A DNA stretch of 64,000 nucleotides from assembly GCF_014840935.1 (NCBI RefSeq), contig NZ_CP062005.1:2232001-2296000 (forward strand). The letters run 5' to 3'. Shown piece by piece: positions 1 to 64,000 of the stretch. The stretch's first letter is position 1, and every line of letters begins with the position of its first letter. This DNA is from Halomonas sp. YLGW01 (lineage in GTDB: Bacteria > Pseudomonadota > Gammaproteobacteria > Pseudomonadales > Halomonadaceae). The notes beneath the pieces are model-generated. The model saw nothing but the letters and a program-made list of their open reading frames with translations. It did not search any database and was not told the DNA's origin. The position numbers were made by a program, and so were the translations under genes.

Positions 1-139
1 CCGGCTCGCCCTTCTTCTTCGAGATGAAGGCGATGGTGCTCTCGTCGAGGCCGGGCGGCATCGTGTCGCTTTCGATGTCAGTCACGAACCCTTGGGTATA
101 TTCGCGACGGACAAGCTGCTCCATTTCTTCACTTGCCAT
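1..139 (-). CDS. sufB: Fe-S cluster assembly scaffold protein SufB, N-terminus only
   Basis: SufB is part of the SufBCD complex that builds iron-sulfur clusters in the cytoplasm under iron limitation or oxidative stress. Only the first 46 codons are present; the gene leaves the window on the left. The visible residues include GLDESTIAFISKKKGEP, typical of the SufB N-terminus, after a short acidic start. A good ribosome site (GGGAGGAG, about 7 bases before the ATG) supports this start. It lies 50 bases downstream of the Rrf2 regulator on the same strand, so the two probably share one transcript, as in many gammaproteobacterial suf operons. Confidence 0.9.
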   Translation of the reverse strand, partial: MASEEMEQLVRREYTQGFVTDIESDTMPPGLDESTIAFISKKKGEP

Positions 140-189
140 GATCTGTCTCCTCCCGGGCAATTGGAATCGAGGAATCCGGGCGTTGTACG

Positions 190-657
190 TTAGCGACCGG
201 CCTCGCTGGCCAGGGTCACGGATTGAATGGGAAGCCTGACCGGCAACTTGATCGGCGTGGTCTCGGCCAGATGCGCCAGGGTCACGCTGTCGAGCAGGGT
301 GCGCACCGCAAGCGACACCCGTTGCCAGTTGTCGGACACCCCGCAGGTCGCGGCGAGATCGCAGTCGCCATCGTCCTGGCTGCACTCGGTCATGGCCACC
401 GGGCCTTCGATGGCGGTGATGATGTCGATGGCGCTGATCTGGGAGGCCGGCCGCGCCAGGCGGTAGCCGCCCTGGGCCCCGCGCTGAGACAGCAAGAGCC
501 CCGCCCGCACCAGCATCTTCAGCGTCTTGCTCACCGTAGGGTGCGGCAGCTGGACCGCTTCGGCCAGCTCGGCGGCGGCATGCGGCTGCTCCGGGTGACG
601 GGCGATCTGCGCCATGACCACAGCGGCATAATCGGTCAAGCGGGACAGTTTCAGCAT
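190..657 (-). CDS. Rrf2-family Fe-S sensing regulator of the suf operon
   Basis: A 155-residue Rrf2/IscR-type transcription factor, first gene of the suf operon. Residues 1-65 form the winged helix (MLKLSRLTDYAAVVM start, TVSKTLKMLVRAGLL recognition region). Three cysteines, C92, C99 and C105, match the cluster ligands of IscR (C92, C98, C104), so a [2Fe-2S] cluster is likely. The family usually represses its own operon when iron-sulfur supply is adequate. The frame stays open another 57 codons upstream, but the ATG at 657 begins the conserved domain and lies downstream of a good promoter. Function as a suf regulator is inferred from family and position. Confidence 0.92.
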   Translation of the reverse strand: MLKLSRLTDYAAVVMAQIARHPEQPHAAAELAEAVQLPHPTVSKTLKMLVRAGLLLSQRGAQGGYRLARPASQISAIDIITAIEGPVAMTECSQDDGDCDLAATCGVSDNWQRVSLAVRTLLDSVTLAHLAETTPIKLPVRLPIQSVTLASEAGR

Positions 658-724
658 GGCGGCACTCCTAGAGCGCAAGGCGCGGTGGCGGTCTGCCTGG
701 CGAGGTGGCCTCGGATTGGGGACC

Positions 725-753
725 ATTTTAGTCCTGTATAAGGACGATGTGAA
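725..753 (-). promoter_or_regulatory. Candidate sigma-70 promoter of the suf operon
   Basis: Read leftward, TTCACA (-35, 5 of 6 consensus) is followed after exactly 17 bases by TAAAAT (-10, 5 of 6). The predicted start of transcription is near 718, giving a leader of about 60 bases before the regulator ATG at 657. No start site has been measured. Confidence 0.6.
731..745. promoter_or_regulatory. 15-bp palindromic operator inside the suf promoter spacer
   Basis: GTCCT-GTATA-AGGAC is a perfect 5-bp inverted repeat around a 5-bp centre. It fills 15 of the 17 spacer bases between the -35 and -10 boxes of the suf promoter, an ideal place for a dimeric repressor. It does not match the E. coli IscR type 1 consensus. 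The adjacent Rrf2 protein is the obvious candidate ligand, but that is inference. Confidence 0.5.
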
Positions 754-817
754 GCCTTGCCCCTCGCCACCCGCCCGCCTGTCGCCAGAAAGCGGCACGA
801 TCGACGCCGATACCATC

Positions 818-836
818 AATAATGACAACTATTATT
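818..836. promoter_or_regulatory. Candidate Fur box upstream of the suf operon
   Basis: AATAATGACAACTATTATT matches the 19-bp Fur consensus GATAATGATAATCATTATC at 14 of 19 positions. It stands out as an AT-rich patch in GC-rich surroundings. It lies about 100 bp upstream of the better suf promoter, so it may act on a second, weaker promoter. Fur control of suf is known in E. coli. Confidence 0.5.
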
Positions 837-883
837 ATTTATAAATCCCATCCCCTACCCTTGCCTCAAGGCGCGAGTACCAA

Positions 884-924
884 CGCAAACACCCCCGCCG
901 GGAAGCCCGGCGGGGGTGTTTGCG
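884..924 (-). terminator. Rho-independent terminator-like hairpin after purA
   Basis: A perfect 19-bp stem (884-902 with 906-924) with a 3-base loop lies 29 bases beyond the purA stop codon. The U-rich part falls inside the distal stem and just after it, so it is not a textbook U-tract. Confidence 0.7.
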
Positions 925-953
925 ATCAGTCAGCGCGCGGTGGACGCGCCGGC

Positions 954-3483
<2,530 letters not shown>

Positions 3484-3621
3484 GATCTGTCCTGCCAAGG
3501 TTGAATGGCCTATCCGGGCGCCGACCGGAATCACGAAATCTCTTAAAGGCCGCTATATCATCCACGGCCCCGAGTCGTCTGACTCACGGAAACGGTGTCG
3601 CCTGACTCGCGGCAACGCCCA

Positions 3622-3645
3622 CAAAAAAACCGGGCAACGCCCGGT
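3622..3645 (-). terminator. Terminator after hflC
   Basis: A 7-bp stem ACCGGGC / GCCCGGT with a 3-base loop is followed leftward by seven Ts. It lies between hflC and hisZ and should end the hfq-hflXKC transcript. Confidence 0.75.
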
Positions 3646-3681
3646 CTCAGGATTCTACCACGTTTGTGTCGGTGATGAACC

Positions 3682-3710
3682 CTGAGCGGGGCGCTCATCG
3701 CCCCGCTCAG
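3682..3710 (-). terminator. Second strong hairpin after hflC
   Basis: A perfect 12-bp stem (3682-3693 with 3699-3710, loop 3694-3698) begins 34 bases after the hflC stop codon. It has no U-tract, so it may protect the 3' end or assist the terminator just downstream. Confidence 0.5.
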
Positions 3711-3743
3711 CGTGCCCGGCATCGCCTGCCTAGGCGAGCACGG

Positions 3744-4628
3744 TCACTCGCCGCCCTGAGGCGACGGGCTCTTGAGGTAGCGGAAGAAGTCGCTCGACGG
3801 ATCGAGCACCATCATGTTGCCGCCCCCGCCGAAGCTCTCGCGGTAGGCGTCGAGGCTACGCCAGAAGGAGTAGAACTCCTCATCCTGCTGATAGGCATCG
3901 GAATAGATCGCCGCGGCCTCGGCATCACCCTCACCGCGCAGCGTCTCGGAGCGGGACTGAGCCTGCGCCAGCAGCACCTGACGACGACGATCGGCATTGG
4001 CGCGGATACGCTCGGACTCTTCCTGGCCCTGCGCACGCCATTCCCGCGCCTGACGCTCACGTTCGGAGCGCATGCGCGAGTAGACCGCCGAGGAGACGTC
4101 TTCCGGCAGATCGATACGCTTGACGCGGATATCGCGGATCGCCACGCCAAGCTCGTCGCGCATCAGGCTGTCGAGCTCCTGGGTCGGACCGGTCATCAGG
4201 TCATCGCGTCGCTCGGAGATGATCTGCTGCAGGTTCAGGCGGCCGAACTGGTTACGCAGGCTCTCGTCGACGCGGGGCTGAATCAGGCGTACGGCCATCA
4301 TCTCGTCTCCGGCGGTAGCCTCGTAGTAGCGGGTCGGGTTCACCACCTGCCACTTGACGTAGGAGTCGACGATCACCGCCTTCTGCTCGAGGGTCAGGTA
4401 GCGGCTGGCGTCGGTATCCAGCGTGAGCACACGGGTATCGAAGGTCCTCACCGTCTGGGTGATCGGAATCTTCACGTGCAGGCCAGGCTGAATGTTCTCC
4501 TCGATGACCTCACCGAAGCGCAGCTTAACCGCACGCTCGGTCTCATCGACGATGTACAGGCTGTTACTGGCCAACCAGGCGACGGCTGCGAGGCCGCCGA
4601 CGATCAGCAGGGAGCGATTATTGATCAT
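3744..4628 (-). CDS. hflC: HflC, SPFH-family regulator of the FtsH protease
   Basis: HflC forms with HflK a large inner-membrane complex around FtsH and modulates its proteolysis. The 294-residue protein has one N-terminal membrane segment (about residues 5-22, LLIVGGLAAVAWLASNSLY) and then the band-7/SPFH domain (IVDETERAVKLRFGEV onward). The ATG overlaps the hflK stop codon as TAATG, which means translational coupling. It is the last gene of the operon and is followed by two hairpins. Confidence 0.96.
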   Translation of the reverse strand: MINNRSLLIVGGLAAVAWLASNSLYIVDETERAVKLRFGEVIEENIQPGLHVKIPITQTVRTFDTRVLTLDTDASRYLTLEQKAVIVDSYVKWQVVNPTRYYEATAGDEMMAVRLIQPRVDESLRNQFGRLNLQQIISERRDDLMTGPTQELDSLMRDELGVAIRDIRVKRIDLPEDVSSAVYSRMRSERERQAREWRAQGQEESERIRANADRRRQVLLAQAQSRSETLRGEGDAEAAAIYSDAYQQDEEFYSFWRSLDAYRESFGGGGNMMVLDPSSDFFRYLKSPSPQGGE

Positions 4629-5860
4629 TACCGGCCCTCCCTCTGGATACCGCTGGTGCTATTGCTGGAACCTGAACTGCGACTGGACTGCTGGCCCTGG
4701 CCACGCAGGCGCTCCAGCAGCTGAGGGTCGATATCCTGAGCATTGGCATCCTGGTTGTTCTGACCGCTCTGCCCCGACTTGCTGCCCGAACGCAGCTGAT
4801 CCAGCGGCAGGTACATCATCGGGCTGGACTCGGCATCGACCAGCACCTTGTCGGTACGGCCCAACACTTCGCTCATGGTGTCGAGGTAGAGGCGTTCACG
4901 CATCACACCCGGAGCGCCCTTGTACTGGGTCAGCAGCGAATTGAAGCGGTTGGCCTTACCCTGCGCCTCGGCCACCACCGATTCCCGATAGCCCTGGCCC
5001 TGTTCGATCAGACGCTGCGCCTGCCCCTGGGCGGCGGGAATGATCGCGTTGGCATAGGCCATGGCCTCGTTGATGGTGCGCTGGCGATCCTCGCGGGCAC
5101 GAATCACATCATCGAAGGCGTCCTGCACAGCATCCGGCGGCGCGGTCGATTCGATGTTGATGGTCTGCAAGAGCAGCCCCGTGCCATAGCTGTCCAGATA
5201 GGACTGCAGGCGACTGCTCACCGCACTGCCGAGGATCTCACGACCGGAGGTCAGGATATCGATCATCTCGGTGCCGCCGACCACATGGCGAAGCGCGGAG
5301 TCCAGGGCATTCTCGAGACTCACCTCGGGATTGCGGACATTAAGCACGAAATCACGCGGATTGGAGACCTGATACTGAGCCGAGATCTCGACGGATACGA
5401 TGTTCTCGTCTTCGGTCAGCATCGACTGTGTCTGGGTCAGGGAACGCACCCGGGTCACGTTGACCATGCGCACCTCATCCACCAGCGGCGGATTCCAGTG
5501 CAGGCCCGGCGTCACGATCTCCTGGAACTTGCCGAAGCGCAGCACCACCCCGCGCTCGGACTGATCGACCAGATAGAAGCCCGACGCGGCCCAGACGGCC
5601 AACGCGATCACGATCAAGAGGCCCGGCAAGGCGAAGGTATTGCGGCGACCGCCTCCCGGCTTGCCTCCGCCGCCGCCCCGCTTGCCGCGCCCACCCAGCA
5701 GACCATTGATCTTGTCCTGGAACTTCTTCAGGGCTTCGTCGAGGTCGGGAGGCCCCTGATTGTTGCCTCCACCCCCATTGCCGCCGCCGCTCCCGCCGCG
5801 CCGGCCGCCCCCGCTCCAGGGGTCGTGCTGGTTGCCTCCACCAGGCTCATTCCAAGCCAT
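4628..5860 (-). CDS. hflK: HflK, SPFH-family regulator of the FtsH protease
   Basis: Partner of HflC in the HflKC-FtsH complex. The product is 410 residues: a glycine-rich cytoplasmic N-terminus (residues 1-75), one membrane segment (about 75-97), and an SPFH domain beginning at YLVDQSERGVVLRFG. The C-terminal tail is rich in Q, S and N. The ATG at 5860 opens MAWNEPGGGNQHDPW, the normal HflK start; the longer upstream frame has no family similarity. It ends overlapping hflC by one base. Confidence 0.96.
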   Translation of the reverse strand: MAWNEPGGGNQHDPWSGGGRRGGSGGGNGGGGNNQGPPDLDEALKKFQDKINGLLGGRGKRGGGGGKPGGGRRNTFALPGLLIVIALAVWAASGFYLVDQSERGVVLRFGKFQEIVTPGLHWNPPLVDEVRMVNVTRVRSLTQTQSMLTEDENIVSVEISAQYQVSNPRDFVLNVRNPEVSLENALDSALRHVVGGTEMIDILTSGREILGSAVSSRLQSYLDSYGTGLLLQTINIESTAPPDAVQDAFDDVIRAREDRQRTINEAMAYANAIIPAAQGQAQRLIEQGQGYRESVVAEAQGKANRFNSLLTQYKGAPGVMRERLYLDTMSEVLGRTDKVLVDAESSPMMYLPLDQLRSGSKSGQSGQNNQDANAQDIDPQLLERLRGQGQQSSRSSGSSNSTSGIQREGR

Positions 5861-6014
5861 ACGTACTCTCCACTCTGCGTTGACTGCGTCCTGCGCCGAG
5901 GCGAAACCTCGACGCGACATGCGATGCGATCGTCATGCCCTGTTCGGTTGCCCGGCCATACTGCCGGCAGCGGCAAAAACCATCTTGCCCTGTCGGGCGG
6001 GTATCAGAAAACCC

Positions 6015-7331
6015 TTATGGCTCCCAGACCGGCTTTTCCTGCTCCTCGGGCGGCAAATAGGCCTCGGCCCTTTCACCGAGGCGTGCCATCAGCTGCATGA
6101 ACTCGCGCCTGGGCAGGCGAATGTCGAGCAGCGAGCGGCCCTGCTCATCGAAACGCTCCTCGCGCACCGCACCCAGCTCGTGCAGGCCGGCGCGCAGCTT
6201 GCCCTGCTCCGGCGCCAGCGCCAGAGAGGTATCGAGCACGTCCTCGGCGAGGCACTCGGACAGCGCCTGCTGGAGCAGATCGAGGCCCAGGCCCTGTTGC
6301 GCCGAGACCCATACCGACACCGGGCGGCCCTCGCCGTCGCGCTCGATACGCGGCGCGCTGTCGAACAGGTCGATCTTGTTCATCACCCGCAGGCACGGCA
6401 CCTCATCGGCCCCGATCTCCTCGAGCACGCCTTCGACCTGGGCCACGTTGAGCTCACGATCCGGGTCGGCGGCATCGATCACGTGCACCAGCAGGCTGGC
6501 CTCGGCGGCTTCCTGCAGGGTGGCACGGAAGGCCTCGACCAGCTTGTGGGGCAGGTGGCGGATGAAGCCCACGGTATCGGCCAGCACCACCGGCCCCACG
6601 TCCTCGATCTCGAGCCGACGCAGGGTCGGGTCGAGGGTCGCGAACAGCTGGTCGGCGGCGTAGACGCTGGCCTCGGTCACGCTGTTGAACAGCGTCGACT
6701 TGCCGGCGTTGGTGTAGCCCACCAGCGAGACGCTGGGAATCTCCGCACGCGCCCGGGCGCGGCGATTCTGCTCGCGTTGGGAGCGGACCTTGTCGAGGCG
6801 CTTGTGAATCGCCTTGATGCGTCCGCGCAACAGGCGACGGTCGGTCTCGAGTTGCGTCTCGCCGGGGCCACGCAGGCCGATGCCGCCCTTCTGGCGCTCG
6901 AGGTGGGTCCAGCCACGCACCAGGCGCGTGGACATGTACTCGAGCTGCGCCAGTTCGACCTGCAGCTTGCCTTCATGGGTGCGCGCACGCTGGGCGAAGA
7001 TGTCGAGGATCAGCCCGGTACGGTCGAGCACCCGGCACTTCAACGCCTGCTCGACGTTGCGCTGCTGGGAAGGACTCAGGGCATGATTGAAGATCACCAG
7101 CTCGGCATGGTGAATCTCGCGCAGCTCCTTGAGCTCCTCGAGCTTGCCACTGCCGATGAAGGTGCGGGAATCGGGCCGGCTCCGGCTGCCCTGCATCAGG
7201 GTAGCCGGCTCGGCACCGGCGGAGCGCACCAGCTCGAGGAATTCCCCCGGGTCTTCGCGCTCCTGCTCGTCCTGGAAGTCGACATGGACGAGGATCGCCG
7301 TCTCTCCGGCGTCGGGACGTTCAAAAAACAA
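6015..7331 (-). CDS. hflX: GTPase HflX, ribosome rescue and splitting factor
   Basis: HflX is a ribosome-associated GTPase that splits stalled or stressed 70S ribosomes. The 438-residue protein has the N-terminal HflX domain, the family signature GWTHLERQKGGIGLRGPGE, and the GTPase motifs GYTNAGKST (G1), DTVGF (G3) and NKID (G4). The start is TTG, preceded by GAGG six bases upstream; no in-frame ATG precedes the conserved MFFERPDAGE start. It lies 14 bases after hfq, in the classic hfq-hflX-hflK-hflC order. Confidence 0.95.
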   Translation of the reverse strand: MFFERPDAGETAILVHVDFQDEQEREDPGEFLELVRSAGAEPATLMQGSRSRPDSRTFIGSGKLEELKELREIHHAELVIFNHALSPSQQRNVEQALKCRVLDRTGLILDIFAQRARTHEGKLQVELAQLEYMSTRLVRGWTHLERQKGGIGLRGPGETQLETDRRLLRGRIKAIHKRLDKVRSQREQNRRARARAEIPSVSLVGYTNAGKSTLFNSVTEASVYAADQLFATLDPTLRRLEIEDVGPVVLADTVGFIRHLPHKLVEAFRATLQEAAEASLLVHVIDAADPDRELNVAQVEGVLEEIGADEVPCLRVMNKIDLFDSAPRIERDGEGRPVSVWVSAQQGLGLDLLQQALSECLAEDVLDTSLALAPEQGKLRAGLHELGAVREERFDEQGRSLLDIRLPRREFMQLMARLGERAEAYLPPEEQEKPVWEP

Positions 7332-7345
7332 TCAGTACCTCGTGA

Positions 7346-7591
7346 TCAGCTTTCCTGGGCCACCGCAGGGTCCTGGGCGGGCAGGCGCACGTTGCGCGAC
7401 GGCACGACCGTCGAGATTGCGTGCTTGTACACCATCTGGCTGACGGTATTACGCAGCAGGATCACGAACTGGTCGAAGGACTCGATCTGTCCCTGCAGCT
7501 TGATACCGTTGACCAAGAAGATCGATACCGGAATGCGCTCCTTGCGCAGGATGTTCAGGTACGGGTCTTGGAGGGATTGCCCCTTGGACAT
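7346..7591 (-). CDS. hfq: RNA chaperone Hfq
   Basis: Hfq is a hexameric Sm-like protein that pairs small RNAs with mRNAs and affects their stability. The 81-residue product has the canonical start [20 protein letters not shown], the Sm1 motif region ([16 protein letters not shown]) and the Sm2 motif [12 protein letters not shown]. The C-terminal tail is short compared with E. coli Hfq (102 residues), as in pseudomonads. It lies between miaA and hflX. Confidence 0.98.
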
Positions 7592-7719
7592 TTTGCTCTC
7601 CCTAATCTGTCTCTTAGCTTGATGTCGTTTTTATCGGCCCCGGTGCAGGCTTGGCCCTTCCGTGGCACGGGTCGTGTGCGGTTCGAAAAGTGCGAACCAA
7701 TCCAACCGCCTATCTTACG

Positions 7720-8685
7720 CTATGTCCCGCAGCGGCGCACGAGATTCAGGACCTCGTCGAGCAGGGCTGCGCCCTGGCTATCGAGCCAGTGCAGGTCAGG
7801 CCAGCGCCGCAGCCAGGTCAGCTGGCGCTTGGCCAGCTGCCGGGTCGCGATCACCCCGCGCTCGCGAAGCTCCTCCCGACCGTAGTGGCCCTCCAGATGC
7901 TCCCAAGCCTGACGATAACCGACGCTCTTCATCGAGGGCAGTCCCGGATGCAGGTCGGCTCGCTCGCGCAGGGCGGCGACTTCCTCGAGGAAGCCCTGGG
8001 CCAGCATGGCATCGAAGCGCCGGGCAATGCGGGCATGCAGCACGCTGCGATCCGCAGGGGACACGGCGATGGACAGCGTACGATAGGGAAAGGTTTCACG
8101 ACGCTGCTCGCGCCACAGCGCCGTCATCGAACGACCAGTGATGCGCTGCACTTCCAGCGCCCGCATCAGCCGCTGGGGATCGTTGGCATGGATGCGCGCC
8201 GCCGAGTCCGGATCGACTTCGGCGAGCGCCTCATGCACCGCGGAAAGCCCCCGTTCGGCGGCCAGCGCCTCGATGCCGGCGCGCACCTCGGGGTCACTGC
8301 TCGGCAGGTTGGCCACCCCCTCGGTGAGGTGCTTGTAATACATCATGGTGCCGCCGACCAGCAGCGGAATGCCGCCGGCCTGGCTGATGGCGGCCATCTC
8401 GCCCAGCGCATCCTGGCGAAAGTCCTCCGCCGAGTAGGGCTCGGCGGGATCGCGAATATCGATCAGGCGATGCGGTGCCCGGGCCAGCTCCTCGGGGCTC
8501 GGTTTGGCGGTACCGATGTCCATGCCGCGATAGACCATCGCCGAGTCGACGCTGATCAGCTCACAGCCCAGGCGCTCGTGCAGCGCCATCGCCAGGTCGG
8601 TCTTGCCCGCCGCGGTGGGGCCCATCAGCAGGATCGCCAGCGGGCGATCATCCGCCTCACCGTTCGTTGTCATCGTGCTCATCAT
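7720..8685 (-). CDS. miaA: tRNA dimethylallyltransferase MiaA
   Basis: Adds the isopentenyl group to A37 of tRNAs that read UNN codons. The 321-residue protein has the P-loop [11 protein letters not shown], then [18 protein letters not shown] and the [11 protein letters not shown] segment typical of MiaA. The ATG at 8685 overlaps the mutL TGA stop as ATGATGA, so translation is probably coupled; a second ATG at 8682 is equally possible. About 130 bases separate it from hfq, room for an hfq promoter as known in E. coli. Confidence 0.96.
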
Positions 8686-10661
8686 TGCCCCCGCAGGAAA
8701 CGCTTGTCGAGCTCGTGCATCGACATCTCGAACCAGGTCGGACGGCCGTGATTGCACTGTCCGCTGCGCTCGGTGCGCTCCATGTCGCGCAGCAGGGCAT
8801 TCATCTCGGCGATCGACAGCCGGCGGTTGGCGCGCACGCTGCCGTGGCAGGCCATGGTGGAAAGCAGCTCGTTGATTTGGGCCTCGAGGCGGTCCGAGCG
8901 GCCGTAGCGCTCGAGATCGCCGAGCATGTCACGAATCAGCGGCTCGACATCCGCATCGGCCAGCAGAGTCGGCACCTGACGCACCAGCAGCGTCTCGGGG
9001 CCGGCCACGTCGAGCTCGACCCCAAGGCGGGTGAAGGCCTCGCGCTCGGCCTCGGCGGTGGCCACCTCGGCAGGACTCGCCGCCAGCGACACCGGTACCA
9101 GCAGCGGCTGAGCCTCCAGGGCATCGCCGTGCACCTGCGTCTTCATGCGCTCGTAGGTGATCCGTTCGTGGGCGGCGTGCATGTCCACCACCACCATGCC
9201 CCGCTCGGTCTGGGCGAGAATATAGACCCCGTGCAGCTGGGCCACGGCGTAGCCCATGGGGGGCGCCTGGGTGGCATCGTCTTCGGCCATGGGCGGCACG
9301 GGCGTCCGGGCGGCCCTGGCCTCCTCCCGCTCGGCCAGCGCCGTGCCGGCGGCCACGCCTCCCGGCGGGCTGGCCTGGGGGGTCAGCAGGCTCTCTTCAT
9401 GATCCGGGTGCAGGGCATGATAGCCCGCCATGAACTCGCGGACCTTGCTGGCGCCGGGGTGGCGCTCCTCACTTGCCGGACGCAGCGCCATCGGTTGCTG
9501 TTGCCAGCGACCGCCCTCACCCGCCTCGTTGGCTTCACTCGCCTGACCGGCAGCCGCCCCCATCCGGGGAGAGCCCTGCGCGTCAACCGCGGCCGCAGCG
9601 CTCGCCTCCTCCCCGCTGCCTTCCGAGCCGGGAGCGTCGCTGTTGGGGCGCACCTCGCCCAGTGCCCGATGCAGGCTCGAGAACAGGAAGTCGTGCACCA
9701 GCCGGCCATCGCGGAAGCGCACCTCGTGCTTGGTGGGGTGCACATTGACATCGACCACCGAGGGGTCGAGCTCCAGGTAGAGCACGAACACCGGGTGGCG
9801 GCCGTGGAAGAGCACGTCCCGATAGGCCTGACGGACCGCGTGCGCCACCAGACGGTCACGCACCACCCGGCCGTTGACGAAGAAATACTGCTGATCCGCC
9901 TGGGCTCGGGCATGGGTCGGCAGACCCACCCAGCCCGAGAGACGCAGGCCGCTGGCCTCGATATCCAGGTGCAGGGCGTTGTCCAGGAACTTGCGGCCGA
10001 GCAGTGCCCCGATACGCCGCTCCCGGGAGGCATCGTCATCGCCGGGGCGCAGCTGGTGGAGGGTCTTCTGGTTGTGGCGCAGGGTCCAGCCGATGTCGAA
10101 GCGCGACAGGGCCAGACGCCGGAAGGCCTCCTCGACGTGGCCGAACTCGGTCTTCTCGGTGCGCAGGAACTTGCGCCGCGCCGGGGTATTGAAGAACAGA
10201 TCCCGCACGATCACCGAGGTGCCGCGAGGATGCGGGGCCGGGGTGACACGGGCTTCCATGCGCCGGCCCTCGGCCACTACCCGCCAGCCCTCGCGAGGAT
10301 CATCGCTGACGTTCGAGGTCAGCTCCAGCCGCGAGACCGCACTGATGGAGGCCAGCGCCTCGCCACGAAAACCGAGGCTCGCCACCCCCTCGAGGTCGTC
10401 GAGGGAGGTGATCTTGCTGGTCGCGTGGCGAGCCAGCGCCAGCGGCAGGTCGCTTTCGCCGATGCCCGAGCCATCGTCACGCACCTTGATCAGCCGGGCA
10501 CCGCCCGCCTCGAGCTCCAGTTCGATGCGCCGGCTGCCGGCATCGATGGCATTCTCGACGAGTTCCTTGATCACCGAGGCGGGGCGCTCGACCACCTCAC
10601 CGGCGGAGATCTGGTTGGCCAGGCGCGGATCGAGCACCTGGATGGCATGCCTGTCTGTCAT
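8682..10661 (-). CDS. mutL: DNA mismatch repair protein MutL, endonuclease-type
   Basis: MutL links MutS mismatch recognition to strand removal. The 659-residue protein has the GHKL ATPase motifs [14 protein letters not shown] and FRGEALASI in the N-terminal 330 residues. A long low-complexity linker (about 340-465) follows, then a C-terminal dimerization domain. Unlike E. coli MutL, the C-terminal domain carries [12 protein letters not shown] (residues 493-504), which fits the metal-binding endonuclease motif DQHA(X)2E(X)4E except for Q to M. CNHGRP near the end fits the zinc-site motif. The start at 10661 opens the conserved [12 protein letters not shown]. It overlaps miaA. Confidence 0.97.
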
Positions 10662-10741
10662 AGCATCTCTGATATTACTGAAAGGGAGCCGCCCGTGGCC
10701 GCCGCGCGACTGCACGGCACCTGCCCCGCGGGCGGCGCAGC

Positions 10742-12169
10742 TCAGGAGTTCGGAATGCGCAGCACCTGTCCCACCCGAATGGCATCCCCATTGATCTCGT
10801 TGGCCTGCTTGAGCATGGCCAGCGACACCTGATGGCGGGCGGCGATCTCGGAAAGCGTATCACCGGGCTGGATGCGGTACTCGTTGCTGGCTTGGCCGCG
10901 GCCCTGATCCCGCCGCCAGGCCAACAGGCTACCCGGCGGCGGATTGCGCGAGAAGTGCGCCTCGATACCCGAGAAGACCGCCTGCGCCAGCCCCCGCTGA
11001 TGCGAGGGATCCCGCAGGCGACGCTCTTCCTGGGGGTTGGAGATGAAGCCGGTCTCGACCAGCAGCGAGGGAATGTCCGGCGACTTCAGGACCACGAAAC
11101 CCGCCTGCTCGACTCGCGGCTTGTGCAGCGGATTGACCCGCTTGAGGCGATCGAGCACCTGCCCACCGATGGCCAGGGAATCATTGAGGGTCGCCGTCAT
11201 GGTCAGGTCCAGGAGCACCCCCCGCAGCACCTCGTCCTTGTCACGGAGCGACAGGTTGCCGTCCACACCGCCGATCAGGTCGGCCCGGTTCTCGCTGTCG
11301 GCGAGCCACTTGGCGGTCTCCGAGGTAGCCCCCCGCTGCGACAGGGCGAACACCGAACTGCCCTTGGGCCGCGCGCTGGAGAAGGCATCGGCATGGATCG
11401 AGACGAAGAAGTCGGCCTTCTGTTCGCGGGCGATGCGGGTCCGCTCCCGCAGGCCGATATAGTAGTCGCCGTCACGAATCAGCACGCCGCGAAAGCCGGG
11501 CGCGTCGTCGATGATGCGCTTCAGCACGCGGGCGATGTCGAGCACCACGTCCTTCTCGCGGGTACCGCTGCCGCCGATGGCTCCCGGGTCCTCGCCGCCA
11601 TGGCCGGCATCCACGGCGATGATGATGTCGCGCTTGGGATGCGGAGCGGCCTTGGCCTGACCGGTCGATGCCGCCGGCCGGGCATCCTGCTGCTGGGCAC
11701 GGATCATGTCCTCGATGGGATCCTCGACCGGGCTCTCCCCCGGGTACTCGAGATCCACCACCAGACGGTGACCGTACTGATCGTTGGGGCTCAGGGAAAA
11801 GTGGCGGGGCTCGACGCGACGCGCGAGGTCCAGCACCACCCGAAGGTCGTCGCCATCGCGCACCCCGGTGCGCACGGCGGTGATGGCGCTGCCCTCCAGG
11901 TTCAGGGCCCCGCTGTCGGTCTCGAGTCGACTGTCGACGAGATCGATCACCAGCCGGTCGGGGCTGTCCAGGGTGAAGACGTCCGCCTCGACCGGCGAGG
12001 ACAGATCGAACACCAGGCGCGCATGATCGGGTGCCGCCCACAGACGCAGGTTGTCCACGTCGGCGGCCATGACGGAGCCCCCGCCCAGCGCCGCCAGCAG
12101 GCCGGCCGCCGCGACCAGCGGCCTCAGGCCGCGATGCCCCCGACCGAGAAGGGTAGCGATCCAGTTCAT
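10742..12169 (-). CDS. amiB: N-acetylmuramoyl-L-alanine amidase (AmiB/AmiC type) with AMIN and LysM domains
   Basis: Periplasmic zinc amidase that cuts peptide stems from murein during cell separation. The 475-residue protein has a signal peptide (residues 1-36, cleavage near VMAAD), an AMIN domain that targets the septum (about 37-145), a basic/Q-rich linker, the Amidase_3 domain (about 183-405: [29 protein letters not shown]), and a C-terminal LysM repeat (about 430-474: [18 protein letters not shown]). The ATG overlaps the tsaE stop as ATGA. The position upstream of mutL is that of E. coli amiB. Confidence 0.94.
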
Positions 12170-12651
12170 GATGTCGTCGATACGTCCTTGGTGTCGGCCC
12201 AGTCGGCGAGCCGTGCCAGCACCGCCCGCCCCCAGTCGCTTCCGGCTTCGAGGATGGCCTCACGACCCTGTGTCAGGACCTCGAGCCGCACGCTGAGGTC
12301 GGGAGATGGTAGCCACCCCGCCCCCCGGCTCGGCCACTCGATCAGGCTCAGCTGATCGTCGCCCAACAGGTCGCGGGCGCCCATGAACTCGAGCTCCTCG
12401 GGATCGCCCAGCCGGTAGAGGTCGAAGTGCTGGAGATGGACATCGCCCAGCTCATAGGGCTCGACCAGCGTATAGGTCGGGCTCTTGACCGCCCCCTGAT
12501 GCCCATAGGCGCGCAGCACGCCCCGGGTCAAGGTGGTCTTGCCCGCGCCCAGCTCGCCTTCCAGATGGACCTGACCGCGCCCCTTGAGGGCGCCCCCCAG
12601 CGCTTCGCCGAAGGCCACCTGCGTCTGTTCATCCGGAAGTATCACGTGCAT
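12166..12651 (-). CDS. tsaE: tRNA threonylcarbamoyladenosine biosynthesis ATPase TsaE
   Basis: TsaE is the ATPase that cycles the TsaBD complex making t6A37 in ANN-decoding tRNAs. The product has 161 residues with the Walker A motif GELGAGKTTLTRG, SPTYTLVEPY and HFDLYRL. The ATG at 12651 is preferred over one 15 bases upstream because it has AGGA at proper spacing and matches the usual MxVxLPDEQ start. It overlaps nnr by 23 bases upstream and amiB by 4 bases downstream, so the three genes are tightly coupled. Confidence 0.94.
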   Translation of the reverse strand: MHVILPDEQTQVAFGEALGGALKGRGQVHLEGELGAGKTTLTRGVLRAYGHQGAVKSPTYTLVEPYELGDVHLQHFDLYRLGDPEELEFMGARDLLGDDQLSLIEWPSRGAGWLPSPDLSVRLEVLTQGREAILEAGSDWGRAVLARLADWADTKDVSTTS

Positions 12652-14134
12652 CTGATGTCCTGCCATTGATCAATCGTCGCGCATAGGATGCCAGATCACC
12701 GGCCAGCAAACCACGCTCCCCGCTGGCCGCCGCGGCCTGATCCGCCGCACGTGCGTGCAGCACCACACCAAGCCGTGCCGCCGCGGGCAGGGAGAGCCCC
12801 TGAGCAATCAGCGCCCCCAGCAGGCCGGACAGCGCATCGCCCATGCCGCCGCTGGCCATGCCCGGGTTGCCGAAGGGGCAGACCGCCAGGCCCGCCTCGT
12901 CGGCGATCAGGCTGCCGGCGCCCTTGAGCACCGCCACGCCGCCACGCCGTTCGACCAGCTCTCGCACCGCCGCCGGGCGATCGGCCTGAATCGCCGCCCC
13001 GCTGCTGGCGAGCAGCCTCGCCGCCTCGCCCGGGTGCGGAGTCAGCAGCCAGTCATCGCGCTTGAGCGTGGGCCAACGACTGACCAGCAGGGTCAGGGCA
13101 TCGGCATCCACCACCAGCGGCTTGCCGGCGCTCAGCGCTGCCTGCAGCATGGCCTGCCCCCAGGCACCGAGCCCCAGGCCCGGCCCGACCACCAGTACCG
13201 TCGCAGTGTCTAGCAGCACTCCGAGATCACTGGCGCCACGCACACCATGCACCATCACCTCCGGACAGCGCACAAGGCTCGCCGTGACATGCTCGGGGGC
13301 GGTGGCCAGGCTCACCTTGCCGGCACCGAGACGCGCCGCGGCCTGACTCGCCAGCAGCGCGGCCCCACCGAAGCCCGGCGCCCCGCCGATCACCAGCAAA
13401 TGACCGAAGTTGCCCTTGTGGCTATCCCGCGGGCGCGGCGGCAGTGCCGTCTCGCCACCGAGCCGCCAGGCTGCCGGCACCAGATCCTCATGGCCGAGCG
13501 GCTCCACCCCCAGCGCCTCGAGCCGCACCTCGCCACTGAAGGCAGGCCCGGCGCCGGTATGCAGGCCGAGCTTGTCGGCGATAAAGGTGACCGTCAGGCT
13601 GGCTCGCACCGCCGAGCCCAGCATCGCGCCGGTATCCGCCGAGAGCCCCGAGGGAATATCCACGGCCAGCACCGGCCGTGCGCTTGCATTGATCGCCTCG
13701 ATCGCGGCGGCAAAGGGCGCACGCACCTCGCCGGTCAGACCCGTGCCGAGCAGGGCATCGACGATCAGCTCGCCGTTAAGCTCGGCCTGGGGCGTCCAGG
13801 GACTGGCGGCGACGCCGGCCTGACGGGCCATCATCGCCGCCCGGGCGGCATCGCCCTCAAGCGACGCCGGATCGCGGAGGCTATAGAGCTGCACTTCGAG
13901 GCCGTCGAGGGCCGCCAGCGCGGCGATCACATAGCCATCACCGGCATTGTTGCCGGCGCCGCACAGCACGCTCAGGCGCTTGACCGCCGGCCAGCGCCCA
14001 CGCAACGTCCCATAGGCCGCCATGGCGGCACGCTGCATCAGCGCAAAGCCCTCGATGCCTGCGGCGATGGTGCGTCGATCCAGCTCCCTGACCTGGGCGG
14101 CCCGATAGAGCGGGCGTCCTGCCTCTTCCTGCAT
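12629..14134 (-). CDS. nnr: Bifunctional NAD(P)H-hydrate epimerase / ADP-dependent NAD(P)H-hydrate dehydratase
   Basis: Repairs damaged, hydrated NADH and NADPH. The 501-residue fusion has the epimerase domain at residues 1-215 (CGAGNNAGDGYVIA, VDALLGTGLTG, VDIPSGLSADTG) and the ribokinase-like dehydratase domain at 225-495 (NFGHLLVIGGAPGFGGAALL, TPHPGEAARLL, GNPGMASGGMGDALSGLLGA). It is the first gene of the leftward nnr-tsaE-amiB-mutL-miaA-hfq-hflXKC operon and diverges from queG, as in E. coli (yjeF and yjeS). Confidence 0.95.
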   Translation of the reverse strand: MQEEAGRPLYRAAQVRELDRRTIAAGIEGFALMQRAAMAAYGTLRGRWPAVKRLSVLCGAGNNAGDGYVIAALAALDGLEVQLYSLRDPASLEGDAARAAMMARQAGVAASPWTPQAELNGELIVDALLGTGLTGEVRAPFAAAIEAINASARPVLAVDIPSGLSADTGAMLGSAVRASLTVTFIADKLGLHTGAGPAFSGEVRLEALGVEPLGHEDLVPAAWRLGGETALPPRPRDSHKGNFGHLLVIGGAPGFGGAALLASQAAARLGAGKVSLATAPEHVTASLVRCPEVMVHGVRGASDLGVLLDTATVLVVGPGLGLGAWGQAMLQAALSAGKPLVVDADALTLLVSRWPTLKRDDWLLTPHPGEAARLLASSGAAIQADRPAAVRELVERRGGVAVLKGAGSLIADEAGLAVCPFGNPGMASGGMGDALSGLLGALIAQGLSLPAAARLGVVLHARAADQAAAASGERGLLAGDLASYARRLINGRTSDARDTSG

Positions 14135-14261
14135 GCTTGGCTCCTCGATGACGACATCCAGAGACTAGTGTAGGGTGTGGGCGCTTGTCGCCCACTCGAC
14201 ACTTCAGCCATTGTTTTCAGACGCAATCCCAGCCACTACCCCAGCCGTGACACTCTCGCCC

Positions 14262-15368
14262 ATGTCGACCACCGCCCCTTCTACGCACAAGCTTTCCGAC
14301 ACGGATCTGGCCGCACTTGCCACGCGGATCAAGACCTGGGGCCGCGAACTGGGCTTCCAGGAGGTCGGCATCACCGACACGGATCTTGAAAGCCACGAGC
14401 GCTATCTCGAGCGCTGGCTCGCGGCGGGGCATCATGGCGAAATGGGATTCATGGCCAAGCACGGCACCAAGCGCACACGCCCGGAAGAGCTGGTGCCCGG
14501 CACCCTGCGGGTGATCAGCGTGCGCATGGACTACCTGCCCCCCGAGGTCGAGACCACCAAGGTGCTGGGAAAGCCCGACACCGCCTATGTGTCGCGCTAT
14601 GCGCTGGGCCGGGACTATCACAAGCTGATACGGAAGCGCCTCGCTCACCTCGCCAAGCGCATCGAAGCCGAGGTAGGGCCCATCGGCTACCGGGCCTTCG
14701 TCGATTCGGCACCGGTGATGGAGCGTGCCCTGGCACAGAAGGCCGGTCTCGGCTGGTTCGGCAAGAACGCCATGCTGATTCACCCGCGTGCGGGCTCGCA
14801 GTTCTTCCTGGGCGAGCTCTACACCGACCTGCCGCTACCCACAGATGCGCCCTTCGACACCGAGCACTGCGGCAAGTGCTCGGCATGTCGCACCGCCTGC
14901 CCCACCGACGCCATCGTCGATGACAAGGTCATCGACTCGCGGCGCTGCATCTCCTACCTGACCATCGAGCTCGATGGCGCCATTCCCGAACAGTACCGGG
15001 AGGCGATGGGCAACCGGGTCTACGGCTGCGACGACTGCCAGCTGGTCTGCCCCTTCACTCGCTTCACCCGGGTAAGCCAGGAAGACGACTTCGCCCCGCG
15101 CCACGACCTGGACCGCATCGCGCTGACGCGGCTGTTTGCCTGGAGCGAGGAGGAGTTTCTGGACAAGACCGCGGGCAGTGCGATCCGGCGCATCGGCTAC
15201 GTGCGCTGGCTGCGCAACCTGGCGGTTGGACTCGGCAACGCGCCCTGGAGCGAAGCCGTGGAAGCCGCCCTCAAGGCACGGCTGGCCTACCCCTCCGACC
15301 TGGTGCGCGAGCACGTGCGCTGGGCGCTCGCACGGCAGCGGGACAAGCGCGCTCAGCGCATTCTCTAA
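14262..15368 (+). CDS. queG: Epoxyqueuosine reductase QueG
   Basis: Reduces epoxyqueuosine to queuosine at the wobble position of tRNAs with GUN anticodons; needs cobalamin and two [4Fe-4S] clusters. The 368-residue protein has the cluster motifs CGKCSACRTACPTDAI and CDDCQLVCPFTRF, and the early QEVGITDTDLESHERYLERW segment. The ATG at 14262 opens MSTTAPSTHKLSD; the frame stays open upstream but that part would cover the promoter region between queG and nnr. The gene converges on orn; a weak imperfect hairpin lies at 15383-15410. Confidence 0.94.
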   Translation: MSTTAPSTHKLSDTDLAALATRIKTWGRELGFQEVGITDTDLESHERYLERWLAAGHHGEMGFMAKHGTKRTRPEELVPGTLRVISVRMDYLPPEVETTKVLGKPDTAYVSRYALGRDYHKLIRKRLAHLAKRIEAEVGPIGYRAFVDSAPVMERALAQKAGLGWFGKNAMLIHPRAGSQFFLGELYTDLPLPTDAPFDTEHCGKCSACRTACPTDAIVDDKVIDSRRCISYLTIELDGAIPEQYREAMGNRVYGCDDCQLVCPFTRFTRVSQEDDFAPRHDLDRIALTRLFAWSEEEFLDKTAGSAIRRIGYVRWLRNLAVGLGNAPWSEAVEAALKARLAYPSDLVREHVRWALARQRDKRAQRIL

Positions 15369-15481
15369 GCTCCAGCGCCAGAGCCCAACGCTAGACTCCT
15401 GACGCTGGGCACCTTGCCAACGAGGGACCTCCAAGCCCCTCGGCGAAGGTGGCGAGTACCCTCCTGCCCTATCTCAGGGCG

Positions 15482-16069
15482 TTACTCTTCCTCGTCACGC
15501 ACCTGAGTCGGCGGCTGCAGGAAGGTCTGGCGGTAGTGAGCCAGCTCGGCGACGGACTCACGGATGTCATCCAGCGCCTGGTGAGTGCCCTTCTTTTCGA
15601 AGCCGGCCAGCGCACCCGGGTTCCAGCGTTTGGCCAGCTCCTTGAGGGTCGAGGGATCGATGTTGCGATAATGGAAGAACTCGAGCAGCGTGGGCATCTC
15701 ACGCTCGAGGAAGCGCCGGTCCTGGTGCACGCTGTTGCCACACATCGGCGAACTGCCCGGCGCCACGTGGGCCGCCAGGAACTCGAGGGTCTGGCGCTCG
15801 GCCTCGGCGGTATCGATGGGGCTCTGCTTGACCCGCTCGATCAGCCCCGAGGCGCCATGAGTCTTCTGGTTCCAGTCATCCATGCCGGCCAGCAGAGCGT
15901 CAGGCTGATGGACGGCGAGCGCCGGGCCTTCGGCGATAAGGTTCAGCTCGCTGTCGGTGATCAGGGTGGCGATCTCGATGATGCGCTCGCGGTTCGGATC
16001 GAGACCGGTCATCTCCAGATCGATCCAGATCAACAGGTCATTACGCGGCGCGCCTTGCTCATCGGCCAT
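15482..16069 (-). CDS. orn: Oligoribonuclease
   Basis: Degrades 2-5 nt RNA fragments to mononucleotides and, in many bacteria, hydrolyses pGpG from cyclic di-GMP breakdown. The 195-residue protein has the DEDDh residues in [23 protein letters not shown] and [10 protein letters not shown]. The ATG at 16069 has AGGAG about 10 bases upstream. The C-terminal tail is acidic and somewhat longer than in E. coli (181 residues). It is divergent from rsgA across 58 bp that hold a palindrome. Confidence 0.97.
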
Positions 16070-16090
16070 GGTGGGGTGTCTCCTGGGTGG

Positions 16091-16111
16091 GTACAATGAA
16101 CGCCATTGTAC
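16091..16111. promoter_or_regulatory. Palindrome with two divergent -10-like boxes between orn and rsgA
   Basis: GTACAATG-aacgc-CATTGTAC is a perfect 8-bp inverted repeat in the 58-bp gap. Each arm contains TACAAT, 5 of 6 for a -10 box, one pointing to rsgA and one to orn. Predicted starts would leave leaders of about 24 and 29 bases. The matching -35 regions are poor, so activator or regulator binding is possible. Confidence 0.45.
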
Positions 16112-16127
16112 AGACCCATGGGCCCGC

Positions 16128-17153
16128 ATGAGCAAACGCAAGTTGACCCGCCAGCAGCGCTGGCGCATCGAGAAGATCCAGGCCGAGCGCACCAAGCGCG
16201 CGAGCCGCCACGACGTCGATGACGACGCCGCCCTCGGCGCCGGCGAATACGGCCCCGAGCGCGAGGGCCGGGTGATCGCTCACTTCGGCCGCAGCCTCGA
16301 CGTCGCCGCCGGCGAGGATGCCACCCACTACCGCTGCCATCTGCGCGCCAACCTCGAGAGTCTGGTCACCGGCGACCGGGTGATCTGGCGCCTGGGCGAG
16401 GAAGGCAGTGGCGTGGTGGTGGCGCGGCGCGAGCGGGACAACGTCCTCGAGCGCCCCGATGCCCGTGGCCAGCTCAAGCCGGTGGCGGCCAATATCGATC
16501 AGATCCTGATCGTCTTCGCCGTCGAGCCCGCGCCCCATGCCAACCTGATCGATCGCTACCTGGTAGCCGCCGAGGCCACCGGCATCGCCCCGGTGCTGGT
16601 GCTCAACAAGATCGACCTGCTGCCCGAGGGCGGCGGCGACCTCAAGGTGCTGCTCGAGCGCTATGCGGCCCTGGGCTATCCAGTGGTCGAGGCCAGCACC
16701 CAGCATGAGGACGGCCTCGAAGCCCTGCACGCCCGATTGACCGACCGCACCTCGGTGTTCGTCGGCCAGAGCGGGGTGGGCAAGTCCTCGCTTATCGATC
16801 GCCTGCTGCCCGATGAGGCACTGCGCATCGGCGCGCTCTCCGAGGATTCCCGCAAGGGTACCCACACCACCACGACCGCCCGCCTCTATCGGCTGCCCTC
16901 GGCCGACGACGCTGAGCTGATCGACTCGCCGGGCATCCGCGAGTTCGGCCTCGGTCACCTGACCGAGGACGAGGTCACTCAGGGCTTCATCGAGTTTCAC
17001 GATCATCTCGGCCATTGCCGCTTTCGCGACTGCCGCCATCGCCAGGAACCGGGCTGTGCCCTGCTGGCCGCCGTGGAGCGCGGCGAGATCGACCCGACCC
17101 GCTTCGACAGCTACCGGCGCATCCTCGCAAGCCTCAACGACACAAGTCGCTGA
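16128..17153 (+). CDS. rsgA: Ribosome small-subunit GTPase RsgA
   Basis: Circularly permuted GTPase that tests late 30S subunit maturation. The 341-residue protein begins with the basic [18 protein letters not shown], then an OB-fold, then permuted GTPase motifs in the order G4 (LNKIDLL), G1 ([12 protein letters not shown]), G3 (DSPGIREFG), and a zinc site [15 protein letters not shown]. The ATG at 16128 fits the conserved start. rsgA next to orn is conserved with E. coli and pseudomonads. Confidence 0.96.
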
Positions 17154-17237
17154 GGCTTGCGTGTCGCGCCGTTAGAAACCAGCCCGGCGGCTGTGCCATT
17201 ATCTTGGCATTCCCTGATACACCGTGAGGCGTGACCC

Positions 17238-18068
17238 ATGAGCTCCGAAGACAACCTGCTTTCGCTGATCGTCGAGCCCGAGCAACTCGAGGCGAGCCTC
17301 GGCCACCCGGACCTGCTGATCATCGACGTCCCGGCGAAGGCCGACAGCTACCTCGAGGGCCATGTGCCCGGCGCGGTGTTTCTCGACCACCAACACCTGC
17401 TGTGCGGCAGCGGTGACGTGCCCAATGAGACGCCGAGCGTCGAGCAGCTCTCAGCGCTGTTCTCCTCACTGGGGCTTCATCGCGACACCCATGTGGTGGC
17501 CTACGACGACGAGGGCGGTGGCTGGGCCGGGCGCCTGCTGTGGACCCTAGAGCTGATCGGCCACACCCGCTACTCCTATCTCAACGGCGGCATCCATGCC
17601 TGGCGCCAGGCGGGGCTCGCCACTGAAACCACGCCCAACGAGACCACGCCCAGCCACTACGAGGCGGAAATCCTGCACCCGGACGTGAGCATCGACGCTG
17701 AGGCGATTCAGGAGCGCCTGGGCGACAAGGGCTTCGCCGTCTGGGATGCGCGCTCGCGGGCCGAATATGACGGCGAAAAGGGTCAGAACAAGCACCTCGG
17801 CCATATCCCCGGCGCGGTCAACCTGGACTGGCTGGACGTCATGGACCGCGACAACGCCCTGCGCCTGCGCGACTATGCCGAACTCGTCACCGAACTCGAG
17901 GCCCTGGGCCTGACTCCCGACATGGAGGTGGTCACCCACTGCCAGAGCCACCACCGCAGCGGCCTGACCTGGCTTGCCGGCAAGGCCTTGGGCTTTACCG
18001 AGATGCGCGCCTACCCCGGTTCCTGGAAGGACTGGGGCAACCGCGACGACACCCCGATCGAACACTGA
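17238..18068 (+). CDS. rhdA: Thiosulfate sulfurtransferase (rhodanese), RhdA type
   Basis: Transfers sulfane sulfur from thiosulfate to cyanide or other thiols through a cysteine persulfide. The 276-residue protein has two rhodanese domains; the first (1-125) lacks a cysteine at its loop and is structural, the second (150-272) has C235 in HCQSHHRSG. That loop resembles the CQTHHRS loop known from Azotobacter RhdA. GAGG nine bases before the ATG supports the start. It lies 45 bases before psd, the same pair as in Pseudomonas. No signal peptide is seen, so it is probably cytoplasmic. Confidence 0.9.
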   Translation: MSSEDNLLSLIVEPEQLEASLGHPDLLIIDVPAKADSYLEGHVPGAVFLDHQHLLCGSGDVPNETPSVEQLSALFSSLGLHRDTHVVAYDDEGGGWAGRLLWTLELIGHTRYSYLNGGIHAWRQAGLATETTPNETTPSHYEAEILHPDVSIDAEAIQERLGDKGFAVWDARSRAEYDGEKGQNKHLGHIPGAVNLDWLDVMDRDNALRLRDYAELVTELEALGLTPDMEVVTHCQSHHRSGLTWLAGKALGFTEMRAYPGSWKDWGNRDDTPIEH

Positions 18069-18113
18069 TCACCCCATGATCGACGACCTATCGAACACCA
18101 ACGGACGCCCTAC

Positions 18114-18968
18114 GTGACCCGCGACAAGCTGTTTGCCCTGATCCAGTACCCCCTGCCCCACCACCTGATTTCCCGGATGGTGGGTTGCCTTGCCGAGACC
18201 CGCCTGGGCTGGCTGAAGAATGTCCTGATTCGCGCCTTCATCAAGCGCTTCAAGGTCGACATGGAAGAAGCGGCCGAGCCGGACCCGACCGCCTATGCCT
18301 GCTTCAACGACTTCTTCACCCGGGCGCTGCGCAAGGGCGCGCGCCCCATCGCCGAGGGGATGGTATCGCCGGCCGATGGCACCCTCTCCCAGTTCGGGCG
18401 TACCCATCATGGCACCCTGATCCAGGCCAAGGGCCAGGCCTACTCGCTGACCAGCCTCCTGGGCGGCGACATGCACCGTGCTGCCCCCTTCCGCCAGGGC
18501 AGCTTCGCCACCGTCTACCTGTCGCCCAGCGATTACCACCGGGTGCACATGCCGCTGGCCGGCACCCTCAAGGAGATGGTCTATGTGCCGGGGCGCATCT
18601 TCTCGGTCAACCAGGCCACCGCCGACCATGTGCCGGGACTGTTCGCCCGCAACGAACGGCTGGTGTGCATCTTCGATACCGAGGAAGGGCCGCTGGCCAT
18701 GGTGCTGGTGGGCGCGATGATCGTTGCCGCCATCGAGACGGTATGGGCCGGCCAGATCACCCCGCTGAGCGATCAGGTGCAGCGCATTCGCTTCGACGAA
18801 CCGATTACCCTCGAGAAGGGGGCCGAGATGGGTCGCTTCAAGCTCGGCTCGACGGTCGTGATGTGCTTCGGCCACGAGGCCAGCTTCGATGCTGCCAGCC
18901 TCGATGCCAACGTGCGCATGGGCGAGCGCCTCGGCGAGATTCCGAAGCACGCACCTCAGACCTCCTGA
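18114..18968 (+). CDS. psd: Phosphatidylserine decarboxylase proenzyme
   Basis: Makes phosphatidylethanolamine from phosphatidylserine at the inner membrane. The 284-residue proenzyme is expected to cleave itself within the LGST motif (S246 becomes the pyruvoyl group). Other family segments are [28 protein letters not shown] and [13 protein letters not shown]. The start is a GTG with no strong ribosome site; it matches the family N-terminus ([20 protein letters not shown]). It follows rhdA directly, likely as one operon. Confidence 0.95.
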
Positions 18969-19049
18969 GGAATCCTCCACAAGAGACCTCCTGACGGCGG
19001 CGCAACGATCCAGCTTTCGAGCACTACCTACCCCGAAGTCACAAGAAAA

Positions 19050-19088
19050 CGCCCCCGCGGGCTCGGTATGCCCGAGCGCGCGGGGGCG
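19050..19088 (-). terminator. Terminator between psd and epmA
   Basis: A GC-rich stem (CGCCCCCGCG with CGCGGGGGCG, plus an inner GCTCGG/CCGAGC stem and one G-G mismatch) is followed leftward by TTTTCTTG. It best serves epmA but may also stop psd transcripts. Confidence 0.7.
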
Positions 19089-19123
19089 CCTTGTCCTGGC
19101 TGTCGACGGCTTCGCTTGCCCCC

Positions 19124-20098
19124 TCAGCAGCGCGGCGTCGAGAAGGCCATCACCTCGGCGACGCTGCCCTTGCCAAGCGCCAGCTGGAAAAGCCGATCGA
19201 GGCCCAGGGCAACGCCGCTGCCCGCGGGCATGCCTGAACGAAGCGCCGCCACCAGACGCTCATCGACGTCCACTTCCGGCTTTCCAAGCGCCCGACGGTC
19301 GGCATTGTCCTCATGAAAACGCGCCTGCTGCTCGCAGGCGTCGGTCAGTTCGTCATAGCCGTTGGCGAGTTCCAGCCCATCGAGGTAGACCTCGAAACGC
19401 GAGGCCACCCAGGCGCCGTCCTCCGGATCCTGATGGCGCCGAGCCAGCGCCGCCTGGCTGGCCGGGTAGTCGGTCACCACCTCGAGGCCGTCAACGCCCA
19501 GCGTGGGCTCGATGGAAAGGCTCATCAGCAGATCCAGGCAATCGTCCCGGCCGGCGTCGGCCATATCGAGTCCGCCCTGCTCCGTCGCCAGCGCCTGCAG
19601 GGTCTCGAGCTCGACCGTGAAGGGGTCGATGGCGAGGCGCTCGCGGAAGAGGTCGCGATAGTGGTGCCGTCGCTGCGGGCCGGGATCATGGGGCAGCACG
19701 TCGCGGATCAGGGCATCGGTCTCGTCGATCAAGGCGGTCAGCGAGAAGCCCGGTCGATACCACTCGAGCATGGTGAACTCGAGGTTGTGGCGCCTACCCA
19801 CTTCCCCGTCACGAAAGCTGCGGGCGAGCTGGAAGATGGGCCCGCTGCCGGCGGCCAGCAGGCGCTTCATGTGAAATTCCGGCGAGGTCTGCAGCCACAA
19901 CCGCTCCCTACCCGCGGGGGTCGTCGCCTCGCAGGACAGGGAATCGAGGTGCACATCGGTGCTGCCGCCATGGCCAAGCATCGGCGTCTCGACCTCGAGC
20001 ACGTCGCGCGCGGCGAAGAAGGCGCGCACCTGCCCCATCAGTCTCGCCCGATCGTGCAGGGTCTTAAGGCTTGCCGAGGGTTGCCAGTCGGTGGCCAT
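19124..20098 (-). CDS. epmA: Elongation factor P lysine ligase EpmA
   Basis: A truncated class II lysyl-tRNA-synthetase homologue that attaches beta-lysine to EF-P. The 324-residue product has no anticodon-binding domain and has the class II motifs VETPMLGHGGSTDVHLD, the motif 2 region FRDGEVGRRHNLEFTMLEWY, and motif 3 ALGLDRLFQLALG. With efp and epmB nearby, the whole beta-lysylation pathway is encoded here except the optional hydroxylase EpmC, which is not seen. Leftward, downstream of efp across a 212-bp gap. Confidence 0.95.
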   Translation of the reverse strand: MATDWQPSASLKTLHDRARLMGQVRAFFAARDVLEVETPMLGHGGSTDVHLDSLSCEATTPAGRERLWLQTSPEFHMKRLLAAGSGPIFQLARSFRDGEVGRRHNLEFTMLEWYRPGFSLTALIDETDALIRDVLPHDPGPQRRHHYRDLFRERLAIDPFTVELETLQALATEQGGLDMADAGRDDCLDLLMSLSIEPTLGVDGLEVVTDYPASQAALARRHQDPEDGAWVASRFEVYLDGLELANGYDELTDACEQQARFHEDNADRRALGKPEVDVDERLVAALRSGMPAGSGVALGLDRLFQLALGKGSVAEVMAFSTPRC

Positions 20099-20136
20099 AC
20101 CGGTCTCCTTTATCGATGTTGCGAATCCCGAAACGA

Positions 20137-20169
20137 CGACGCGACCACATCGGCGATGTGGTCGCGTCG
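20137..20169. repeat. 16-bp perfect inverted repeat between epmA and efp
   Basis: CGACGCGACCACATCG (20137-20152) is exactly inverted at 20154-20169 around a single base. It lies between the efp stop and the epmA start. It may end efp transcription, though no U-tract follows (only TCGTTTC on the efp strand), or be a regulatory site for epmA. Confidence 0.6.
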
Positions 20170-20310
20170 AACAGACTCTGAGCTGGCGCCCTCTTCGAGC
20201 GATGCTCAGGCAAGGCGAAGCCTGGTGAGGCGGCGGCGTTTAGCAACGCTAATCGAGCACGCCGAGCCAGGATTCAACGCCGCATGAGTAAGCGCAGACA
20301 GGGCCCCTCG

Positions 20311-20877
20311 TCAGGCGCGAGAGACGTAATCGCCGGAACGGGTATCGATCTTGAGCACCTCGCCTTCATTGATGAACAGCGGCACGCGGACCACGGCACC
20401 GGAGGACAGGGTCGCCGGCTTGGAACCGCCCTGGGCGGTGTCGCCCTTGAGGCCGGGGTCGGTCTCGGTGACTTCAAGCTCGATGAAGTTCGGCGCCGTA
20501 ACGGTGATGGCATTGTCGTTCCACAGCGTCACGGTGTAGGGCACCTGCTCCTTGAGCCACTTCTCGGTGTCAGCCAGGGCGCGCTTCTCGACCGCGTACT
20601 GCTCGAAGGAGCCGTCGGTCTTCATGAAGTACCACATGTCGCCGTCGTTGTAGAGATACTCCATCTCCAGTTCGAGGACATCGGCGGCCTCGAGGGAATC
20701 GCCAGACTTGAAGGTGCGCTCCCAGACACGGCCGGTCATCAGGTTGCGCAGCTTGACGCGGTTGAAGGCCTGCCCCTTGCCCGGCTTGACGAAGTCGTTC
20801 TCCACGATCGCGCAGGGGTCGCCATCGAGCATCACCTTCAGACCGCCCTTGAATTCGTTGGTAGAATAGCTCGCCAT
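20311..20877 (-). CDS. efp: Elongation factor P
   Basis: EF-P enters the ribosomal E site and relieves stalling at proline runs. The 188-residue product, the same length as in E. coli, has three beta-barrel domains. K34, in the loop KPGKGQA, is the residue modified with beta-lysine by EpmA/EpmB. Divergent from epmB over a 97-bp gap that must hold both promoters. Confidence 0.98.
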
Positions 20878-20974
20878 GATTCCTCACCGATAGTTGGTCA
20901 CGCCGGCCAGTTGCCGGACGTGAATCGAAAATGTGACGCGGGCTCAGGCCCTCGCCCTCTGATAGTGTGTGCGC

Positions 20975-22021
20975 ATGATAACCCGAAGCCCTGCCAATGT
21001 GCAGATTGCAACCGATCTCGCCTCCTCGCCCGCCTCTCAGCCCGCCTCGCCGGCCTGGCAGCGCCAGCTGGCCGAGGTGATACGCGACCCCGCCGAACTG
21101 TGCCGCCGCCTGGGGCTTGACGACGATGCCCTGCCCGGTGCTCGAGACGGCCATGCGCTGTTCGAGGTGCGCGTTCCCGAGGCCTACCTCTCCCGCATCC
21201 GGCCGGGCGACCCAGGCGACCCTCTGCTGCGTCAGGTCCTGCCGCTGGGCGCCGAGGCCGATACGGTGAACGGCTTCGTCGCCGATCCCCTCGAGGAGGC
21301 CGACCACACCCCGCGCCGTGGGCTGATCCACAAGTACGCCGGCCGCGTGCTGCTGATCGCGAGCCCCGCCTGTGCCATCAACTGCCGCTACTGTTTCCGC
21401 CGGCACTTCCCCTATCAGGAGAACTCGCCCTCCAGGGCGCAGTGGCAGGAGACCCTCGACTACCTTCACGGGGACCCGTCGATCCATGAGGTGATCCTCT
21501 CCGGCGGCGACCCGCTGGCGGCGAGCGATCGCCAGCTCGCCTGGCTGGTCGCACGCCTCGAGGAGATCCCCCACCTCAAGCGGTTACGCATTCATACGCG
21601 CCTGCCAGTGGTGATTCCGGCCCGCATCGACGAGGCGCTGCTCGGCTGGCTGGGCGGCACCCGGCTGCAGAAGGTGGTGGTGCTGCACGCCAACCACGCC
21701 CAGGAGATCGATGACGCCGTGGTGGCAGCCTGTGCGCGACTGAAGGCCGCCGGCGTTACCCTGCTGAATCAGAGCGTGCTGCTGCGCGGCGTCAACGACA
21801 GCGTGGAGGCCTTGGCCGCGCTGTCGGAGCGTCTCTTCGAGGCCGAGGTGCTGCCCTACTACCTCCATGTGCTCGACCCGGTAAGCGGAGCCGCCCACTT
21901 CGACGTGCCCGACGAGGAGGCGCGCGCCCTGGTTACCGCACTGCGAGACCACCTGCCGGGCTTCCTGATGCCGCGACTGGTCCGCGAGGTGCCCGGCGAG
22001 GCCAGCAAGACCCCGCTGTAG
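20975..22021 (+). CDS. epmB: EF-P (R)-beta-lysine 2,3-aminomutase EpmB
   Basis: Radical-SAM, PLP-dependent enzyme that turns (S)-alpha-lysine into (R)-beta-lysine for EF-P. The 348-residue protein has the CxxxCxxC cluster motif CAINCRYC, SGGDPLAASD and the family segment KYAGRVLLIASPAC. The ATG at 20975 is preferred to the GTG six bases upstream. It ends 81 bases before a bidirectional terminator shared with leuA. Confidence 0.95.
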   Translation: MITRSPANVQIATDLASSPASQPASPAWQRQLAEVIRDPAELCRRLGLDDDALPGARDGHALFEVRVPEAYLSRIRPGDPGDPLLRQVLPLGAEADTVNGFVADPLEEADHTPRRGLIHKYAGRVLLIASPACAINCRYCFRRHFPYQENSPSRAQWQETLDYLHGDPSIHEVILSGGDPLAASDRQLAWLVARLEEIPHLKRLRIHTRLPVVIPARIDEALLGWLGGTRLQKVVVLHANHAQEIDDAVVAACARLKAAGVTLLNQSVLLRGVNDSVEALAALSERLFEAEVLPYYLHVLDPVSGAAHFDVPDEEARALVTALRDHLPGFLMPRLVREVPGEASKTPL

Positions 22022-22102
22022 GCCTCGACAGCAGGCCTTGGCCTGCGACAGAGCCTCACCGTACCCGGGACCTCTGATCGATCTTGCACCACCACAAAGA
22101 AA

Positions 22103-22132
22103 CGCCCCCGCGACCTGTCGGTCGCGGGGGCG
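22103..22132. terminator. Bidirectional terminator between epmB and leuA
   Basis: A perfect 13-bp stem CGCCCCCGCGACC / GGTCGCGGGGGCG with a TGTC loop is flanked by ATGTTTTC on the right and, on the other strand, TTTCTTTG. It sits between convergent genes and can serve both. Confidence 0.85.
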
Positions 22133-22212
22133 ATGTTTTCACACGGCTTGTCATGCAAGCCAGCGGCCTCGGCGCCAGTGCCACGCCGAGGCTTCAGTGA
22201 TCACCTCTCAGT

Positions 22213-22254
22213 ACTCACTTCACGACACTCACTTCACGACACTCACTTCACGCC
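22213..22254. repeat. Three tandem 14-bp repeats at the leuA 3' end
   Basis: ACTCACTTCACGAC occurs twice in full (22213-22226, 22227-22240), and a third copy (22241-22254) differs in its second-last base. The third copy holds the last codons and stop of leuA, so the other two look like duplications of the gene's end, each repeating GTG AAG TGA on the minus strand. Confidence 0.85.
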
Positions 22255-23958
22255 GGCCAGGCTCTCGGCGGTGACGTTGGCGGCCGCCGGCTCGTCGGCC
22301 AGGTGGCGGTTGAGCGCGCCCATCACGCCTTTCATGGAGGCGGCGGTGATGCTCTCGTCGATGCCTACGCCGAAGATCGCCTCCTCGCCGACACGCACCT
22401 CGACGTAGGCGATGGCCTCGGCGTCGGCACCCTGCCCGCGGGAGTGCTCGTGGTAGTCGATGATCTCGGCATCCACGCCGTGCGCCACCAGCGCCTTGAT
22501 GAAGGCGGCCAACGGTCCATTGCCCTCGCCACGGATGGTCTGACGCTCACCCTGCTGCTCGATCAGCGCCTCGAGATGCACCCGCGGGCTGTCCGGCTCC
22601 GAGGACAGGCGATGGTTGATCAGGCCATAGGGCGCGTCCTTTTCCAGGTATTCGTCGCGGAAGGCCTGATAGATCATCTGTGAGGTGATCTCGCGACCGG
22701 TGCGATCGGCGACCTCCTGGACCACCTGACTGAACTCGATGGACAGGCGGCGCGGCAGCTCGATGCCGTGCTCCTGCTCGAGCAGGTAGGAGATGCCGCC
22801 CTTGCCGGACTGGCTGTTGACGCGAATCACCGCCTCGTAGCTGCGGCCGACGTCCATCGGATCGATGGGCAGGTAGGGCACCTCCCACACCGCGTCCGGA
22901 TTGTCACGGCGCAGGGCCATGCCCTTCTTGATGGCATCCTGGTGGGAACCGGAGAAGGCCGTGAACACCAGGTCACCAACGTAGGGATGGCGCGGGTGAA
23001 CCGGCAGCTGGTTGCAGTGCTCGACCTCACGCATGATCGGGGTGATGTTGGAGAAGTCGAGCGCCGGGTGCACGCCCTGGGTATAGAGGTTCATGGCCAG
23101 GGTGACGATGTCGACGTTGCCGGTGCGCTCGCCGTTGCCGAACAGGGTGCCCTCGACACGATCGGCGCCCGCCATCACGGTCAGCTCGGCGGCGGCCACG
23201 CCGGTGCCGCGGTCATTATGCGGGTGCACGCTGACGATCAGGTGATCACGATGGCTGATGTGACGGCAGAACCACTCCACCTGATCGGCATAGTTGTTCG
23301 GGGTGGCGCATTCCACGGTCGCCGGCAGGTTGACGATCATCGGCTTCTCGGCGGTGGCGCCGTAGGTGGCCATGACCGCGTCGACGATCTCGACGGCGAA
23401 ATCCATCTCGGTGGTGGTAAACAGCTCCGGCGAGTACTGGAAGGTCCAGTCGGTTTCCGGCGCCTCCTCCATGCGCTGGCGGATCAGGGCGGTGGCATCA
23501 CAGGCGATCTTGATGCAGTCGCTCTTGTCGACATTGAACACCACGCGGCGGAACACCGGATCGGTGGCATTGTAGACGTGCACGATGGCCTTCTTCGCAC
23601 CCTTGAGGGCCTCGAAGGTACGGTCGATCAGATGCGGACGCGCCTGAGTCAGCACCTGGATGGTCACATCGTCCGGCACCAGATCATCCTCGATCAGCTC
23701 GCGGGCAAAATCGAAGTCGATCTGGGAGGCAGACGGGAAGCCGATCTCGATCTGCTTGAAACCGACCTTGACCAGCAGATCGAAGAAACGCTTCTTGCGC
23801 TCGAGATCCATCGGATCGATCAGCGCCTGATTGCCGTCGCGCAGGTCCACGCTGCACCACAGCGGCGGCGTCTCGATACGCCGGCTGGGCCACTGGCGAT
23901 CGGGCAGGTCGACGGCGACGAAGGGACGGTACTTGGTGGACGGGTCGGCGAGCATCAT
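22243..23958 (-). CDS. leuA: 2-isopropylmalate synthase, type II (LeuA2)
   Basis: First committed step of leucine synthesis, condensing acetyl-CoA with 2-oxoisovalerate; usually inhibited by leucine. The 571-residue protein has the type II N-terminus ([20 protein letters not shown], residues 32-51), the catalytic TIM barrel with [18 protein letters not shown], and a C-terminal LeuA dimer regulatory domain. The ATG at 23958, immediately followed by another, has AGGAG 8 bases upstream. It stands alone, far from leuBCD. A leucine-rich leader peptide and a strong hairpin precede it, indicating attenuation control. Confidence 0.96.
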
Positions 23959-24003
23959 GGCGTGAACTCCTGGCGCGGGGCGAGTGATGGCGTGTACATA
24001 CGA

Positions 24004-24039
24004 CGACGCCCCGGCTGCGAAGAGCAGGCCGGGGCGTCG
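24004..24039 (-). promoter_or_regulatory. Strong hairpin in the leuA leader
   Basis: A perfect 12-bp stem, CGACGCCCCGGC / GCCGGGGCGTCG, with a 12-base loop lies 45 bases before the leuA start. It is the strongest structure in the leader, but TCGTATG follows on the leuA strand instead of a U-run. It could be a Rho-assisted attenuator or a block near the ribosome site. A smaller 7-bp hairpin (24187-24203) follows the leader peptide directly. Confidence 0.5.
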
Positions 24040-24212
24040 GTCGGGGAAAATCGGCAAATGGCGGATACGCGGCGATAGCCTCGAGGGTCGCAGACCCGGG
24101 ACACCGCGGTGACGCATACGCTTGACGACATGTGACTGGTGGACATCTTGCTACCTCAACAACCTGAACGATCTCGACTCGAGAATGCGACGCACGGCGT
24201 CGCCCGGCGGGC

Positions 24213-24272
24213 TCAAAGGCCGGCTAGTAGTAGTCGTAGATCTAGGCGGAGTGCAGAAGAAGTCGTGTTCAT
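24213..24272 (-). CDS. leuL: Leucine-rich leader peptide of leuA
   Basis: A 19-codon frame, MNTTSSALRLDLRLLLAGL, lies 254 bases upstream of leuA in the same direction. Seven of 19 residues are leucine, five encoded by the rare CTA codon, with three CTA in a row. This is the hallmark of ribosome-mediated attenuation, as in enterobacterial leuL. A second in-frame ATG at 24278 would add two residues. No clear ribosome site is seen. A consensus TTGACA lies at 24302-24307 at the end of the channel gene; a promoter there would start transcription almost at the leader ATG, so leaderless translation is possible. Confidence 0.8.
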   Translation of the reverse strand: MNTTSSALRLDLRLLLAGL

Positions 24273-24307
24273 AGGCATAGCAAATCAGCCCGGGGCGCCC
24301 TTGTCAA

Positions 24308-25135
24308 CTAGCGCTCTCGGGACAGCCCCTCCTCGAGGCGGGCGATCTGCTCGCTCAGGGCCCTGACATCGTGGCGCAGGGCATGCAGCTCGCCCGCTTC
24401 GCCGGTCCCCGTCTCGATCTCCATCTGAACACTTTCTTTTTGCATCACGTCCAGCACGATGCCGATCATCATGTTGAGGAAGATAAAGGCGGTCAGGAAG
24501 ATGAAGGTCAGGTAGTACAGCCAGCTCCAGGCGTGCAACTCCTGGGTGGCGTACATGACATCGGTCCAGTCCTCGAAGGTGGCGATGCGAAACAGCGTCA
24601 GCATGGCGACGGAGATGTTGTCCCACAGGAAGGGGTCGACCTCGTGAAAGAGGAAGCTACCGAGGGCCGCATAGATGTAGAAGATGATGAACATCAGCAG
24701 GGCCACGTAGCCCATGCGAGGGATCGACTTGATCAGCGCTGCCAGCAGAATGCGCAGTTCGGGAATCAGCGACACCAGGCGCAGCACCCGGAAGACCCGC
24801 AGCAGGCGCGCCAGCAACACCATTTCCGAGTCGTCCAGCGGGATCAGACTCGCCGCGACGATCAGGGTATCGAAGATGTTCCAGCCGCTGCGGAAGAAGT
24901 CTCTCACCGAGCGCTCGGCGGCCAGGCGGATCAGGATCTCGGCGAGGAAGAAGAGCGTCACTGCCCAGTCGAAGTAGTAGAGCGCCTGCTCGAAACGACT
25001 GGTCTGTTCCTCATAGGTCTTGGCGCCGATCAGCAGGGCCGAGACGATGATGATGGCGATCACGCAGGTCTCGAACAGCTTGTTGGCGCGCAGGCGCTCG
25101 AAGCGGGCCTGCCAGGTGTTGAAGGGCTCACTCAT
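24308..25135 (-). CDS. Voltage-gated cation channel of the bacterial NaChBac/NavAb family
   Basis: A single-domain six-transmembrane channel of 275 residues, expected to be tetrameric in the inner membrane. S1-S3 cover about residues 22-100. S4 is at about 105-125 with R110, R113, R116 and R119 at every third position. S5 is about 140-163, the pore loop about 175-192, and S6 about 204-232. The selectivity filter reads TFEDWTD (186-192), not the sodium-type TLESWSM of NavAb. The C-terminal 30 residues form a heptad coiled coil that would hold the tetramer. It stands alone between the leu leader and a divergent cyclase gene. Ion selectivity is not known from sequence alone. Confidence 0.88.
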   Translation of the reverse strand: MSEPFNTWQARFERLRANKLFETCVIAIIIVSALLIGAKTYEEQTSRFEQALYYFDWAVTLFFLAEILIRLAAERSVRDFFRSGWNIFDTLIVAASLIPLDDSEMVLLARLLRVFRVLRLVSLIPELRILLAALIKSIPRMGYVALLMFIIFYIYAALGSFLFHEVDPFLWDNISVAMLTLFRIATFEDWTDVMYATQELHAWSWLYYLTFIFLTAFIFLNMMIGIVLDVMQKESVQMEIETGTGEAGELHALRHDVRALSEQIARLEEGLSRER

Positions 25136-25276
25136 CGGGGGATTCCAGCTCAGGTCTCACGGGAGGCCGCCCGGTCGGACCCGAGCGGCAAGCGCCCGAG
25201 AGGATAGCACGACATGGCCGCTCACTAACGACGGCGACCAGGCATCTGCTATCGTCGAGCCATATCATACGGCAGT

Positions 25277-27052
25277 ATGAAGATAGCGCGTCTGTCTGTT
25301 GCCTTCCCTCATGAGCGGGCACCGACGACGACCGAACATCACGACTCCGCGAGTTCGCCCATGACGCCCGATGCCTGGCTCGTTCACGCCGCCGCCCTCC
25401 ACGACGATGTCTACCTGCTGCTCGACGAACGGCTGCAGGTCACCCGCCAGCTGGGCCACCTGCCCGAGGGCCCCGCCGAGCCGTTGCCCGAGACGGCACT
25501 CAGCGCCTGTGTCGCCCCCGAGAGCGCAGAGGCCCTGGAGACCACCCTGTCGAGCCTACTGGCCGAGCGCCAGTCCGGAGAGATCACGACCCGATGGCCT
25601 GATGGCAGCCAGACCCTCTGGCGCGCCGCCCCTGCCGCCACCGCGGGGGTGGTGTTGAGTCGGGTACGAAGCCAGCGGGCACCGTCGGAGGGTGGTGCCC
25701 TGATGTCGATGGTCGATGCGCTGCCGATGATGGTGGCGAGCGTCGATGCCGAGCTGCGCTACCGTTTCGTCAATGCCAGCTACGAGAACTTCTTCGGCCA
25801 CTCCCGGGACGCCCTTCGGGGCCGGCATATCGAGACGATCCTCGGCGAGGCCGCCCTGAACCGGCTGATACCGATCTACGAGCGGGTCCTGGCCGGCGAG
25901 CAAATGCAATTCGAGGAGGCCCTGCCCCTGAGAGACGGCAGCACCATGGAATGCCGAATCCAGTACGTGCCGGACAGGGCGCCGGACGGCCGCGTGACGG
26001 GCTTCTTCGCGGCCATCGAGGACGTCAGCGAGTATGGAGCGACCATCCGGCTGCTTAAGCAGGTGCACCACATCGTTCACGACACCCCCATCGAGCATGA
26101 AGGCACCGTCGATGAACTCCTGACCCTGGCGCTGGACTACCTGGGCCTCGAGATCGGCATCATCAGCCAGGTCAGTGGTGACACCTACACGGTGCGCCAT
26201 GTCGTCAGCCAGCACCCCGATCTCAAGGCCGGGACCCAGCTTCCTCTGGGAGACACCTTCTGCTGCCTGACGCTCCAGGCCGATGGCGTGCTGGGCACCG
26301 TTCGGGCCGGCGAGCACCCGCTGTTCCGGGGCCATCCCTGCTATCGCCACTTTCCGCTGGAAAGCTACATCGGCGTGCCCCTGATCATCGATGGCGGTGT
26401 CTGGGGCACCCTCAACTTCTCGAGCACCGAACCGCGCCGGGCTCCCTTCAACGAGCTGGAGAACGAGCTGGTGAGGCTGGTCGCCAGCGCCGCCGAACAC
26501 CTGATTGCCGCCCAGCTGCAGGCCAGCCGCTGGGCGCACGAGCGGGAACACATCACCAGCCTGGCCTTCACCGATGCCCTGACGGGCCTGCCCAACCGGG
26601 CGGCGCTCGATGAGCAGCTCGACACAGTGGCGGCTCAGGGCACCATGCACGACCACCAGTCAAGCGTCGCCATCATCGACATCGACCACTTCAAACGGGT
26701 CAATGACAACCACGGTCACGACATCGGCGACCGGGTCCTGCGAGCCCTGGCCGGCCGGCTGGCGCAGACGGTACGCGACGGCGATGTCATCGGGCGACTC
26801 GGCGGCGAGGAGTTCATGGTCATCATGAGCGACACCTCTCTCGAGGCCGCCACGGACATTGCCGAACGCCTGAGGCAGGCTATCCAGACCATGCGCGTGC
26901 CCATGGGCGATCAGGCGCCGCTCGCCATCACGATCAGCCTGGGCGTCACCGTTACCCGCCCCGATGACACCCCGGAGCAGATTTACCGGCGCGCCGACCG
27001 CGCCCTCTATGCCGCCAAGCATCAAGGACGCAACCGGGTCGAGGTCCGATAA
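25277..27052 (+). CDS. Diguanylate cyclase with PAS and GAF sensor domains
   Basis: Predicted to make cyclic di-GMP from two GTP. The 591-residue protein has no membrane segment. After a poorly conserved N-terminal 140 residues comes a PAS domain (about 145-255, RYRFVNASYENFFGHSRD), then GAF (about 260-415, with ESYIGVPLIIDGGVWGTLNFSS), then GGDEF (about 425-590, FTDALTGLPNR, DIDHFKRVNDNHGH, signature GGEEF at 509-513). The signature is active-type. The start is uncertain: ATG at 25277 or ATG at 25361, neither with a good ribosome site. Signal unknown. Confidence 0.88.
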   Translation: MKIARLSVAFPHERAPTTTEHHDSASSPMTPDAWLVHAAALHDDVYLLLDERLQVTRQLGHLPEGPAEPLPETALSACVAPESAEALETTLSSLLAERQSGEITTRWPDGSQTLWRAAPAATAGVVLSRVRSQRAPSEGGALMSMVDALPMMVASVDAELRYRFVNASYENFFGHSRDALRGRHIETILGEAALNRLIPIYERVLAGEQMQFEEALPLRDGSTMECRIQYVPDRAPDGRVTGFFAAIEDVSEYGATIRLLKQVHHIVHDTPIEHEGTVDELLTLALDYLGLEIGIISQVSGDTYTVRHVVSQHPDLKAGTQLPLGDTFCCLTLQADGVLGTVRAGEHPLFRGHPCYRHFPLESYIGVPLIIDGGVWGTLNFSSTEPRRAPFNELENELVRLVASAAEHLIAAQLQASRWAHEREHITSLAFTDALTGLPNRAALDEQLDTVAAQGTMHDHQSSVAIIDIDHFKRVNDNHGHDIGDRVLRALAGRLAQTVRDGDVIGRLGGEEFMVIMSDTSLEAATDIAERLRQAIQTMRVPMGDQAPLAITISLGVTVTRPDDTPEQIYRRADRALYAAKHQGRNRVEVR

Positions 27053-27070
27053 TCATCCCCTCAACGACAA

Positions 27071-27097
27071 GGCCCCCGCTCGATTAGAGCGAGGGCC
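27071..27097. terminator. Hairpin between the cyclase gene and the TIGR02647 gene
   Basis: An 11-bp stem with one mismatch (GGCCCCCGCTC with GAGCGAGGGCC) and a GATTA loop starts 18 bases after the cyclase stop codon. The flanking T content is modest on both strands. Confidence 0.5.
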
Positions 27098-27156
27098 AAG
27101 TTGACCAGTCCGAGTGCCAGTGCAACTAACTAGTTGGTCAGCACGAGAAGGTCGCG

Positions 27157-27414
27157 TCAGCTGGCGAGCGTCTCCGTGGTGAGAATGGTCAGCAGGTCCT
27201 GGGCATGCTGAGCAGCATCGTGACCGAGGCTCGTCAGATAGCCCCCATCGTCCTGGGTGATCAGCCCCTTGTCGTGAAGCCGACGGGTCGCGGCGATGGC
27301 CTCGGGCGCGGCGTTCGAATGCACCTTGATGCCTTCCTGGGTCGTGGACAGGTTGAACAGACCAAGGATCTTCACTTCCTCGAACAGCTCCGGCGAAAAA
27401 TGAGATGTCGGCAT
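27157..27414 (-). CDS. Small conserved protein of the TIGR02647 type
   Basis: An 85-residue soluble protein of unknown function. The sequence ELFEEVKILGLFNLSTTQEGIKVH, followed by RRLHDKGLITQDDGGYLTSLGHDAA, matches my memory of the gammaproteobacterial family TIGR02647. The second half resembles a winged helix (helix, then GLI-x-GGYLT wing-like hairpin), so nucleic-acid binding is conceivable but unproven. It lies 78 bases downstream of serB on the same strand and could be its last operon member. Confidence 0.75.
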   Translation of the reverse strand: MPTSHFSPELFEEVKILGLFNLSTTQEGIKVHSNAAPEAIAATRRLHDKGLITQDDGGYLTSLGHDAAQHAQDLLTILTTETLAS

Positions 27415-27492
27415 GGCGTCCTCGCGATTCTCGTTATGTGGGCAAAGCGCGCCTCAGGCGGGCAGGCCTCCTGACCCTAGCCCGCCTGGCCG

Positions 27493-28746
27493 TCATTCAC
27501 CAGCGGTCGCGTCAACGGGGGCGTCCTCCAGGTCGCTCTGGCGATAGCCGATCAGATAGAGCACCGCATCGAGCCCCAGGGTCGAGATCGAGTGATTGGC
27601 CTGCTCACGCACCAGCGGCTTGGCCCGGAAGGCGATGCCGAGTCCCGCGGTGGCCAGCATCTTCAGATCATTGGCACCGTCGCCCACCGCGATGGTCTGC
27701 TCCAGCGAAAGCCCCTCGCGGCTGGCGATCTCGCGCAGCAGATACGCCTTGCGTTCGGCATCGAGGATCGGCTCACGCACCTCGCCGGTGACCTTGCCGT
27801 CCTCGATCAGGAGCTCGTTGGCATGCACCTCGTCGAAGCCGAGCTTCTGCTGCAGGTAGTGCGCGAAGTAGGTGAAGCCGCCGGAGAGGATGGCGGTGCG
27901 ATAGCCGAGGCGCTTGAGGTGATGCATCAGCCGCTCGACGCCATCCATCAACGGAAGATTCTCGGCGATGTCGGCGAGCACCGACTCGTCGAGGCCCTTG
28001 AGCTTGCTCATGCGCTCACGAAAGCTCTGCTGGAAGTCCAGCTCCCCACGCATCGCCCGCTCGGTGACCGCGGCGACCTCATCGCCTACGCCGTGGCGGC
28101 GCGCCAGCTCGTCGATCACCTCAGTCTGGATCAGCGTCGAGTCCATATCGAAGCACACCAGGCGGCGATGGCGCCGCCATATCGAGTCCTCCTGGATGGC
28201 GATGTCGACGCCGTGCATGGCGCCCAGTGCCAGGGCCTTCTCGCGCAAGGCCGGCAGGTCGACCTCCTCGCCGCGCAGCCAGCACTCGACGCAGGCCCCC
28301 ATGGGATGGCGATCATCGCCTTCCCCGGCCACGCCACCATCCAGCGGCTCGCGGCCGGAGAGCCGATGGATCAGCTCGACGGTCAGGCCATGCTCGGCGG
28401 TCAGCGCGCCGACCTCGGCGAGAATGCCCGCCGGCAGATGTGGCGCCAGCAGGGTCAGGATCAGCCGCGGCTGACTCTCCTGAGTGCTCCAGCGCTGATA
28501 GTCCTCGGCGCCGACCTGCACCGCCTGAACATCGAGCCCCAGGGCATCGCCCGCCTCACCGAGGATCGCCTCCAGGTCGCTGTCATGATCGAGCCCGACC
28601 AGCGCCTCCAGCGAGAGGATGTCGAAGGTCACGCTCTGGTTGATGTCCAGAAGGCGCGCCCCGGCCCGGGCCAGCGCGCGGCCGAGGCCCGAGAGCTGGC
28701 CGGGATGGGCCTGGCCCGTGGCGCGAATCAAGAGTCGTCGTGTCAT
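27493..28746 (-). CDS. serB: Phosphoserine phosphatase SerB
   Basis: Last step of serine synthesis. The 417-residue protein has two N-terminal ACT-like regulatory modules (about 1-170) and a C-terminal HAD phosphatase (about 190-400) with motif I DMDSTLIQTEVIDE, motif II SGGFT, and motif III/IV VGDGANDLKML. The N-terminal part is longer than in E. coli SerB and of the pseudomonad type. It lies 12 bases after parC in the same direction, so it may be cotranscribed. Confidence 0.95.
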   Translation of the reverse strand: MTRRLLIRATGQAHPGQLSGLGRALARAGARLLDINQSVTFDILSLEALVGLDHDSDLEAILGEAGDALGLDVQAVQVGAEDYQRWSTQESQPRLILTLLAPHLPAGILAEVGALTAEHGLTVELIHRLSGREPLDGGVAGEGDDRHPMGACVECWLRGEEVDLPALREKALALGAMHGVDIAIQEDSIWRRHRRLVCFDMDSTLIQTEVIDELARRHGVGDEVAAVTERAMRGELDFQQSFRERMSKLKGLDESVLADIAENLPLMDGVERLMHHLKRLGYRTAILSGGFTYFAHYLQQKLGFDEVHANELLIEDGKVTGEVREPILDAERKAYLLREIASREGLSLEQTIAVGDGANDLKMLATAGLGIAFRAKPLVREQANHSISTLGLDAVLYLIGYRQSDLEDAPVDATAGE

Positions 28747-28758
28747 GGGAGCCTTCCC

Positions 28759-31011
28759 TCAGTCATCGATGGCGAGGCGGTCGACCTTCTGGAAGCCGCG
28801 TGGCAGCTTGCTGCCGCGGCGACCGCGCTCGCCGGTATAGTAATCGAGATCGCTCGGCTTGAGCGTCAGCTTACGCTTGCCGGCATGCACCACCAGTGCG
28901 GCGTCCTGGGGCAGCAGCACCAGGTCGCGCAGGAACTCCTCGCGCCGGGCGGCCCGGGCACCGGGGATGTCGAGCATCTTGTTGCCCTTGCCCTTGGTCA
29001 TCTCCGGAAGCTGCTCGAGGGCGAACACCAACAGGCGCCCCTCGTTGGAGACGGCGGCGACCCGCACGCCCTCACCGCTCGGCACCGGCTGGGGCGGAAT
29101 CACCGCGCAGCCCTTGGGTACCGAGAGGATCGCCTTGCCGGCCTTGTTCTTGCCGGTCAGGTCCTCGAGGCGGGCAAGGAAGCCATAACCACCGTCGGAC
29201 GCCAGCAGGTAGCGGGTGTCGGGGGGCGCCAGCATCAGCCCGGCCATGTGGGCCCCGGCCGCGGTATTGACTCGCCCGGTGATCGGCTCGCCCTGGCTTC
29301 TGGCGCTGGGCAGGTTGTGGGCGGCCAGGGTGTAGGCCCGCCCGGTGTCGTCGAGCAACACCAGCGGCTGATTGGTCTTGCCCCGGGCCGCCAGATGGAA
29401 ACGGTCGCCGGACTTGTAGCTGAGTCCGGCGGGATCGATCTCGTGGCCCTTGGCCGAGCGAATCCAGCCCTTCTCGGAAAGCACCACGGTGACCGGATCG
29501 GCCCCCAGCAGCTCGACCTCGGACAGGGCCTTGGCCTCGCCTCGCTCGACCAGCGGCGCCCGGCGAGCATCGCCGTGCTCGCTGGCGGCCTCGCGAAGCT
29601 CCTCCTCGATCAGGTCGGTGAGCGCTTCTTCGCTTCCCAGCAGCGTCTTGAGGCGCTTGCGCTCGGCGGCCAGCGCATCCTGCTCGCCGCGGATCTTGAC
29701 CTCTTCGAGCTTGGCCAGGTGGCGCAGGCGCAGCTCGAGGATCGCCTCGGCCTGGCGCTCGGAGAGATCGAAGGCGCTGATCAGCGCGGCCTTGGGCTCG
29801 TCCTCCTCACGGATGATGCGGATCACCTCATCGATGTTGAGGTAGGCGGCCAGCAGGCCCTCGAGGATGTGCAGGCGATCCTCGACCTTGCCCAGGCGAT
29901 GCTCGAGGCGCCGGCGCACCGTGGCGCGGCGGAAGTTGAGCCATTCACCGAGCAGCTGTGGCAGCGGCATGACTCGCGGCCGACCGTCGAGGCCGATCAC
30001 GTTCATGTTGACGCGGATGTTCTTCTCGAGGTCGCTGGTGGCGAACAGGTGCGCCATCAGGGCCTCGATATCGACCCGGTTGGAGCGCGGCTCGATGACC
30101 AGCCGGGTCGGTGTCTCGTGGGTCGACTCGTCGCGCAGATCGGCGACCATCGGCAGCTTCTTGGCCTGCATCTGGGCGGCGATCTGCTCGAGCACCTTGG
30201 CCCCGCTGACCTGGTAAGGCAGCGCGGTGATCACCACCTTGCCCTCTTCCAGGGTATAGCGGGCCCGCAGCTTGACCGAGCCCCGGCCACTCTCGTAGAG
30301 CTTACGCAGGTCCGACCGCGGGGTGATGATCTCGGCCGCGGAGGGGAAGTCCGGCGCCGGCAGGTACTTAAGCAGGTCGACGGTCGTCGCCTCGGGTTGG
30401 CGCAGCAGATGGCAGGTCGCCTCGACCACCTCCCCCACATTGTGCGGCGGGATATCGGTGGCCATGCCCACGGCAATGCCGGTGCCGCCGTTGAGCAGCA
30501 CATGGGGCAGCTTGGCCGGCAGCACCACCGGCTCGTTCATGGTGCCATCGAAATTGGGGGTCCAGTCGACGGTACCCTGACCGAGCTCACTGAGCAGCAC
30601 CTCGGAAAACTTCGACAGCCGTGCCTCGGTGTAGCGCATGGCGGCGAAGGACTTGGGATCGTCGGGGCTGCCCCAGTTGCCCTGGCCATCCACCAGCGGG
30701 TAGCGATAGCTGAACGGCTGAGCCATCAGCACCATCGCCTCGTAGCAGGCGCTGTCACCGTGGGGGTGGAACTTGCCGAGCACGTCGCCGACGGTACGCG
30801 CCGACTTCTTGTACTTGGCGTTGGCGTTCAGGGCCAGCTCGCGCATGGCGTAGACGATGCGTCGCTGCACCGGCTTCATGCCGTCGCCGATATGCGGCAA
30901 TGCCCGGTCGAGAATCACGTACATCGAGTAGTCAAGGTACGCCTTTTCGGTGTACTCGCGAAGGGACAGACGCTCGACGTCCCCCTCCGCCACCTGGATA
31001 TCCATGGTCAT
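28759..31011 (-). CDS. parC: DNA topoisomerase IV subunit A
   Basis: Breakage-reunion subunit that unlinks daughter chromosomes with ParE. The 750-residue protein has the active-site tyrosine Y127 ([11 protein letters not shown]) and a C-terminal beta-pinwheel domain. The quinolone-determining region reads [10 protein letters not shown] with S87 and E91, the sensitive-type residues equivalent to E. coli S80 and E84. It starts 7 bases after parE. A nearby second ATG (31005) gives MDIQ and is also possible. Confidence 0.97.
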
Positions 31012-31018
31012 CGGGGAA

Positions 31019-32983
<1,965 letters not shown>

Positions 32984-33000
32984 TCAGACGAAGCCTCGCG

Positions 33001-33651
33001 TCATGCATCTGGGATGATCGTGGCGACCCGGCCCGGCGCGAGGCGGCGTCCGCCATGGGCCAGCACCGCCGGCAGATAGTCGGCCAGGGCGCTGAAGCCG
33101 TGATCGCCGCCGGGGTGCAGGATGGTGGGGCATCCCGCATAGGCCGCGAAGGCATCGCGGCAATCCAGGGTCTCGTCGGCGGTGCCCAGCAGCAAGAGAT
33201 AATGCGCAGCCGTCAGCCGGGCCGGCGTCAGGGCCTCAAGCGCCTCATGGTGACGGTGGTCGATGACGAAGCGCTCGCCGGTGTCGTCGTTGACGAAGGC
33301 GTCGCCGATCCAGCTCTGCATCAGCCGCGCCGGGCGCACCGCCGGGTTGATGACCACCGCCGGCAGCCCCAGCCGCTCGGCGAGGCAACTGACCAGAAAA
33401 CCGCCCATGGAACTGCCCGCCAGCAAGGGACGCTGGCCCAGCGTCTCGAGCGCCGCCTCGGCGATGGCCAGGGCCTCGTCGGGACGATGCGAGAGCTGAG
33501 GGGCCGCACAGGGTAGAGGCGCACCCTCCACGGCGTCGCAGGCCGCACGCATCAGCCGCGACTTGGGCGAGCTGACGCCGCTGTTGAAGCCGTGCAGGTA
33601 GAGGACGCCGCTGGCCGGCGTCACCTCACGATCGATGCCGGGGCTCAGCAT
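33001..33651 (-). CDS. yqiA: YqiA/YcfP-family alpha/beta-fold esterase
   Basis: A 216-residue alpha/beta hydrolase. YLHGFNSG is the oxyanion-loop region, GSSMGGF the nucleophile elbow, and the late GGDHGF supplies the histidine. E. coli YqiA is an esterase on short acyl esters with no known physiological substrate. It precedes parE by about 100 bases in the same direction, as in E. coli, where cpdA also sits here; in this genome cpdA is about 12 kb away. Confidence 0.9.
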   Translation of the reverse strand: MLSPGIDREVTPASGVLYLHGFNSGVSSPKSRLMRAACDAVEGAPLPCAAPQLSHRPDEALAIAEAALETLGQRPLLAGSSMGGFLVSCLAERLGLPAVVINPAVRPARLMQSWIGDAFVNDDTGERFVIDHRHHEALEALTPARLTAAHYLLLLGTADETLDCRDAFAAYAGCPTILHPGGDHGFSALADYLPAVLAHGGRRLAPGRVATIIPDA

Positions 33652-33679
33652 ACCGCATTTCCTGTATGCGCATCCAGCA

Positions 33680-35416
33680 TCAGTACTCCCCTGCCCGCGT
33701 CTCGTCGGCCTCGCGGCGCGCCTGGTCCTCGGCGGCCCACAGCGCCTCGATCAGGCCACGGCTGGAATCGTCCATGGTCTCCAGGCCTTCTCGGGAACCG
33801 AGGATGCGCTCGGTCTCGCCGGCGATCTGCTTGCCGAGCTCCACCCCCCACTGGTCGAAGGGATTGATGTCCCAGATCGTGGCCTGGACGAAGACCTTGT
33901 GTTCGTAGAGGGCAATCAGCGCGCCCAGGGTGTGCGGCGTCAGGCGGTCGAGCAGCACGGTGCTCGAGGGCTGGTTGCCGCGGTAGCGCTTGTGGTTGGG
34001 CCGTGGGCCGTCATCCTCGATGGCGTCGTCGCCGAGCATCAGCAGGCGCGACTGGGCGAAGCAGTTGGCCAGGGTCAGGCGGTGCTGGGCCTTGAGATGC
34101 GCACGGGTGGCCGCGTCCTCGACGCGATCATAGCGACGCAGCGGCGCGATGAAATCACACTCCACGGCCTGGGTGCCCTGATGCAACAGCTGATAGAAGG
34201 CGTGCTGGGCGTTGGGCCCGAGCTGTCCCCACAGCACCGGACAGGTGGAGTAAGCGGTCACCTCGCCCGCATTGGTCACCGACTTGCCATTGGATTCCAT
34301 CTCGAGCTGCTCGAGATAGCTCGCGAAATACTCGAGCCGGCCGTCGTAGGGCAGGATCGAGTGGGCGCGGATATCCAGGAAGTTGACGTTCCAGATGCCA
34401 GCGAGCCCCAGCAGCACGGGCAGGTTGTCCTCCAGCGGCGCCTCCTGGAAATGGCGATCCATGGCATAGGCGCCGCCCAGCAGCGCACGGAAGTTGGCCA
34501 TGCCCACCACCAGGGCGATGGGCAGACCGATGGCGCCCCACAGCGAGTAGCGCCCGCCGACCCACTCCCAGAACTCGAGCTGGTTGGCCGGCGCGATGCC
34601 CCACTCGGCCATCTTCTCGAGGCTCGCCGAGACGCCGATGAAGTGCTGGCGCATCACCAGGGCTCGATCGATGGCACGGGGTTCCTCGTGATCATCGTGG
34701 ACCAGCCGGGTCAGCAGCCAGTCCCGCGCCGTGCGGGCGTTCGACAGGGTATCGATGGTGGTGAAGGACTTCGAGGACAGCACGAACAGGGTGGTCTCGG
34801 GGTTGAGCCTGCCCAGGTAATCGGCGAGCTGGGAGCCATCCATGGTCGAGGCGAAGTGCACGTTGATCTCGTGCACGCCGTCGGGCCGATAGTCGGCGAG
34901 CGCATGAGTGACCATCAGCGGGCCAAGATCCGAGCCGCCCACACCCAGGTTGACCACGTCGCTGATCGCCTTGCCGGTGGCGCCCCGCCACTGGCCGGCA
35001 TGGAACTTGTCGACCATCGCCTCCATGCGGGCGAGCGTTTCGTGCACCGCAGGCACCAGGTCCTGGCCCTCGACCTCGAGATGGGCATCCGGTGGCAGGC
35101 GCAGGGCGGTGTGCAGCGCCGGGCGATCCTCCGAGCGATTGACTCGCTCGCCGGCCAGCAGCCGCGAAATGGCCTCCGGCACCTCAGCTTCCCGAGCCAG
35201 TGCCAGCAGCCCCTCGAAGGTCTCCTCGCTGAAGCGCTGCTTGGAGAGATCCAGCGTCAGGCCCGCCGCCCGGCGGCAGAAGCGCGAATGACGGGGCTCG
35301 CCCGCCGTCGCGGCCTCCCGAAACAGCGTCTTCAGATGGACCTCGCGCATCTCCCGGGCGTGGGCCTCCAATGCCTGCCAGGCGGGCCGCTGGTCGATGG
35401 GGGACGGGTGACTCAT
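33680..35416 (-). CDS. pgi: Glucose-6-phosphate isomerase
   Basis: Interconverts glucose-6-phosphate and fructose-6-phosphate. The 578-residue protein is a little longer than the common 549. Signature regions are GVGGSDLGPLMVTHAL, LSSKSFTTIDT, and the G-G-R-Y-S-L-W segment VGGRYSLWGAIGLPI; the catalytic C-terminal region includes NPFDQWGVELGK. The ATG at 35416 opens MSHPSPIDQRPAWQALEAH. It is divergent from cmoA with a 109-bp gap. Leftward it is followed by yqiA after 28 bases. Confidence 0.96.
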   Translation of the reverse strand: MSHPSPIDQRPAWQALEAHAREMREVHLKTLFREAATAGEPRHSRFCRRAAGLTLDLSKQRFSEETFEGLLALAREAEVPEAISRLLAGERVNRSEDRPALHTALRLPPDAHLEVEGQDLVPAVHETLARMEAMVDKFHAGQWRGATGKAISDVVNLGVGGSDLGPLMVTHALADYRPDGVHEINVHFASTMDGSQLADYLGRLNPETTLFVLSSKSFTTIDTLSNARTARDWLLTRLVHDDHEEPRAIDRALVMRQHFIGVSASLEKMAEWGIAPANQLEFWEWVGGRYSLWGAIGLPIALVVGMANFRALLGGAYAMDRHFQEAPLEDNLPVLLGLAGIWNVNFLDIRAHSILPYDGRLEYFASYLEQLEMESNGKSVTNAGEVTAYSTCPVLWGQLGPNAQHAFYQLLHQGTQAVECDFIAPLRRYDRVEDAATRAHLKAQHRLTLANCFAQSRLLMLGDDAIEDDGPRPNHKRYRGNQPSSTVLLDRLTPHTLGALIALYEHKVFVQATIWDINPFDQWGVELGKQIAGETERILGSREGLETMDDSSRGLIEALWAAEDQARREADETRAGEY

Positions 35417-35525
35417 GAACTCTCTCTCCTTGACGAGCGCAGTGGCCGCCCCGGGGCAACTGGTGCAGCCGGGCGGCGCGGGGCGTAGAATGCCGGAAAT
35501 TCCGCTGTGACCCTGACATGACGCC

Positions 35526-36269
35526 ATGAGTGACGCATCTTACCGTGACGCGATCTTTTCGACACCCCTGGACCGGGTGGCGCGCTTTTCCTTCGACGAA
35601 CAGGTGGTGGCCTGCTTCCCCGACATGATCCGTCGCTCGGTGCCGGGCTACGGCCAGATACTGGGCATGCTCGGGGTGATCGCCGAGCGCCACCTGCGCC
35701 ATGGCGCCCACGTCTATGACCTCGGCTGCTCGCTGGGCGCGGTGGGCCTGGCACTGGCCGGACGCCTGCCGGCAGACGCCTTCCGCCTGACCGGCGTCGA
35801 CCTCTCGCCGGCGATGGTCAGCCGCGCCGGCGAGACCTTCGCCACCGAGTGCCCCGAGCATGCCATCAAGGTCGTCGAGGGCGACATCCGCTCGCTGGAC
35901 TACCGCCCCTCGGGCATGATCGTGCTCAACTTCACCCTGCAGTTCCTGCCCCCCGCGGATCGCGAGGCGGTGATCAAGGCCCTGTATGACGCCCTGGAAC
36001 CCGGTGGCGTGCTGGTGCTCTCCGAGAAGGTCGTCGCCGAGGACGAACAGGAGAACGCCTGGCTGGTCGAGCGCTACCACGACTTCAAGCGCGCCAACGG
36101 CTACAGCGACATGGAAATCAGCCAGAAACGCACCGCGCTCGAGAATGTGCTGGTGCCGGACACCCTGGCCGCCCACCACGCGCGCCTGGCCCGGGCCGGC
36201 TTCCCGCGCAGCCAGACCTGGTTCCAGTACCTGAACTTCGCCTCGATCATCGCCTTCAAGGACGCCTGA
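35526..36269 (+). CDS. cmoA: Carboxy-S-adenosyl-L-methionine synthase CmoA
   Basis: Makes carboxy-SAM from SAM and prephenate, for wobble uridine modification (cmo5U34) of tRNA. The 247-residue protein has a class I methyltransferase fold: [13 protein letters not shown], the SAM-ribose region VDLSPAM, and [15 protein letters not shown] typical of CmoA. The GTG of cmoB directly follows its stop codon, so the two are coupled. Confidence 0.96.
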
Positions 36270-37262
36270 GTGTTGTCACCGGATTCCCATCGCCACCTCT
36301 ACCACGCCTTCGTCGACCAGGGCCTCGAGACCTGGCTAGCCCGCCTTCCTGAGCAGCTGGCTCGCGGCCTCGACCGCAAGCGCCACGGCGACCTGCCCGC
36401 CTGGGAGAAGGCGGTGGCCAAGCTGCCCGCGCTGCCCGAGCCGCGCCAGGTGCGCCTCGATCGCGACACCGTGACGGTCGAGGTGGCGCTGTCTGAGCCC
36501 CAGACGCGCCAGTGCCATAACCTCTTGAAGAAGCTCGCCCCCTGGCGCAAGGGCCCCTATGCACTCGGGGGCATCCAGATCGACACCGAATGGCGCTCGG
36601 ACTGGAAATGGCAAAGAGTCGCCCCGCACCTCTCGCCGCTGGCCGGTCGTCGGGTTCTCGACGTGGGCGGCGGCAGCGGCTATCACGCCTGGCGCATGGC
36701 CGGTGCCGGGGCGGCCTTCGTGCTGGTGATCGACCCCTCGCCTCGCTTCTTCTACCAGTTCCAGGCGGTGCGTCACTTCGTCGGCGACGCCGATCACGGG
36801 CGCACCCACTTCCTGCCGGTGGGCATCGAGGACGTGCCCGAAAAGCTCGAGGCCTTCGACACCGTCTTCTCGATGGGCGTGCTCTACCATCGCCCCTCGC
36901 CCCTGGAGCACCTGAACCAGCTCAAGGACGCCCTGCGCCCCGGCGGCGAGCTGGTGCTAGAGACCCTGGTGGTGGAAGGCGACGCCACCACGGTGTTCAT
37001 GCCCGGCGAGCGCTATGCGGCGATGCCCAATGTCTACTTCCTGCCCTCCTCCGCCGCCCTCGCCCACTGGCTCGAGCGCTGCGGCTTTCGTGACGTGCGG
37101 GTGGTCGACGAGGCCGAGACCAGCCTTGAAGAGCAACGCTCGACCGAATGGATGAGCTTCCAGTCCCTTGCTGACTTTCTCGACCCCGAGGATCGTCGCC
37201 GCACGATCGAGGGTCACCCGGCGCCGCGGCGTGCCGTGCTGATCGCCACCAAGCCGGCCTGA
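36270..37262 (+). CDS. cmoB: tRNA U34 carboxymethyltransferase CmoB
   Basis: Transfers the carboxymethyl group of carboxy-SAM to ho5U34, giving cmo5U34. The 330-residue protein starts with GTG directly after the cmoA stop (TGA-GTG). Segments DTEWRSDWKWQRVAPHL, DVGGGSGYHAWRM and FSMGVLYHRPSPLEHL are diagnostic. cmoM, which methylates the product, lies at about 51.1-52.0 kb in this window. Confidence 0.96.
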   Translation: MLSPDSHRHLYHAFVDQGLETWLARLPEQLARGLDRKRHGDLPAWEKAVAKLPALPEPRQVRLDRDTVTVEVALSEPQTRQCHNLLKKLAPWRKGPYALGGIQIDTEWRSDWKWQRVAPHLSPLAGRRVLDVGGGSGYHAWRMAGAGAAFVLVIDPSPRFFYQFQAVRHFVGDADHGRTHFLPVGIEDVPEKLEAFDTVFSMGVLYHRPSPLEHLNQLKDALRPGGELVLETLVVEGDATTVFMPGERYAAMPNVYFLPSSAALAHWLERCGFRDVRVVDEAETSLEEQRSTEWMSFQSLADFLDPEDRRRTIEGHPAPRRAVLIATKPA

Positions 37263-37288
37263 CCGTCGACCGGGCTCATCGACCTGCC

Positions 37289-37317
37289 CCGGCGGCTCCG
37301 CAGAAGGAAGCCGCCGG
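37289..37317. terminator. Hairpin between convergent cmoB and the LtaS-like gene
   Basis: A perfect 9-bp stem CCGGCGGCT / AGCCGCCGG with an 11-base loop lies in the 80-bp convergent gap. No T-run follows on either strand, so termination is only suggested. Confidence 0.4.
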
Positions 37318-37342
37318 CGCAGAAGCGCGGCTTTGTGCCGCC

Positions 37343-39424
37343 TCAGCCGCCGACTTCGTCGCTCTCTACCCCCAGCGCCTGACGGCGAATGCGCCAGTCT
37401 TCCAGTGCCAAGCGCGCCCGCGCCCTGAGCGCCTGCTCACGCAATGCCGCCGACGGCGTCTCGGTGGCGCCAAGCTCTCGACCGGACTGCCAGTCATAGA
37501 AGGTCGGTCGTGCCAGGTTCGTGGCCGCCCCCTCCGCGCTCACCAGCAGGCCAGCGCCCCCGTCCTGGCGATTGAAGGTCAGCGCCATCGGCTCCTCGGC
37601 CGAAGCGTAGAGATCTCGCCCCACCCAGGGCACCTCTGCCTGGGACAGCGAATGCGCCCACAGGGTGGGAAAGATGTCTCGATGACTGGTCCACTGTTCC
37701 GTCTTCGGCTTGGCTTCGCCGCGATAGTGCGGTGGCAGCCACATCAGGATCGGCACCCCGAACTGGTCGAACAGATCATGTGCCCCCGGATACTGAATGA
37801 GCGAGCGCGAATTGTGATCGCCGGTCGCAGCGAATAGGGTACGCTCGAGGAGCCCTTCCGATTCCAGACGGTTCAGGAAGCCGCCCATGGCATCGTTGGC
37901 GTATTGATAGGTCTCTAGAATCGAGGTGCCGAAGTCCGGTGACACCGCCAGGGCATCTCCCAATTGCGTCGCATCCAGCGGTGCCGGCGTATAATGATCG
38001 GGAATGCGATAAGGGGGATGATTCGAGATCGAGAGCATCACCAGCATGACCTTCTCGCCGCGGGCATCTGCCTCTTGCAACAGCTCGGCACCGGTGCGGA
38101 ACATCCATTCGTCATCCAGCCCCCAGGTTCCGCCGGAGGCCTCCGGGAATCGCTCGCGAATCGCGCTGGCTCCCAGCACCTGATCGAAGCCCTGACGCCT
38201 GAGCGCACCGTCCAGGTCCCGCCACTGTACCGAGCCCGCGGTCAGGAACACCGTGCGATAGCCGGCGCGCCGGTACGGCAGCGCCGCCGACGTCGAGAAG
38301 GTGCGATAGCCGTAACGGCTCTGAGTCAACGGGCTGATCGGGGTATCGAACAACAATCCCTCGAGGCTCGGGTGTGTGCCGTTCTCGGCTGACATGGCAT
38401 TGGGGAAATAGTCTCCCCGGCTCTCGAGCCAGGGTCGCAACCGGCCCAGCAGGTCGTTCTTCTCGGGATCGTCGAAATCCAGCGGACGGCGCCCCCAGCT
38501 CTCCATCAGGCTGACCACCACGTGAGGTGGTGCTTCCTCAAGCGCCGGTCGGTGAGGCGTGGTCAGGGTCATGCGCTCAAGCACCTCGTCGGCACCGTCG
38601 ACCTCCGACCACCCCAGCGCCCGGGCCGCCTCCACCGGCGATGAAAAACCGTAGTGCGCAAGCCCCGCCAGCGGGTCATCGCCAATGTTCGAAAGCTCGC
38701 GCTCCTTCCAGGCCAGGTAGAGCGCCTGCGGCCCACTGGGCACCAGATCATTGACGAAGGCGTTGGCCGAGACGGACATGTGCATCTCGCGCAGCGGGAA
38801 GGTGCCCAGGCTGCCGCGCCCCAGGCCGACCAGGGCGAGAAGCGTCACCACCACCAGCAGAGTGCACCGCGGCCAAGTCAGCAGAGGCAACGCATGGCGC
38901 TGCCCGCGACGCATCCAGATCAGCTGAACGCCGGTCATGCCGACCAGCGCCACCAGCAGCGCCAGCAACGGGTAATCGCTCCAGACCGTGTCGATCACCG
39001 CCTGGGTATCGTCCTCGAACAGGCCGAAGATCAACGAATTGATCGGCCCCTGATAGAAGCTGAAGAAGAAGTGATTAGTCAGCGCCAGCAGATTGACCAG
39101 CAGCATGCCGATCAGCGCCCAGGGCAGCCACAGCCGCCGCCAGGCGGCGATGACCGGCCTAGGCAACGCCAGCAGCAACGTCGCCACCAAGAGCCATGGA
39201 CCCAACAACACCGTCATGATCTTGGCGTCGAAGCGCAGGCCGATCCAGAACGCCTGCAGCAGGTCGGAGATCGGAGCCGTCAGCGGCGTCGGAGCATTCA
39301 TCCATAACAGCAGGCCGCGCATCACTGTCAGTGTTGCCACACCGGCCAGCCCCAGGCGCCACAGCTGTCGATTGAGCTCACGCCAGTGCTCCCAGCGCGA
39401 GGCTCTCATCACCTCTTCCGTCAT
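37343..39424 (-). CDS. LtaS-like membrane sulfatase / phosphoglycerol transferase family protein
   Basis: A 693-residue inner-membrane protein with about five membrane segments in the first 220 residues and a large periplasmic alkaline-phosphatase-fold domain (about 300-620). Family landmarks are the candidate nucleophile threonine in AENGTHPSLEG, SISNHPPY, and the metal motif GDHNS. Relatives make lipoteichoic acid in Gram-positives or transfer phosphoglycerol to periplasmic glucans in Gram-negatives (OpgB). The substrate here is not clear; osmoregulated glucan decoration is one option. A second start (39409) has GGAAGAGG just upstream and may be the real one. Confidence 0.82.
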   Translation of the reverse strand: MTEEVMRASRWEHWRELNRQLWRLGLAGVATLTVMRGLLLWMNAPTPLTAPISDLLQAFWIGLRFDAKIMTVLLGPWLLVATLLLALPRPVIAAWRRLWLPWALIGMLLVNLLALTNHFFFSFYQGPINSLIFGLFEDDTQAVIDTVWSDYPLLALLVALVGMTGVQLIWMRRGQRHALPLLTWPRCTLLVVVTLLALVGLGRGSLGTFPLREMHMSVSANAFVNDLVPSGPQALYLAWKERELSNIGDDPLAGLAHYGFSSPVEAARALGWSEVDGADEVLERMTLTTPHRPALEEAPPHVVVSLMESWGRRPLDFDDPEKNDLLGRLRPWLESRGDYFPNAMSAENGTHPSLEGLLFDTPISPLTQSRYGYRTFSTSAALPYRRAGYRTVFLTAGSVQWRDLDGALRRQGFDQVLGASAIRERFPEASGGTWGLDDEWMFRTGAELLQEADARGEKVMLVMLSISNHPPYRIPDHYTPAPLDATQLGDALAVSPDFGTSILETYQYANDAMGGFLNRLESEGLLERTLFAATGDHNSRSLIQYPGAHDLFDQFGVPILMWLPPHYRGEAKPKTEQWTSHRDIFPTLWAHSLSQAEVPWVGRDLYASAEEPMALTFNRQDGGAGLLVSAEGAATNLARPTFYDWQSGRELGATETPSAALREQALRARARLALEDWRIRRQALGVESDEVGG

Positions 39425-39539
39425 TTGTCATCCCAACGCGTATCAAGAAGCGCGTACTATAATGGCTCAGGCCACGACTGGCGATCCGCCAGGAGCGCGA
39501 TAGAGACTCAGCAACGCACCCCTTGTGCGAAGGATGACG

Positions 39540-40724
39540 CTAGCGGTCCTCGAGGGGGCGCGAGGGTCCGAAGTGCTCGTAATGGCGATGATCCTCATCG
39601 ACCCCAAGCGCCGCCAGTGCCTGATCCATCGCCGTCATGAAGCCCTGCGGCCCGACGAAGTAGCAATGTGGCTCCCCGACCGGCAGGTATCGGGCCAGCA
39701 GCTCGCGATCCAGACGCCCCGCATGATCGGCCTCGGAATCTCCCTCCTCAGCGCGCTCGTAGACGACGGCGCAGGTCAAACGCTCGGGATAGGCCGCCTT
39801 CAGCGCCGCCAGTTCCTCGGCGAAGGCATGCTGAGCGTGATCCTGGGCGGCATGCAGGTAGACCACCTCACGTCCCTGACTCAGCGCCTGTGCCGCCAGC
39901 GGCAGCATCGGCGTCTGACCGACGCCTCCACTGAGCAGCATCACCGGCGCGCCACCTTCCACGAGAGTCAGCTCCCCGGCCGGCGGCAGCAGCTCCAGGG
40001 TGTCGCCGACGCCAAGCACATCATGCAGATGTCGGCTGACCCATCCCTCGGGCTCGCGCTTGACCGACAGGCGATAGCTCTCCTGGTTGGGCGACGCCGA
40101 GAGGCTGTAGTGGCGATGGACCGCGGCGCCATCGATCGTTAAGCGCACCCCGATGTACTGCCCCGGCGCAAAATCTGCCGCGGCGCCGCCATCCTCGGGC
40201 ACCAGCACGAAGGAGCGGATCACCGAACTCTCCTGACGCGTCTCGGCGATCCGGAAGGTTCGAGTGCCTCGCCAGCCGCCCTGGCGCGCGGCGAATTCGT
40301 GATAGCGATGGTCCTCGAGCTCGATCAGGAGCCCGGCCAGCTCCTCGTAGAGTCCACCCCAGGCATCAGCGATCTCGGGAGTCACGGCATCGCCCAGCAC
40401 CTCGCCGATGGCCGCCATCAGGCACTCGCCGACGATCGGGTACTGGTCGGGACGAATGCCCAGCGAGACATGCTTGCTGACCACCGTGGCCAGGACCTGA
40501 CGGGCACGGGCGGGATCGCGTCGCAGCTGCACATAGGCCAGCACCGCACCGGCGAGGGCCCGCGGTTGGGCCCCATCGGCCTGGTGCGCCGCGTTGAACA
40601 GCTCCGCGACCTCCGGGTAACGGGCAAACATCAACGGATAGAAGCGCGAGGTGATGGTATCGAGGTGCTCGGCCACCACCGGCGCGGTGGCATCGATCAG
40701 GCGTTCCTGGTCGTTCGTCAGCAT
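39540..40724 (-). CDS. hmp: Flavohemoglobin, nitric oxide dioxygenase Hmp
   Basis: Converts NO and O2 to nitrate using NAD(P)H. The 394-residue protein has a globin domain (1-145, proximal histidine in SKHVSLGI), an FAD-binding domain (HRHYSLSASPN) and an NAD-binding domain (LLSGGVGQTPMLPL). The ATG at 40724 fits the usual MLxxxQRxLI start; a GTG 12 bases upstream is in frame but less likely. It is divergent from norR and preceded by a sigma-54 promoter, as for fhp/fhpR in Pseudomonas. Confidence 0.95.
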   Translation of the reverse strand: MLTNDQERLIDATAPVVAEHLDTITSRFYPLMFARYPEVAELFNAAHQADGAQPRALAGAVLAYVQLRRDPARARQVLATVVSKHVSLGIRPDQYPIVGECLMAAIGEVLGDAVTPEIADAWGGLYEELAGLLIELEDHRYHEFAARQGGWRGTRTFRIAETRQESSVIRSFVLVPEDGGAAADFAPGQYIGVRLTIDGAAVHRHYSLSASPNQESYRLSVKREPEGWVSRHLHDVLGVGDTLELLPPAGELTLVEGGAPVMLLSGGVGQTPMLPLAAQALSQGREVVYLHAAQDHAQHAFAEELAALKAAYPERLTCAVVYERAEEGDSEADHAGRLDRELLARYLPVGEPHCYFVGPQGFMTAMDQALAALGVDEDHRHYEHFGPSRPLEDR

Positions 40725-40799
40725 GCAGGGACTCACTCTTGGTCATGACGCGGATAAAGGGGCGGACCGATAGGCGATCACGTCCCGTTCCACTGTCAT

Positions 40800-40815
40800 T
40801 GCAACTGCCATGCCA
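40800..40815 (-). promoter_or_regulatory. Sigma-54 promoter of hmp
   Basis: Read leftward, TGGCATGGCAGTTGCA matches the consensus TGGCACG-N4-TTGCA with one mismatch and has the exact GG/GC spacing. Transcription would start near 40789, 65 bases before the hmp ATG. A NorR-type activator is encoded next to it. Confidence 0.85.
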
Positions 40816-40924
40816 GAACCGCTCGGCTCGATGCCCTCCCCGAAGCGCGCCAGGCGCCCCGGTCACTGCAGCGCCGCCCCGGCTGCAGAGGCGTGGCCCA
40901 AACCGGCTCATCACGACACCCGCA

Positions 40925-40954
40925 TTGACAATATGACACGACAAGTGATGTCAT
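40925..40954 (+). promoter_or_regulatory. Candidate sigma-70 promoter of norR
   Basis: TTGACA (40925-40930, consensus) and TGTCAT (40949-40954, 4 of 6) are 18 bases apart, predicting a start near 40961, 25 bases before the norR ATG. The -10 box overlaps the first NorR site, consistent with autorepression as in E. coli. Confidence 0.45.
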
Positions 40955-40980
40955 TAAGACAATTAAGTGTAATTAAGACA
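40949..40980. promoter_or_regulatory. Two NorR enhancer sites
   Basis: TGTCATTAAGACA (40949-40961) and TGTAATTAAGACA (40968-40980) differ at one base and both contain the NorR core GT-N7-AC. They are 19 bp apart, about 160-190 bp upstream of the predicted hmp start, and directly before norR. Confidence 0.75.
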
Positions 40981-40985
40981 TTATC

Positions 40986-42554
40986 ATGACCGCCTTCCTG
41001 ACCTCCCTACGCGACCTGCTCGCCCGCCTCTCCGAGGCCGATACCGAAGGCTCCTACCCCGATGACTGGACCCGCCTGCTGAAGACGCTGATCGGTGGCA
41101 CCCGAGCCGATGCCAGCACCCTGATGGTGATGGATCAGGGCGTGCTGCGCCCGGTAGCCGTGCTGGGCCTGCCCGACGACGTGCGCGGTCGCCCCTTCCG
41201 GCTGGAGGAGCATCCACGCCTGGCCGCCATCGCTGCACACCCAGGTGTCTGCCGCTTCCCGCCCGACAGCGAGCTGCCCGATCCCTTCGATGGCCTGCTC
41301 GACGAGGACCTTAGCCAGGTACACGACTGCCTGGGCGTCGCCCTCAGGGACGGTGATCGGCTGATCGGCCTGCTGACCCTCGACGCCCTGGCCGTGAACG
41401 GCCTGGCCGACCTCGACGAGGACGAGCTGCTGGCCGCCGCGCGTCTGCTCGGCACCTGCCTGAGAGTGGCCGAGCAGCTCAGCACCACTCGCCTTCGACT
41501 CAGCGAAGCGCTGGAGGACGAGCAGCGCAGCACCCCCCTGCAACACTGGCACAGCCCCGCCATGGCGCGACTGACGAATGCGCTGACCCTGGTGGCCCCC
41601 ACCGACATGAGCGTGCTGCTGCATGGCGAGACCGGGGTCGGCAAGGAAGCGGTGGCGCGCGCCCTGCATGCCCGGTCACACCGCCACCGCGGCCCTCTGG
41701 TGCAGGTCAATTGCGCCGCCCTGCCCGAGCAGCTGATCGAATCCGAATTGTTCGGCCATCGGCGCGGCGCCTTCTCGGGGGCCGCGAGCGATCGCCGCGG
41801 CCATTTCGCCATGGCCGATGGCGGCACCCTGATGCTCGACGAGATCGGCGAGCTACCCCTGGCCCTGCAGCCCAAGCTGCTGCGGGCGCTGCAGGAAGGC
41901 GAGATACAGCCATTGGGCAGCGAACGCCCGCAACGCATCGATGTCCGCATCATCGCCGTCACCAATCGCGACCTGGCCGCCGAGGTCGAGGCGGGCCGCT
42001 TTCGGGAGGATCTCTATCACCGCCTGAGCGCCTTCCCCCTGGCCGTCCCGCCGCTGCGCGAACGCCCCGAAGACATGCTGCTGCTGGCCGGCCACTTCCT
42101 CGAGGACAACCGCATACGGTTAGGGGTCGCCAATCTGCGCCTCGACGCGCAGGCCATGGCCGCGCTGACGTCCTGGCAGTGGCCGGGCAACGTCCGTGAG
42201 CTCGAGCACACCCTGGCCCGGGCGGCGCTGAGAGCCTTGGGCGAGTTGGGTCCCGTCGGCCCACAGGCGCGACACCAGGCGATCCTGCGCCTGTCACTCC
42301 GCCACCTGGCGCTGCCCGATACCCCCACCAGCGCGACACCCGTCTTAGCCGAGGCATCCGCCAAGCCCACGGCAGTCGCCATCAGCGACGCTGTGGCCTT
42401 GCCCCTGCGGGAGGCCACCGACGATTTTCAGCGCCGCCACATCCAGGCCCACCTCGAGGCGAACGCCGGCAACTGGGCAGCCACCGCCCGAGCACTGGGC
42501 ATCGACCCCGGCAACCTGCACCGCCTGGCCCGACGCCTGGGGCTGAAGGGCTAG
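40986..42554 (+). CDS. norR: NO-responsive sigma-54 activator NorR (FhpR-like)
   Basis: Activates NO detoxification genes through sigma-54 polymerase. The 522-residue protein has an N-terminal GAF domain (about 20-170) that in NorR carries the NO-sensing iron, a central AAA+ domain (about 190-430: Walker A GETGVGKE, loop GAFSGA in place of GAFTGA, Walker B LMLDEIGEL), and a C-terminal helix-turn-helix (NWAATARALGIDPGNLHRLARR). The T-to-S change in the sigma-contact loop is conservative. No clear ribosome site precedes the ATG. Divergent from its likely target hmp. Confidence 0.92.
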   Translation: MTAFLTSLRDLLARLSEADTEGSYPDDWTRLLKTLIGGTRADASTLMVMDQGVLRPVAVLGLPDDVRGRPFRLEEHPRLAAIAAHPGVCRFPPDSELPDPFDGLLDEDLSQVHDCLGVALRDGDRLIGLLTLDALAVNGLADLDEDELLAAARLLGTCLRVAEQLSTTRLRLSEALEDEQRSTPLQHWHSPAMARLTNALTLVAPTDMSVLLHGETGVGKEAVARALHARSHRHRGPLVQVNCAALPEQLIESELFGHRRGAFSGAASDRRGHFAMADGGTLMLDEIGELPLALQPKLLRALQEGEIQPLGSERPQRIDVRIIAVTNRDLAAEVEAGRFREDLYHRLSAFPLAVPPLRERPEDMLLLAGHFLEDNRIRLGVANLRLDAQAMAALTSWQWPGNVRELEHTLARAALRALGELGPVGPQARHQAILRLSLRHLALPDTPTSATPVLAEASAKPTAVAISDAVALPLREATDDFQRRHIQAHLEANAGNWAATARALGIDPGNLHRLARRLGLKG

Positions 42555-42661
42555 CACAACAGAAAACGAGCAGACGTCCCGCCCTCCCCGGCGAACGATC
42601 TTTCCCTGCAGCCTAGTCCGCCGGGCGTCGACTCCCCAGAGAAAAGCCGCGACAGGCGAAC

Positions 42662-42692
42662 AAAAAAACCCCGCCACCTAAGGGTGACGGGG
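42662..42692 (-). terminator. Terminator after cysN
   Basis: A 10-bp stem with one C-A mismatch (CCCCGCCACC with GGTGACGGGG) and a TAAG loop is followed leftward by seven Ts. It ends the cysDN transcript; norR comes toward it from the other side. Confidence 0.85.
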
Positions 42693-42728
42693 CCTTTCAG
42701 TCTGCGGCTTGCTGGCCTCGGCGGCGTC

Positions 42729-44156
42729 TCAATGCCCCAGCAGCGCGCTCACATCCTTGGCTTCCCAGTGCGGGAAGTGCTTGCGCACCAGGGCGTTGAG
42801 TTCGACCTCGAAGGCCTGCCAGTCGACCTCGCCGGCGACCTGGCCGCTGCCCTTGGCGACGCCGCGGATCATGCCGGCGCCCACGGTAACGTTGGTCAGG
42901 CGGTCGACGACGATGAAGCTGCCGGTACCCGGGCTCTTGCGGTAGTCGTCCACCGGCACCTCGGCGGTCAGCTCCACCTGGCAGCGGCCGATGGCGTTGA
43001 GCTCCAGGCGCTCGGCGTCCTTGTGCTCGAGGGTATTGACGTCGACCTGGTAGTCGATGTGGCTCACCTGGCCGGTCAGGTCGCGGGTGGCGAGCTTGAG
43101 ATCATATGGCCGGCCGGGCTCAAGCGCCGTTTCGTGCATCCAGACGATGTCGGCCTCGAAGGCGTTCGACATCGGCACCTCGGCGTCCGCGGCGACGAGC
43201 CAGTCGCCGCGTGAGATGTCGATCTCGTCTTCTAGCGTCACGGTGATCGCCTGGCCCGGGTAGGCGGCGTCCAGGTCCCCGTCGAAGGTGACGATGCGAT
43301 CGACCTTGCTCGTCTTGTTCGACGGCAGCGCCTTGATGGCCTGGCCGGGGCGCAGGATGCCGGCGGCCAGGGTGCCGCAGTAGCCGCGGAAGTCGAGGTT
43401 CGGGCGGTTGACGTACTGCACCGGCAGGCGCAGGTCGGAAAGGTTCGAGTCGTGGGCGACCTCGACGGTCTCCAGCAGCGAGAGCAGCGGCTCGCCATCG
43501 AACCAGGCCATGTGGTCACTGCCGTTGACCACGTTGTCGCCGGTCAGCGCGGACAGCGGCACGAAGCGGATGTCCGGGGCGTCGAGGTTCTCGGCGAAGG
43601 CCTGGTACTCGGCGACGATCTCGTTGAAGCGCGCCTCGGAGTAGTCGACCAGGTCCATCTTGTTGACCGCGATCACCAGGTGCTGGATGCCCAGCAGGTC
43701 GGCGATGTAGCTGTGGCGGCGGGTCTGGGTCTGCACGCCGTGGCGAGCATCGATCAGGATCACCGCGAGGCTCGCGGTGGAGGCGCCGGTGGCCATGTTG
43801 CGGGTGTACTGCTCGTGACCCGGGGTGTCGGCGATGATGAACTTGCGCCGGTCGGTGGAGAAGAAGCGATAGGCGACATCGATGGTGATGCCCTGCTCCC
43901 GCTCGGACTGCAGGCCGTCGACCAGCAGAGCCAGGTCGACCTGGTCACCGGTGGTGCCGCTGGTCTTGGAGGCCTGGGTGATGGCCGCGAGCTGATCCTC
44001 GTAGATCATCTTGGAGTCGTGCAGCAGCCGCCCGATCAGGGTCGACTTGCCATCATCGACGCTGCCGCAGGTGATGAAGCGCAGCAGGTCCTTGTTCTCG
44101 TGCTCGTGCAGGTACTGCTCGATGTTGTCGGCGATCAGGGTTGATTGATGAGCCAT
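42729..44156 (-). CDS. cysN: Sulfate adenylyltransferase subunit 1 (GTPase)
   Basis: GTPase subunit that drives synthesis of adenosine phosphosulfate with CysD. The 475 residues equal E. coli CysN. G motifs are [18 protein letters not shown] and NKMDLVD, followed by EF-Tu-like barrels. No fused APS kinase (CysC) domain is present, and cysC is not adjacent. The ATG at 44156 opens [16 protein letters not shown]. It lies 104 bases downstream of cysD. Confidence 0.96.
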
Positions 44157-44260
44157 GACGTATCCCGGAAAAGTCTGGCCGGTTGGCGTGAGGCGCCGTG
44201 CTGAAACACGACGGGCCAACCGACGGAAAAGGGCGAAAGAAGCCGTGAGGAGGCGCGGGC

Positions 44261-45178
44261 CTAGAAGTAACCTTCGCGCTTCTTCTTCTCCATCGAGCCG
44301 GCCTGGTCGTGGTCGATGGCGCGACCCGAGCGCTCGGAGGTGCGGGTCAAGAGCATCTCCTGGATGATCTCGGGCAGGGTGGTGGCCTTCGATTCCACGG
44401 CGCCGGTCAGCGGGTAGCAGCCCAGGGTACGGAAGCGGACCCACTTCTCCTCGGGCACCTCTCCTTCGGCAAGCGGCAGGCGGTCATCGTCGACCATGAT
44501 GTCCATGCCATCGCGATGCACCACCGGACGCGGCGCAGAGAAGTACAGCGGCACGATGGAGATCGACTCCAGGTAGATGTACTGCCAGATGTCGAGCTCG
44601 GTCCAGTTGGAGAGCGGGAAGACGCGGATCGACTCGCCCTTGTTGACCTTGGCGTTGTAGATATTCCACAGCTCCGGACGCTGCTGCTTGGGGTCCCAGC
44701 GGTGGTACTTGTCGCGGAAGGAGTAGACGCGCTCCTTGGCGCGGCTGGCTTCCTCGTCGCGGCGCGCGCCGCCGAAGGCGGCATCGAAGCCATGCTTGTC
44801 GAGCGCCTGCTTGAGCGAGGCGGTCTTCATGATGTCGGTGTACTTGGAGCTGCCGTGATCGAACGGATTGATGTTCGCCTCGACGCCTTCCTGGTTGATG
44901 TGCTCGATCAGTTCCATGCCGGCCTCGGCGGCCATGCGGTCGCGGAACTCGATCATCTCGCGGAACTTCCAGGTGGTATTGACGTGCATCAGCGGAAACG
45001 GCGGCGTGCCCGGATAGAAGGCCTTGCGCGCCAGATGCAGCATCACCGAGGAGTCCTTGCCGATCGAGTAGAGCATCACCGGATTGGCGAACTCGGCGGC
45101 TACCTCGCGGATGATGTGGATCGACTCGGCTTCGAGCTGCTTCAGATGGGTCAGGCGTTCGGGGGTTAACTCGGTCAT
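44261..45178 (-). CDS. cysD: Sulfate adenylyltransferase subunit 2
   Basis: Forms adenosine 5'-phosphosulfate from ATP and sulfate. The 305-residue protein has the PP-loop variant [14 protein letters not shown] and the signature [22 protein letters not shown] in two adjacent pieces, plus the typical C-terminal [11 protein letters not shown]. The ATG at 45178 gives the usual length (302 in E. coli). It heads the cysDN operon; the AT-rich region upstream fits a CysB-controlled promoter. Confidence 0.96.
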
Positions 45179-45283
45179 CGGCGTTTCGGGCTCTATTGAT
45201 GGGAGGCGAACGGCCGGAAGGCCCCGCTTCTGGCGGACTCGCGGCAGCGTGATGGGGCTAGGGTAACGAGGCGACGCTGATAA

Positions 45284-45322
45284 CGTCAAAGAATGAAGAA
45301 CTATCTTTTTAGCTTCAAAGGA
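45284..45322 (-). promoter_or_regulatory. AT-rich upstream region of cysD with a direct repeat
   Basis: Upstream of cysD, in a locally AT-rich stretch, CGTCAAAGAA (45284-45293) and CTTCAAAGGA (45313-45322) form a direct repeat 29 bp apart. CysB binds degenerate AT-rich sites before cys genes, so this is a candidate. The assignment rests on position and composition only. Confidence 0.3.
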
Positions 45323-45330
45323 TATAAAGA

Positions 45331-45352
45331 GGCCGGATCGGGCGATCCGGCC
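45331..45352 (-). terminator. Terminator-like hairpin after cpdA
   Basis: GGCCGGATCG and CGATCCGGCC form a 9-10 bp perfect stem with a very small loop, 20 bases after the cpdA stop codon. TCTTTATATCC follows leftward. Confidence 0.6.
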
Positions 45353-45371
45353 GCGGCTGATCGACTGGCGG

Positions 45372-46106
45372 TCACAGGTCGACCCGCTCGACCCAGGTGG
45401 TCAACGTCTCACCGTGGAAATCGACCACCCGATAGCCGGGGCGCGAGGCCTCATCGACGGCGAAGTGGGGCGAACCACCGAGGAATTGATCGGTGGTGGC
45501 CGGGCAGCCGAACACCGCCACCTCGCCCTCGGCCAGCGACTCACGGCTGGCGAAGGCCTGATGAATATGGCCACAGAGAATGGCCCTTACCTGGGCATAG
45601 GCGGCGAGGGTCTGCCACAGCGCCTCGCGATCATGAAGGCCGATGGCGTCCATCCACGCAGAGCCGATGGCCACCGGCGGATGGTGCATCACCAGCATGG
45701 TCGGACGATCGTCGCCCTCGAGCTGCTCGGCCAGCGCCTGCAGCCTGGCCTGGCCAAGCTCGCCATGGGGCTGACCGTTGACCCGGGTATCGAGCAGCAA
45801 GAGCCGCCAATGGCCCAGATCGACTTCGCCGTTGAGTTCACGATGCTCGACCATCAGGTCCGGCTGGTCATGATTGCCAGGCAGCCAGAACCAGGGGCAG
45901 CCCAGGGAAGCGAAGGCCTCCTGCGCATGGGCGTAGGAGGCCTGGGACTCATCCTGGCTGACATCACCGGTGACCAGCAGCACATCCGGGCGCTGGTCTT
46001 TCGCATGCTCCAGCACGGCGTGGAGCTGGCGCAGCGGGAAGCCGGTGCGCGAACGCGCCTCGGGGTCGGCATGCAGATGCGTATCGGTGACTTGAACCAC
46101 ACGCAT
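45372..46106 (-). CDS. cpdA: 3',5'-cyclic-AMP phosphodiesterase CpdA
   Basis: Hydrolyses cAMP and so lowers Crp signalling. The 244-residue calcineurin-like enzyme has the metal motifs [28 protein letters not shown] and CGHIHQAF. The ATG at 46106 overlaps the stop of the upstream gene as TGATG. It is the last gene of nudF-yqiB-cpdA, an order shared with E. coli. Confidence 0.94.
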
Positions 46107-46552
46107 CAGCGCAGCACCGGGGCGTCGAGGGAGTGGCCATGGGCCATGCCATGCTCGAGCCATTCGCCGAGGAAGCGATTGAGCTGGAGCTTTTCGTCAG
46201 GCTGGTGCATCCGAGCGTTGGGGTAGCGATAGCGGCCGTGGAAGTGGCGCTGACGCTGGAAGTCGGTGACCTCGGCCATGCGCACGTCGTGATAGAGGTG
46301 CACACGCATGCAGGGCGGATCGATGACCGCATCGAGCACCCCGGACTGGGTGACCCGCACGATGGTGGTATAGGGAGCACACTCGAGCACGTCGAGGTGC
46401 AGGGTGCCGAAGCGCTGCTCGCGGCCGGACAGGGCAACCTCACGGCGCTCCCCGGCGTCGAGCTCGCCCAAGAGGCGAGTGAGCCGCAGGTAGTTGGCGC
46501 TGCATTCGCCCTGCAGGGTCTTCAGGTCGGTGACGTAGGCGGTTCTGGCCAC
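46106..46552 (-). CDS. yqiB: DUF1249 family protein YqiB
   Basis: A 148-residue conserved protein of unknown function. It is recognised by the DUF1249 pattern: an N-terminal helix (NYLRLTRLLGEL), then FGTLHLDVLECAPYTTIVRVTQ in two strands, MRVHLYHDVRMAEV, and RYPNARMHQPDEKLQLNRFLGEWL. Its position between nudF and cpdA is conserved with E. coli yqiB. Start and stop overlap or nearly touch its neighbours, so translation is coupled. Confidence 0.9.
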   Translation of the reverse strand: MARTAYVTDLKTLQGECSANYLRLTRLLGELDAGERREVALSGREQRFGTLHLDVLECAPYTTIVRVTQSGVLDAVIDPPCMRVHLYHDVRMAEVTDFQRQRHFHGRYRYPNARMHQPDEKLQLNRFLGEWLEHGMAHGHSLDAPVLR

Positions 46553-46556
46553 AGGA

Positions 46557-47198
46557 TTACCTCCGTGCGCGCAGTGAGGCCCGCTCGCGCGCCAACCAAT
46601 GGAAGGCGATCAGGCACATGGCATTGTCGAGTCGCCCGGCATCGAGGAGTTCCCAGGCCTTCAGATACGGTAGCACATGCACCTGAATGTCCTCGTGTTC
46701 CTCGTCGAGCCCGTGCACACCGCCGAGCCCGGCGCTGTCGACCAGGCCACAGAACAGGGTGACTCGCTCGCTGCAGGCGCCGGGACTCGGGTAGTAGCTG
46801 TGAAGCTCGATCAGTTCACCGATCGGGCAGTTGGCCTCTTCGATGGCCTCGCGCCTTGCCACCTCGGCCGGGGTCTCGCCGGGCTTGACCAGCCCCGCCA
46901 CCGGCTCGAGCTTCCAGGGGCTGACGGCATCATCCAGGGCGCCGGCGCGGATCTGCTCGACCAGCACCACGGCATCGCGCTCGACGTCATAGAGCAAGAC
47001 CCCCACGGCATCGAAGCGCACGTGCACCTCGCGAACCACCTCCTCGCTCCATCCTCCCTCGAAGCGCCGATGACGCAGGCGCCGGCGCTCCAGGCGGAAG
47101 AAGCCCTGATGCAGGCATTCGTCGTCCAGGCGCTCGACATCGGCCTGGCCGAAGCGCGGCGCAGCAAGCTCGGGGGTCGGGTCGTGGTGCTCGCCCAT
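46557..47198 (-). CDS. nudF: ADP-ribose pyrophosphatase (Nudix)
   Basis: Hydrolyses ADP-ribose and related sugar nucleotides. The 213-residue protein has the Nudix box G-x5-E-x7-REUxEE-x-GU as GLVKPGETPAEVARREAIEE followed by ANC. The N-terminal strand-rich part, with ARRRLRHRRFEGGWSEE-like RLRHRRFEGGWSEEVVREV, is typical of the ADP-ribose subclass. First gene of the nudF-yqiB-cpdA operon. Confidence 0.94.
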   Translation of the reverse strand: MGEHHDPTPELAAPRFGQADVERLDDECLHQGFFRLERRRLRHRRFEGGWSEEVVREVHVRFDAVGVLLYDVERDAVVLVEQIRAGALDDAVSPWKLEPVAGLVKPGETPAEVARREAIEEANCPIGELIELHSYYPSPGACSERVTLFCGLVDSAGLGGVHGLDEEHEDIQVHVLPYLKAWELLDAGRLDNAMCLIAFHWLARERASLRARR

Positions 47199-47283
47199 CG
47201 GGCCTCCGGGTCAGAATCAAAGAGGCCATTATCCCGACCCGACCGCCCGCTGCCAACCTCGGGCCACTCTGCCCCGCCGCAAC

Positions 47284-49293
47284 TCAGCGCTCGTCACGCG
47301 GTGGATCGTCACGCGGTGGAAAGCGCACGTCGAAGCCACGCGCATCGAGCTGGCGCACCTCACGGGGACGCCCCCGATCATCCAGGCACACCAGGCCGAT
47401 GCCGGCACCGTTCCATAGCCGTTCGCCGGCGCGGGCCCGATCCGGGTCACGGGGGCGGATGCGCAGGGCGCGACGCTGGGTAAGACGGTTGAGCGGCGAG
47501 CGCGGCGCATAGAGCCAGCGGTTCAGGCGATCGAACCAGTCGAGCAGGGTATCGGGGAAGGTGTTTTTCAGCCCGCTCGAGGTGATCTGCCAGAGCCGCG
47601 GGCCCTGGCGACGGTGGCGCACCTCGATGTCGTAGGCGAAGGAATAGTGCACGTCGCCGGAAAGGATCACGTAATTCCCAGGAGTGCGCGAATGACGAAA
47701 GATGTTGAGCATCACGCTGGCGGCCCCCCGATGGGCCATCCAGTTCTCGGCATCGACCAGCAGCGGCTTGCCGGCCAGGGCGAAGAGCTTCTGCACGGCT
47801 TCGATCAGCTTGACGCCGAACATCGGCGCCGGCGACACGATCAGCACCGAGGCCTCGTCGAGCAGTTCCTGCTGCAGCTCGCTCAAGGCCTCCCAATCCA
47901 TCAGTCCGGAGGGGCGATGGCGTCGCACCTCGCTGCGCCAGCGCCGGGTACGGGTGTCGAGCATGATGAGCTTGGGCGTGCCGGGCACGATCACCTCCCA
48001 GCCCTCGAAGCGCAGCAGGCGGGCGATCGTCGCATCCTGCGCCTCGGCCTCCAGCCAGCCGCCGCCTGCGCTCGATGTCGCCTGCGGCACTTGGCTCGCC
48101 TGAGTCGTCTCGGTGAGCAGGCCGGCCAGCTCCTCGACGGGGACCGCGAGCCGGTCCGGGTCGTTGCCCCAGCCCTGGCAGAGCAGATAGGCCAGCAGCG
48201 CATTGCCGATGATGCGCCTCGAGAAGGGATGTCCGTAGGCGGTCTCTTCCCAGGCGGCGGTGAGGTTCCAGTCGTCGGTGACGTCATGATCATCGAAGAT
48301 CATCAGGGTCGGCACATTGGCCATCACCCGAGCCGCCGCCGGCAAGCCGGTCACGAAGTCCTCGATCACCGTGGCTTCCTGGTCGTACTGGTCACGACAG
48401 TCGGCATCCAGCGGCGGTGCGGCTGGCGCGATCAGCCGCCAGGGCACCGGCGACCAGGCCAGTAGATACATGGCCAGCATCTCTGAGAAGGTGATCAGAT
48501 GATTGCGCGCATTCGCGGTGGTGAAGATCGGCTTGCGCACCCCGCCGAAGAAGCGCTCGCGCAGCGCCTCGGAGTTATAGACATCGGGCAGCAGCGCCTC
48601 ACGGGCATAGTAGCCCTTGGGCGAAGCATAAAGCTCGCCACTGTCCTTTACCTCGGCGCCTTCGAGCGTCTCATCGACGAGCCCGAGTCGCCCGATCAGC
48701 GCATGAATGGCGGCGAGCATCGGCCCGGCGACATCGTCCGCATAGATCTGGTCGCCGGTCATCAACAGCCAGGCCGGCCGCTCATGGGTCTCAGTCCAGC
48801 GCTCGCCGAGCCAGGCATCGGCACGCACCAGACCATCGCCCCCGGGGTGATGAGGCTTGCGACAGGAGCCGTGCAGCAGTTGACCGATCCGGGAGGCGAT
48901 CACGAAGCCGGGCAGAGCGGCGCCGTCATAGCAGAGGTGAGAGGCCCAGTCGGCGATACCGCGGGCGCCTGCAGGTGCATCGCGTATCACCAGGTCGTAG
49001 TCGATGCGCACGTCTTCCGGCAGCGGCGTCTCGAGCGGGATATCGATGAGGTGCACCACCGCGTAGCGCCCCACTGGCAGGCAGCGACAGTGCGTCTCGT
49101 CCAGCACCAGGCGCCGCGCCTCGCTGCCGTCCGCCGGCGTCAACTCAAGCTCGAGAGGCAGCGCGCGGGTGCCCACCAGCCACAGCACCAGCCGCTCGGG
49201 GGCGACGCGACGCAGCAGCGGGCCGGCGAGCACGTCGGGTAAAGGCGCATCGGGACACGCCTCGGCAAAGGGAGAGGAATCGGTCGACATCAT
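47284..49293 (-). CDS. PhoD-like metallophosphatase
   Basis: A large calcineurin-like phosphatase of about 669 residues, of the PhoD/alkaline phosphatase D superfamily. Metal motifs are MTGDQIYADDV, FDDHDVTDDWN and LSGDVHYSFAY. There is no Sec or Tat signal at the N-terminus, so it may act in the cytoplasm, unlike secreted PhoD. An insert around residues 395-420 is serine- and glycine-rich. The substrate is not evident. The start is one of two adjacent ATGs (49293/49290); the frame upstream opens with TTG only. Confidence 0.83.
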   Translation of the reverse strand: MMSTDSSPFAEACPDAPLPDVLAGPLLRRVAPERLVLWLVGTRALPLELELTPADGSEARRLVLDETHCRCLPVGRYAVVHLIDIPLETPLPEDVRIDYDLVIRDAPAGARGIADWASHLCYDGAALPGFVIASRIGQLLHGSCRKPHHPGGDGLVRADAWLGERWTETHERPAWLLMTGDQIYADDVAGPMLAAIHALIGRLGLVDETLEGAEVKDSGELYASPKGYYAREALLPDVYNSEALRERFFGGVRKPIFTTANARNHLITFSEMLAMYLLAWSPVPWRLIAPAAPPLDADCRDQYDQEATVIEDFVTGLPAAARVMANVPTLMIFDDHDVTDDWNLTAAWEETAYGHPFSRRIIGNALLAYLLCQGWGNDPDRLAVPVEELAGLLTETTQASQVPQATSSAGGGWLEAEAQDATIARLLRFEGWEVIVPGTPKLIMLDTRTRRWRSEVRRHRPSGLMDWEALSELQQELLDEASVLIVSPAPMFGVKLIEAVQKLFALAGKPLLVDAENWMAHRGAASVMLNIFRHSRTPGNYVILSGDVHYSFAYDIEVRHRRQGPRLWQITSSGLKNTFPDTLLDWFDRLNRWLYAPRSPLNRLTQRRALRIRPRDPDRARAGERLWNGAGIGLVCLDDRGRPREVRQLDARGFDVRFPPRDDPPRDER

Positions 49294-49522
49294 GGGCCCC
49301 AAGCCTACCCCAGCGCCCGGGATGGCGTCTTGCCTTAACGGACGGGTGCACCTTTTTTGTCGACATCTACGTCGTGTGGCGACGCACCGCGATGTCCTCG
49401 TCGCCGGCCTGTGACCTCGACACCGGCCTGGTTATCTCAGCACCGGCAGGCCCACGGCGAGACTTGGCGAAGTCACCTGCCTTGCGTAAGGTGCCCTCAA
49501 CCATCGCAACGAGGGCCTTAGC

Positions 49523-50080
49523 ATGAAGGGGCGCAACATGACGCGCTGGCGGGATCCGGCCAAGGACCCCCGCCAGGAACCCAAGAGCCACCTGATCACC
49601 GCCGAGGGCCATGCCCGGCTCAAGGGCATCCTCGATCACCTGTCCCGAGTCAAGCGCCCCGCCTTCTCGGCCAAGGTCGGTGAGGCGGCGGCCCTCGGCG
49701 ATCGCAGCGAAAACGCCGACTACACCTACAACAAGAAGGAGCTGAACCGCGTCATCGCGCGCATCCGCTACCTGACCAAGCGGTTGGACGAACTTCAGGT
49801 GGTGGACCGCCTGCCCGCGGATACTGGCAAGGTCTATTTCGGCGCCTTCGTGACCCTGGAGGACGAGGACGGCGAGGAGCTCAAGATCCGCATCGTCGGC
49901 CACGACGAGACCCGCAGCGATCGCCACTGGATCAGCGTCGACGCGCCGCTGGCCAAGGCGCTGCTCGGCAAGGCGCTGGATGACGAGGCGACGGTGGCGG
50001 CCCCCGCCGGCGAGACCACCTATATCATCACCGACATCCAGTACCGCGATCCCCAGGCGGCCGATACCGGGCGGAACTGA
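49523..50080 (+). CDS. greB: Transcript cleavage factor GreB
   Basis: Rescues backtracked RNA polymerase by stimulating cleavage of the RNA 3' end. The product is up to 185 residues with the coiled-coil hairpin (EGHARLKGILDHLSRV) and tip acidic residues in LGDRSENADYTYNKKELNR, then the FKBP-like C-terminal domain ending with PAGETTYIITDIQY. The GreB match is better than GreA because of the YTYNKKELNR and RIRYLTKRLDELQVVD segments. ATG 49523 (GAGG upstream) and ATG 49538 (AGGGG upstream) are both plausible starts. Convergent with rsmC, 4 bp apart. Confidence 0.94.
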   Translation: MKGRNMTRWRDPAKDPRQEPKSHLITAEGHARLKGILDHLSRVKRPAFSAKVGEAAALGDRSENADYTYNKKELNRVIARIRYLTKRLDELQVVDRLPADTGKVYFGAFVTLEDEDGEELKIRIVGHDETRSDRHWISVDAPLAKALLGKALDDEATVAAPAGETTYIITDIQYRDPQAADTGRN

Positions 50081-50084
50081 TCCC

Positions 50085-51116
50085 CTAGCGCCTGACGGCG
50101 CGGTAGACCCGGAAGCGTCGGTCGTCAGCGAGAACCTCGAAGCTACCGAAGGCGGCCTCGAGCAGGTCGGGATAGGGCAGGAAGGCGTTGGCCACCAGCA
50201 CCAGCTGGCCGCCGGGGGCCAGATGCGCCGGCGCCTCGCGGATCAGCCGCGCCGCCGGGCCGAAATCGATGGCCCGCTCCTGATGAAACGGCGGGTTGCT
50301 GACGATGGCATCGAAGCGGCGCCCCTCTAGCCGGGAATAGACATCGCTCGCCAGCGCCTCACCGGGCAACGCATTGGCTGCCAGGGTGCGACGGGTGGCC
50401 TCCACCGCGAAGGCATTGACGTCTACCGCCGTCACGGCGGCGCCCCGGCGCGCCAGCCAGGCCGCCAGAATGCCGTCACCGCAGCCCACATCCAGCACCG
50501 CGTGTTGCGTCTCGCTCTCGCCCATGGCGGCGTCGCCCTCGGGCAGCAGCGCCGGCAGGCGCTCGAGCAGCAGCCGGGTGCCGTCATCGAGCTTGCCATG
50601 GCCGAAGACGCCCGGATGACTGGCGAGCGTCAGCCCCTCGGCCTCGAACCGGCTCCAGGCCAGATCCGGGTTCAGGCTCACCGGCTCGAGGCGGGTCTCG
50701 TAAAGGGTGCAGCGGCGCGCGCTATCGCGCTTGCGACAGCCGAGCCCCAGGGCCGCGAGCACCTTGAGGGCGCGCTTGATGCCGCCATTGTTTTCTCCCG
50801 CCACCTGCAGGGGCGTTCCGGCCGGCAGGGCCTGACAAAGCCGGAGCAGCCACCACTCCCCCAGCGCATGGCTCTTGGGCCAGAACAGCACGGCACCGGG
50901 CGGCGGGACCGGCTCATGGCAAGGATCATCCGCCAGGGCCGAGGACGCCAGCCTGCCCCGTGCGCGCCAGGCCTCCACCACGGCGTGGTCGGCGGAAAGC
51001 AAACGACCCTCGCCCTCCTCCAGCCAGGCATCCCGTGGCGGCGCGACCCATAGCCAGCCCCGGTAGTCCATGGCTTGGCGTTCCAGCAGCTGGCAAACGG
51101 CGGTCTCGGCGGGCAT
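50085..51116 (-). CDS. rsmC: 16S rRNA (guanine-1207-N2)-methyltransferase RsmC
   Basis: Methylates G1207 of 16S rRNA in the 30S subunit. The 343-residue protein has a degenerate N-terminal methyltransferase-like domain and an active C-terminal one with LDVGCGDGILAAWLARRG and the catalytic NPPFHQ motif. It begins 3 bases after cmoM, in one operon of two RNA methyltransferases. Confidence 0.93.
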   Translation of the reverse strand: MPAETAVCQLLERQAMDYRGWLWVAPPRDAWLEEGEGRLLSADHAVVEAWRARGRLASSALADDPCHEPVPPPGAVLFWPKSHALGEWWLLRLCQALPAGTPLQVAGENNGGIKRALKVLAALGLGCRKRDSARRCTLYETRLEPVSLNPDLAWSRFEAEGLTLASHPGVFGHGKLDDGTRLLLERLPALLPEGDAAMGESETQHAVLDVGCGDGILAAWLARRGAAVTAVDVNAFAVEATRRTLAANALPGEALASDVYSRLEGRRFDAIVSNPPFHQERAIDFGPAARLIREAPAHLAPGGQLVLVANAFLPYPDLLEAAFGSFEVLADDRRFRVYRAVRR

Positions 51117-51119
51117 CGA

Positions 51120-51968
51120 TCAGGCTCCGGTGGCGTGAGTGGTGGAAGAAACGCGGCCGGCAGCCTCGGCCGGTCGGCTCAGGGTGTACAGCAGGTAGCG
51201 GCCCAGCCGCCAGTGGGGCTCGACGTCGCAATAGCGCCGCTCGAGTTCGACCAGCTTGTCCATCGCTGCCGCATCGAGCTCGCGGGCCGTGAGGTAGTCG
51301 TGGAAGACGCGCACGCCGGCGCGGGCCTCGATGGTGAGCCCCGCCTCCTCGGCCCAGGCCGCGATCTGGCCATGGGTCAGCGGCGAGATCGGTGTCAGGC
51401 GCTGGCGCTGGCCGGTGCCCGCGAGGCGATCCTCGAGCACCTTGTCGAGGTTACCCTTGGCCACGTTCGACAGCCGCAAGGCATCGCGATTGAAGACCAT
51501 CAGCGACAGCTGACCGCCGGGGGCGAGCCGGTCGGCCAGCCGCATCAGGGCGTCACGGGGATCGGCCAGCCACTCGAGCACCGCATGGCAGACGATCAGC
51601 GGCCAGGGTCCAGGCGCCTGCACGGCGAGTTGCTGTAGCGGCGCCTGAATCAGGCGCACCTCGGTGTCGGCCAAGGCGACCTCCGCTCGCGCCAGCATCT
51701 CGGCGGAGGGCTCGAGCAGGGTCACCGGATGGCCGCGCTCGGCGAACCAGTGCGCCATCTGGCCGAGTCCACCGCCCACGTCCAGCACCGGCTGGCCGGC
51801 CAGTGCCAGCTGACGCGGCAGCAGATGATCGAGCACCGCGAGGCGAATATCACCGCGCACACTGCCATAGAGCCCCGCGGCGAACTTGTCGGCCAGACCA
51901 TCGAAGTGGCGATCACCATTTACGGAGAGATAAGAGGCCGGCGAGCCGGGCGGTGAAATGGCGGCCAT
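51120..51968 (-). CDS. cmoM: tRNA 5-carboxymethoxyuridine methyltransferase CmoM
   Basis: Methylates cmo5U34 to mcmo5U34 in some tRNAs. The 282-residue class I methyltransferase has LDVGGGLGQMAHWFAERGH, VCHAVLEWLADP and the CmoM/SmtA-type SLMVFNRDALRLSNVAKGN. The start MAAISPPGSPASYLSVNGDRHFDGLADKFA, seen in two adjacent parts, matches family members beginning before DRxFDGLAxKF. It complements cmoAB 14 kb away. Divergent from the LOV gene. Confidence 0.88.
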   Translation of the reverse strand: MAAISPPGSPASYLSVNGDRHFDGLADKFAAGLYGSVRGDIRLAVLDHLLPRQLALAGQPVLDVGGGLGQMAHWFAERGHPVTLLEPSAEMLARAEVALADTEVRLIQAPLQQLAVQAPGPWPLIVCHAVLEWLADPRDALMRLADRLAPGGQLSLMVFNRDALRLSNVAKGNLDKVLEDRLAGTGQRQRLTPISPLTHGQIAAWAEEAGLTIEARAGVRVFHDYLTARELDAAAMDKLVELERRYCDVEPHWRLGRYLLYTLSRPAEAAGRVSSTTHATGA

Positions 51969-52201
51969 CGAGGGCTCCGAACGAGAAGAAAGTCAGGCGC
52001 CTATTCTAGCCGGAAACTTGACATGACTCATGGCCCGAAACGGGATGCATGGCTGGCGTTTGAGGAATACGGTATGATCCAGCCCGTAACAAATAACAAT
52101 GAAAAATCTAGTATTTTTTAATTAGCTAACAATTATTAATACCCACTTACCTCTGGTTTCAGGGCCAAGAGTGGTCATTTATTTCTCTTTCTTCGCCGGG
52201 A

Positions 52202-54346
52202 ATGCCATCAGTGACGCAACTTGCCCCCCTGCCCCGACAACTCACTCGGCTACTTGAGATCCCCAGCCTGTCGATTTCCGTGGCGGACGGCGAAGCGCAC
52301 GACGCCCCCCTGGTATATGTCAACGAGGCCTTCGAAGTCCTCACCGGGTACCGACGCGACGAGGTGATCGGCCGCTCCTGCCGCTTCCTGCAGGCCGACG
52401 ATACCGATGCCGCGGACATCGATCGGCTACGCGAGGCCATCCGGAAAGGCGCGCCGATCACCCTGACGATGAAGAACCGACGCAAGGACGGCACCCTCTT
52501 CTGGAACGAGCTCAGCCTTTCGACCATCGTCACCGACGCCGGGCGCCGCTACCTGGTGGGGCTGCAGCGCGATGTCAGCGCACGCGAGCAGGCCTGGCAA
52601 CACCTGGCGCTGACTCGGGCCGTGTTCCGCAACACCCATGACGGCATCCTGGTCACCGATGCCAGCAAGCGCATCATCGACACCAACCCCGCGTTCACCC
52701 GCCTGACCGGCTACCCCCAGGCCGAGGTGCTGGGCAAGCGTCCTAACCTGCTGTCATCGGGCAAGCATGATTCCGGCTTCTACCAGAGCATGTTCGCCGC
52801 GGTCGAGGCGCGGGGCTTCTGGACCGGCGATATCTGGAACACCCGCAAGGATGGCAGTCAGCTGATCGAGAACACCACCATCTCGGCCATTCGCGACGAG
52901 TACGGAGAAATCGTCAACTACATCGGGGTGTTTCGCGACATCACCCAGCGCCGCCTGAATCAGGCGCGACTGGAGCGCATCGCGAGCTACGACCCGCTGA
53001 CCGGGCTGTTCAATCGTAGTCATTTCAACACCCTGCTGGAGCGCCAGCTCGAGAGCCTGGAATTCACCCAGACGGGCCTCGCCGTGCTGTTTCTGGATCT
53101 GGACGACTTCAAGCCGATCAACGACAGCTTCGGCCATGCCAGTGGCGATGCCCTGCTGGTCGAGATCAGCCGACGCCTGAAACGCCTGATGCGGGCCAAC
53201 GATCTCACGGCGCGTTTCGGCGGCGACGAATTCGTGATCGCTCTCAACGGCCTGGGCACCGTCGAGAAGGCCCGCAAGGTCGCCCAGAAGGTACTCGACG
53301 ACATTGTCCAGCCCTATGCGCTGGACAACGGCGAAAGGGTCACGGTCTCGGCATCGGTGGGTATCGCCTTCACCGCCGCCCACGACACCACCAGTAGCGC
53401 CCTGCTGGATGCCGCCGATGCGGCCATGTACGCGGCCAAGCAACAAGGCAAGAACCGCATCGCCCTCGCCGATCCGAAGATGCTCTGCCACCAGACGGAA
53501 GATGCCCTGGTCCGAGTCAAGGCCGCCTTCGAGGGCGGCGAGATCGAGCTTCATTTCCAGCCGGTATTGGATTTGGCCAACGACGAGATCATCGGCTTCG
53601 AGGCCTTGGCCCGCTGGCGACATCCCGAAAAAGGCGTGTTGGGGCCACAGCACTTCATCGACATCATCACCCACTCCTCGTTGAGCCTGCCCTTCGGTCG
53701 CTGGCTCATCGATCAGGCGGGCCAGGTGGTGAGCCTGCTGCGCCGCCATGGCCATCATGCCCTCATCGGCGTCAACCTGGCCCAGGACCAGATCGAGACC
53801 GGCGCCTTCATCGAGGCACTGTCGGCGACTCGCCATCGCCATGACCTCACCGCCCCCTTCCTGGTCGCCGAGGTGCTCGAATCCACGCACTTCCATGACC
53901 TGGACCTGGCCTGCAGCCTGCTCAACGAGGCCCGCCAGCACGGCGCCCTAGTCGCGCTGGATGACTTCGGCGCCGGCATCTCCTCGATCACCTATGCAAG
54001 CCAGCTGCCGCTCAACACGATCAAGGTCGACCGCAGTGCGGTCATGCATGTGGACAGCCGCGAGGATCAGCACCAGTTCATCAGCGGCATCATCGCCATG
54101 GGACACGCCATGCAGCGCCAGGTGCTAGCCGAAGGCATCGAGACCGAGACCCAGCTCGACAGCATTCGGAACATGGGATGCGACCTGGCCCAGGGCTACC
54201 TGATCGGCAGGCCAATGTCCTACGAGCAACTTCATGAACACTACCTGAGCGATGCGGCCGCGCCCCGCTACCCGCTGCGCCGCTTGTCATCGCCTGGAAC
54301 ATCAGGCGGCGACGAGGGTTTATCTCGTGCCATCAGCAGCTTATAA
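52202..54346 (+). CDS. LOV-PAS-GGDEF-EAL protein, predicted blue-light-regulated c-di-GMP enzyme
   Basis: A 714-residue cytoplasmic protein. Residues 25-128 form a LOV domain: GRSCRFLQ with flavin-adduct cysteine C60, R61 and Q64, then N92, N102 and Q122 at nearly the same spacings as in plant LOV2 (adduct C to N +32, +42, to Q +62 here versus +63). The usual N before the cysteine is S59. A second PAS follows (about 135-250), then GGDEF (about 260-425, intact GGDEF at 340-344) and EAL (about 435-690, EALARW at 467, DDFGAG, AEGIETETQ). Both catalytic domains look competent. It is preceded by an AT-rich stretch (52095-52145) and followed within 16 bases by a tRNA gene. Confidence 0.88.
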   Translation: MPSVTQLAPLPRQLTRLLEIPSLSISVADGEAHDAPLVYVNEAFEVLTGYRRDEVIGRSCRFLQADDTDAADIDRLREAIRKGAPITLTMKNRRKDGTLFWNELSLSTIVTDAGRRYLVGLQRDVSAREQAWQHLALTRAVFRNTHDGILVTDASKRIIDTNPAFTRLTGYPQAEVLGKRPNLLSSGKHDSGFYQSMFAAVEARGFWTGDIWNTRKDGSQLIENTTISAIRDEYGEIVNYIGVFRDITQRRLNQARLERIASYDPLTGLFNRSHFNTLLERQLESLEFTQTGLAVLFLDLDDFKPINDSFGHASGDALLVEISRRLKRLMRANDLTARFGGDEFVIALNGLGTVEKARKVAQKVLDDIVQPYALDNGERVTVSASVGIAFTAAHDTTSSALLDAADAAMYAAKQQGKNRIALADPKMLCHQTEDALVRVKAAFEGGEIELHFQPVLDLANDEIIGFEALARWRHPEKGVLGPQHFIDIITHSSLSLPFGRWLIDQAGQVVSLLRRHGHHALIGVNLAQDQIETGAFIEALSATRHRHDLTAPFLVAEVLESTHFHDLDLACSLLNEARQHGALVALDDFGAGISSITYASQLPLNTIKVDRSAVMHVDSREDQHQFISGIIAMGHAMQRQVLAEGIETETQLDSIRNMGCDLAQGYLIGRPMSYEQLHEHYLSDAAAPRYPLRRLSSPGTSGGDEGLSRAISSL

Positions 54347-54347
54347 T
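54342..54347 (+). promoter_or_regulatory. -10 box of tRNA-Arg overlapping the LOV gene stop codon
   Basis: A perfect TATAAT lies 14 bases before the tRNA. Its central TAA (54344-54346) is the stop codon of the LOV gene. The -35 region (TTTATC, 17 bases upstream) is weak, and the discriminator is GC-rich, as in stringently controlled tRNA promoters. Confidence 0.6.
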
Positions 54348-54361
54348 ACTCGCCCTGCCAC

Positions 54362-54438
54362 GCCCCCTTAGCTCAGCTGGATAGAGCAATCCCCTCCTAA
54401 GGGATAGGTCGAAGGTTCGAATCCTTCAGGGGGCGCCA
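54362..54438 (+). tRNA. tRNA-Arg, anticodon CCU
   Basis: A 77-base tRNA including the encoded CCA. The acceptor stem GCCCCCT pairs with AGGGGGC; the D-loop, the anticodon stem ATCCC/GGGAT with loop CTCCTAA (anticodon CCT, reading AGG), and the T-loop GTTCGAATC are all present. It reads a rare arginine codon in GC-rich genomes. No integrated element is seen next to it. Confidence 0.96.
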
Positions 54439-54515
54439 TCTCTTCCTGACACCACCCCACGCCTCCCGAACCACTTCCCGCCCATACGCCTGGTCGGTCT
54501 AGATATCGCAGCTGG

Positions 54516-54725
54516 CTAAACATCGCAGTAGTTGCCTCGCTCGCATTGCCGGCAATGGATCCACAGCTGGCCATTCTCGGCCTTGATCAGGAAGCGCGGC
54601 GTCTCGCCCCCGTCGATGTCGTGGACACGCTCGACGACCGGGTGACCGTGGTGATCGTTGCAACAGGTGATCCGGTAGCTGCCATCCGGCAGGGGCTCGA
54701 TGCTGGTGTACTCATCGTGCGGCAT
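54516..54725 (-). CDS. Small cysteine- and histidine-rich protein of unknown function
   Basis: A 69-residue soluble acidic protein I do not recognise. It has a CC pair followed by NDHHGH, and a C-terminal CRQCERGNYC motif, which together suggest metal binding such as zinc. The ATG at 54725 is chosen because AGGAG lies 10 bases upstream; the frame stays open further but without similarity or a ribosome site. It lies between tRNA-Arg and a cyclase gene on the same strand as the latter, 89 bases downstream of it. Confidence 0.6.
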   Translation of the reverse strand: MPHDEYTSIEPLPDGSYRITCCNDHHGHPVVERVHDIDGGETPRFLIKAENGQLWIHCRQCERGNYCDV

Positions 54726-54814
54726 GGCATGTCTCTCCTTTCCGACACCGTCATCGCTACAGTATGGCAGGCGCTCACGTGGACGCCCGCCTCCGCCGAC
54801 GCTTACACGGCGGC

Positions 54815-56821
54815 TCATGCCGGTTCGGCAAACTCAATGGCTCGATTGCGCCCCTCTCGCTTGGCCTGATAGCTCGCCGCATCGGCGCGCGCTATCACCT
54901 CCTCGATGCCGAGATCCGCTTCGAGGAAGCAGGCCGCGCCCAGGCTCAGGGTGACGCGATAGCCCTTGCCCGCGGCGAAGACCTCCAGCGCCGCAACCGT
55001 TTCCAGCAGTTGCCGCGTCACCTCGCGGGCCTGACTCAGAGTGCAGCTCGGCATCAGGATCGCGAATTCGTCGCCACCCTGACGGGCGACGCAGTCGTTC
55101 CGGCGTACCAAGGGGGTAATGGCGTCGGCGATGGCCCGCAGCATGTCATCACCCAGGGCATGGCCGCCTTCGTCATTGATCGGCTTGAAATGGTCCAGGT
55201 CGAAGAGCATCAGCACCGACTGCTGGCGCGTCTGCTGCCATTCGGCGAAGGCCTCCTCCAGGCGCCGCTCGAAGCCGCGGCGATTGAGCAGGCTGGTCAG
55301 GGGGTCGTGCTCCGCCTCCCAGCGCTGGATGACCTCCTGCTCGCGGCGCTGGGTGATATCCTTGACCGTGCCCACATGGCCGAGCACTTCCTGCTGATGA
55401 ATTACCTGACCGGCATGCACCTCCAGCCACAAAAGTGAGCCATCGGCATGGGTGCAACGGATCTGGCGCAGGAACGCCCGGCCACTTTTCATGGCCTCCC
55501 GCCACAGCTCGAGGAAGTCTTGCCGATCCTCCGGGTGAATGTATTCAGCCCATTGAACGGCCTGGCCGGCGGCGCCCTCGTGGCCCACCAGCTTCACCAG
55601 GGCGGGATTGACGTATTGCATCTCGCCCTCCGGGGTGGCCACGAACATGCCCACCGGCGAGGAGGCCAGCACCGCATCCAGGAAGGCCTGACGCTTGTGT
55701 AACCTGGCCGTGACCTCCTCCCGCTGCTGCTCGAGCCGATTGAAGGTCGCGCCCAGCTGGCGCAGCTCCCGCATCCGGGTGCTCAATTGCACTCGGGTGC
55801 GCTGGCCGCCGGCCACCTGACCGATCTGGCGCTCCAGGCGATGCAGCGAACCCAGGACCACTCTCAGCAACCACCATAGGAAGGGCAGCATCAGCAGGAA
55901 GGTGACCAGCCCCACCCACCAGAGCTTGCGCACCAATAGACCGATCGGGGCCTGCACCTGAGACATCGGCAGGGTCACGCTGACGATCCAGCCGGCATTC
56001 CAGACCTGAACGAAGGCCTCCAGGGCAGGCTCGCCGCCAGCCATAATGCCCTCGTCGGCCCCCTCCCAGCCCAGCAGGGCCAAGGAGACGGCATCATCGT
56101 TGACGCCGGTGCCGATGGTAGTCATCACCCGACTCCGATCGGGGTGAGAGAGCACGGTGCCTTCGGCACTGAACAAGGAAGCGAAGCCGTCATCGCCGAT
56201 GCGAATGCGCCGCAGACTATCGAAGAAGCTGCTGGACTCGACGCTCACGGTGCCGACCACCTGACCGGCGTAGTCTCCCTCAGCATTGGTGATCGGCACG
56301 CTGACCACCACCAGCGGGCGACCGTTGACACGACTCTTGATGGGCTCGCCGACGTAGGGCTCGCCCAGGGCACGCACATCCCGGTAGTAGTCACGATCGG
56401 AGACATCCAGGTTGTGCAGGCTCTCCAGCCGCGGGTAGCTGGCAATGATGCGGCCCTCGTCAGAGACCAGGGCCAGGCGATCGAACAGGGCCAGCATCGG
56501 CTCGTGACGAATCACCGACTGGGACGATTGGGTGGGCAGGTCCTCGCTCACCTGGTCGGCGAGCCGCTCCAGGGCGATCACGCGCTGCTCGATGGAGCGC
56601 TCGACCTGCTGGGCAATCAGGTTGGCCTCGTAGGTCAGGTGACTGATGTTGGCCTGTCGAATCAGCTCGCTACCGCTCAGGTAGGCGAAGGCGAGTGTCG
56701 ACACGATCAACACGACCCAGCCCATGCCGATCCATAGCATCAGACGGGAATGCAGCGTGCCCAGGAGTCGCATCATGCAGTTGGCATCCATTAGCTCACG
56801 AACTTTTCCCCACCTTATCAT
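54815..56821 (-). CDS. Membrane diguanylate cyclase with dCache sensor and PAS domain
   Basis: Predicted inner-membrane c-di-GMP synthase of up to 668 residues. It has a first membrane segment (about 28-50), a periplasmic dCache-type sensor (about 51-295, with DVSDRDYYRDV and FFDSLRRIRIGDDGF), a second membrane segment (about 300-323), a HAMP-like helix, PAS (about 375-495) and GGDEF (about 500-665, intact GGDEF at 582-586). The DRDYYR region resembles ligand-binding double-Cache modules; the ligand is unknown. Alternative starts at 56791 and 56776 lack a better ribosome site. It faces the LOV gene across the tRNA. Confidence 0.9.
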   Translation of the reverse strand: MIRWGKVRELMDANCMMRLLGTLHSRLMLWIGMGWVVLIVSTLAFAYLSGSELIRQANISHLTYEANLIAQQVERSIEQRVIALERLADQVSEDLPTQSSQSVIRHEPMLALFDRLALVSDEGRIIASYPRLESLHNLDVSDRDYYRDVRALGEPYVGEPIKSRVNGRPLVVVSVPITNAEGDYAGQVVGTVSVESSSFFDSLRRIRIGDDGFASLFSAEGTVLSHPDRSRVMTTIGTGVNDDAVSLALLGWEGADEGIMAGGEPALEAFVQVWNAGWIVSVTLPMSQVQAPIGLLVRKLWWVGLVTFLLMLPFLWWLLRVVLGSLHRLERQIGQVAGGQRTRVQLSTRMRELRQLGATFNRLEQQREEVTARLHKRQAFLDAVLASSPVGMFVATPEGEMQYVNPALVKLVGHEGAAGQAVQWAEYIHPEDRQDFLELWREAMKSGRAFLRQIRCTHADGSLLWLEVHAGQVIHQQEVLGHVGTVKDITQRREQEVIQRWEAEHDPLTSLLNRRGFERRLEEAFAEWQQTRQQSVLMLFDLDHFKPINDEGGHALGDDMLRAIADAITPLVRRNDCVARQGGDEFAILMPSCTLSQAREVTRQLLETVAALEVFAAGKGYRVTLSLGAACFLEADLGIEEVIARADAASYQAKREGRNRAIEFAEPA

Positions 56822-57209
56822 GATTCACTTGGCCGACTATCCTCCTTGAGGCCTCAGACTTTCGCCGATTTCAAGATGAAAGGCCTCATGATTTACTCGC
56901 GCCCCCGCCGGTTTCACCGCACGTATCCGGCAACGACTTAGCCGCCGAACTCGCCAGAACCTCCTTCTCGATTACCTCTGCCCTGCACCGGAATGAGCGC
57001 AGGACTCGGCTTCGCTGCCGCCGCCCAGATCACCGGACAGGCAGAGCCGATTTACACCTGCTGTGAGTGTAAGGCAGGAGGCACTTCGCGCACCAAGTCT
57101 CACGGCCCGCCATCGGGTCATGTTGCCGCAAAGGCCATCGAGAGGCTGTCGATGGGCCCCGGTTCTTAACCGCGCCACCCGACAGGGAAGCGCAACAGTG
57201 AGGTGAGCC
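56822..57209. other. 388-bp intergenic region with a dyad
   Basis: No gene is supported here. Two signals are visible: TTACAC-N9-GTGTAA (57052-57072), a 6-bp inverted repeat that could be an operator for the small secreted-protein gene, and a TGAGGCCTCA palindrome (56847-56856) whose AGGCCTCA part recurs at 56881-56888. The promoters of both divergent neighbours must lie here. Confidence 0.5.
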
Positions 57210-57440
57210 ATGAACACCGTCATCAACCTGAAGACCCTGACCGCGGGGCTCGCGGCATCGCTACTGATGGCCGGCTCGGCCTTGGCGATGGACTCTGAAG
57301 CCGTGGAGAAACACATGGCGATGATCAGCGAGGAAACCGCCAAGTCCGACCAGCCCCGGGTCGAGGCCCTCGAAAAACACGTTCAAGAACTTGAGGAGCT
57401 GATCCGCATGATGATCGAGGAAAAGGACGCCGGTTCCTGA
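57210..57440 (+). CDS. Small secreted coiled-coil protein
   Basis: A 76-residue protein I cannot assign. Residues 1-26 are a clear Sec signal peptide (basic start, LAAGLLMAG-like core, cleavage after ALA). The mature 50 residues are highly charged, with one predicted amphipathic helix or coiled coil (ALEKHVQELEELIRMMIEEKD). There is no cysteine, so it is not a lipoprotein. GAGGTGAG precedes the ATG. It may be a periplasmic chaperone or stabiliser, but nothing in the sequence decides this. Confidence 0.65.
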   Translation: MNTVINLKTLTAGLAASLLMAGSALAMDSEAVEKHMAMISEETAKSDQPRVEALEKHVQELEELIRMMIEEKDAGS

Positions 57441-57533
57441 TCGATTCGGGCTGGCTGGTGGGCATGACGGGATAATAGGATGACAGGCAGGTCTGTAAGC
57501 CCGCCTCCCTCCTTGATCCCCATCCCCTAAAAA

Positions 57534-57565
57534 GCGAAGGGCCTGCCGTGTGGCAGGCCCTTCGC
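57534..57565. terminator. Terminator between the small secreted-protein gene and the duplicated-domain gene
   Basis: A perfect 14-bp stem GCGAAGGGCCTGCC / GGCAGGCCCTTCGC with a GTGT loop. TTTTTAGG follows leftward, which serves the minus-strand gene best; rightward CTTGCG is weak. Confidence 0.8.
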
Positions 57566-57627
57566 CTTGCGTATCCGCGTCCGGTGTCTTCCTCTAGTTA
57601 GGCGCACGGGAAAACGAATCGGAAGCC

Positions 57628-58692
57628 TCAGTCGAGTCGCTGCACGCGCAGCTCGTAGTTGTTGACGCCGCTCATCGCCGTACCGAACTTCTGGCCATTG
57701 ACCCAGATGTCATACTGCCCGGGCTCGAGGCGCGCCTCGAGGTCTACATCACCATCGAAGCCTTCCCCGGCGTCACTGGCGACCACTCGGCCGGCGGCGT
57801 CCCGCACCTCAAGCACAATGCGATAGGTGTCTTCGTAGCCGGTCGGATAGGTCGCGGTGGTGATCGCCACCGTTCCCGCCTCCTGCATGCGGAACGACAG
57901 CACCTCGCCCCGGGCGCGGATCTTGACATCGGCGACGAGCTCCTGAAAGGCCTCGGCCTTAGCAGCAGTCGACTCGTCGGCGGCATCCGCAGCCTGTGGC
58001 GTCTCGGGCTCAGACGCATTGGGCTCCGGTGCATCGGGCGCGGCCAACCGCATCTCTTCCTTACCTGATACGTCTCCTGCTGCCTCGCCAGCCGACTGCG
58101 TACTGGAGGCGGCAGCGGCGGGCGCCGTCAGGGTAGCGACCGAGTCCTTGCTGCTGACGAAGGCGCTGCGCTTGCCGTCGGCGCCTTTACGGGCAAAGAG
58201 ACCATCGCCATCATCCACGGCCGCGGTGCGATTGCCTTCGGCATCGAGGCCCGTCACCGTGATATAGAAGCTGTTGCCTCCCTTGCTGCGCGTGCCGAAC
58301 TTCTGCCCCTGGACCCGCAGCACATAGTCACCGGGCTCAAGCGGCTCGCGCAGTGCCAGGCCACCGTTCTGACCTAGCCCCTCGCCACGGGCGAGCTCGT
58401 TGCCGTCGGCATCCAGCAGCACCGCCTCGACCCGGTAGTCCTCGGACTCTCCACCCGGCACCCGGCTCTCGAACAGGTATCCACCGGCCTCCTCTACACT
58501 GAAGGCATGCTCGTGTGTTCCGCCATAGCGAAAACTCTGGCTACGGGCATCGTTCTGGGGCTGGAAGAAGCCGGTCAGATCGAGCCCGCGCCCTTCCTCG
58601 CGGAAGCGCTCCTGCATGGTGCTGGCAGGTGCCGTGGCGCTGACAAGCGACAGGCCGAGGGCGACCAGGCCGGTGACAATGGGCTGTTTCAT
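57628..58692 (-). CDS. Periplasmic protein with a duplicated PPC-like domain
   Basis: A 354-residue exported protein of unknown function. A Sec signal covers about residues 1-29. Domain A (about 45-155) and domain B (about 255-354) are both beta-rich and end alike: PGDYVLRVQGQKFGT and PGQYDIWVNGQKFGT, each followed by a G-x-N-x-Y/F strand and a final LD. This suggests internal duplication of a bacterial pre-peptidase C-terminal (PPC)-like fold. A long A/S/T/D/E-rich linker (about 190-245) joins them. The start at 58692 has GAGG 7 bases upstream. Its mature charge is strongly acidic, as in halophiles. Confidence 0.7.
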   Translation of the reverse strand: MKQPIVTGLVALGLSLVSATAPASTMQERFREEGRGLDLTGFFQPQNDARSQSFRYGGTHEHAFSVEEAGGYLFESRVPGGESEDYRVEAVLLDADGNELARGEGLGQNGGLALREPLEPGDYVLRVQGQKFGTRSKGGNSFYITVTGLDAEGNRTAAVDDGDGLFARKGADGKRSAFVSSKDSVATLTAPAAAASSTQSAGEAAGDVSGKEEMRLAAPDAPEPNASEPETPQAADAADESTAAKAEAFQELVADVKIRARGEVLSFRMQEAGTVAITTATYPTGYEDTYRIVLEVRDAAGRVVASDAGEGFDGDVDLEARLEPGQYDIWVNGQKFGTAMSGVNNYELRVQRLD

Positions 58693-58711
58693 GAAACCTC
58701 GCATCAAGACG

Positions 58712-58738
58712 AAAAAAGCCGGCCCAAGGGCCGGCTTT
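58712..58738 (-). terminator. Porin gene terminator
   Basis: AAAGCCGGCCC / GGGCCGGCTTT forms an 11-bp perfect stem followed leftward by TTTTTTCG, 45 bases after the porin stop codon. Confidence 0.9.
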
Positions 58739-58783
58739 CGTTATATAAGCCTGAGGCTACAGGGTCAAACCCTGCAGGCAAGC

Positions 58784-59869
58784 TTAGAAGACGTAGGTGA
58801 TACCAGTGGCGAAGCCGTCGCCTTCGTCATTCTCAGCATCACGGGTAGCGACTTCGAGGTAGGTGTACATGGCATCGGAGATGTTGTAGGTGCCGCCGAC
58901 GATCACTTCGGTGCGGTCATCACGAGCGTCATCGTAGCTGACTTCCTGAACGGCGCCGTAGACATCGCCCATGCCGTAGCCGGAGCGGGCACCCAGAGCG
59001 ACGAATTCGGTATCGTTGTCGGTGCTGCCGTCTTCGAAGACCTCGTACTTGGCGGCCAGGCGCAGGGCACCGATGGTGTACTGAGCGGTCACACCATACT
59101 GGTCACCGAAATCACCTTCAGCTGCCGCAGCATCATCAAGAACGACGTCACCATAGGTGCTGCTATCCGGATCGTTGTCGATGACGTACTGGCCTGTACC
59201 ACCAGCATTGGCGACATCGAGGGAATCGAGGTTGTCGTAGACAGCGGCGATGGAGAAAGCGCCCAGAGTGTACTTGGCACCACCGAAGAAGGAGGCCTCA
59301 CCGGAATCGGTCACGTTCTCGCCTTCGTCGGAGCCCTTATATTGGGTACCCACGGCGAACTGCAGGCCGTTAAAAGACGGCGAGGTGTAGGTCAGCTTGT
59401 CGGTTTGCTGAGCGCCGCCCGCACCATGAGCAGAGGTGGAGTCGGACAGGTCAAAATATTCGTTGCTGGTAACCGGATCCTGGATCCAATCATCGATCAG
59501 CTGGTCGTAGGAACCAAAGCGAACGTCACCAAAGGAACCCCGGGCACCGACATAGGCGGTGTCACCGGAATCGCCGGTGTCATCGTAGGTCGCCATTTCG
59601 TCAGCGGCGAAATCATCGAGTTCCAGCTTCAGGTAGCCGGTCACGTCGCTGGTGATGACATGCTCTGCGGCGAAGCCGAAAGTGGTGCCGTTGTCGTCAA
59701 CGCTGTCCTGGGAATCGCCGTTGTCATCCTTGACGCTGTTATACGCCATCTGGATGTTGCCGTAGATGTCCAGCTTGGTGCCGTCCTGGTTGTAGACGGT
59801 AGCAGCGGAAGCGGAGGCGGAAACCACCATGGCGCCGGCGATAGCAGTCGCTAAGAGTGTCTTTTTCAT
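58784..59869 (-). CDS. General outer-membrane porin
   Basis: A 361-residue Gram-negative porin (Gram-negative porin family, OmpC/Omp32-like), expected to form trimeric 16-strand barrels. It has a signal peptide (residues 1-22, ASA cleavage), the first strand TKLDIYGNIQMAYNSV, many alternating aromatic strands, and a C-terminal phenylalanine (ITYVF) needed for barrel assembly. Loops are very rich in D and E, in keeping with a halophile. It is a single gene with its own long upstream region and a strong terminator, so it is likely highly expressed. Confidence 0.94.
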   Translation of the reverse strand: MKKTLLATAIAGAMVVSASASAATVYNQDGTKLDIYGNIQMAYNSVKDDNGDSQDSVDDNGTTFGFAAEHVITSDVTGYLKLELDDFAADEMATYDDTGDSGDTAYVGARGSFGDVRFGSYDQLIDDWIQDPVTSNEYFDLSDSTSAHGAGGAQQTDKLTYTSPSFNGLQFAVGTQYKGSDEGENVTDSGEASFFGGAKYTLGAFSIAAVYDNLDSLDVANAGGTGQYVIDNDPDSSTYGDVVLDDAAAAEGDFGDQYGVTAQYTIGALRLAAKYEVFEDGSTDNDTEFVALGARSGYGMGDVYGAVQEVSYDDARDDRTEVIVGGTYNISDAMYTYLEVATRDAENDEGDGFATGITYVF

Positions 59870-60248
59870 CGCGATAAGTCCTTTAATGTGACTAGCTTCA
59901 GGTTTCGATCGTAGTGCTGCTTGATGCAGCCGGCCTTTCGGTTTTATTTCGCCCGGGTGTACCGCTTATACCCGAAACGTCGATCCGATGTTGGCCTTGT
60001 TATAATCCAATGCTCGCAGGGAAACCATATACCGGGTTTTTCCGGAGTGCAACAAGAAAAAACACTGTTTTCAATCTCGATTCACTAGATTGATGGAACC
60101 CTGTCCCGCTGCCGCTGTCATGCCGCGGGGCATTCGCCCGGCCGAGAGTGCCATGGCCATATGACCGACACACGACAGGCGGCGGTCACCATCATCCATG
60201 GGGCGGAGCGTCGATACAAAGCCTACTGTATCAACGCTCTAGGGAGGC
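59870..60248. other. 379-bp upstream region of the porin gene
   Basis: No gene is supported. On the porin strand, two weak promoter candidates are visible: TTGCAC-N17-TATGGT (60052-60024) and a lone TATAAC (60004-59999). Just upstream lies a 13-bp palindrome AAAACA-C-TGTTTT (60059-60071) in an AT-rich stretch, a possible regulator site. The 5' leader would be 120-150 bases, long enough for small-RNA control, though none is proven. Confidence 0.45.
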
Positions 60249-61514
60249 TCAGCGTGAACCGTGCTTGGCGAGCAGCGCCCCGAGCTTGCGCTCCATGCGC
60301 TCGCCGGGGGCTTCCTGGGAGGAGGGTTCTGAGGGGACTTTCGAGGAAGCATCCGACGCAGGGGCCTCGGGGGAGGAGGTTCCGGGCCTCGGAGACTTCT
60401 GGGAAGAAGCGTCAGGCGCAGAAGACTTCGCTGCCGCAGTCTTGCCCGCCGCACTCACCTTGCCGCCCTCGCGCTTCTTCCCGGCACGCCCCGCCTTGCG
60501 ACGCTCGGCCTGCTGCTGGGCACGCAACTCATCGAGTTTCTTGCGGGCATAGCGGGCCTCGCCTTCGCTGACCGGACCGGCCGCCTCGCCGTCGAGCCCG
60601 ACCCGCTCGGCTCCCTGACGCACCGCCTTCAAATAGCGCGGCAGATGCACGTAGCAGGCCAGCGCCCGGCGCACCAGCTTCTCGGGCCAGGGTTCGCGAG
60701 CCAGCAGGTCCTCGTGGATGCCCACCCGCAGCGGCCGCACATGGCCCTTGAAGAAGGCATCCGGGTAGCGGCGATACCACTGGTTCAGCAGCGCCTGGGG
60801 CGATGGCACCTCGCCGGTCGACGGGCTACCCTGCTCGCTCGCCAGCGCCCCTGAGGCGTCCGGCGCGGGCTCGGCCGAGGAATCGGTCGAGGGTGCCCGA
60901 GACTGGTTTTGGACTTGAGCGTTGGCTTGAGCTTGCCGAGCGCGAGCCTGAGACTCGGCTGACGCCGACGGCGCCCGGTCTGTGTGGGAGGAATCGGCCT
61001 CGGGCGAGGCCGCCGCCAGAGGCACCGCCCCGGATGCCTCTTGTGCTTCTGGACACGCCTCTGAACGCGAGGGCGCAGCGCGAGACGTGCTGGGCGGATG
61101 CGGTGTCGCCTGCGCGGCGGCCGACTCCGGCCGGGCCCGGTGAGAGAGCAGCGCGGCGAGCCCCTGACTGCGGGGATGGGCATGACCATCCGCGGTATGG
61201 GGCGCGCGGGCGAACTTTTCCTCGAGCTCGCGACAGGTCTCGCCCAGCGCCTGATGCTCGCGGGTGAGTGCATCGTGCTGCTGTTCGAGCTCACGGCTCT
61301 TGCTTTCAAGCCGACGGCGCTGTGTTTCGAGCTCATGGCTCCTGGTTTCCAGCTCACGGCTCTTTATCTCGAGCTCATGGCTGCGCGCCTCGAGCCGGCG
61401 ATTCTGTTCGACCAGCGCCGCCACCCGGGCCCTGGCCTGGGCCAGCTCTTCAAGCCGTGCCTCGGCGCAGGCTTCCAGCGTCGCCAGCAAGGCCGCGGTG
61501 CGTTCGTTGTTCAA
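60249..61514 (-). CDS. ProQ/FinO-domain RNA-binding protein with a long coiled coil
   Basis: A roughly 421-residue protein. Residues about 9-102 form a charged heptad coiled coil with repeats of HELE/SRELE; 103-238 is a low-complexity linker; 240-331 is the ProQ/FinO RNA-binding domain (SPQALLNQWYRRYPDAFF, LREDLL-like IHEDLLAREPW, RRALACYVHLPRYLKAV); the tail is basic then Ser/Pro-rich. The start is debatable: TTG at 61514 has GGAGGGG six bases upstream, while ATG at 61529 has no ribosome site and holds that motif inside its own codons. E. coli ProQ has no such coiled coil, so this may be an oligomeric variant. Confidence 0.82.
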   Translation of the reverse strand: MNNERTAALLATLEACAEARLEELAQARARVAALVEQNRRLEARSHELEIKSRELETRSHELETQRRRLESKSRELEQQHDALTREHQALGETCRELEEKFARAPHTADGHAHPRSQGLAALLSHRARPESAAAQATPHPPSTSRAAPSRSEACPEAQEASGAVPLAAASPEADSSHTDRAPSASAESQARARQAQANAQVQNQSRAPSTDSSAEPAPDASGALASEQGSPSTGEVPSPQALLNQWYRRYPDAFFKGHVRPLRVGIHEDLLAREPWPEKLVRRALACYVHLPRYLKAVRQGAERVGLDGEAAGPVSEGEARYARKKLDELRAQQQAERRKAGRAGKKREGGKVSAAGKTAAAKSSAPDASSQKSPRPGTSSPEAPASDASSKVPSEPSSQEAPGERMERKLGALLAKHGSR

Positions 61515-61560
61515 GGCATGCCCCTCCATGCGCGTCTTACGATAATCGGCCGGACCGTCT

Positions 61561-61599
61561 CGGCCAGATGACTCGACCAGATGACTCGGCCAGATGAAT
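61561..61599. repeat. Three tandem 13-bp repeats upstream of the ProQ-like gene
   Basis: CGGCCAGATGACT, CGACCAGATGACT and CGGCCAGATGAAT lie head to tail. Since 13 is not a multiple of 3, each copy shifts the frame, which argues that this is non-coding leader or promoter DNA and supports the downstream start of the ProQ-like gene. Confidence 0.75.
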
Positions 61600-61707
61600 C
61601 GGCCCGACGGCACCTCACCCTCCGTCGCGGCCGCCATTCTGCCAAGTGTGTGTCAGCCACGGCTTCCTGACAAACGGTGCGGCCCTGGCCTGCGACACGG
61701 CCTGCTT

Positions 61708-62250
61708 TCAGCGACGCCGATACTCGCAGAAAGCGTAGGCCGGCTGCCCCTCGGCCGGCGAGCCGTCCACGACCTGCTCGCGGTGCCACTCGGCTTCCTC
61801 GAACTCGGGGAAGAAGGCATCACCCTCGAGGGTAATATCGACCTCGGTCAGGTAGAGCCGGCTGGCATGCGCCATGGCCTGAGCGTAGATCTGGGCGCCG
61901 CCCATCACCATGATCTCCTCGACCCCATCGATGATCGCCTGCTGATCGGCGAGGTCCAGGGCGCTGGCCAGGTCGTGGCAGACGCTCACCCCGGGATGCG
62001 CGAAGCTCACATCGCGGGTGATGACGATATTGCGCCGCCCCGGCAGCGGCCGGCCGATCGACTCGAAGGTCTTGCGACCCATGACCAGCGGCTTGCCCTG
62101 GGTCATGGCCTTGAAGAACTTGAGATCCTCGGGCAGGTACCAGGGCAGCTGATTGTCGACCCCGATCACCCGGTTACGGGACATGGCGGCGATCATCGCT
62201 ACCGGCACCAGGGTGTCGATGACGCCGTGGGCTTCGTTTTGCTCGCTCAT
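61708..62250 (-). CDS. folA: Dihydrofolate reductase
   Basis: Regenerates tetrahydrofolate with NADPH; target of trimethoprim. The 180-residue protein has [25 protein letters not shown] (in two adjacent parts), the NADPH-site [10 protein letters not shown] and the [13 protein letters not shown] segment. Its ATG overlaps the thyA stop as ATGA, coupling it to the enzyme that generates dihydrofolate. Confidence 0.97.
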
Positions 62251-63101
62251 ACCGCCACCTTGGCCTTGATATGGGGATGCGCCTCGTAGCCGTCGATGCG
62301 GATGTCCTCGAAGCGGAAGGCAAAGAGATCATCGATCTCGGGGTTCAGCCACAGGCTGGGCGCGGCCAGCGGCGCGCGGGAGAGCTGCAGCTCGGCCTGT
62401 TCCAGGTGGTTCGAGTAGAGGTGCGCATCGCCCAGGGTGTGAATGAACTCCCCCGGTGCCAGGCCGCAGACCTGGGCGATCATCTGGGTCAGCAGCGCGT
62501 AGCTGGCGATATTGAAGGGCACGCCGAGGAAGATATCGGCACTGCGCTGGTAGAGCTGGCAGGACAGGCGGCCGTCGCTGACGTAGAACTGAAAGAGCGC
62601 GTGGCAAGGCGGCAGGGCCATCTCGTCGACCAGCGCCGGGTTCCAGGCGGAGACGATCAGCCGACGCGAATCCGGGTTGTGCTTGATCTGTTCGATCAGT
62701 TTGGCGATCTGGTCGACATGCCCGCCCTCGGGATGCGGCCAGCTGCGCCACTGATAGCCATAGACCGGGCCCAGGTCGCCGTTCTCGTCCGCCCACTCGT
62801 CCCAGATCCGAACGCCGTTCTCCTTGAGGTAGGCGATATTGGTGTCGCCGGAGAGGAACCACAGCAGTTCATGGATGATGGAGCGCAGGTGCAGCTTCTT
62901 GGTGGTGAGCAGCGGGAATCCCCGCGCCAGGTCGAAGCGCATCTGGTGGCCGAACACGCTCCTGGTGCCGACGCCGGTGCGATCGTGCTTGGTGACGCCA
63001 TGTTCGAGCACATGGCGCATCAGGTCCAGATAGGGCTGCTCGAGCGCCGGGGCGGCGCCGGTGGCGGTGTCGTGGGTGTCGTCTGGCATCAGGTCTGGCA
63101 T
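62247..63101 (-). CDS. thyA: Thymidylate synthase
   Basis: Methylates dUMP to dTMP with methylene-tetrahydrofolate. The core matches E. coli ThyA closely ([19 protein letters not shown], catalytic cysteine in [31 protein letters not shown]). The chosen start gives 284 residues, about 20 more than E. coli; ATGs at 63101 and 63089 lie in a 12-base tandem duplication (CTGATGCCAGAC twice), and neither has a good ribosome site. thyA overlaps folA by four bases. Confidence 0.96.
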
Positions 63102-63197
63102 CAGGGCATCGCCGAAGGTTGTGACAAAGCGCCTAGTGTACTGAGTCGGCGAATCGCCGGCCACCGCCCTGCCCGAGCCACCGATGGGGCTCGACGC

Positions 63198-64000
63198 TCA
63201 GGCACTCGCCGGGTCGACCGGCCGAGCGTCATCCACCGGGCAGCGACGCGACCACAGGATCAGCAGCACGCCGGCGAGGATCATGGGCAAGGACAGCAGC
63301 ATGCCCATGGTCAGCCAGTTCCAGGCGATGAAACCGAGCTGGGGATCCGGCAGGCGCACGAATTCGATCAGGAAGCGGAAGCCGCCGTAGCAGGCGAGGA
63401 AGAGCCCGGAGACCAGGCCGCGACGCCGCGGGGTCGCCGACACCCACCACAGGATCGCGAACAGAACCGCGCCCTCGAGGATCGCCTCGTACAGCGACGA
63501 GGGATGCCGGGGGGCCGGCCCCATGCCGGGAAACGGCATGCCCCAGGGAAGCGACGTGACACGGCCGGGCAGCTCGGTATTGATGAAGTTGCCGATACGT
63601 CCGGCTCCCAGGCCGATAGGCACCAGCGGCGCCACGAAATCGGTCAGCTGGAAGAAGGCCAGGCGATGCTTGCGGGCGAAGAGCAGCATCGCCACCAGCA
63701 CGCCGATCAGCCCGCCGTGGAAGCTCATGCCGCCATCCCAGACCTGGAACAGCCAGAGCGGGTCGGCCAGCAGCCGGTCGAGCCCGTAGAAGAAGGCGTA
63801 GCCCAGCCGCCCGCCGGCGACCACGCCGATGGCGGCATAGAAGATCAGATCGCCCACATCATCGCCCGAGAGCCCCACGCGGCTGGCGCGACGGCGGCCC
63901 AGCCACCAGGCGGCGACGAAGCCGATCACGTACATCAGGCCGTACCAGTGAATCTTGAAGGGGCCGAGGGCGATGGCCACCGGATCGATCGCGGGATAAG
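63198..64000 (-). CDS. lgt: Phosphatidylglycerol-prolipoprotein diacylglyceryl transferase, N-terminal edge missing
   Basis: Adds diacylglycerol to the lipobox cysteine of prolipoproteins in the inner membrane. Seven membrane segments and the signature [14 protein letters not shown] are present, as are HGGLIG and the early HWYGLMY. A GTG at 63980 could be read as the start, but the frame stays open upstream and reads YPAIDP before [14 protein letters not shown]. That matches the normal Lgt N-terminus, so the true start, a few codons away, lies beyond the window. lgt-thyA-folA order is common in gammaproteobacteria. Confidence 0.95.

Follow-up and report, generated by a model that had tools for sequence, protein, structure and literature searches.

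The window, a stretch of 64,000 nucleotides from the salt-loving bacterium Halomonas sp. YLGW01, carries a channel gene whose protein matched the Pfam family Ion_trans with 156 bits (cut-off 25). The positions given for the gene in an earlier note on this DNA were right, and the coding strand is the minus strand (Table 1). Full-length matches with 93 to 100% identity were found in seven of seven genomes of the genus, the window's own genome included, and dN/dS values against six congeners, two of which gave identical values, were 0.037 to 0.047. The channel gene is a real gene under strong purifying selection. A plus-strand reading at 24371-25207 was rejected as a spurious open frame opposite the gene; the minus strand encodes the 275-residue protein.

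Table 1. Features of the channel gene and its predicted protein, with positions in the window
Feature	Positions	Strand	Basis
Gene for a voltage-gated cation channel with one domain and six helices (275 aa)	24308..25135	-	ORF, Pfam, full-length matches, dN/dS
Voltage-sensor helices S1-S4, residues 19-122	24770..25081	-	AlphaFold2 model helices
S4 arginines R110, R113, R116 and R119 within residues 106-122	24770-24820	-	Invariant alignment columns
Pore cassette (residues 168-215), from the outer loop through P1 helix, filter and P2 helix to the start of S6	24491..24634	-	Block difference between EDWTD and ESWATA orthologues
R183 on P1 helix, position of NavAb Gln172	24587..24589	-	Filter-linked Arg/Gln
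Selectivity filter TFEDWTD, residues 186-192	24560..24580	-	Alignment reading and DNA pattern
C-terminal helix, residues 246-274	24314..24400	-	Predicted helix (AlphaFold2 model)

The AlphaFold2 model of the protein (mean pLDDT 77, pTM 0.56) showed six helices in the membrane, a P1-filter-P2 loop and a helix at the C terminus, and its ten-residue blocks from 141 to 230 had pLDDT values of 84 to 95. Residues 246-274 are presumably a coiled-coil-like tail resembling that of the BacNavs. In a Foldseek search, NavMs, NavRh, CavAb, NavAb and NaChBac were all matched with a probability of 1.00, with modest TM-scores of 0.43 to 0.56 by query length among the 50 rows listed. The four S4 arginines claimed in the earlier note were present and invariant in an alignment of 26 sequences, and its reading of TFEDWTD at residues 186-192 was confirmed by the alignment and the DNA pattern. 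The S4 charges, P-loop, S6 and fold are those of the six-helix voltage-gated channel superfamily, and the claim of a BacNav-superfamily channel with a filter unlike that of NavAb was borne out by the Ion_trans match, the fold and the alignment. The description of the filter as calcium-channel-like also held, as it has EDW, three acidic residues and the post-filter length of Cav3 repeat I.

Annotation with NCBIfam and Pfam placed leuA downstream of the channel gene on the same strand, and a gene for a PAS-GAF-GGDEF protein upstream on the opposite strand, with serB beyond it. No Rfam match was found in 23800-25500, and neither sigma-70 promoters nor terminators were found by scans of 23900-25400. 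A phage search with the channel gave no match, and a plasmid search gave 38 records, every one below 60% identity. Between the channel stop and leuA lies an ORF of 19 codons, MNTTSSALRLDLRLLLAGL (24213-24272, minus strand), with seven leucines, five of them as CTA codons, and without an Rfam match; it looks like a leucine attenuation leader peptide. Two further proteins of the host genome matched Ion_trans: a potassium-type channel with GYGD and, below the threshold, a voltage-sensor-like protein. A protein of 331 residues at L003 916-1911 (G000 contig 1, ~651 kb) has an S1-S4-like stretch, RLLRILRVISLLHRL, and matched only the first half of Ion_trans, at 22.5 bits (cut-off 25), without an NCBIfam match; it is possibly a pore-less voltage-sensor protein.

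Family placement and frequency of the acidic filter

The best one-domain match in the PDB was NavRh (217 bits), followed by NaChBac (170 bits), the 4bgn channel (160 bits) and NavMs (at most 146 bits). The top PDB score, 267 bits for the four-repeat Cav3, is a sum over six stretches and is explained by several stretches adding up. Class A is the group of the window channel (at least 44% identity to the window protein), and class B is a second group with EDWTD (34 to 40%, mostly TLEDWTD). A quick tree of 95 rows with midpoint root was built with NavAb, NaChBac, NavRh and 32 canonical-type channels; it included 19 class B rows and roughly one half of the EDWTD rows of class A. A single split with starred support of 99 separated class A, NavRh and one NavRh-like row from class B, the canonical channels, NavAb and NaChBac. 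The window channel thus grouped with NavRh, away from NavAb and NaChBac. The NavRh-like row, L088 (G338, a gammaproteobacterium, filter TMSSWEN), joins NavRh with starred support of 99, and both have long branches.

Shimomura and coworkers (eLife, 2020) named a group of ancestor-like BacNavs AnclNavs, among which the passages seen of that paper count CavMr, NavPp and members from H. elongata and T. turnerae (PMC7041947). The window channel is of this already described type, as it lies on a branch apart from the Bacillus and NavAb-like BacNavs and has a TLESW-related filter with more acidic residues; the TLESWS-type filter and NavAb-type loop length of canonical BacNavs were absent from it. Its tie to CavMr and NavPp runs through the H. 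elongata protein, which was placed among the AnclNavs with a filter called similar to that of NavPp (PMC7041947) and which we take, from this placing rather than from its sequence, to be orthologous to the window gene. NavPp, compared by filter only, may be closer to class B than to class A. The presence of EDWTD on both sides of the split fits the proposal of TLED/SWTD as the ancestral filter (Liebeskind 2013, as quoted in PMC7041947).

Like the other AnclNavs, the window channel has one domain and extra acidic residues in a TxExW filter. By filter, it differs from NavPp (TLEDWTD) at position 2 only, whereas CavMr (TLEGWVD) has Gly at position 4 and Val at position 6. NavRh (PDB 4dxw) matched its fold at 42 to 44% identity and lies on the same side of the split, but has the filter TLSSWE and Gln at the R183 position. 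NavAb, NavMs and NaChBac (28 to 37% identity in the fold-search rows) share the fold, the Arg-rich S4 and the filter Trp, but have an ESW filter and a loop one residue longer, and NavAb has Gln172 and Arg185 where the window channel has R183 and Y195. The analogy drawn in the earlier note with the engineered TLDDWSD of CavAb was inexact: acidic residues at positions 3, 4 and 7 are common to both, but the window channel has Glu at position 3, Thr at position 6, R183 and a pore loop one residue shorter than the NavAb type. The Cav3 repeats resemble it in the EDW of repeat II and in the equal loop length of repeat I (TLEGWVDIMY), but they form four linked repeats and lack Arg at the R183 place in repeats I-III; the PDB alignment stretches of Cav3.2 have Gln there in repeats I and II and Val in repeat III.

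A class-wide sample gave a match at 1e-15 or better in 98 of 369 genomes. Of 58 relatives, 51 gave a match at 0.001, but just 31 reached 1e-30 or better; the weak match that this search gave in the window genome itself was the GYGD channel. The filters of 117 different homologous proteins (90 of the 109 class-wide matches and 30 loci of the relatives, two of them shared) were read at the aligned place, where 52, including the window's own, had TFEDWTD and 20 had TLEDWTD. The 19 class-wide matches left out were all below 137 bits, in the range of canonical channels, so the canonical counts are partial. The TFEDWTD motif is not due to chance, and the acidic filter is ordinary in the sampled Gammaproteobacteria. 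Because such filters are common there and were already published as AnclNavs, among them a cloned but silent channel of H. elongata, the view that the channel is notable for being native was weakened. In one gammaproteobacterium (L076 1400-5497, G128), a class A channel and a different class B channel, both with EDWTD, lie about 2.5 kb apart on one contig.

Ion preference of the EDWTD filter

The nearest functional data come from passages of the AnclNav study (PMC7041947). NavPp, with TLEDWTD, preferred Na+ (PCa/PNa 0.308) and was blocked by Ca2+; it was still blocked with the artificial-Cav filter TLEDWSD, and such filters are described there as giving NavPp no Ca2+ permeability. CavMr, with TLEGWVD, was Ca2+-selective. 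The glycine at position 4 was presented as key in CavMr and NavPp, and the G4D change, which makes position 4 acidic, lowered the Ca2+ selectivity of CavMr. Glycine at this position, which is linked to Ca2+ selectivity in CavMr and also stands in Cav repeats I and III, is replaced by Asp in the window channel. Phe at position 2, as in the window channel, occurs in some BacNavs and AnclNavs, and the corresponding NavAb mutant L176F showed no block by itself in the passages seen of Irie et al. 2023 (PMC10349818).

The NavPp data argue for Na+ conduction with Ca2+ block over Ca2+ selectivity. In our best reading, the window channel would be voltage-gated and Na+-permeable, with divalent block or mixed permeability, and no dedicated Ca2+ channel; a filter that resembles those of calcium channels is probably not enough to make it one. 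It belongs to the EDWTD type within the one-domain BacNav superfamily and is predicted to assemble as a homotetramer, in which depolarisation would move the four S4 arginines and open the TFEDWTD-lined pore, as its anatomy suggests. It would conduct mainly Na+, with weak discrimination between monovalent and divalent ions and low-affinity external Ca2+ block, because the extra aspartates are proposed not to form a free Ca2+ site.

A native Ca2+-selective or strongly Ca2+-permeable channel, in which the three acidic residues of each subunit would bind Ca2+ and keep Na+ out, is a doubtful reading, although one that retains some weight; it would mean depolarisation-driven Ca2+ entry. The filter has the Cav length, EDW and an acidic position 7, and aspartate at HFS+1 was classed as Ca2+-selective or Ca2+-blocked in the scheme of Spafford 2023, as far as its passages go (PMC10120453). 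CavMr given the TLEDWTD filter still had a PCa/PNa of 13.8 (PMC7041947), so the window channel may yet be permeable to Ca2+. Against this reading are the Na+ preference and Ca2+ block of NavPp with nearly the same filter, the failure of TLEDWSD to change this, the requirement of CavMr for Gly at position 4 and the absence of Arg at the R183 place from Cav3.2 repeats I-III. The native calcium channel proposed in the earlier note was therefore not supported, given the behaviour of NavPp and of the less Ca2+-selective CavMr G4D.

It is improbable that the protein is non-conducting by itself, or conducts only at high salt or with a particular lipid or partner, and so acts as a voltage sensor or conditional channel. 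The same passages (PMC7041947) describe the AnclNavs of H. elongata and T. turnerae as silent in Sf9 cells, as this reading would have it. However, the pore and S4 hallmarks of the window channel are kept and its gene is under strong purifying selection. BacNavs are often silent in heterologous hosts, which also counts against a non-conducting protein.

Two filter states in one Halomonadaceae gene

In Halomonadaceae and neighbours, the orthologous gene has either EDWTD or ESWATA, the latter one residue longer and thus of NavAb loop length. Searched with DNA patterns, 201 genomes of the family gave TFEDWTD in 47 and the TFESWAT type in 70, and no genome of the 201 matched both. One genome counted among the 70 (G489) reads ETWAT and may be a chance match, because its genus group is otherwise without either pattern. 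Three genus groups (g9, g11 and g20) hold both states. The named loci, the 80 best from a scan of 473 relatives, comprised 35 EDWTD, 42 ESWAT and 3 ESWT loci; H. elongata does not figure among these 80. In flanks of at most 2.5 kb a side, leuA and/or serB homologues (at least 60% identity) were found on the channel's strand at 20 of the 35 EDWTD and 25 of the 42 ESWAT loci, and the three ESWT loci had neither; four serB matches at 64 to 67% identity may be another phosphatase. Channel rows from other families were without these neighbours. The leuA/serB flanks at both states argue for one orthologous locus in Halomonadaceae. The two filter states in this orthologous gene are new, the acidic filters themselves being known: no report of two filter states in one orthologous BacNav gene was found by titles and passages in a search that most subscription papers lay outside, and a literature search with filter strings found nothing. 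A third state, ESWTQ, ESWTA or ESWTS with the EDWTD length and with R183 kept, was seen in L179, L181 and L187 (Idiomarina and Aliidiomarina) and in L018; these ESWT forms are possible intermediates between the two cassettes.

Covariation was examined in 80 proteins with at least 64% identity to the window protein (48 ESWAT and 32 EDWTD). Six columns separated the states perfectly, namely residues 169, 183, 189, 192 and 196 and the inserted residue after W190. The next-best columns (176, 184, 194, 198, 200, 202-204, 208 and 215) also lie inside residues 168-215, and every column outside this range had at most 0.35 of the maximum mutual information. Among pairs that are 90 to 95% identical outside the cassette, identity inside was 95% for the same state (85 pairs) and 68% for different states (21 pairs).

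The states interleaved in trees built without the pore. In a tree of 139 rows without residues 178-207, ESWAT needs eight changes (at least seven by starred branches), and in a tree of 97 rows without residues 165-220, it needs 11 (at least seven). In the latter, built under a plain LG+G4 model with the bootstrap not settled, a single ESWAT clade was rejected (p-AU 4e-21, log-likelihood 324 lower); the tested group was set by filter, after the 139-row tree was already known. Mixed nodes joined the EDWTD rows L130 and L132 with the ESWAT row L157 (support 95/97), the EDWTD row L137 (Billgrantia gudaonensis) with the ESWAT row L020 (99/98), and three EDWTD rows of Marinobacterium with three of the ESWAT state, from Nitrincola and two others (100/98). 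The window lineage lies in a mixed clade of 66 rows with support of 28/75, at which kept and regained EDWTD are not separable. When the pore was included, in the full-length 95-row tree with only 10 ESWAT rows, ESWAT formed one clade with starred support of 99.

A close pair was mosaic at the DNA level. For L133 (Halomonas gemina, EDWTD) and L161 (Halomonas sp. LBP4, ESWAT), identity in 15-codon windows was 87 to 98% at starts 56-146, dropped to 67% in the filter window (186-200) and further to 58% at 191-205, rose to 98 to 100% at starts 211-221 and was then 84 to 93% to the end. A second, shallower dip (76 to 84%) was seen at residues 41-65, in the S1-S2 region. Codon-level bins of chosen pairs gave the same overall trend as the 15-codon windows, less sharply. 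In protein, the two agree at 194 of 218 residues outside 165-220 and at 37 of 56 inside; L137 and its sister row L020 gave equal counts. In the two highest identity bins that held at least two pairs, different-state pairs had a lower synonymous identity within the cassette than elsewhere in the gene (0.538 versus 0.629 for 117 pairs and 0.384 versus 0.487 for 21 pairs), whereas same-state pairs showed no cassette deficit. All seven nested EDWTD rows have the motif YATQE after the filter and thus share a derived marker; of the distinct rows with EDWTD, 24 of 83 have this motif, and of the ESWAT rows, none of 51.

These patterns suggest that the pore is an exchanged cassette in the Halomonadaceae channel gene. 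Other Halomonadaceae carry a Nav-like cassette (Q183, TFESWATA, one residue longer) in the orthologous gene. We tentatively propose, as a serious possibility short of the probable, that the cassette of about 50 residues has repeatedly been replaced by recombination at one locus with the voltage sensor unchanged, toggling between R183 with EDWTD (Cav-like, Ca2+-blocked or Ca2+-permeable) and Q183 with ESWATA (Na+-selective), driven by ionic habitat. Between Vreelandella-type and Halomonas EDWTD rows, synonymous identity was 0.455 in the cassette and 0.447 outside; with no cassette excess between same-state rows of different lineages, no donor was identified. The ESWATA cassette was 61% identical to class A EDWTD and 42% to canonical channels, and probably did not come from a NavAb-type gene, since it is nearer to the former; EDWTD cassettes were 34% identical to canonical channels, below the value for ESWATA.

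Repeated parallel mutation under selection, without recombination, would account for the missing synonymous excess, and the ESWT forms of L018 and the Idiomarina and Aliidiomarina rows resemble possible intermediates for it. We consider this unlikely, because an insertion would have to arise again and again together with changes at many linked positions, YATQE is common to the nested EDWTD rows and absent from ESWAT rows, the L133/L161 identity drops and recovers around the filter, and the synonymous deficit appears only in different-state pairs. An origin of EDWTD and ESWATA as ancient paralogues that were lost differentially, with no cassette exchange, would fit the wide spread of both states and the single ESWAT clade of the full-length tree, but this was rejected as highly improbable, as none of the 201 genomes matched both patterns, leuA and/or serB lie near many loci of both states and the states interleave once the pore is removed.

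R183 and the matched pairs

How a homotetrameric pore chooses Ca2+ or Na+ is an open question. Added aspartates made CavAb Ca2+-selective, but NavPp prefers Na+ in spite of aspartates of this kind. Matched pairs with different filters exist among the Halomonadaceae orthologues (L133/L161 and L137/L020), and these orthologues name R183 as a candidate residue that could account for aspartates alone failing. Related species with either filter in apparently one gene would be a natural test of ion choice, and cassette toggling, if true, would mean that the NavAb-to-CavAb experiment has been run in nature, and more than once. What most deserves attention is the apparent exchange of filters within one orthologous gene, and it is directly testable if the channels conduct.

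R183 lies three residues before the filter. Arg was found at this place in 72 of 72 different EDWTD survey proteins, a count that includes near-copies and the window's own, and in 35 of 35 EDWTD named loci, and Gln in 42 of 42 ESWATA named loci (best 80 loci), 10 of 10 ESWATA survey proteins and 32 of 32 canonical-type channels. In NavAb, according to passages of one study (PMC12919392), Gln172 bonds the main-chain carbonyl of Glu177, Arg185 holds Gln172, and Gln172 faces Met181 of the neighbouring subunit; in S178G, Met181 (filter position 7) shifted towards that Gln172, and Q172N gave no current. In the alignment, the window channel has Y195 at the Arg185 place, and D192 falls on position 7 (Met181) by count or on Gly182 by the one-residue gap, so its placement is uncertain.

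R183 on the P1 helix may thus hold the filter backbone, neutralise D189/D192, or both, and such a role is probable by analogy with Gln172. Its covariation with the filter makes R183 a candidate charge partner for the extra aspartates. Partly neutralised aspartates would explain the failed Ca2+ selectivity of NavPp, provided that NavPp has the same arginine. Taken as a whole, the account of a tetrameric, Na+-preferring channel with Ca2+ block, a role for R183 and an exchangeable cassette is our best explanation, and we hold it to be reasonably probable. All four ESWT proteins, which are without the two aspartates, have Arg at the R183 place, and R183 is therefore not strictly in need of the aspartates. 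A divergent class A channel from another gammaproteobacterium (L071, G218) has the filter TFDNWAH and Gln at the R183 position.
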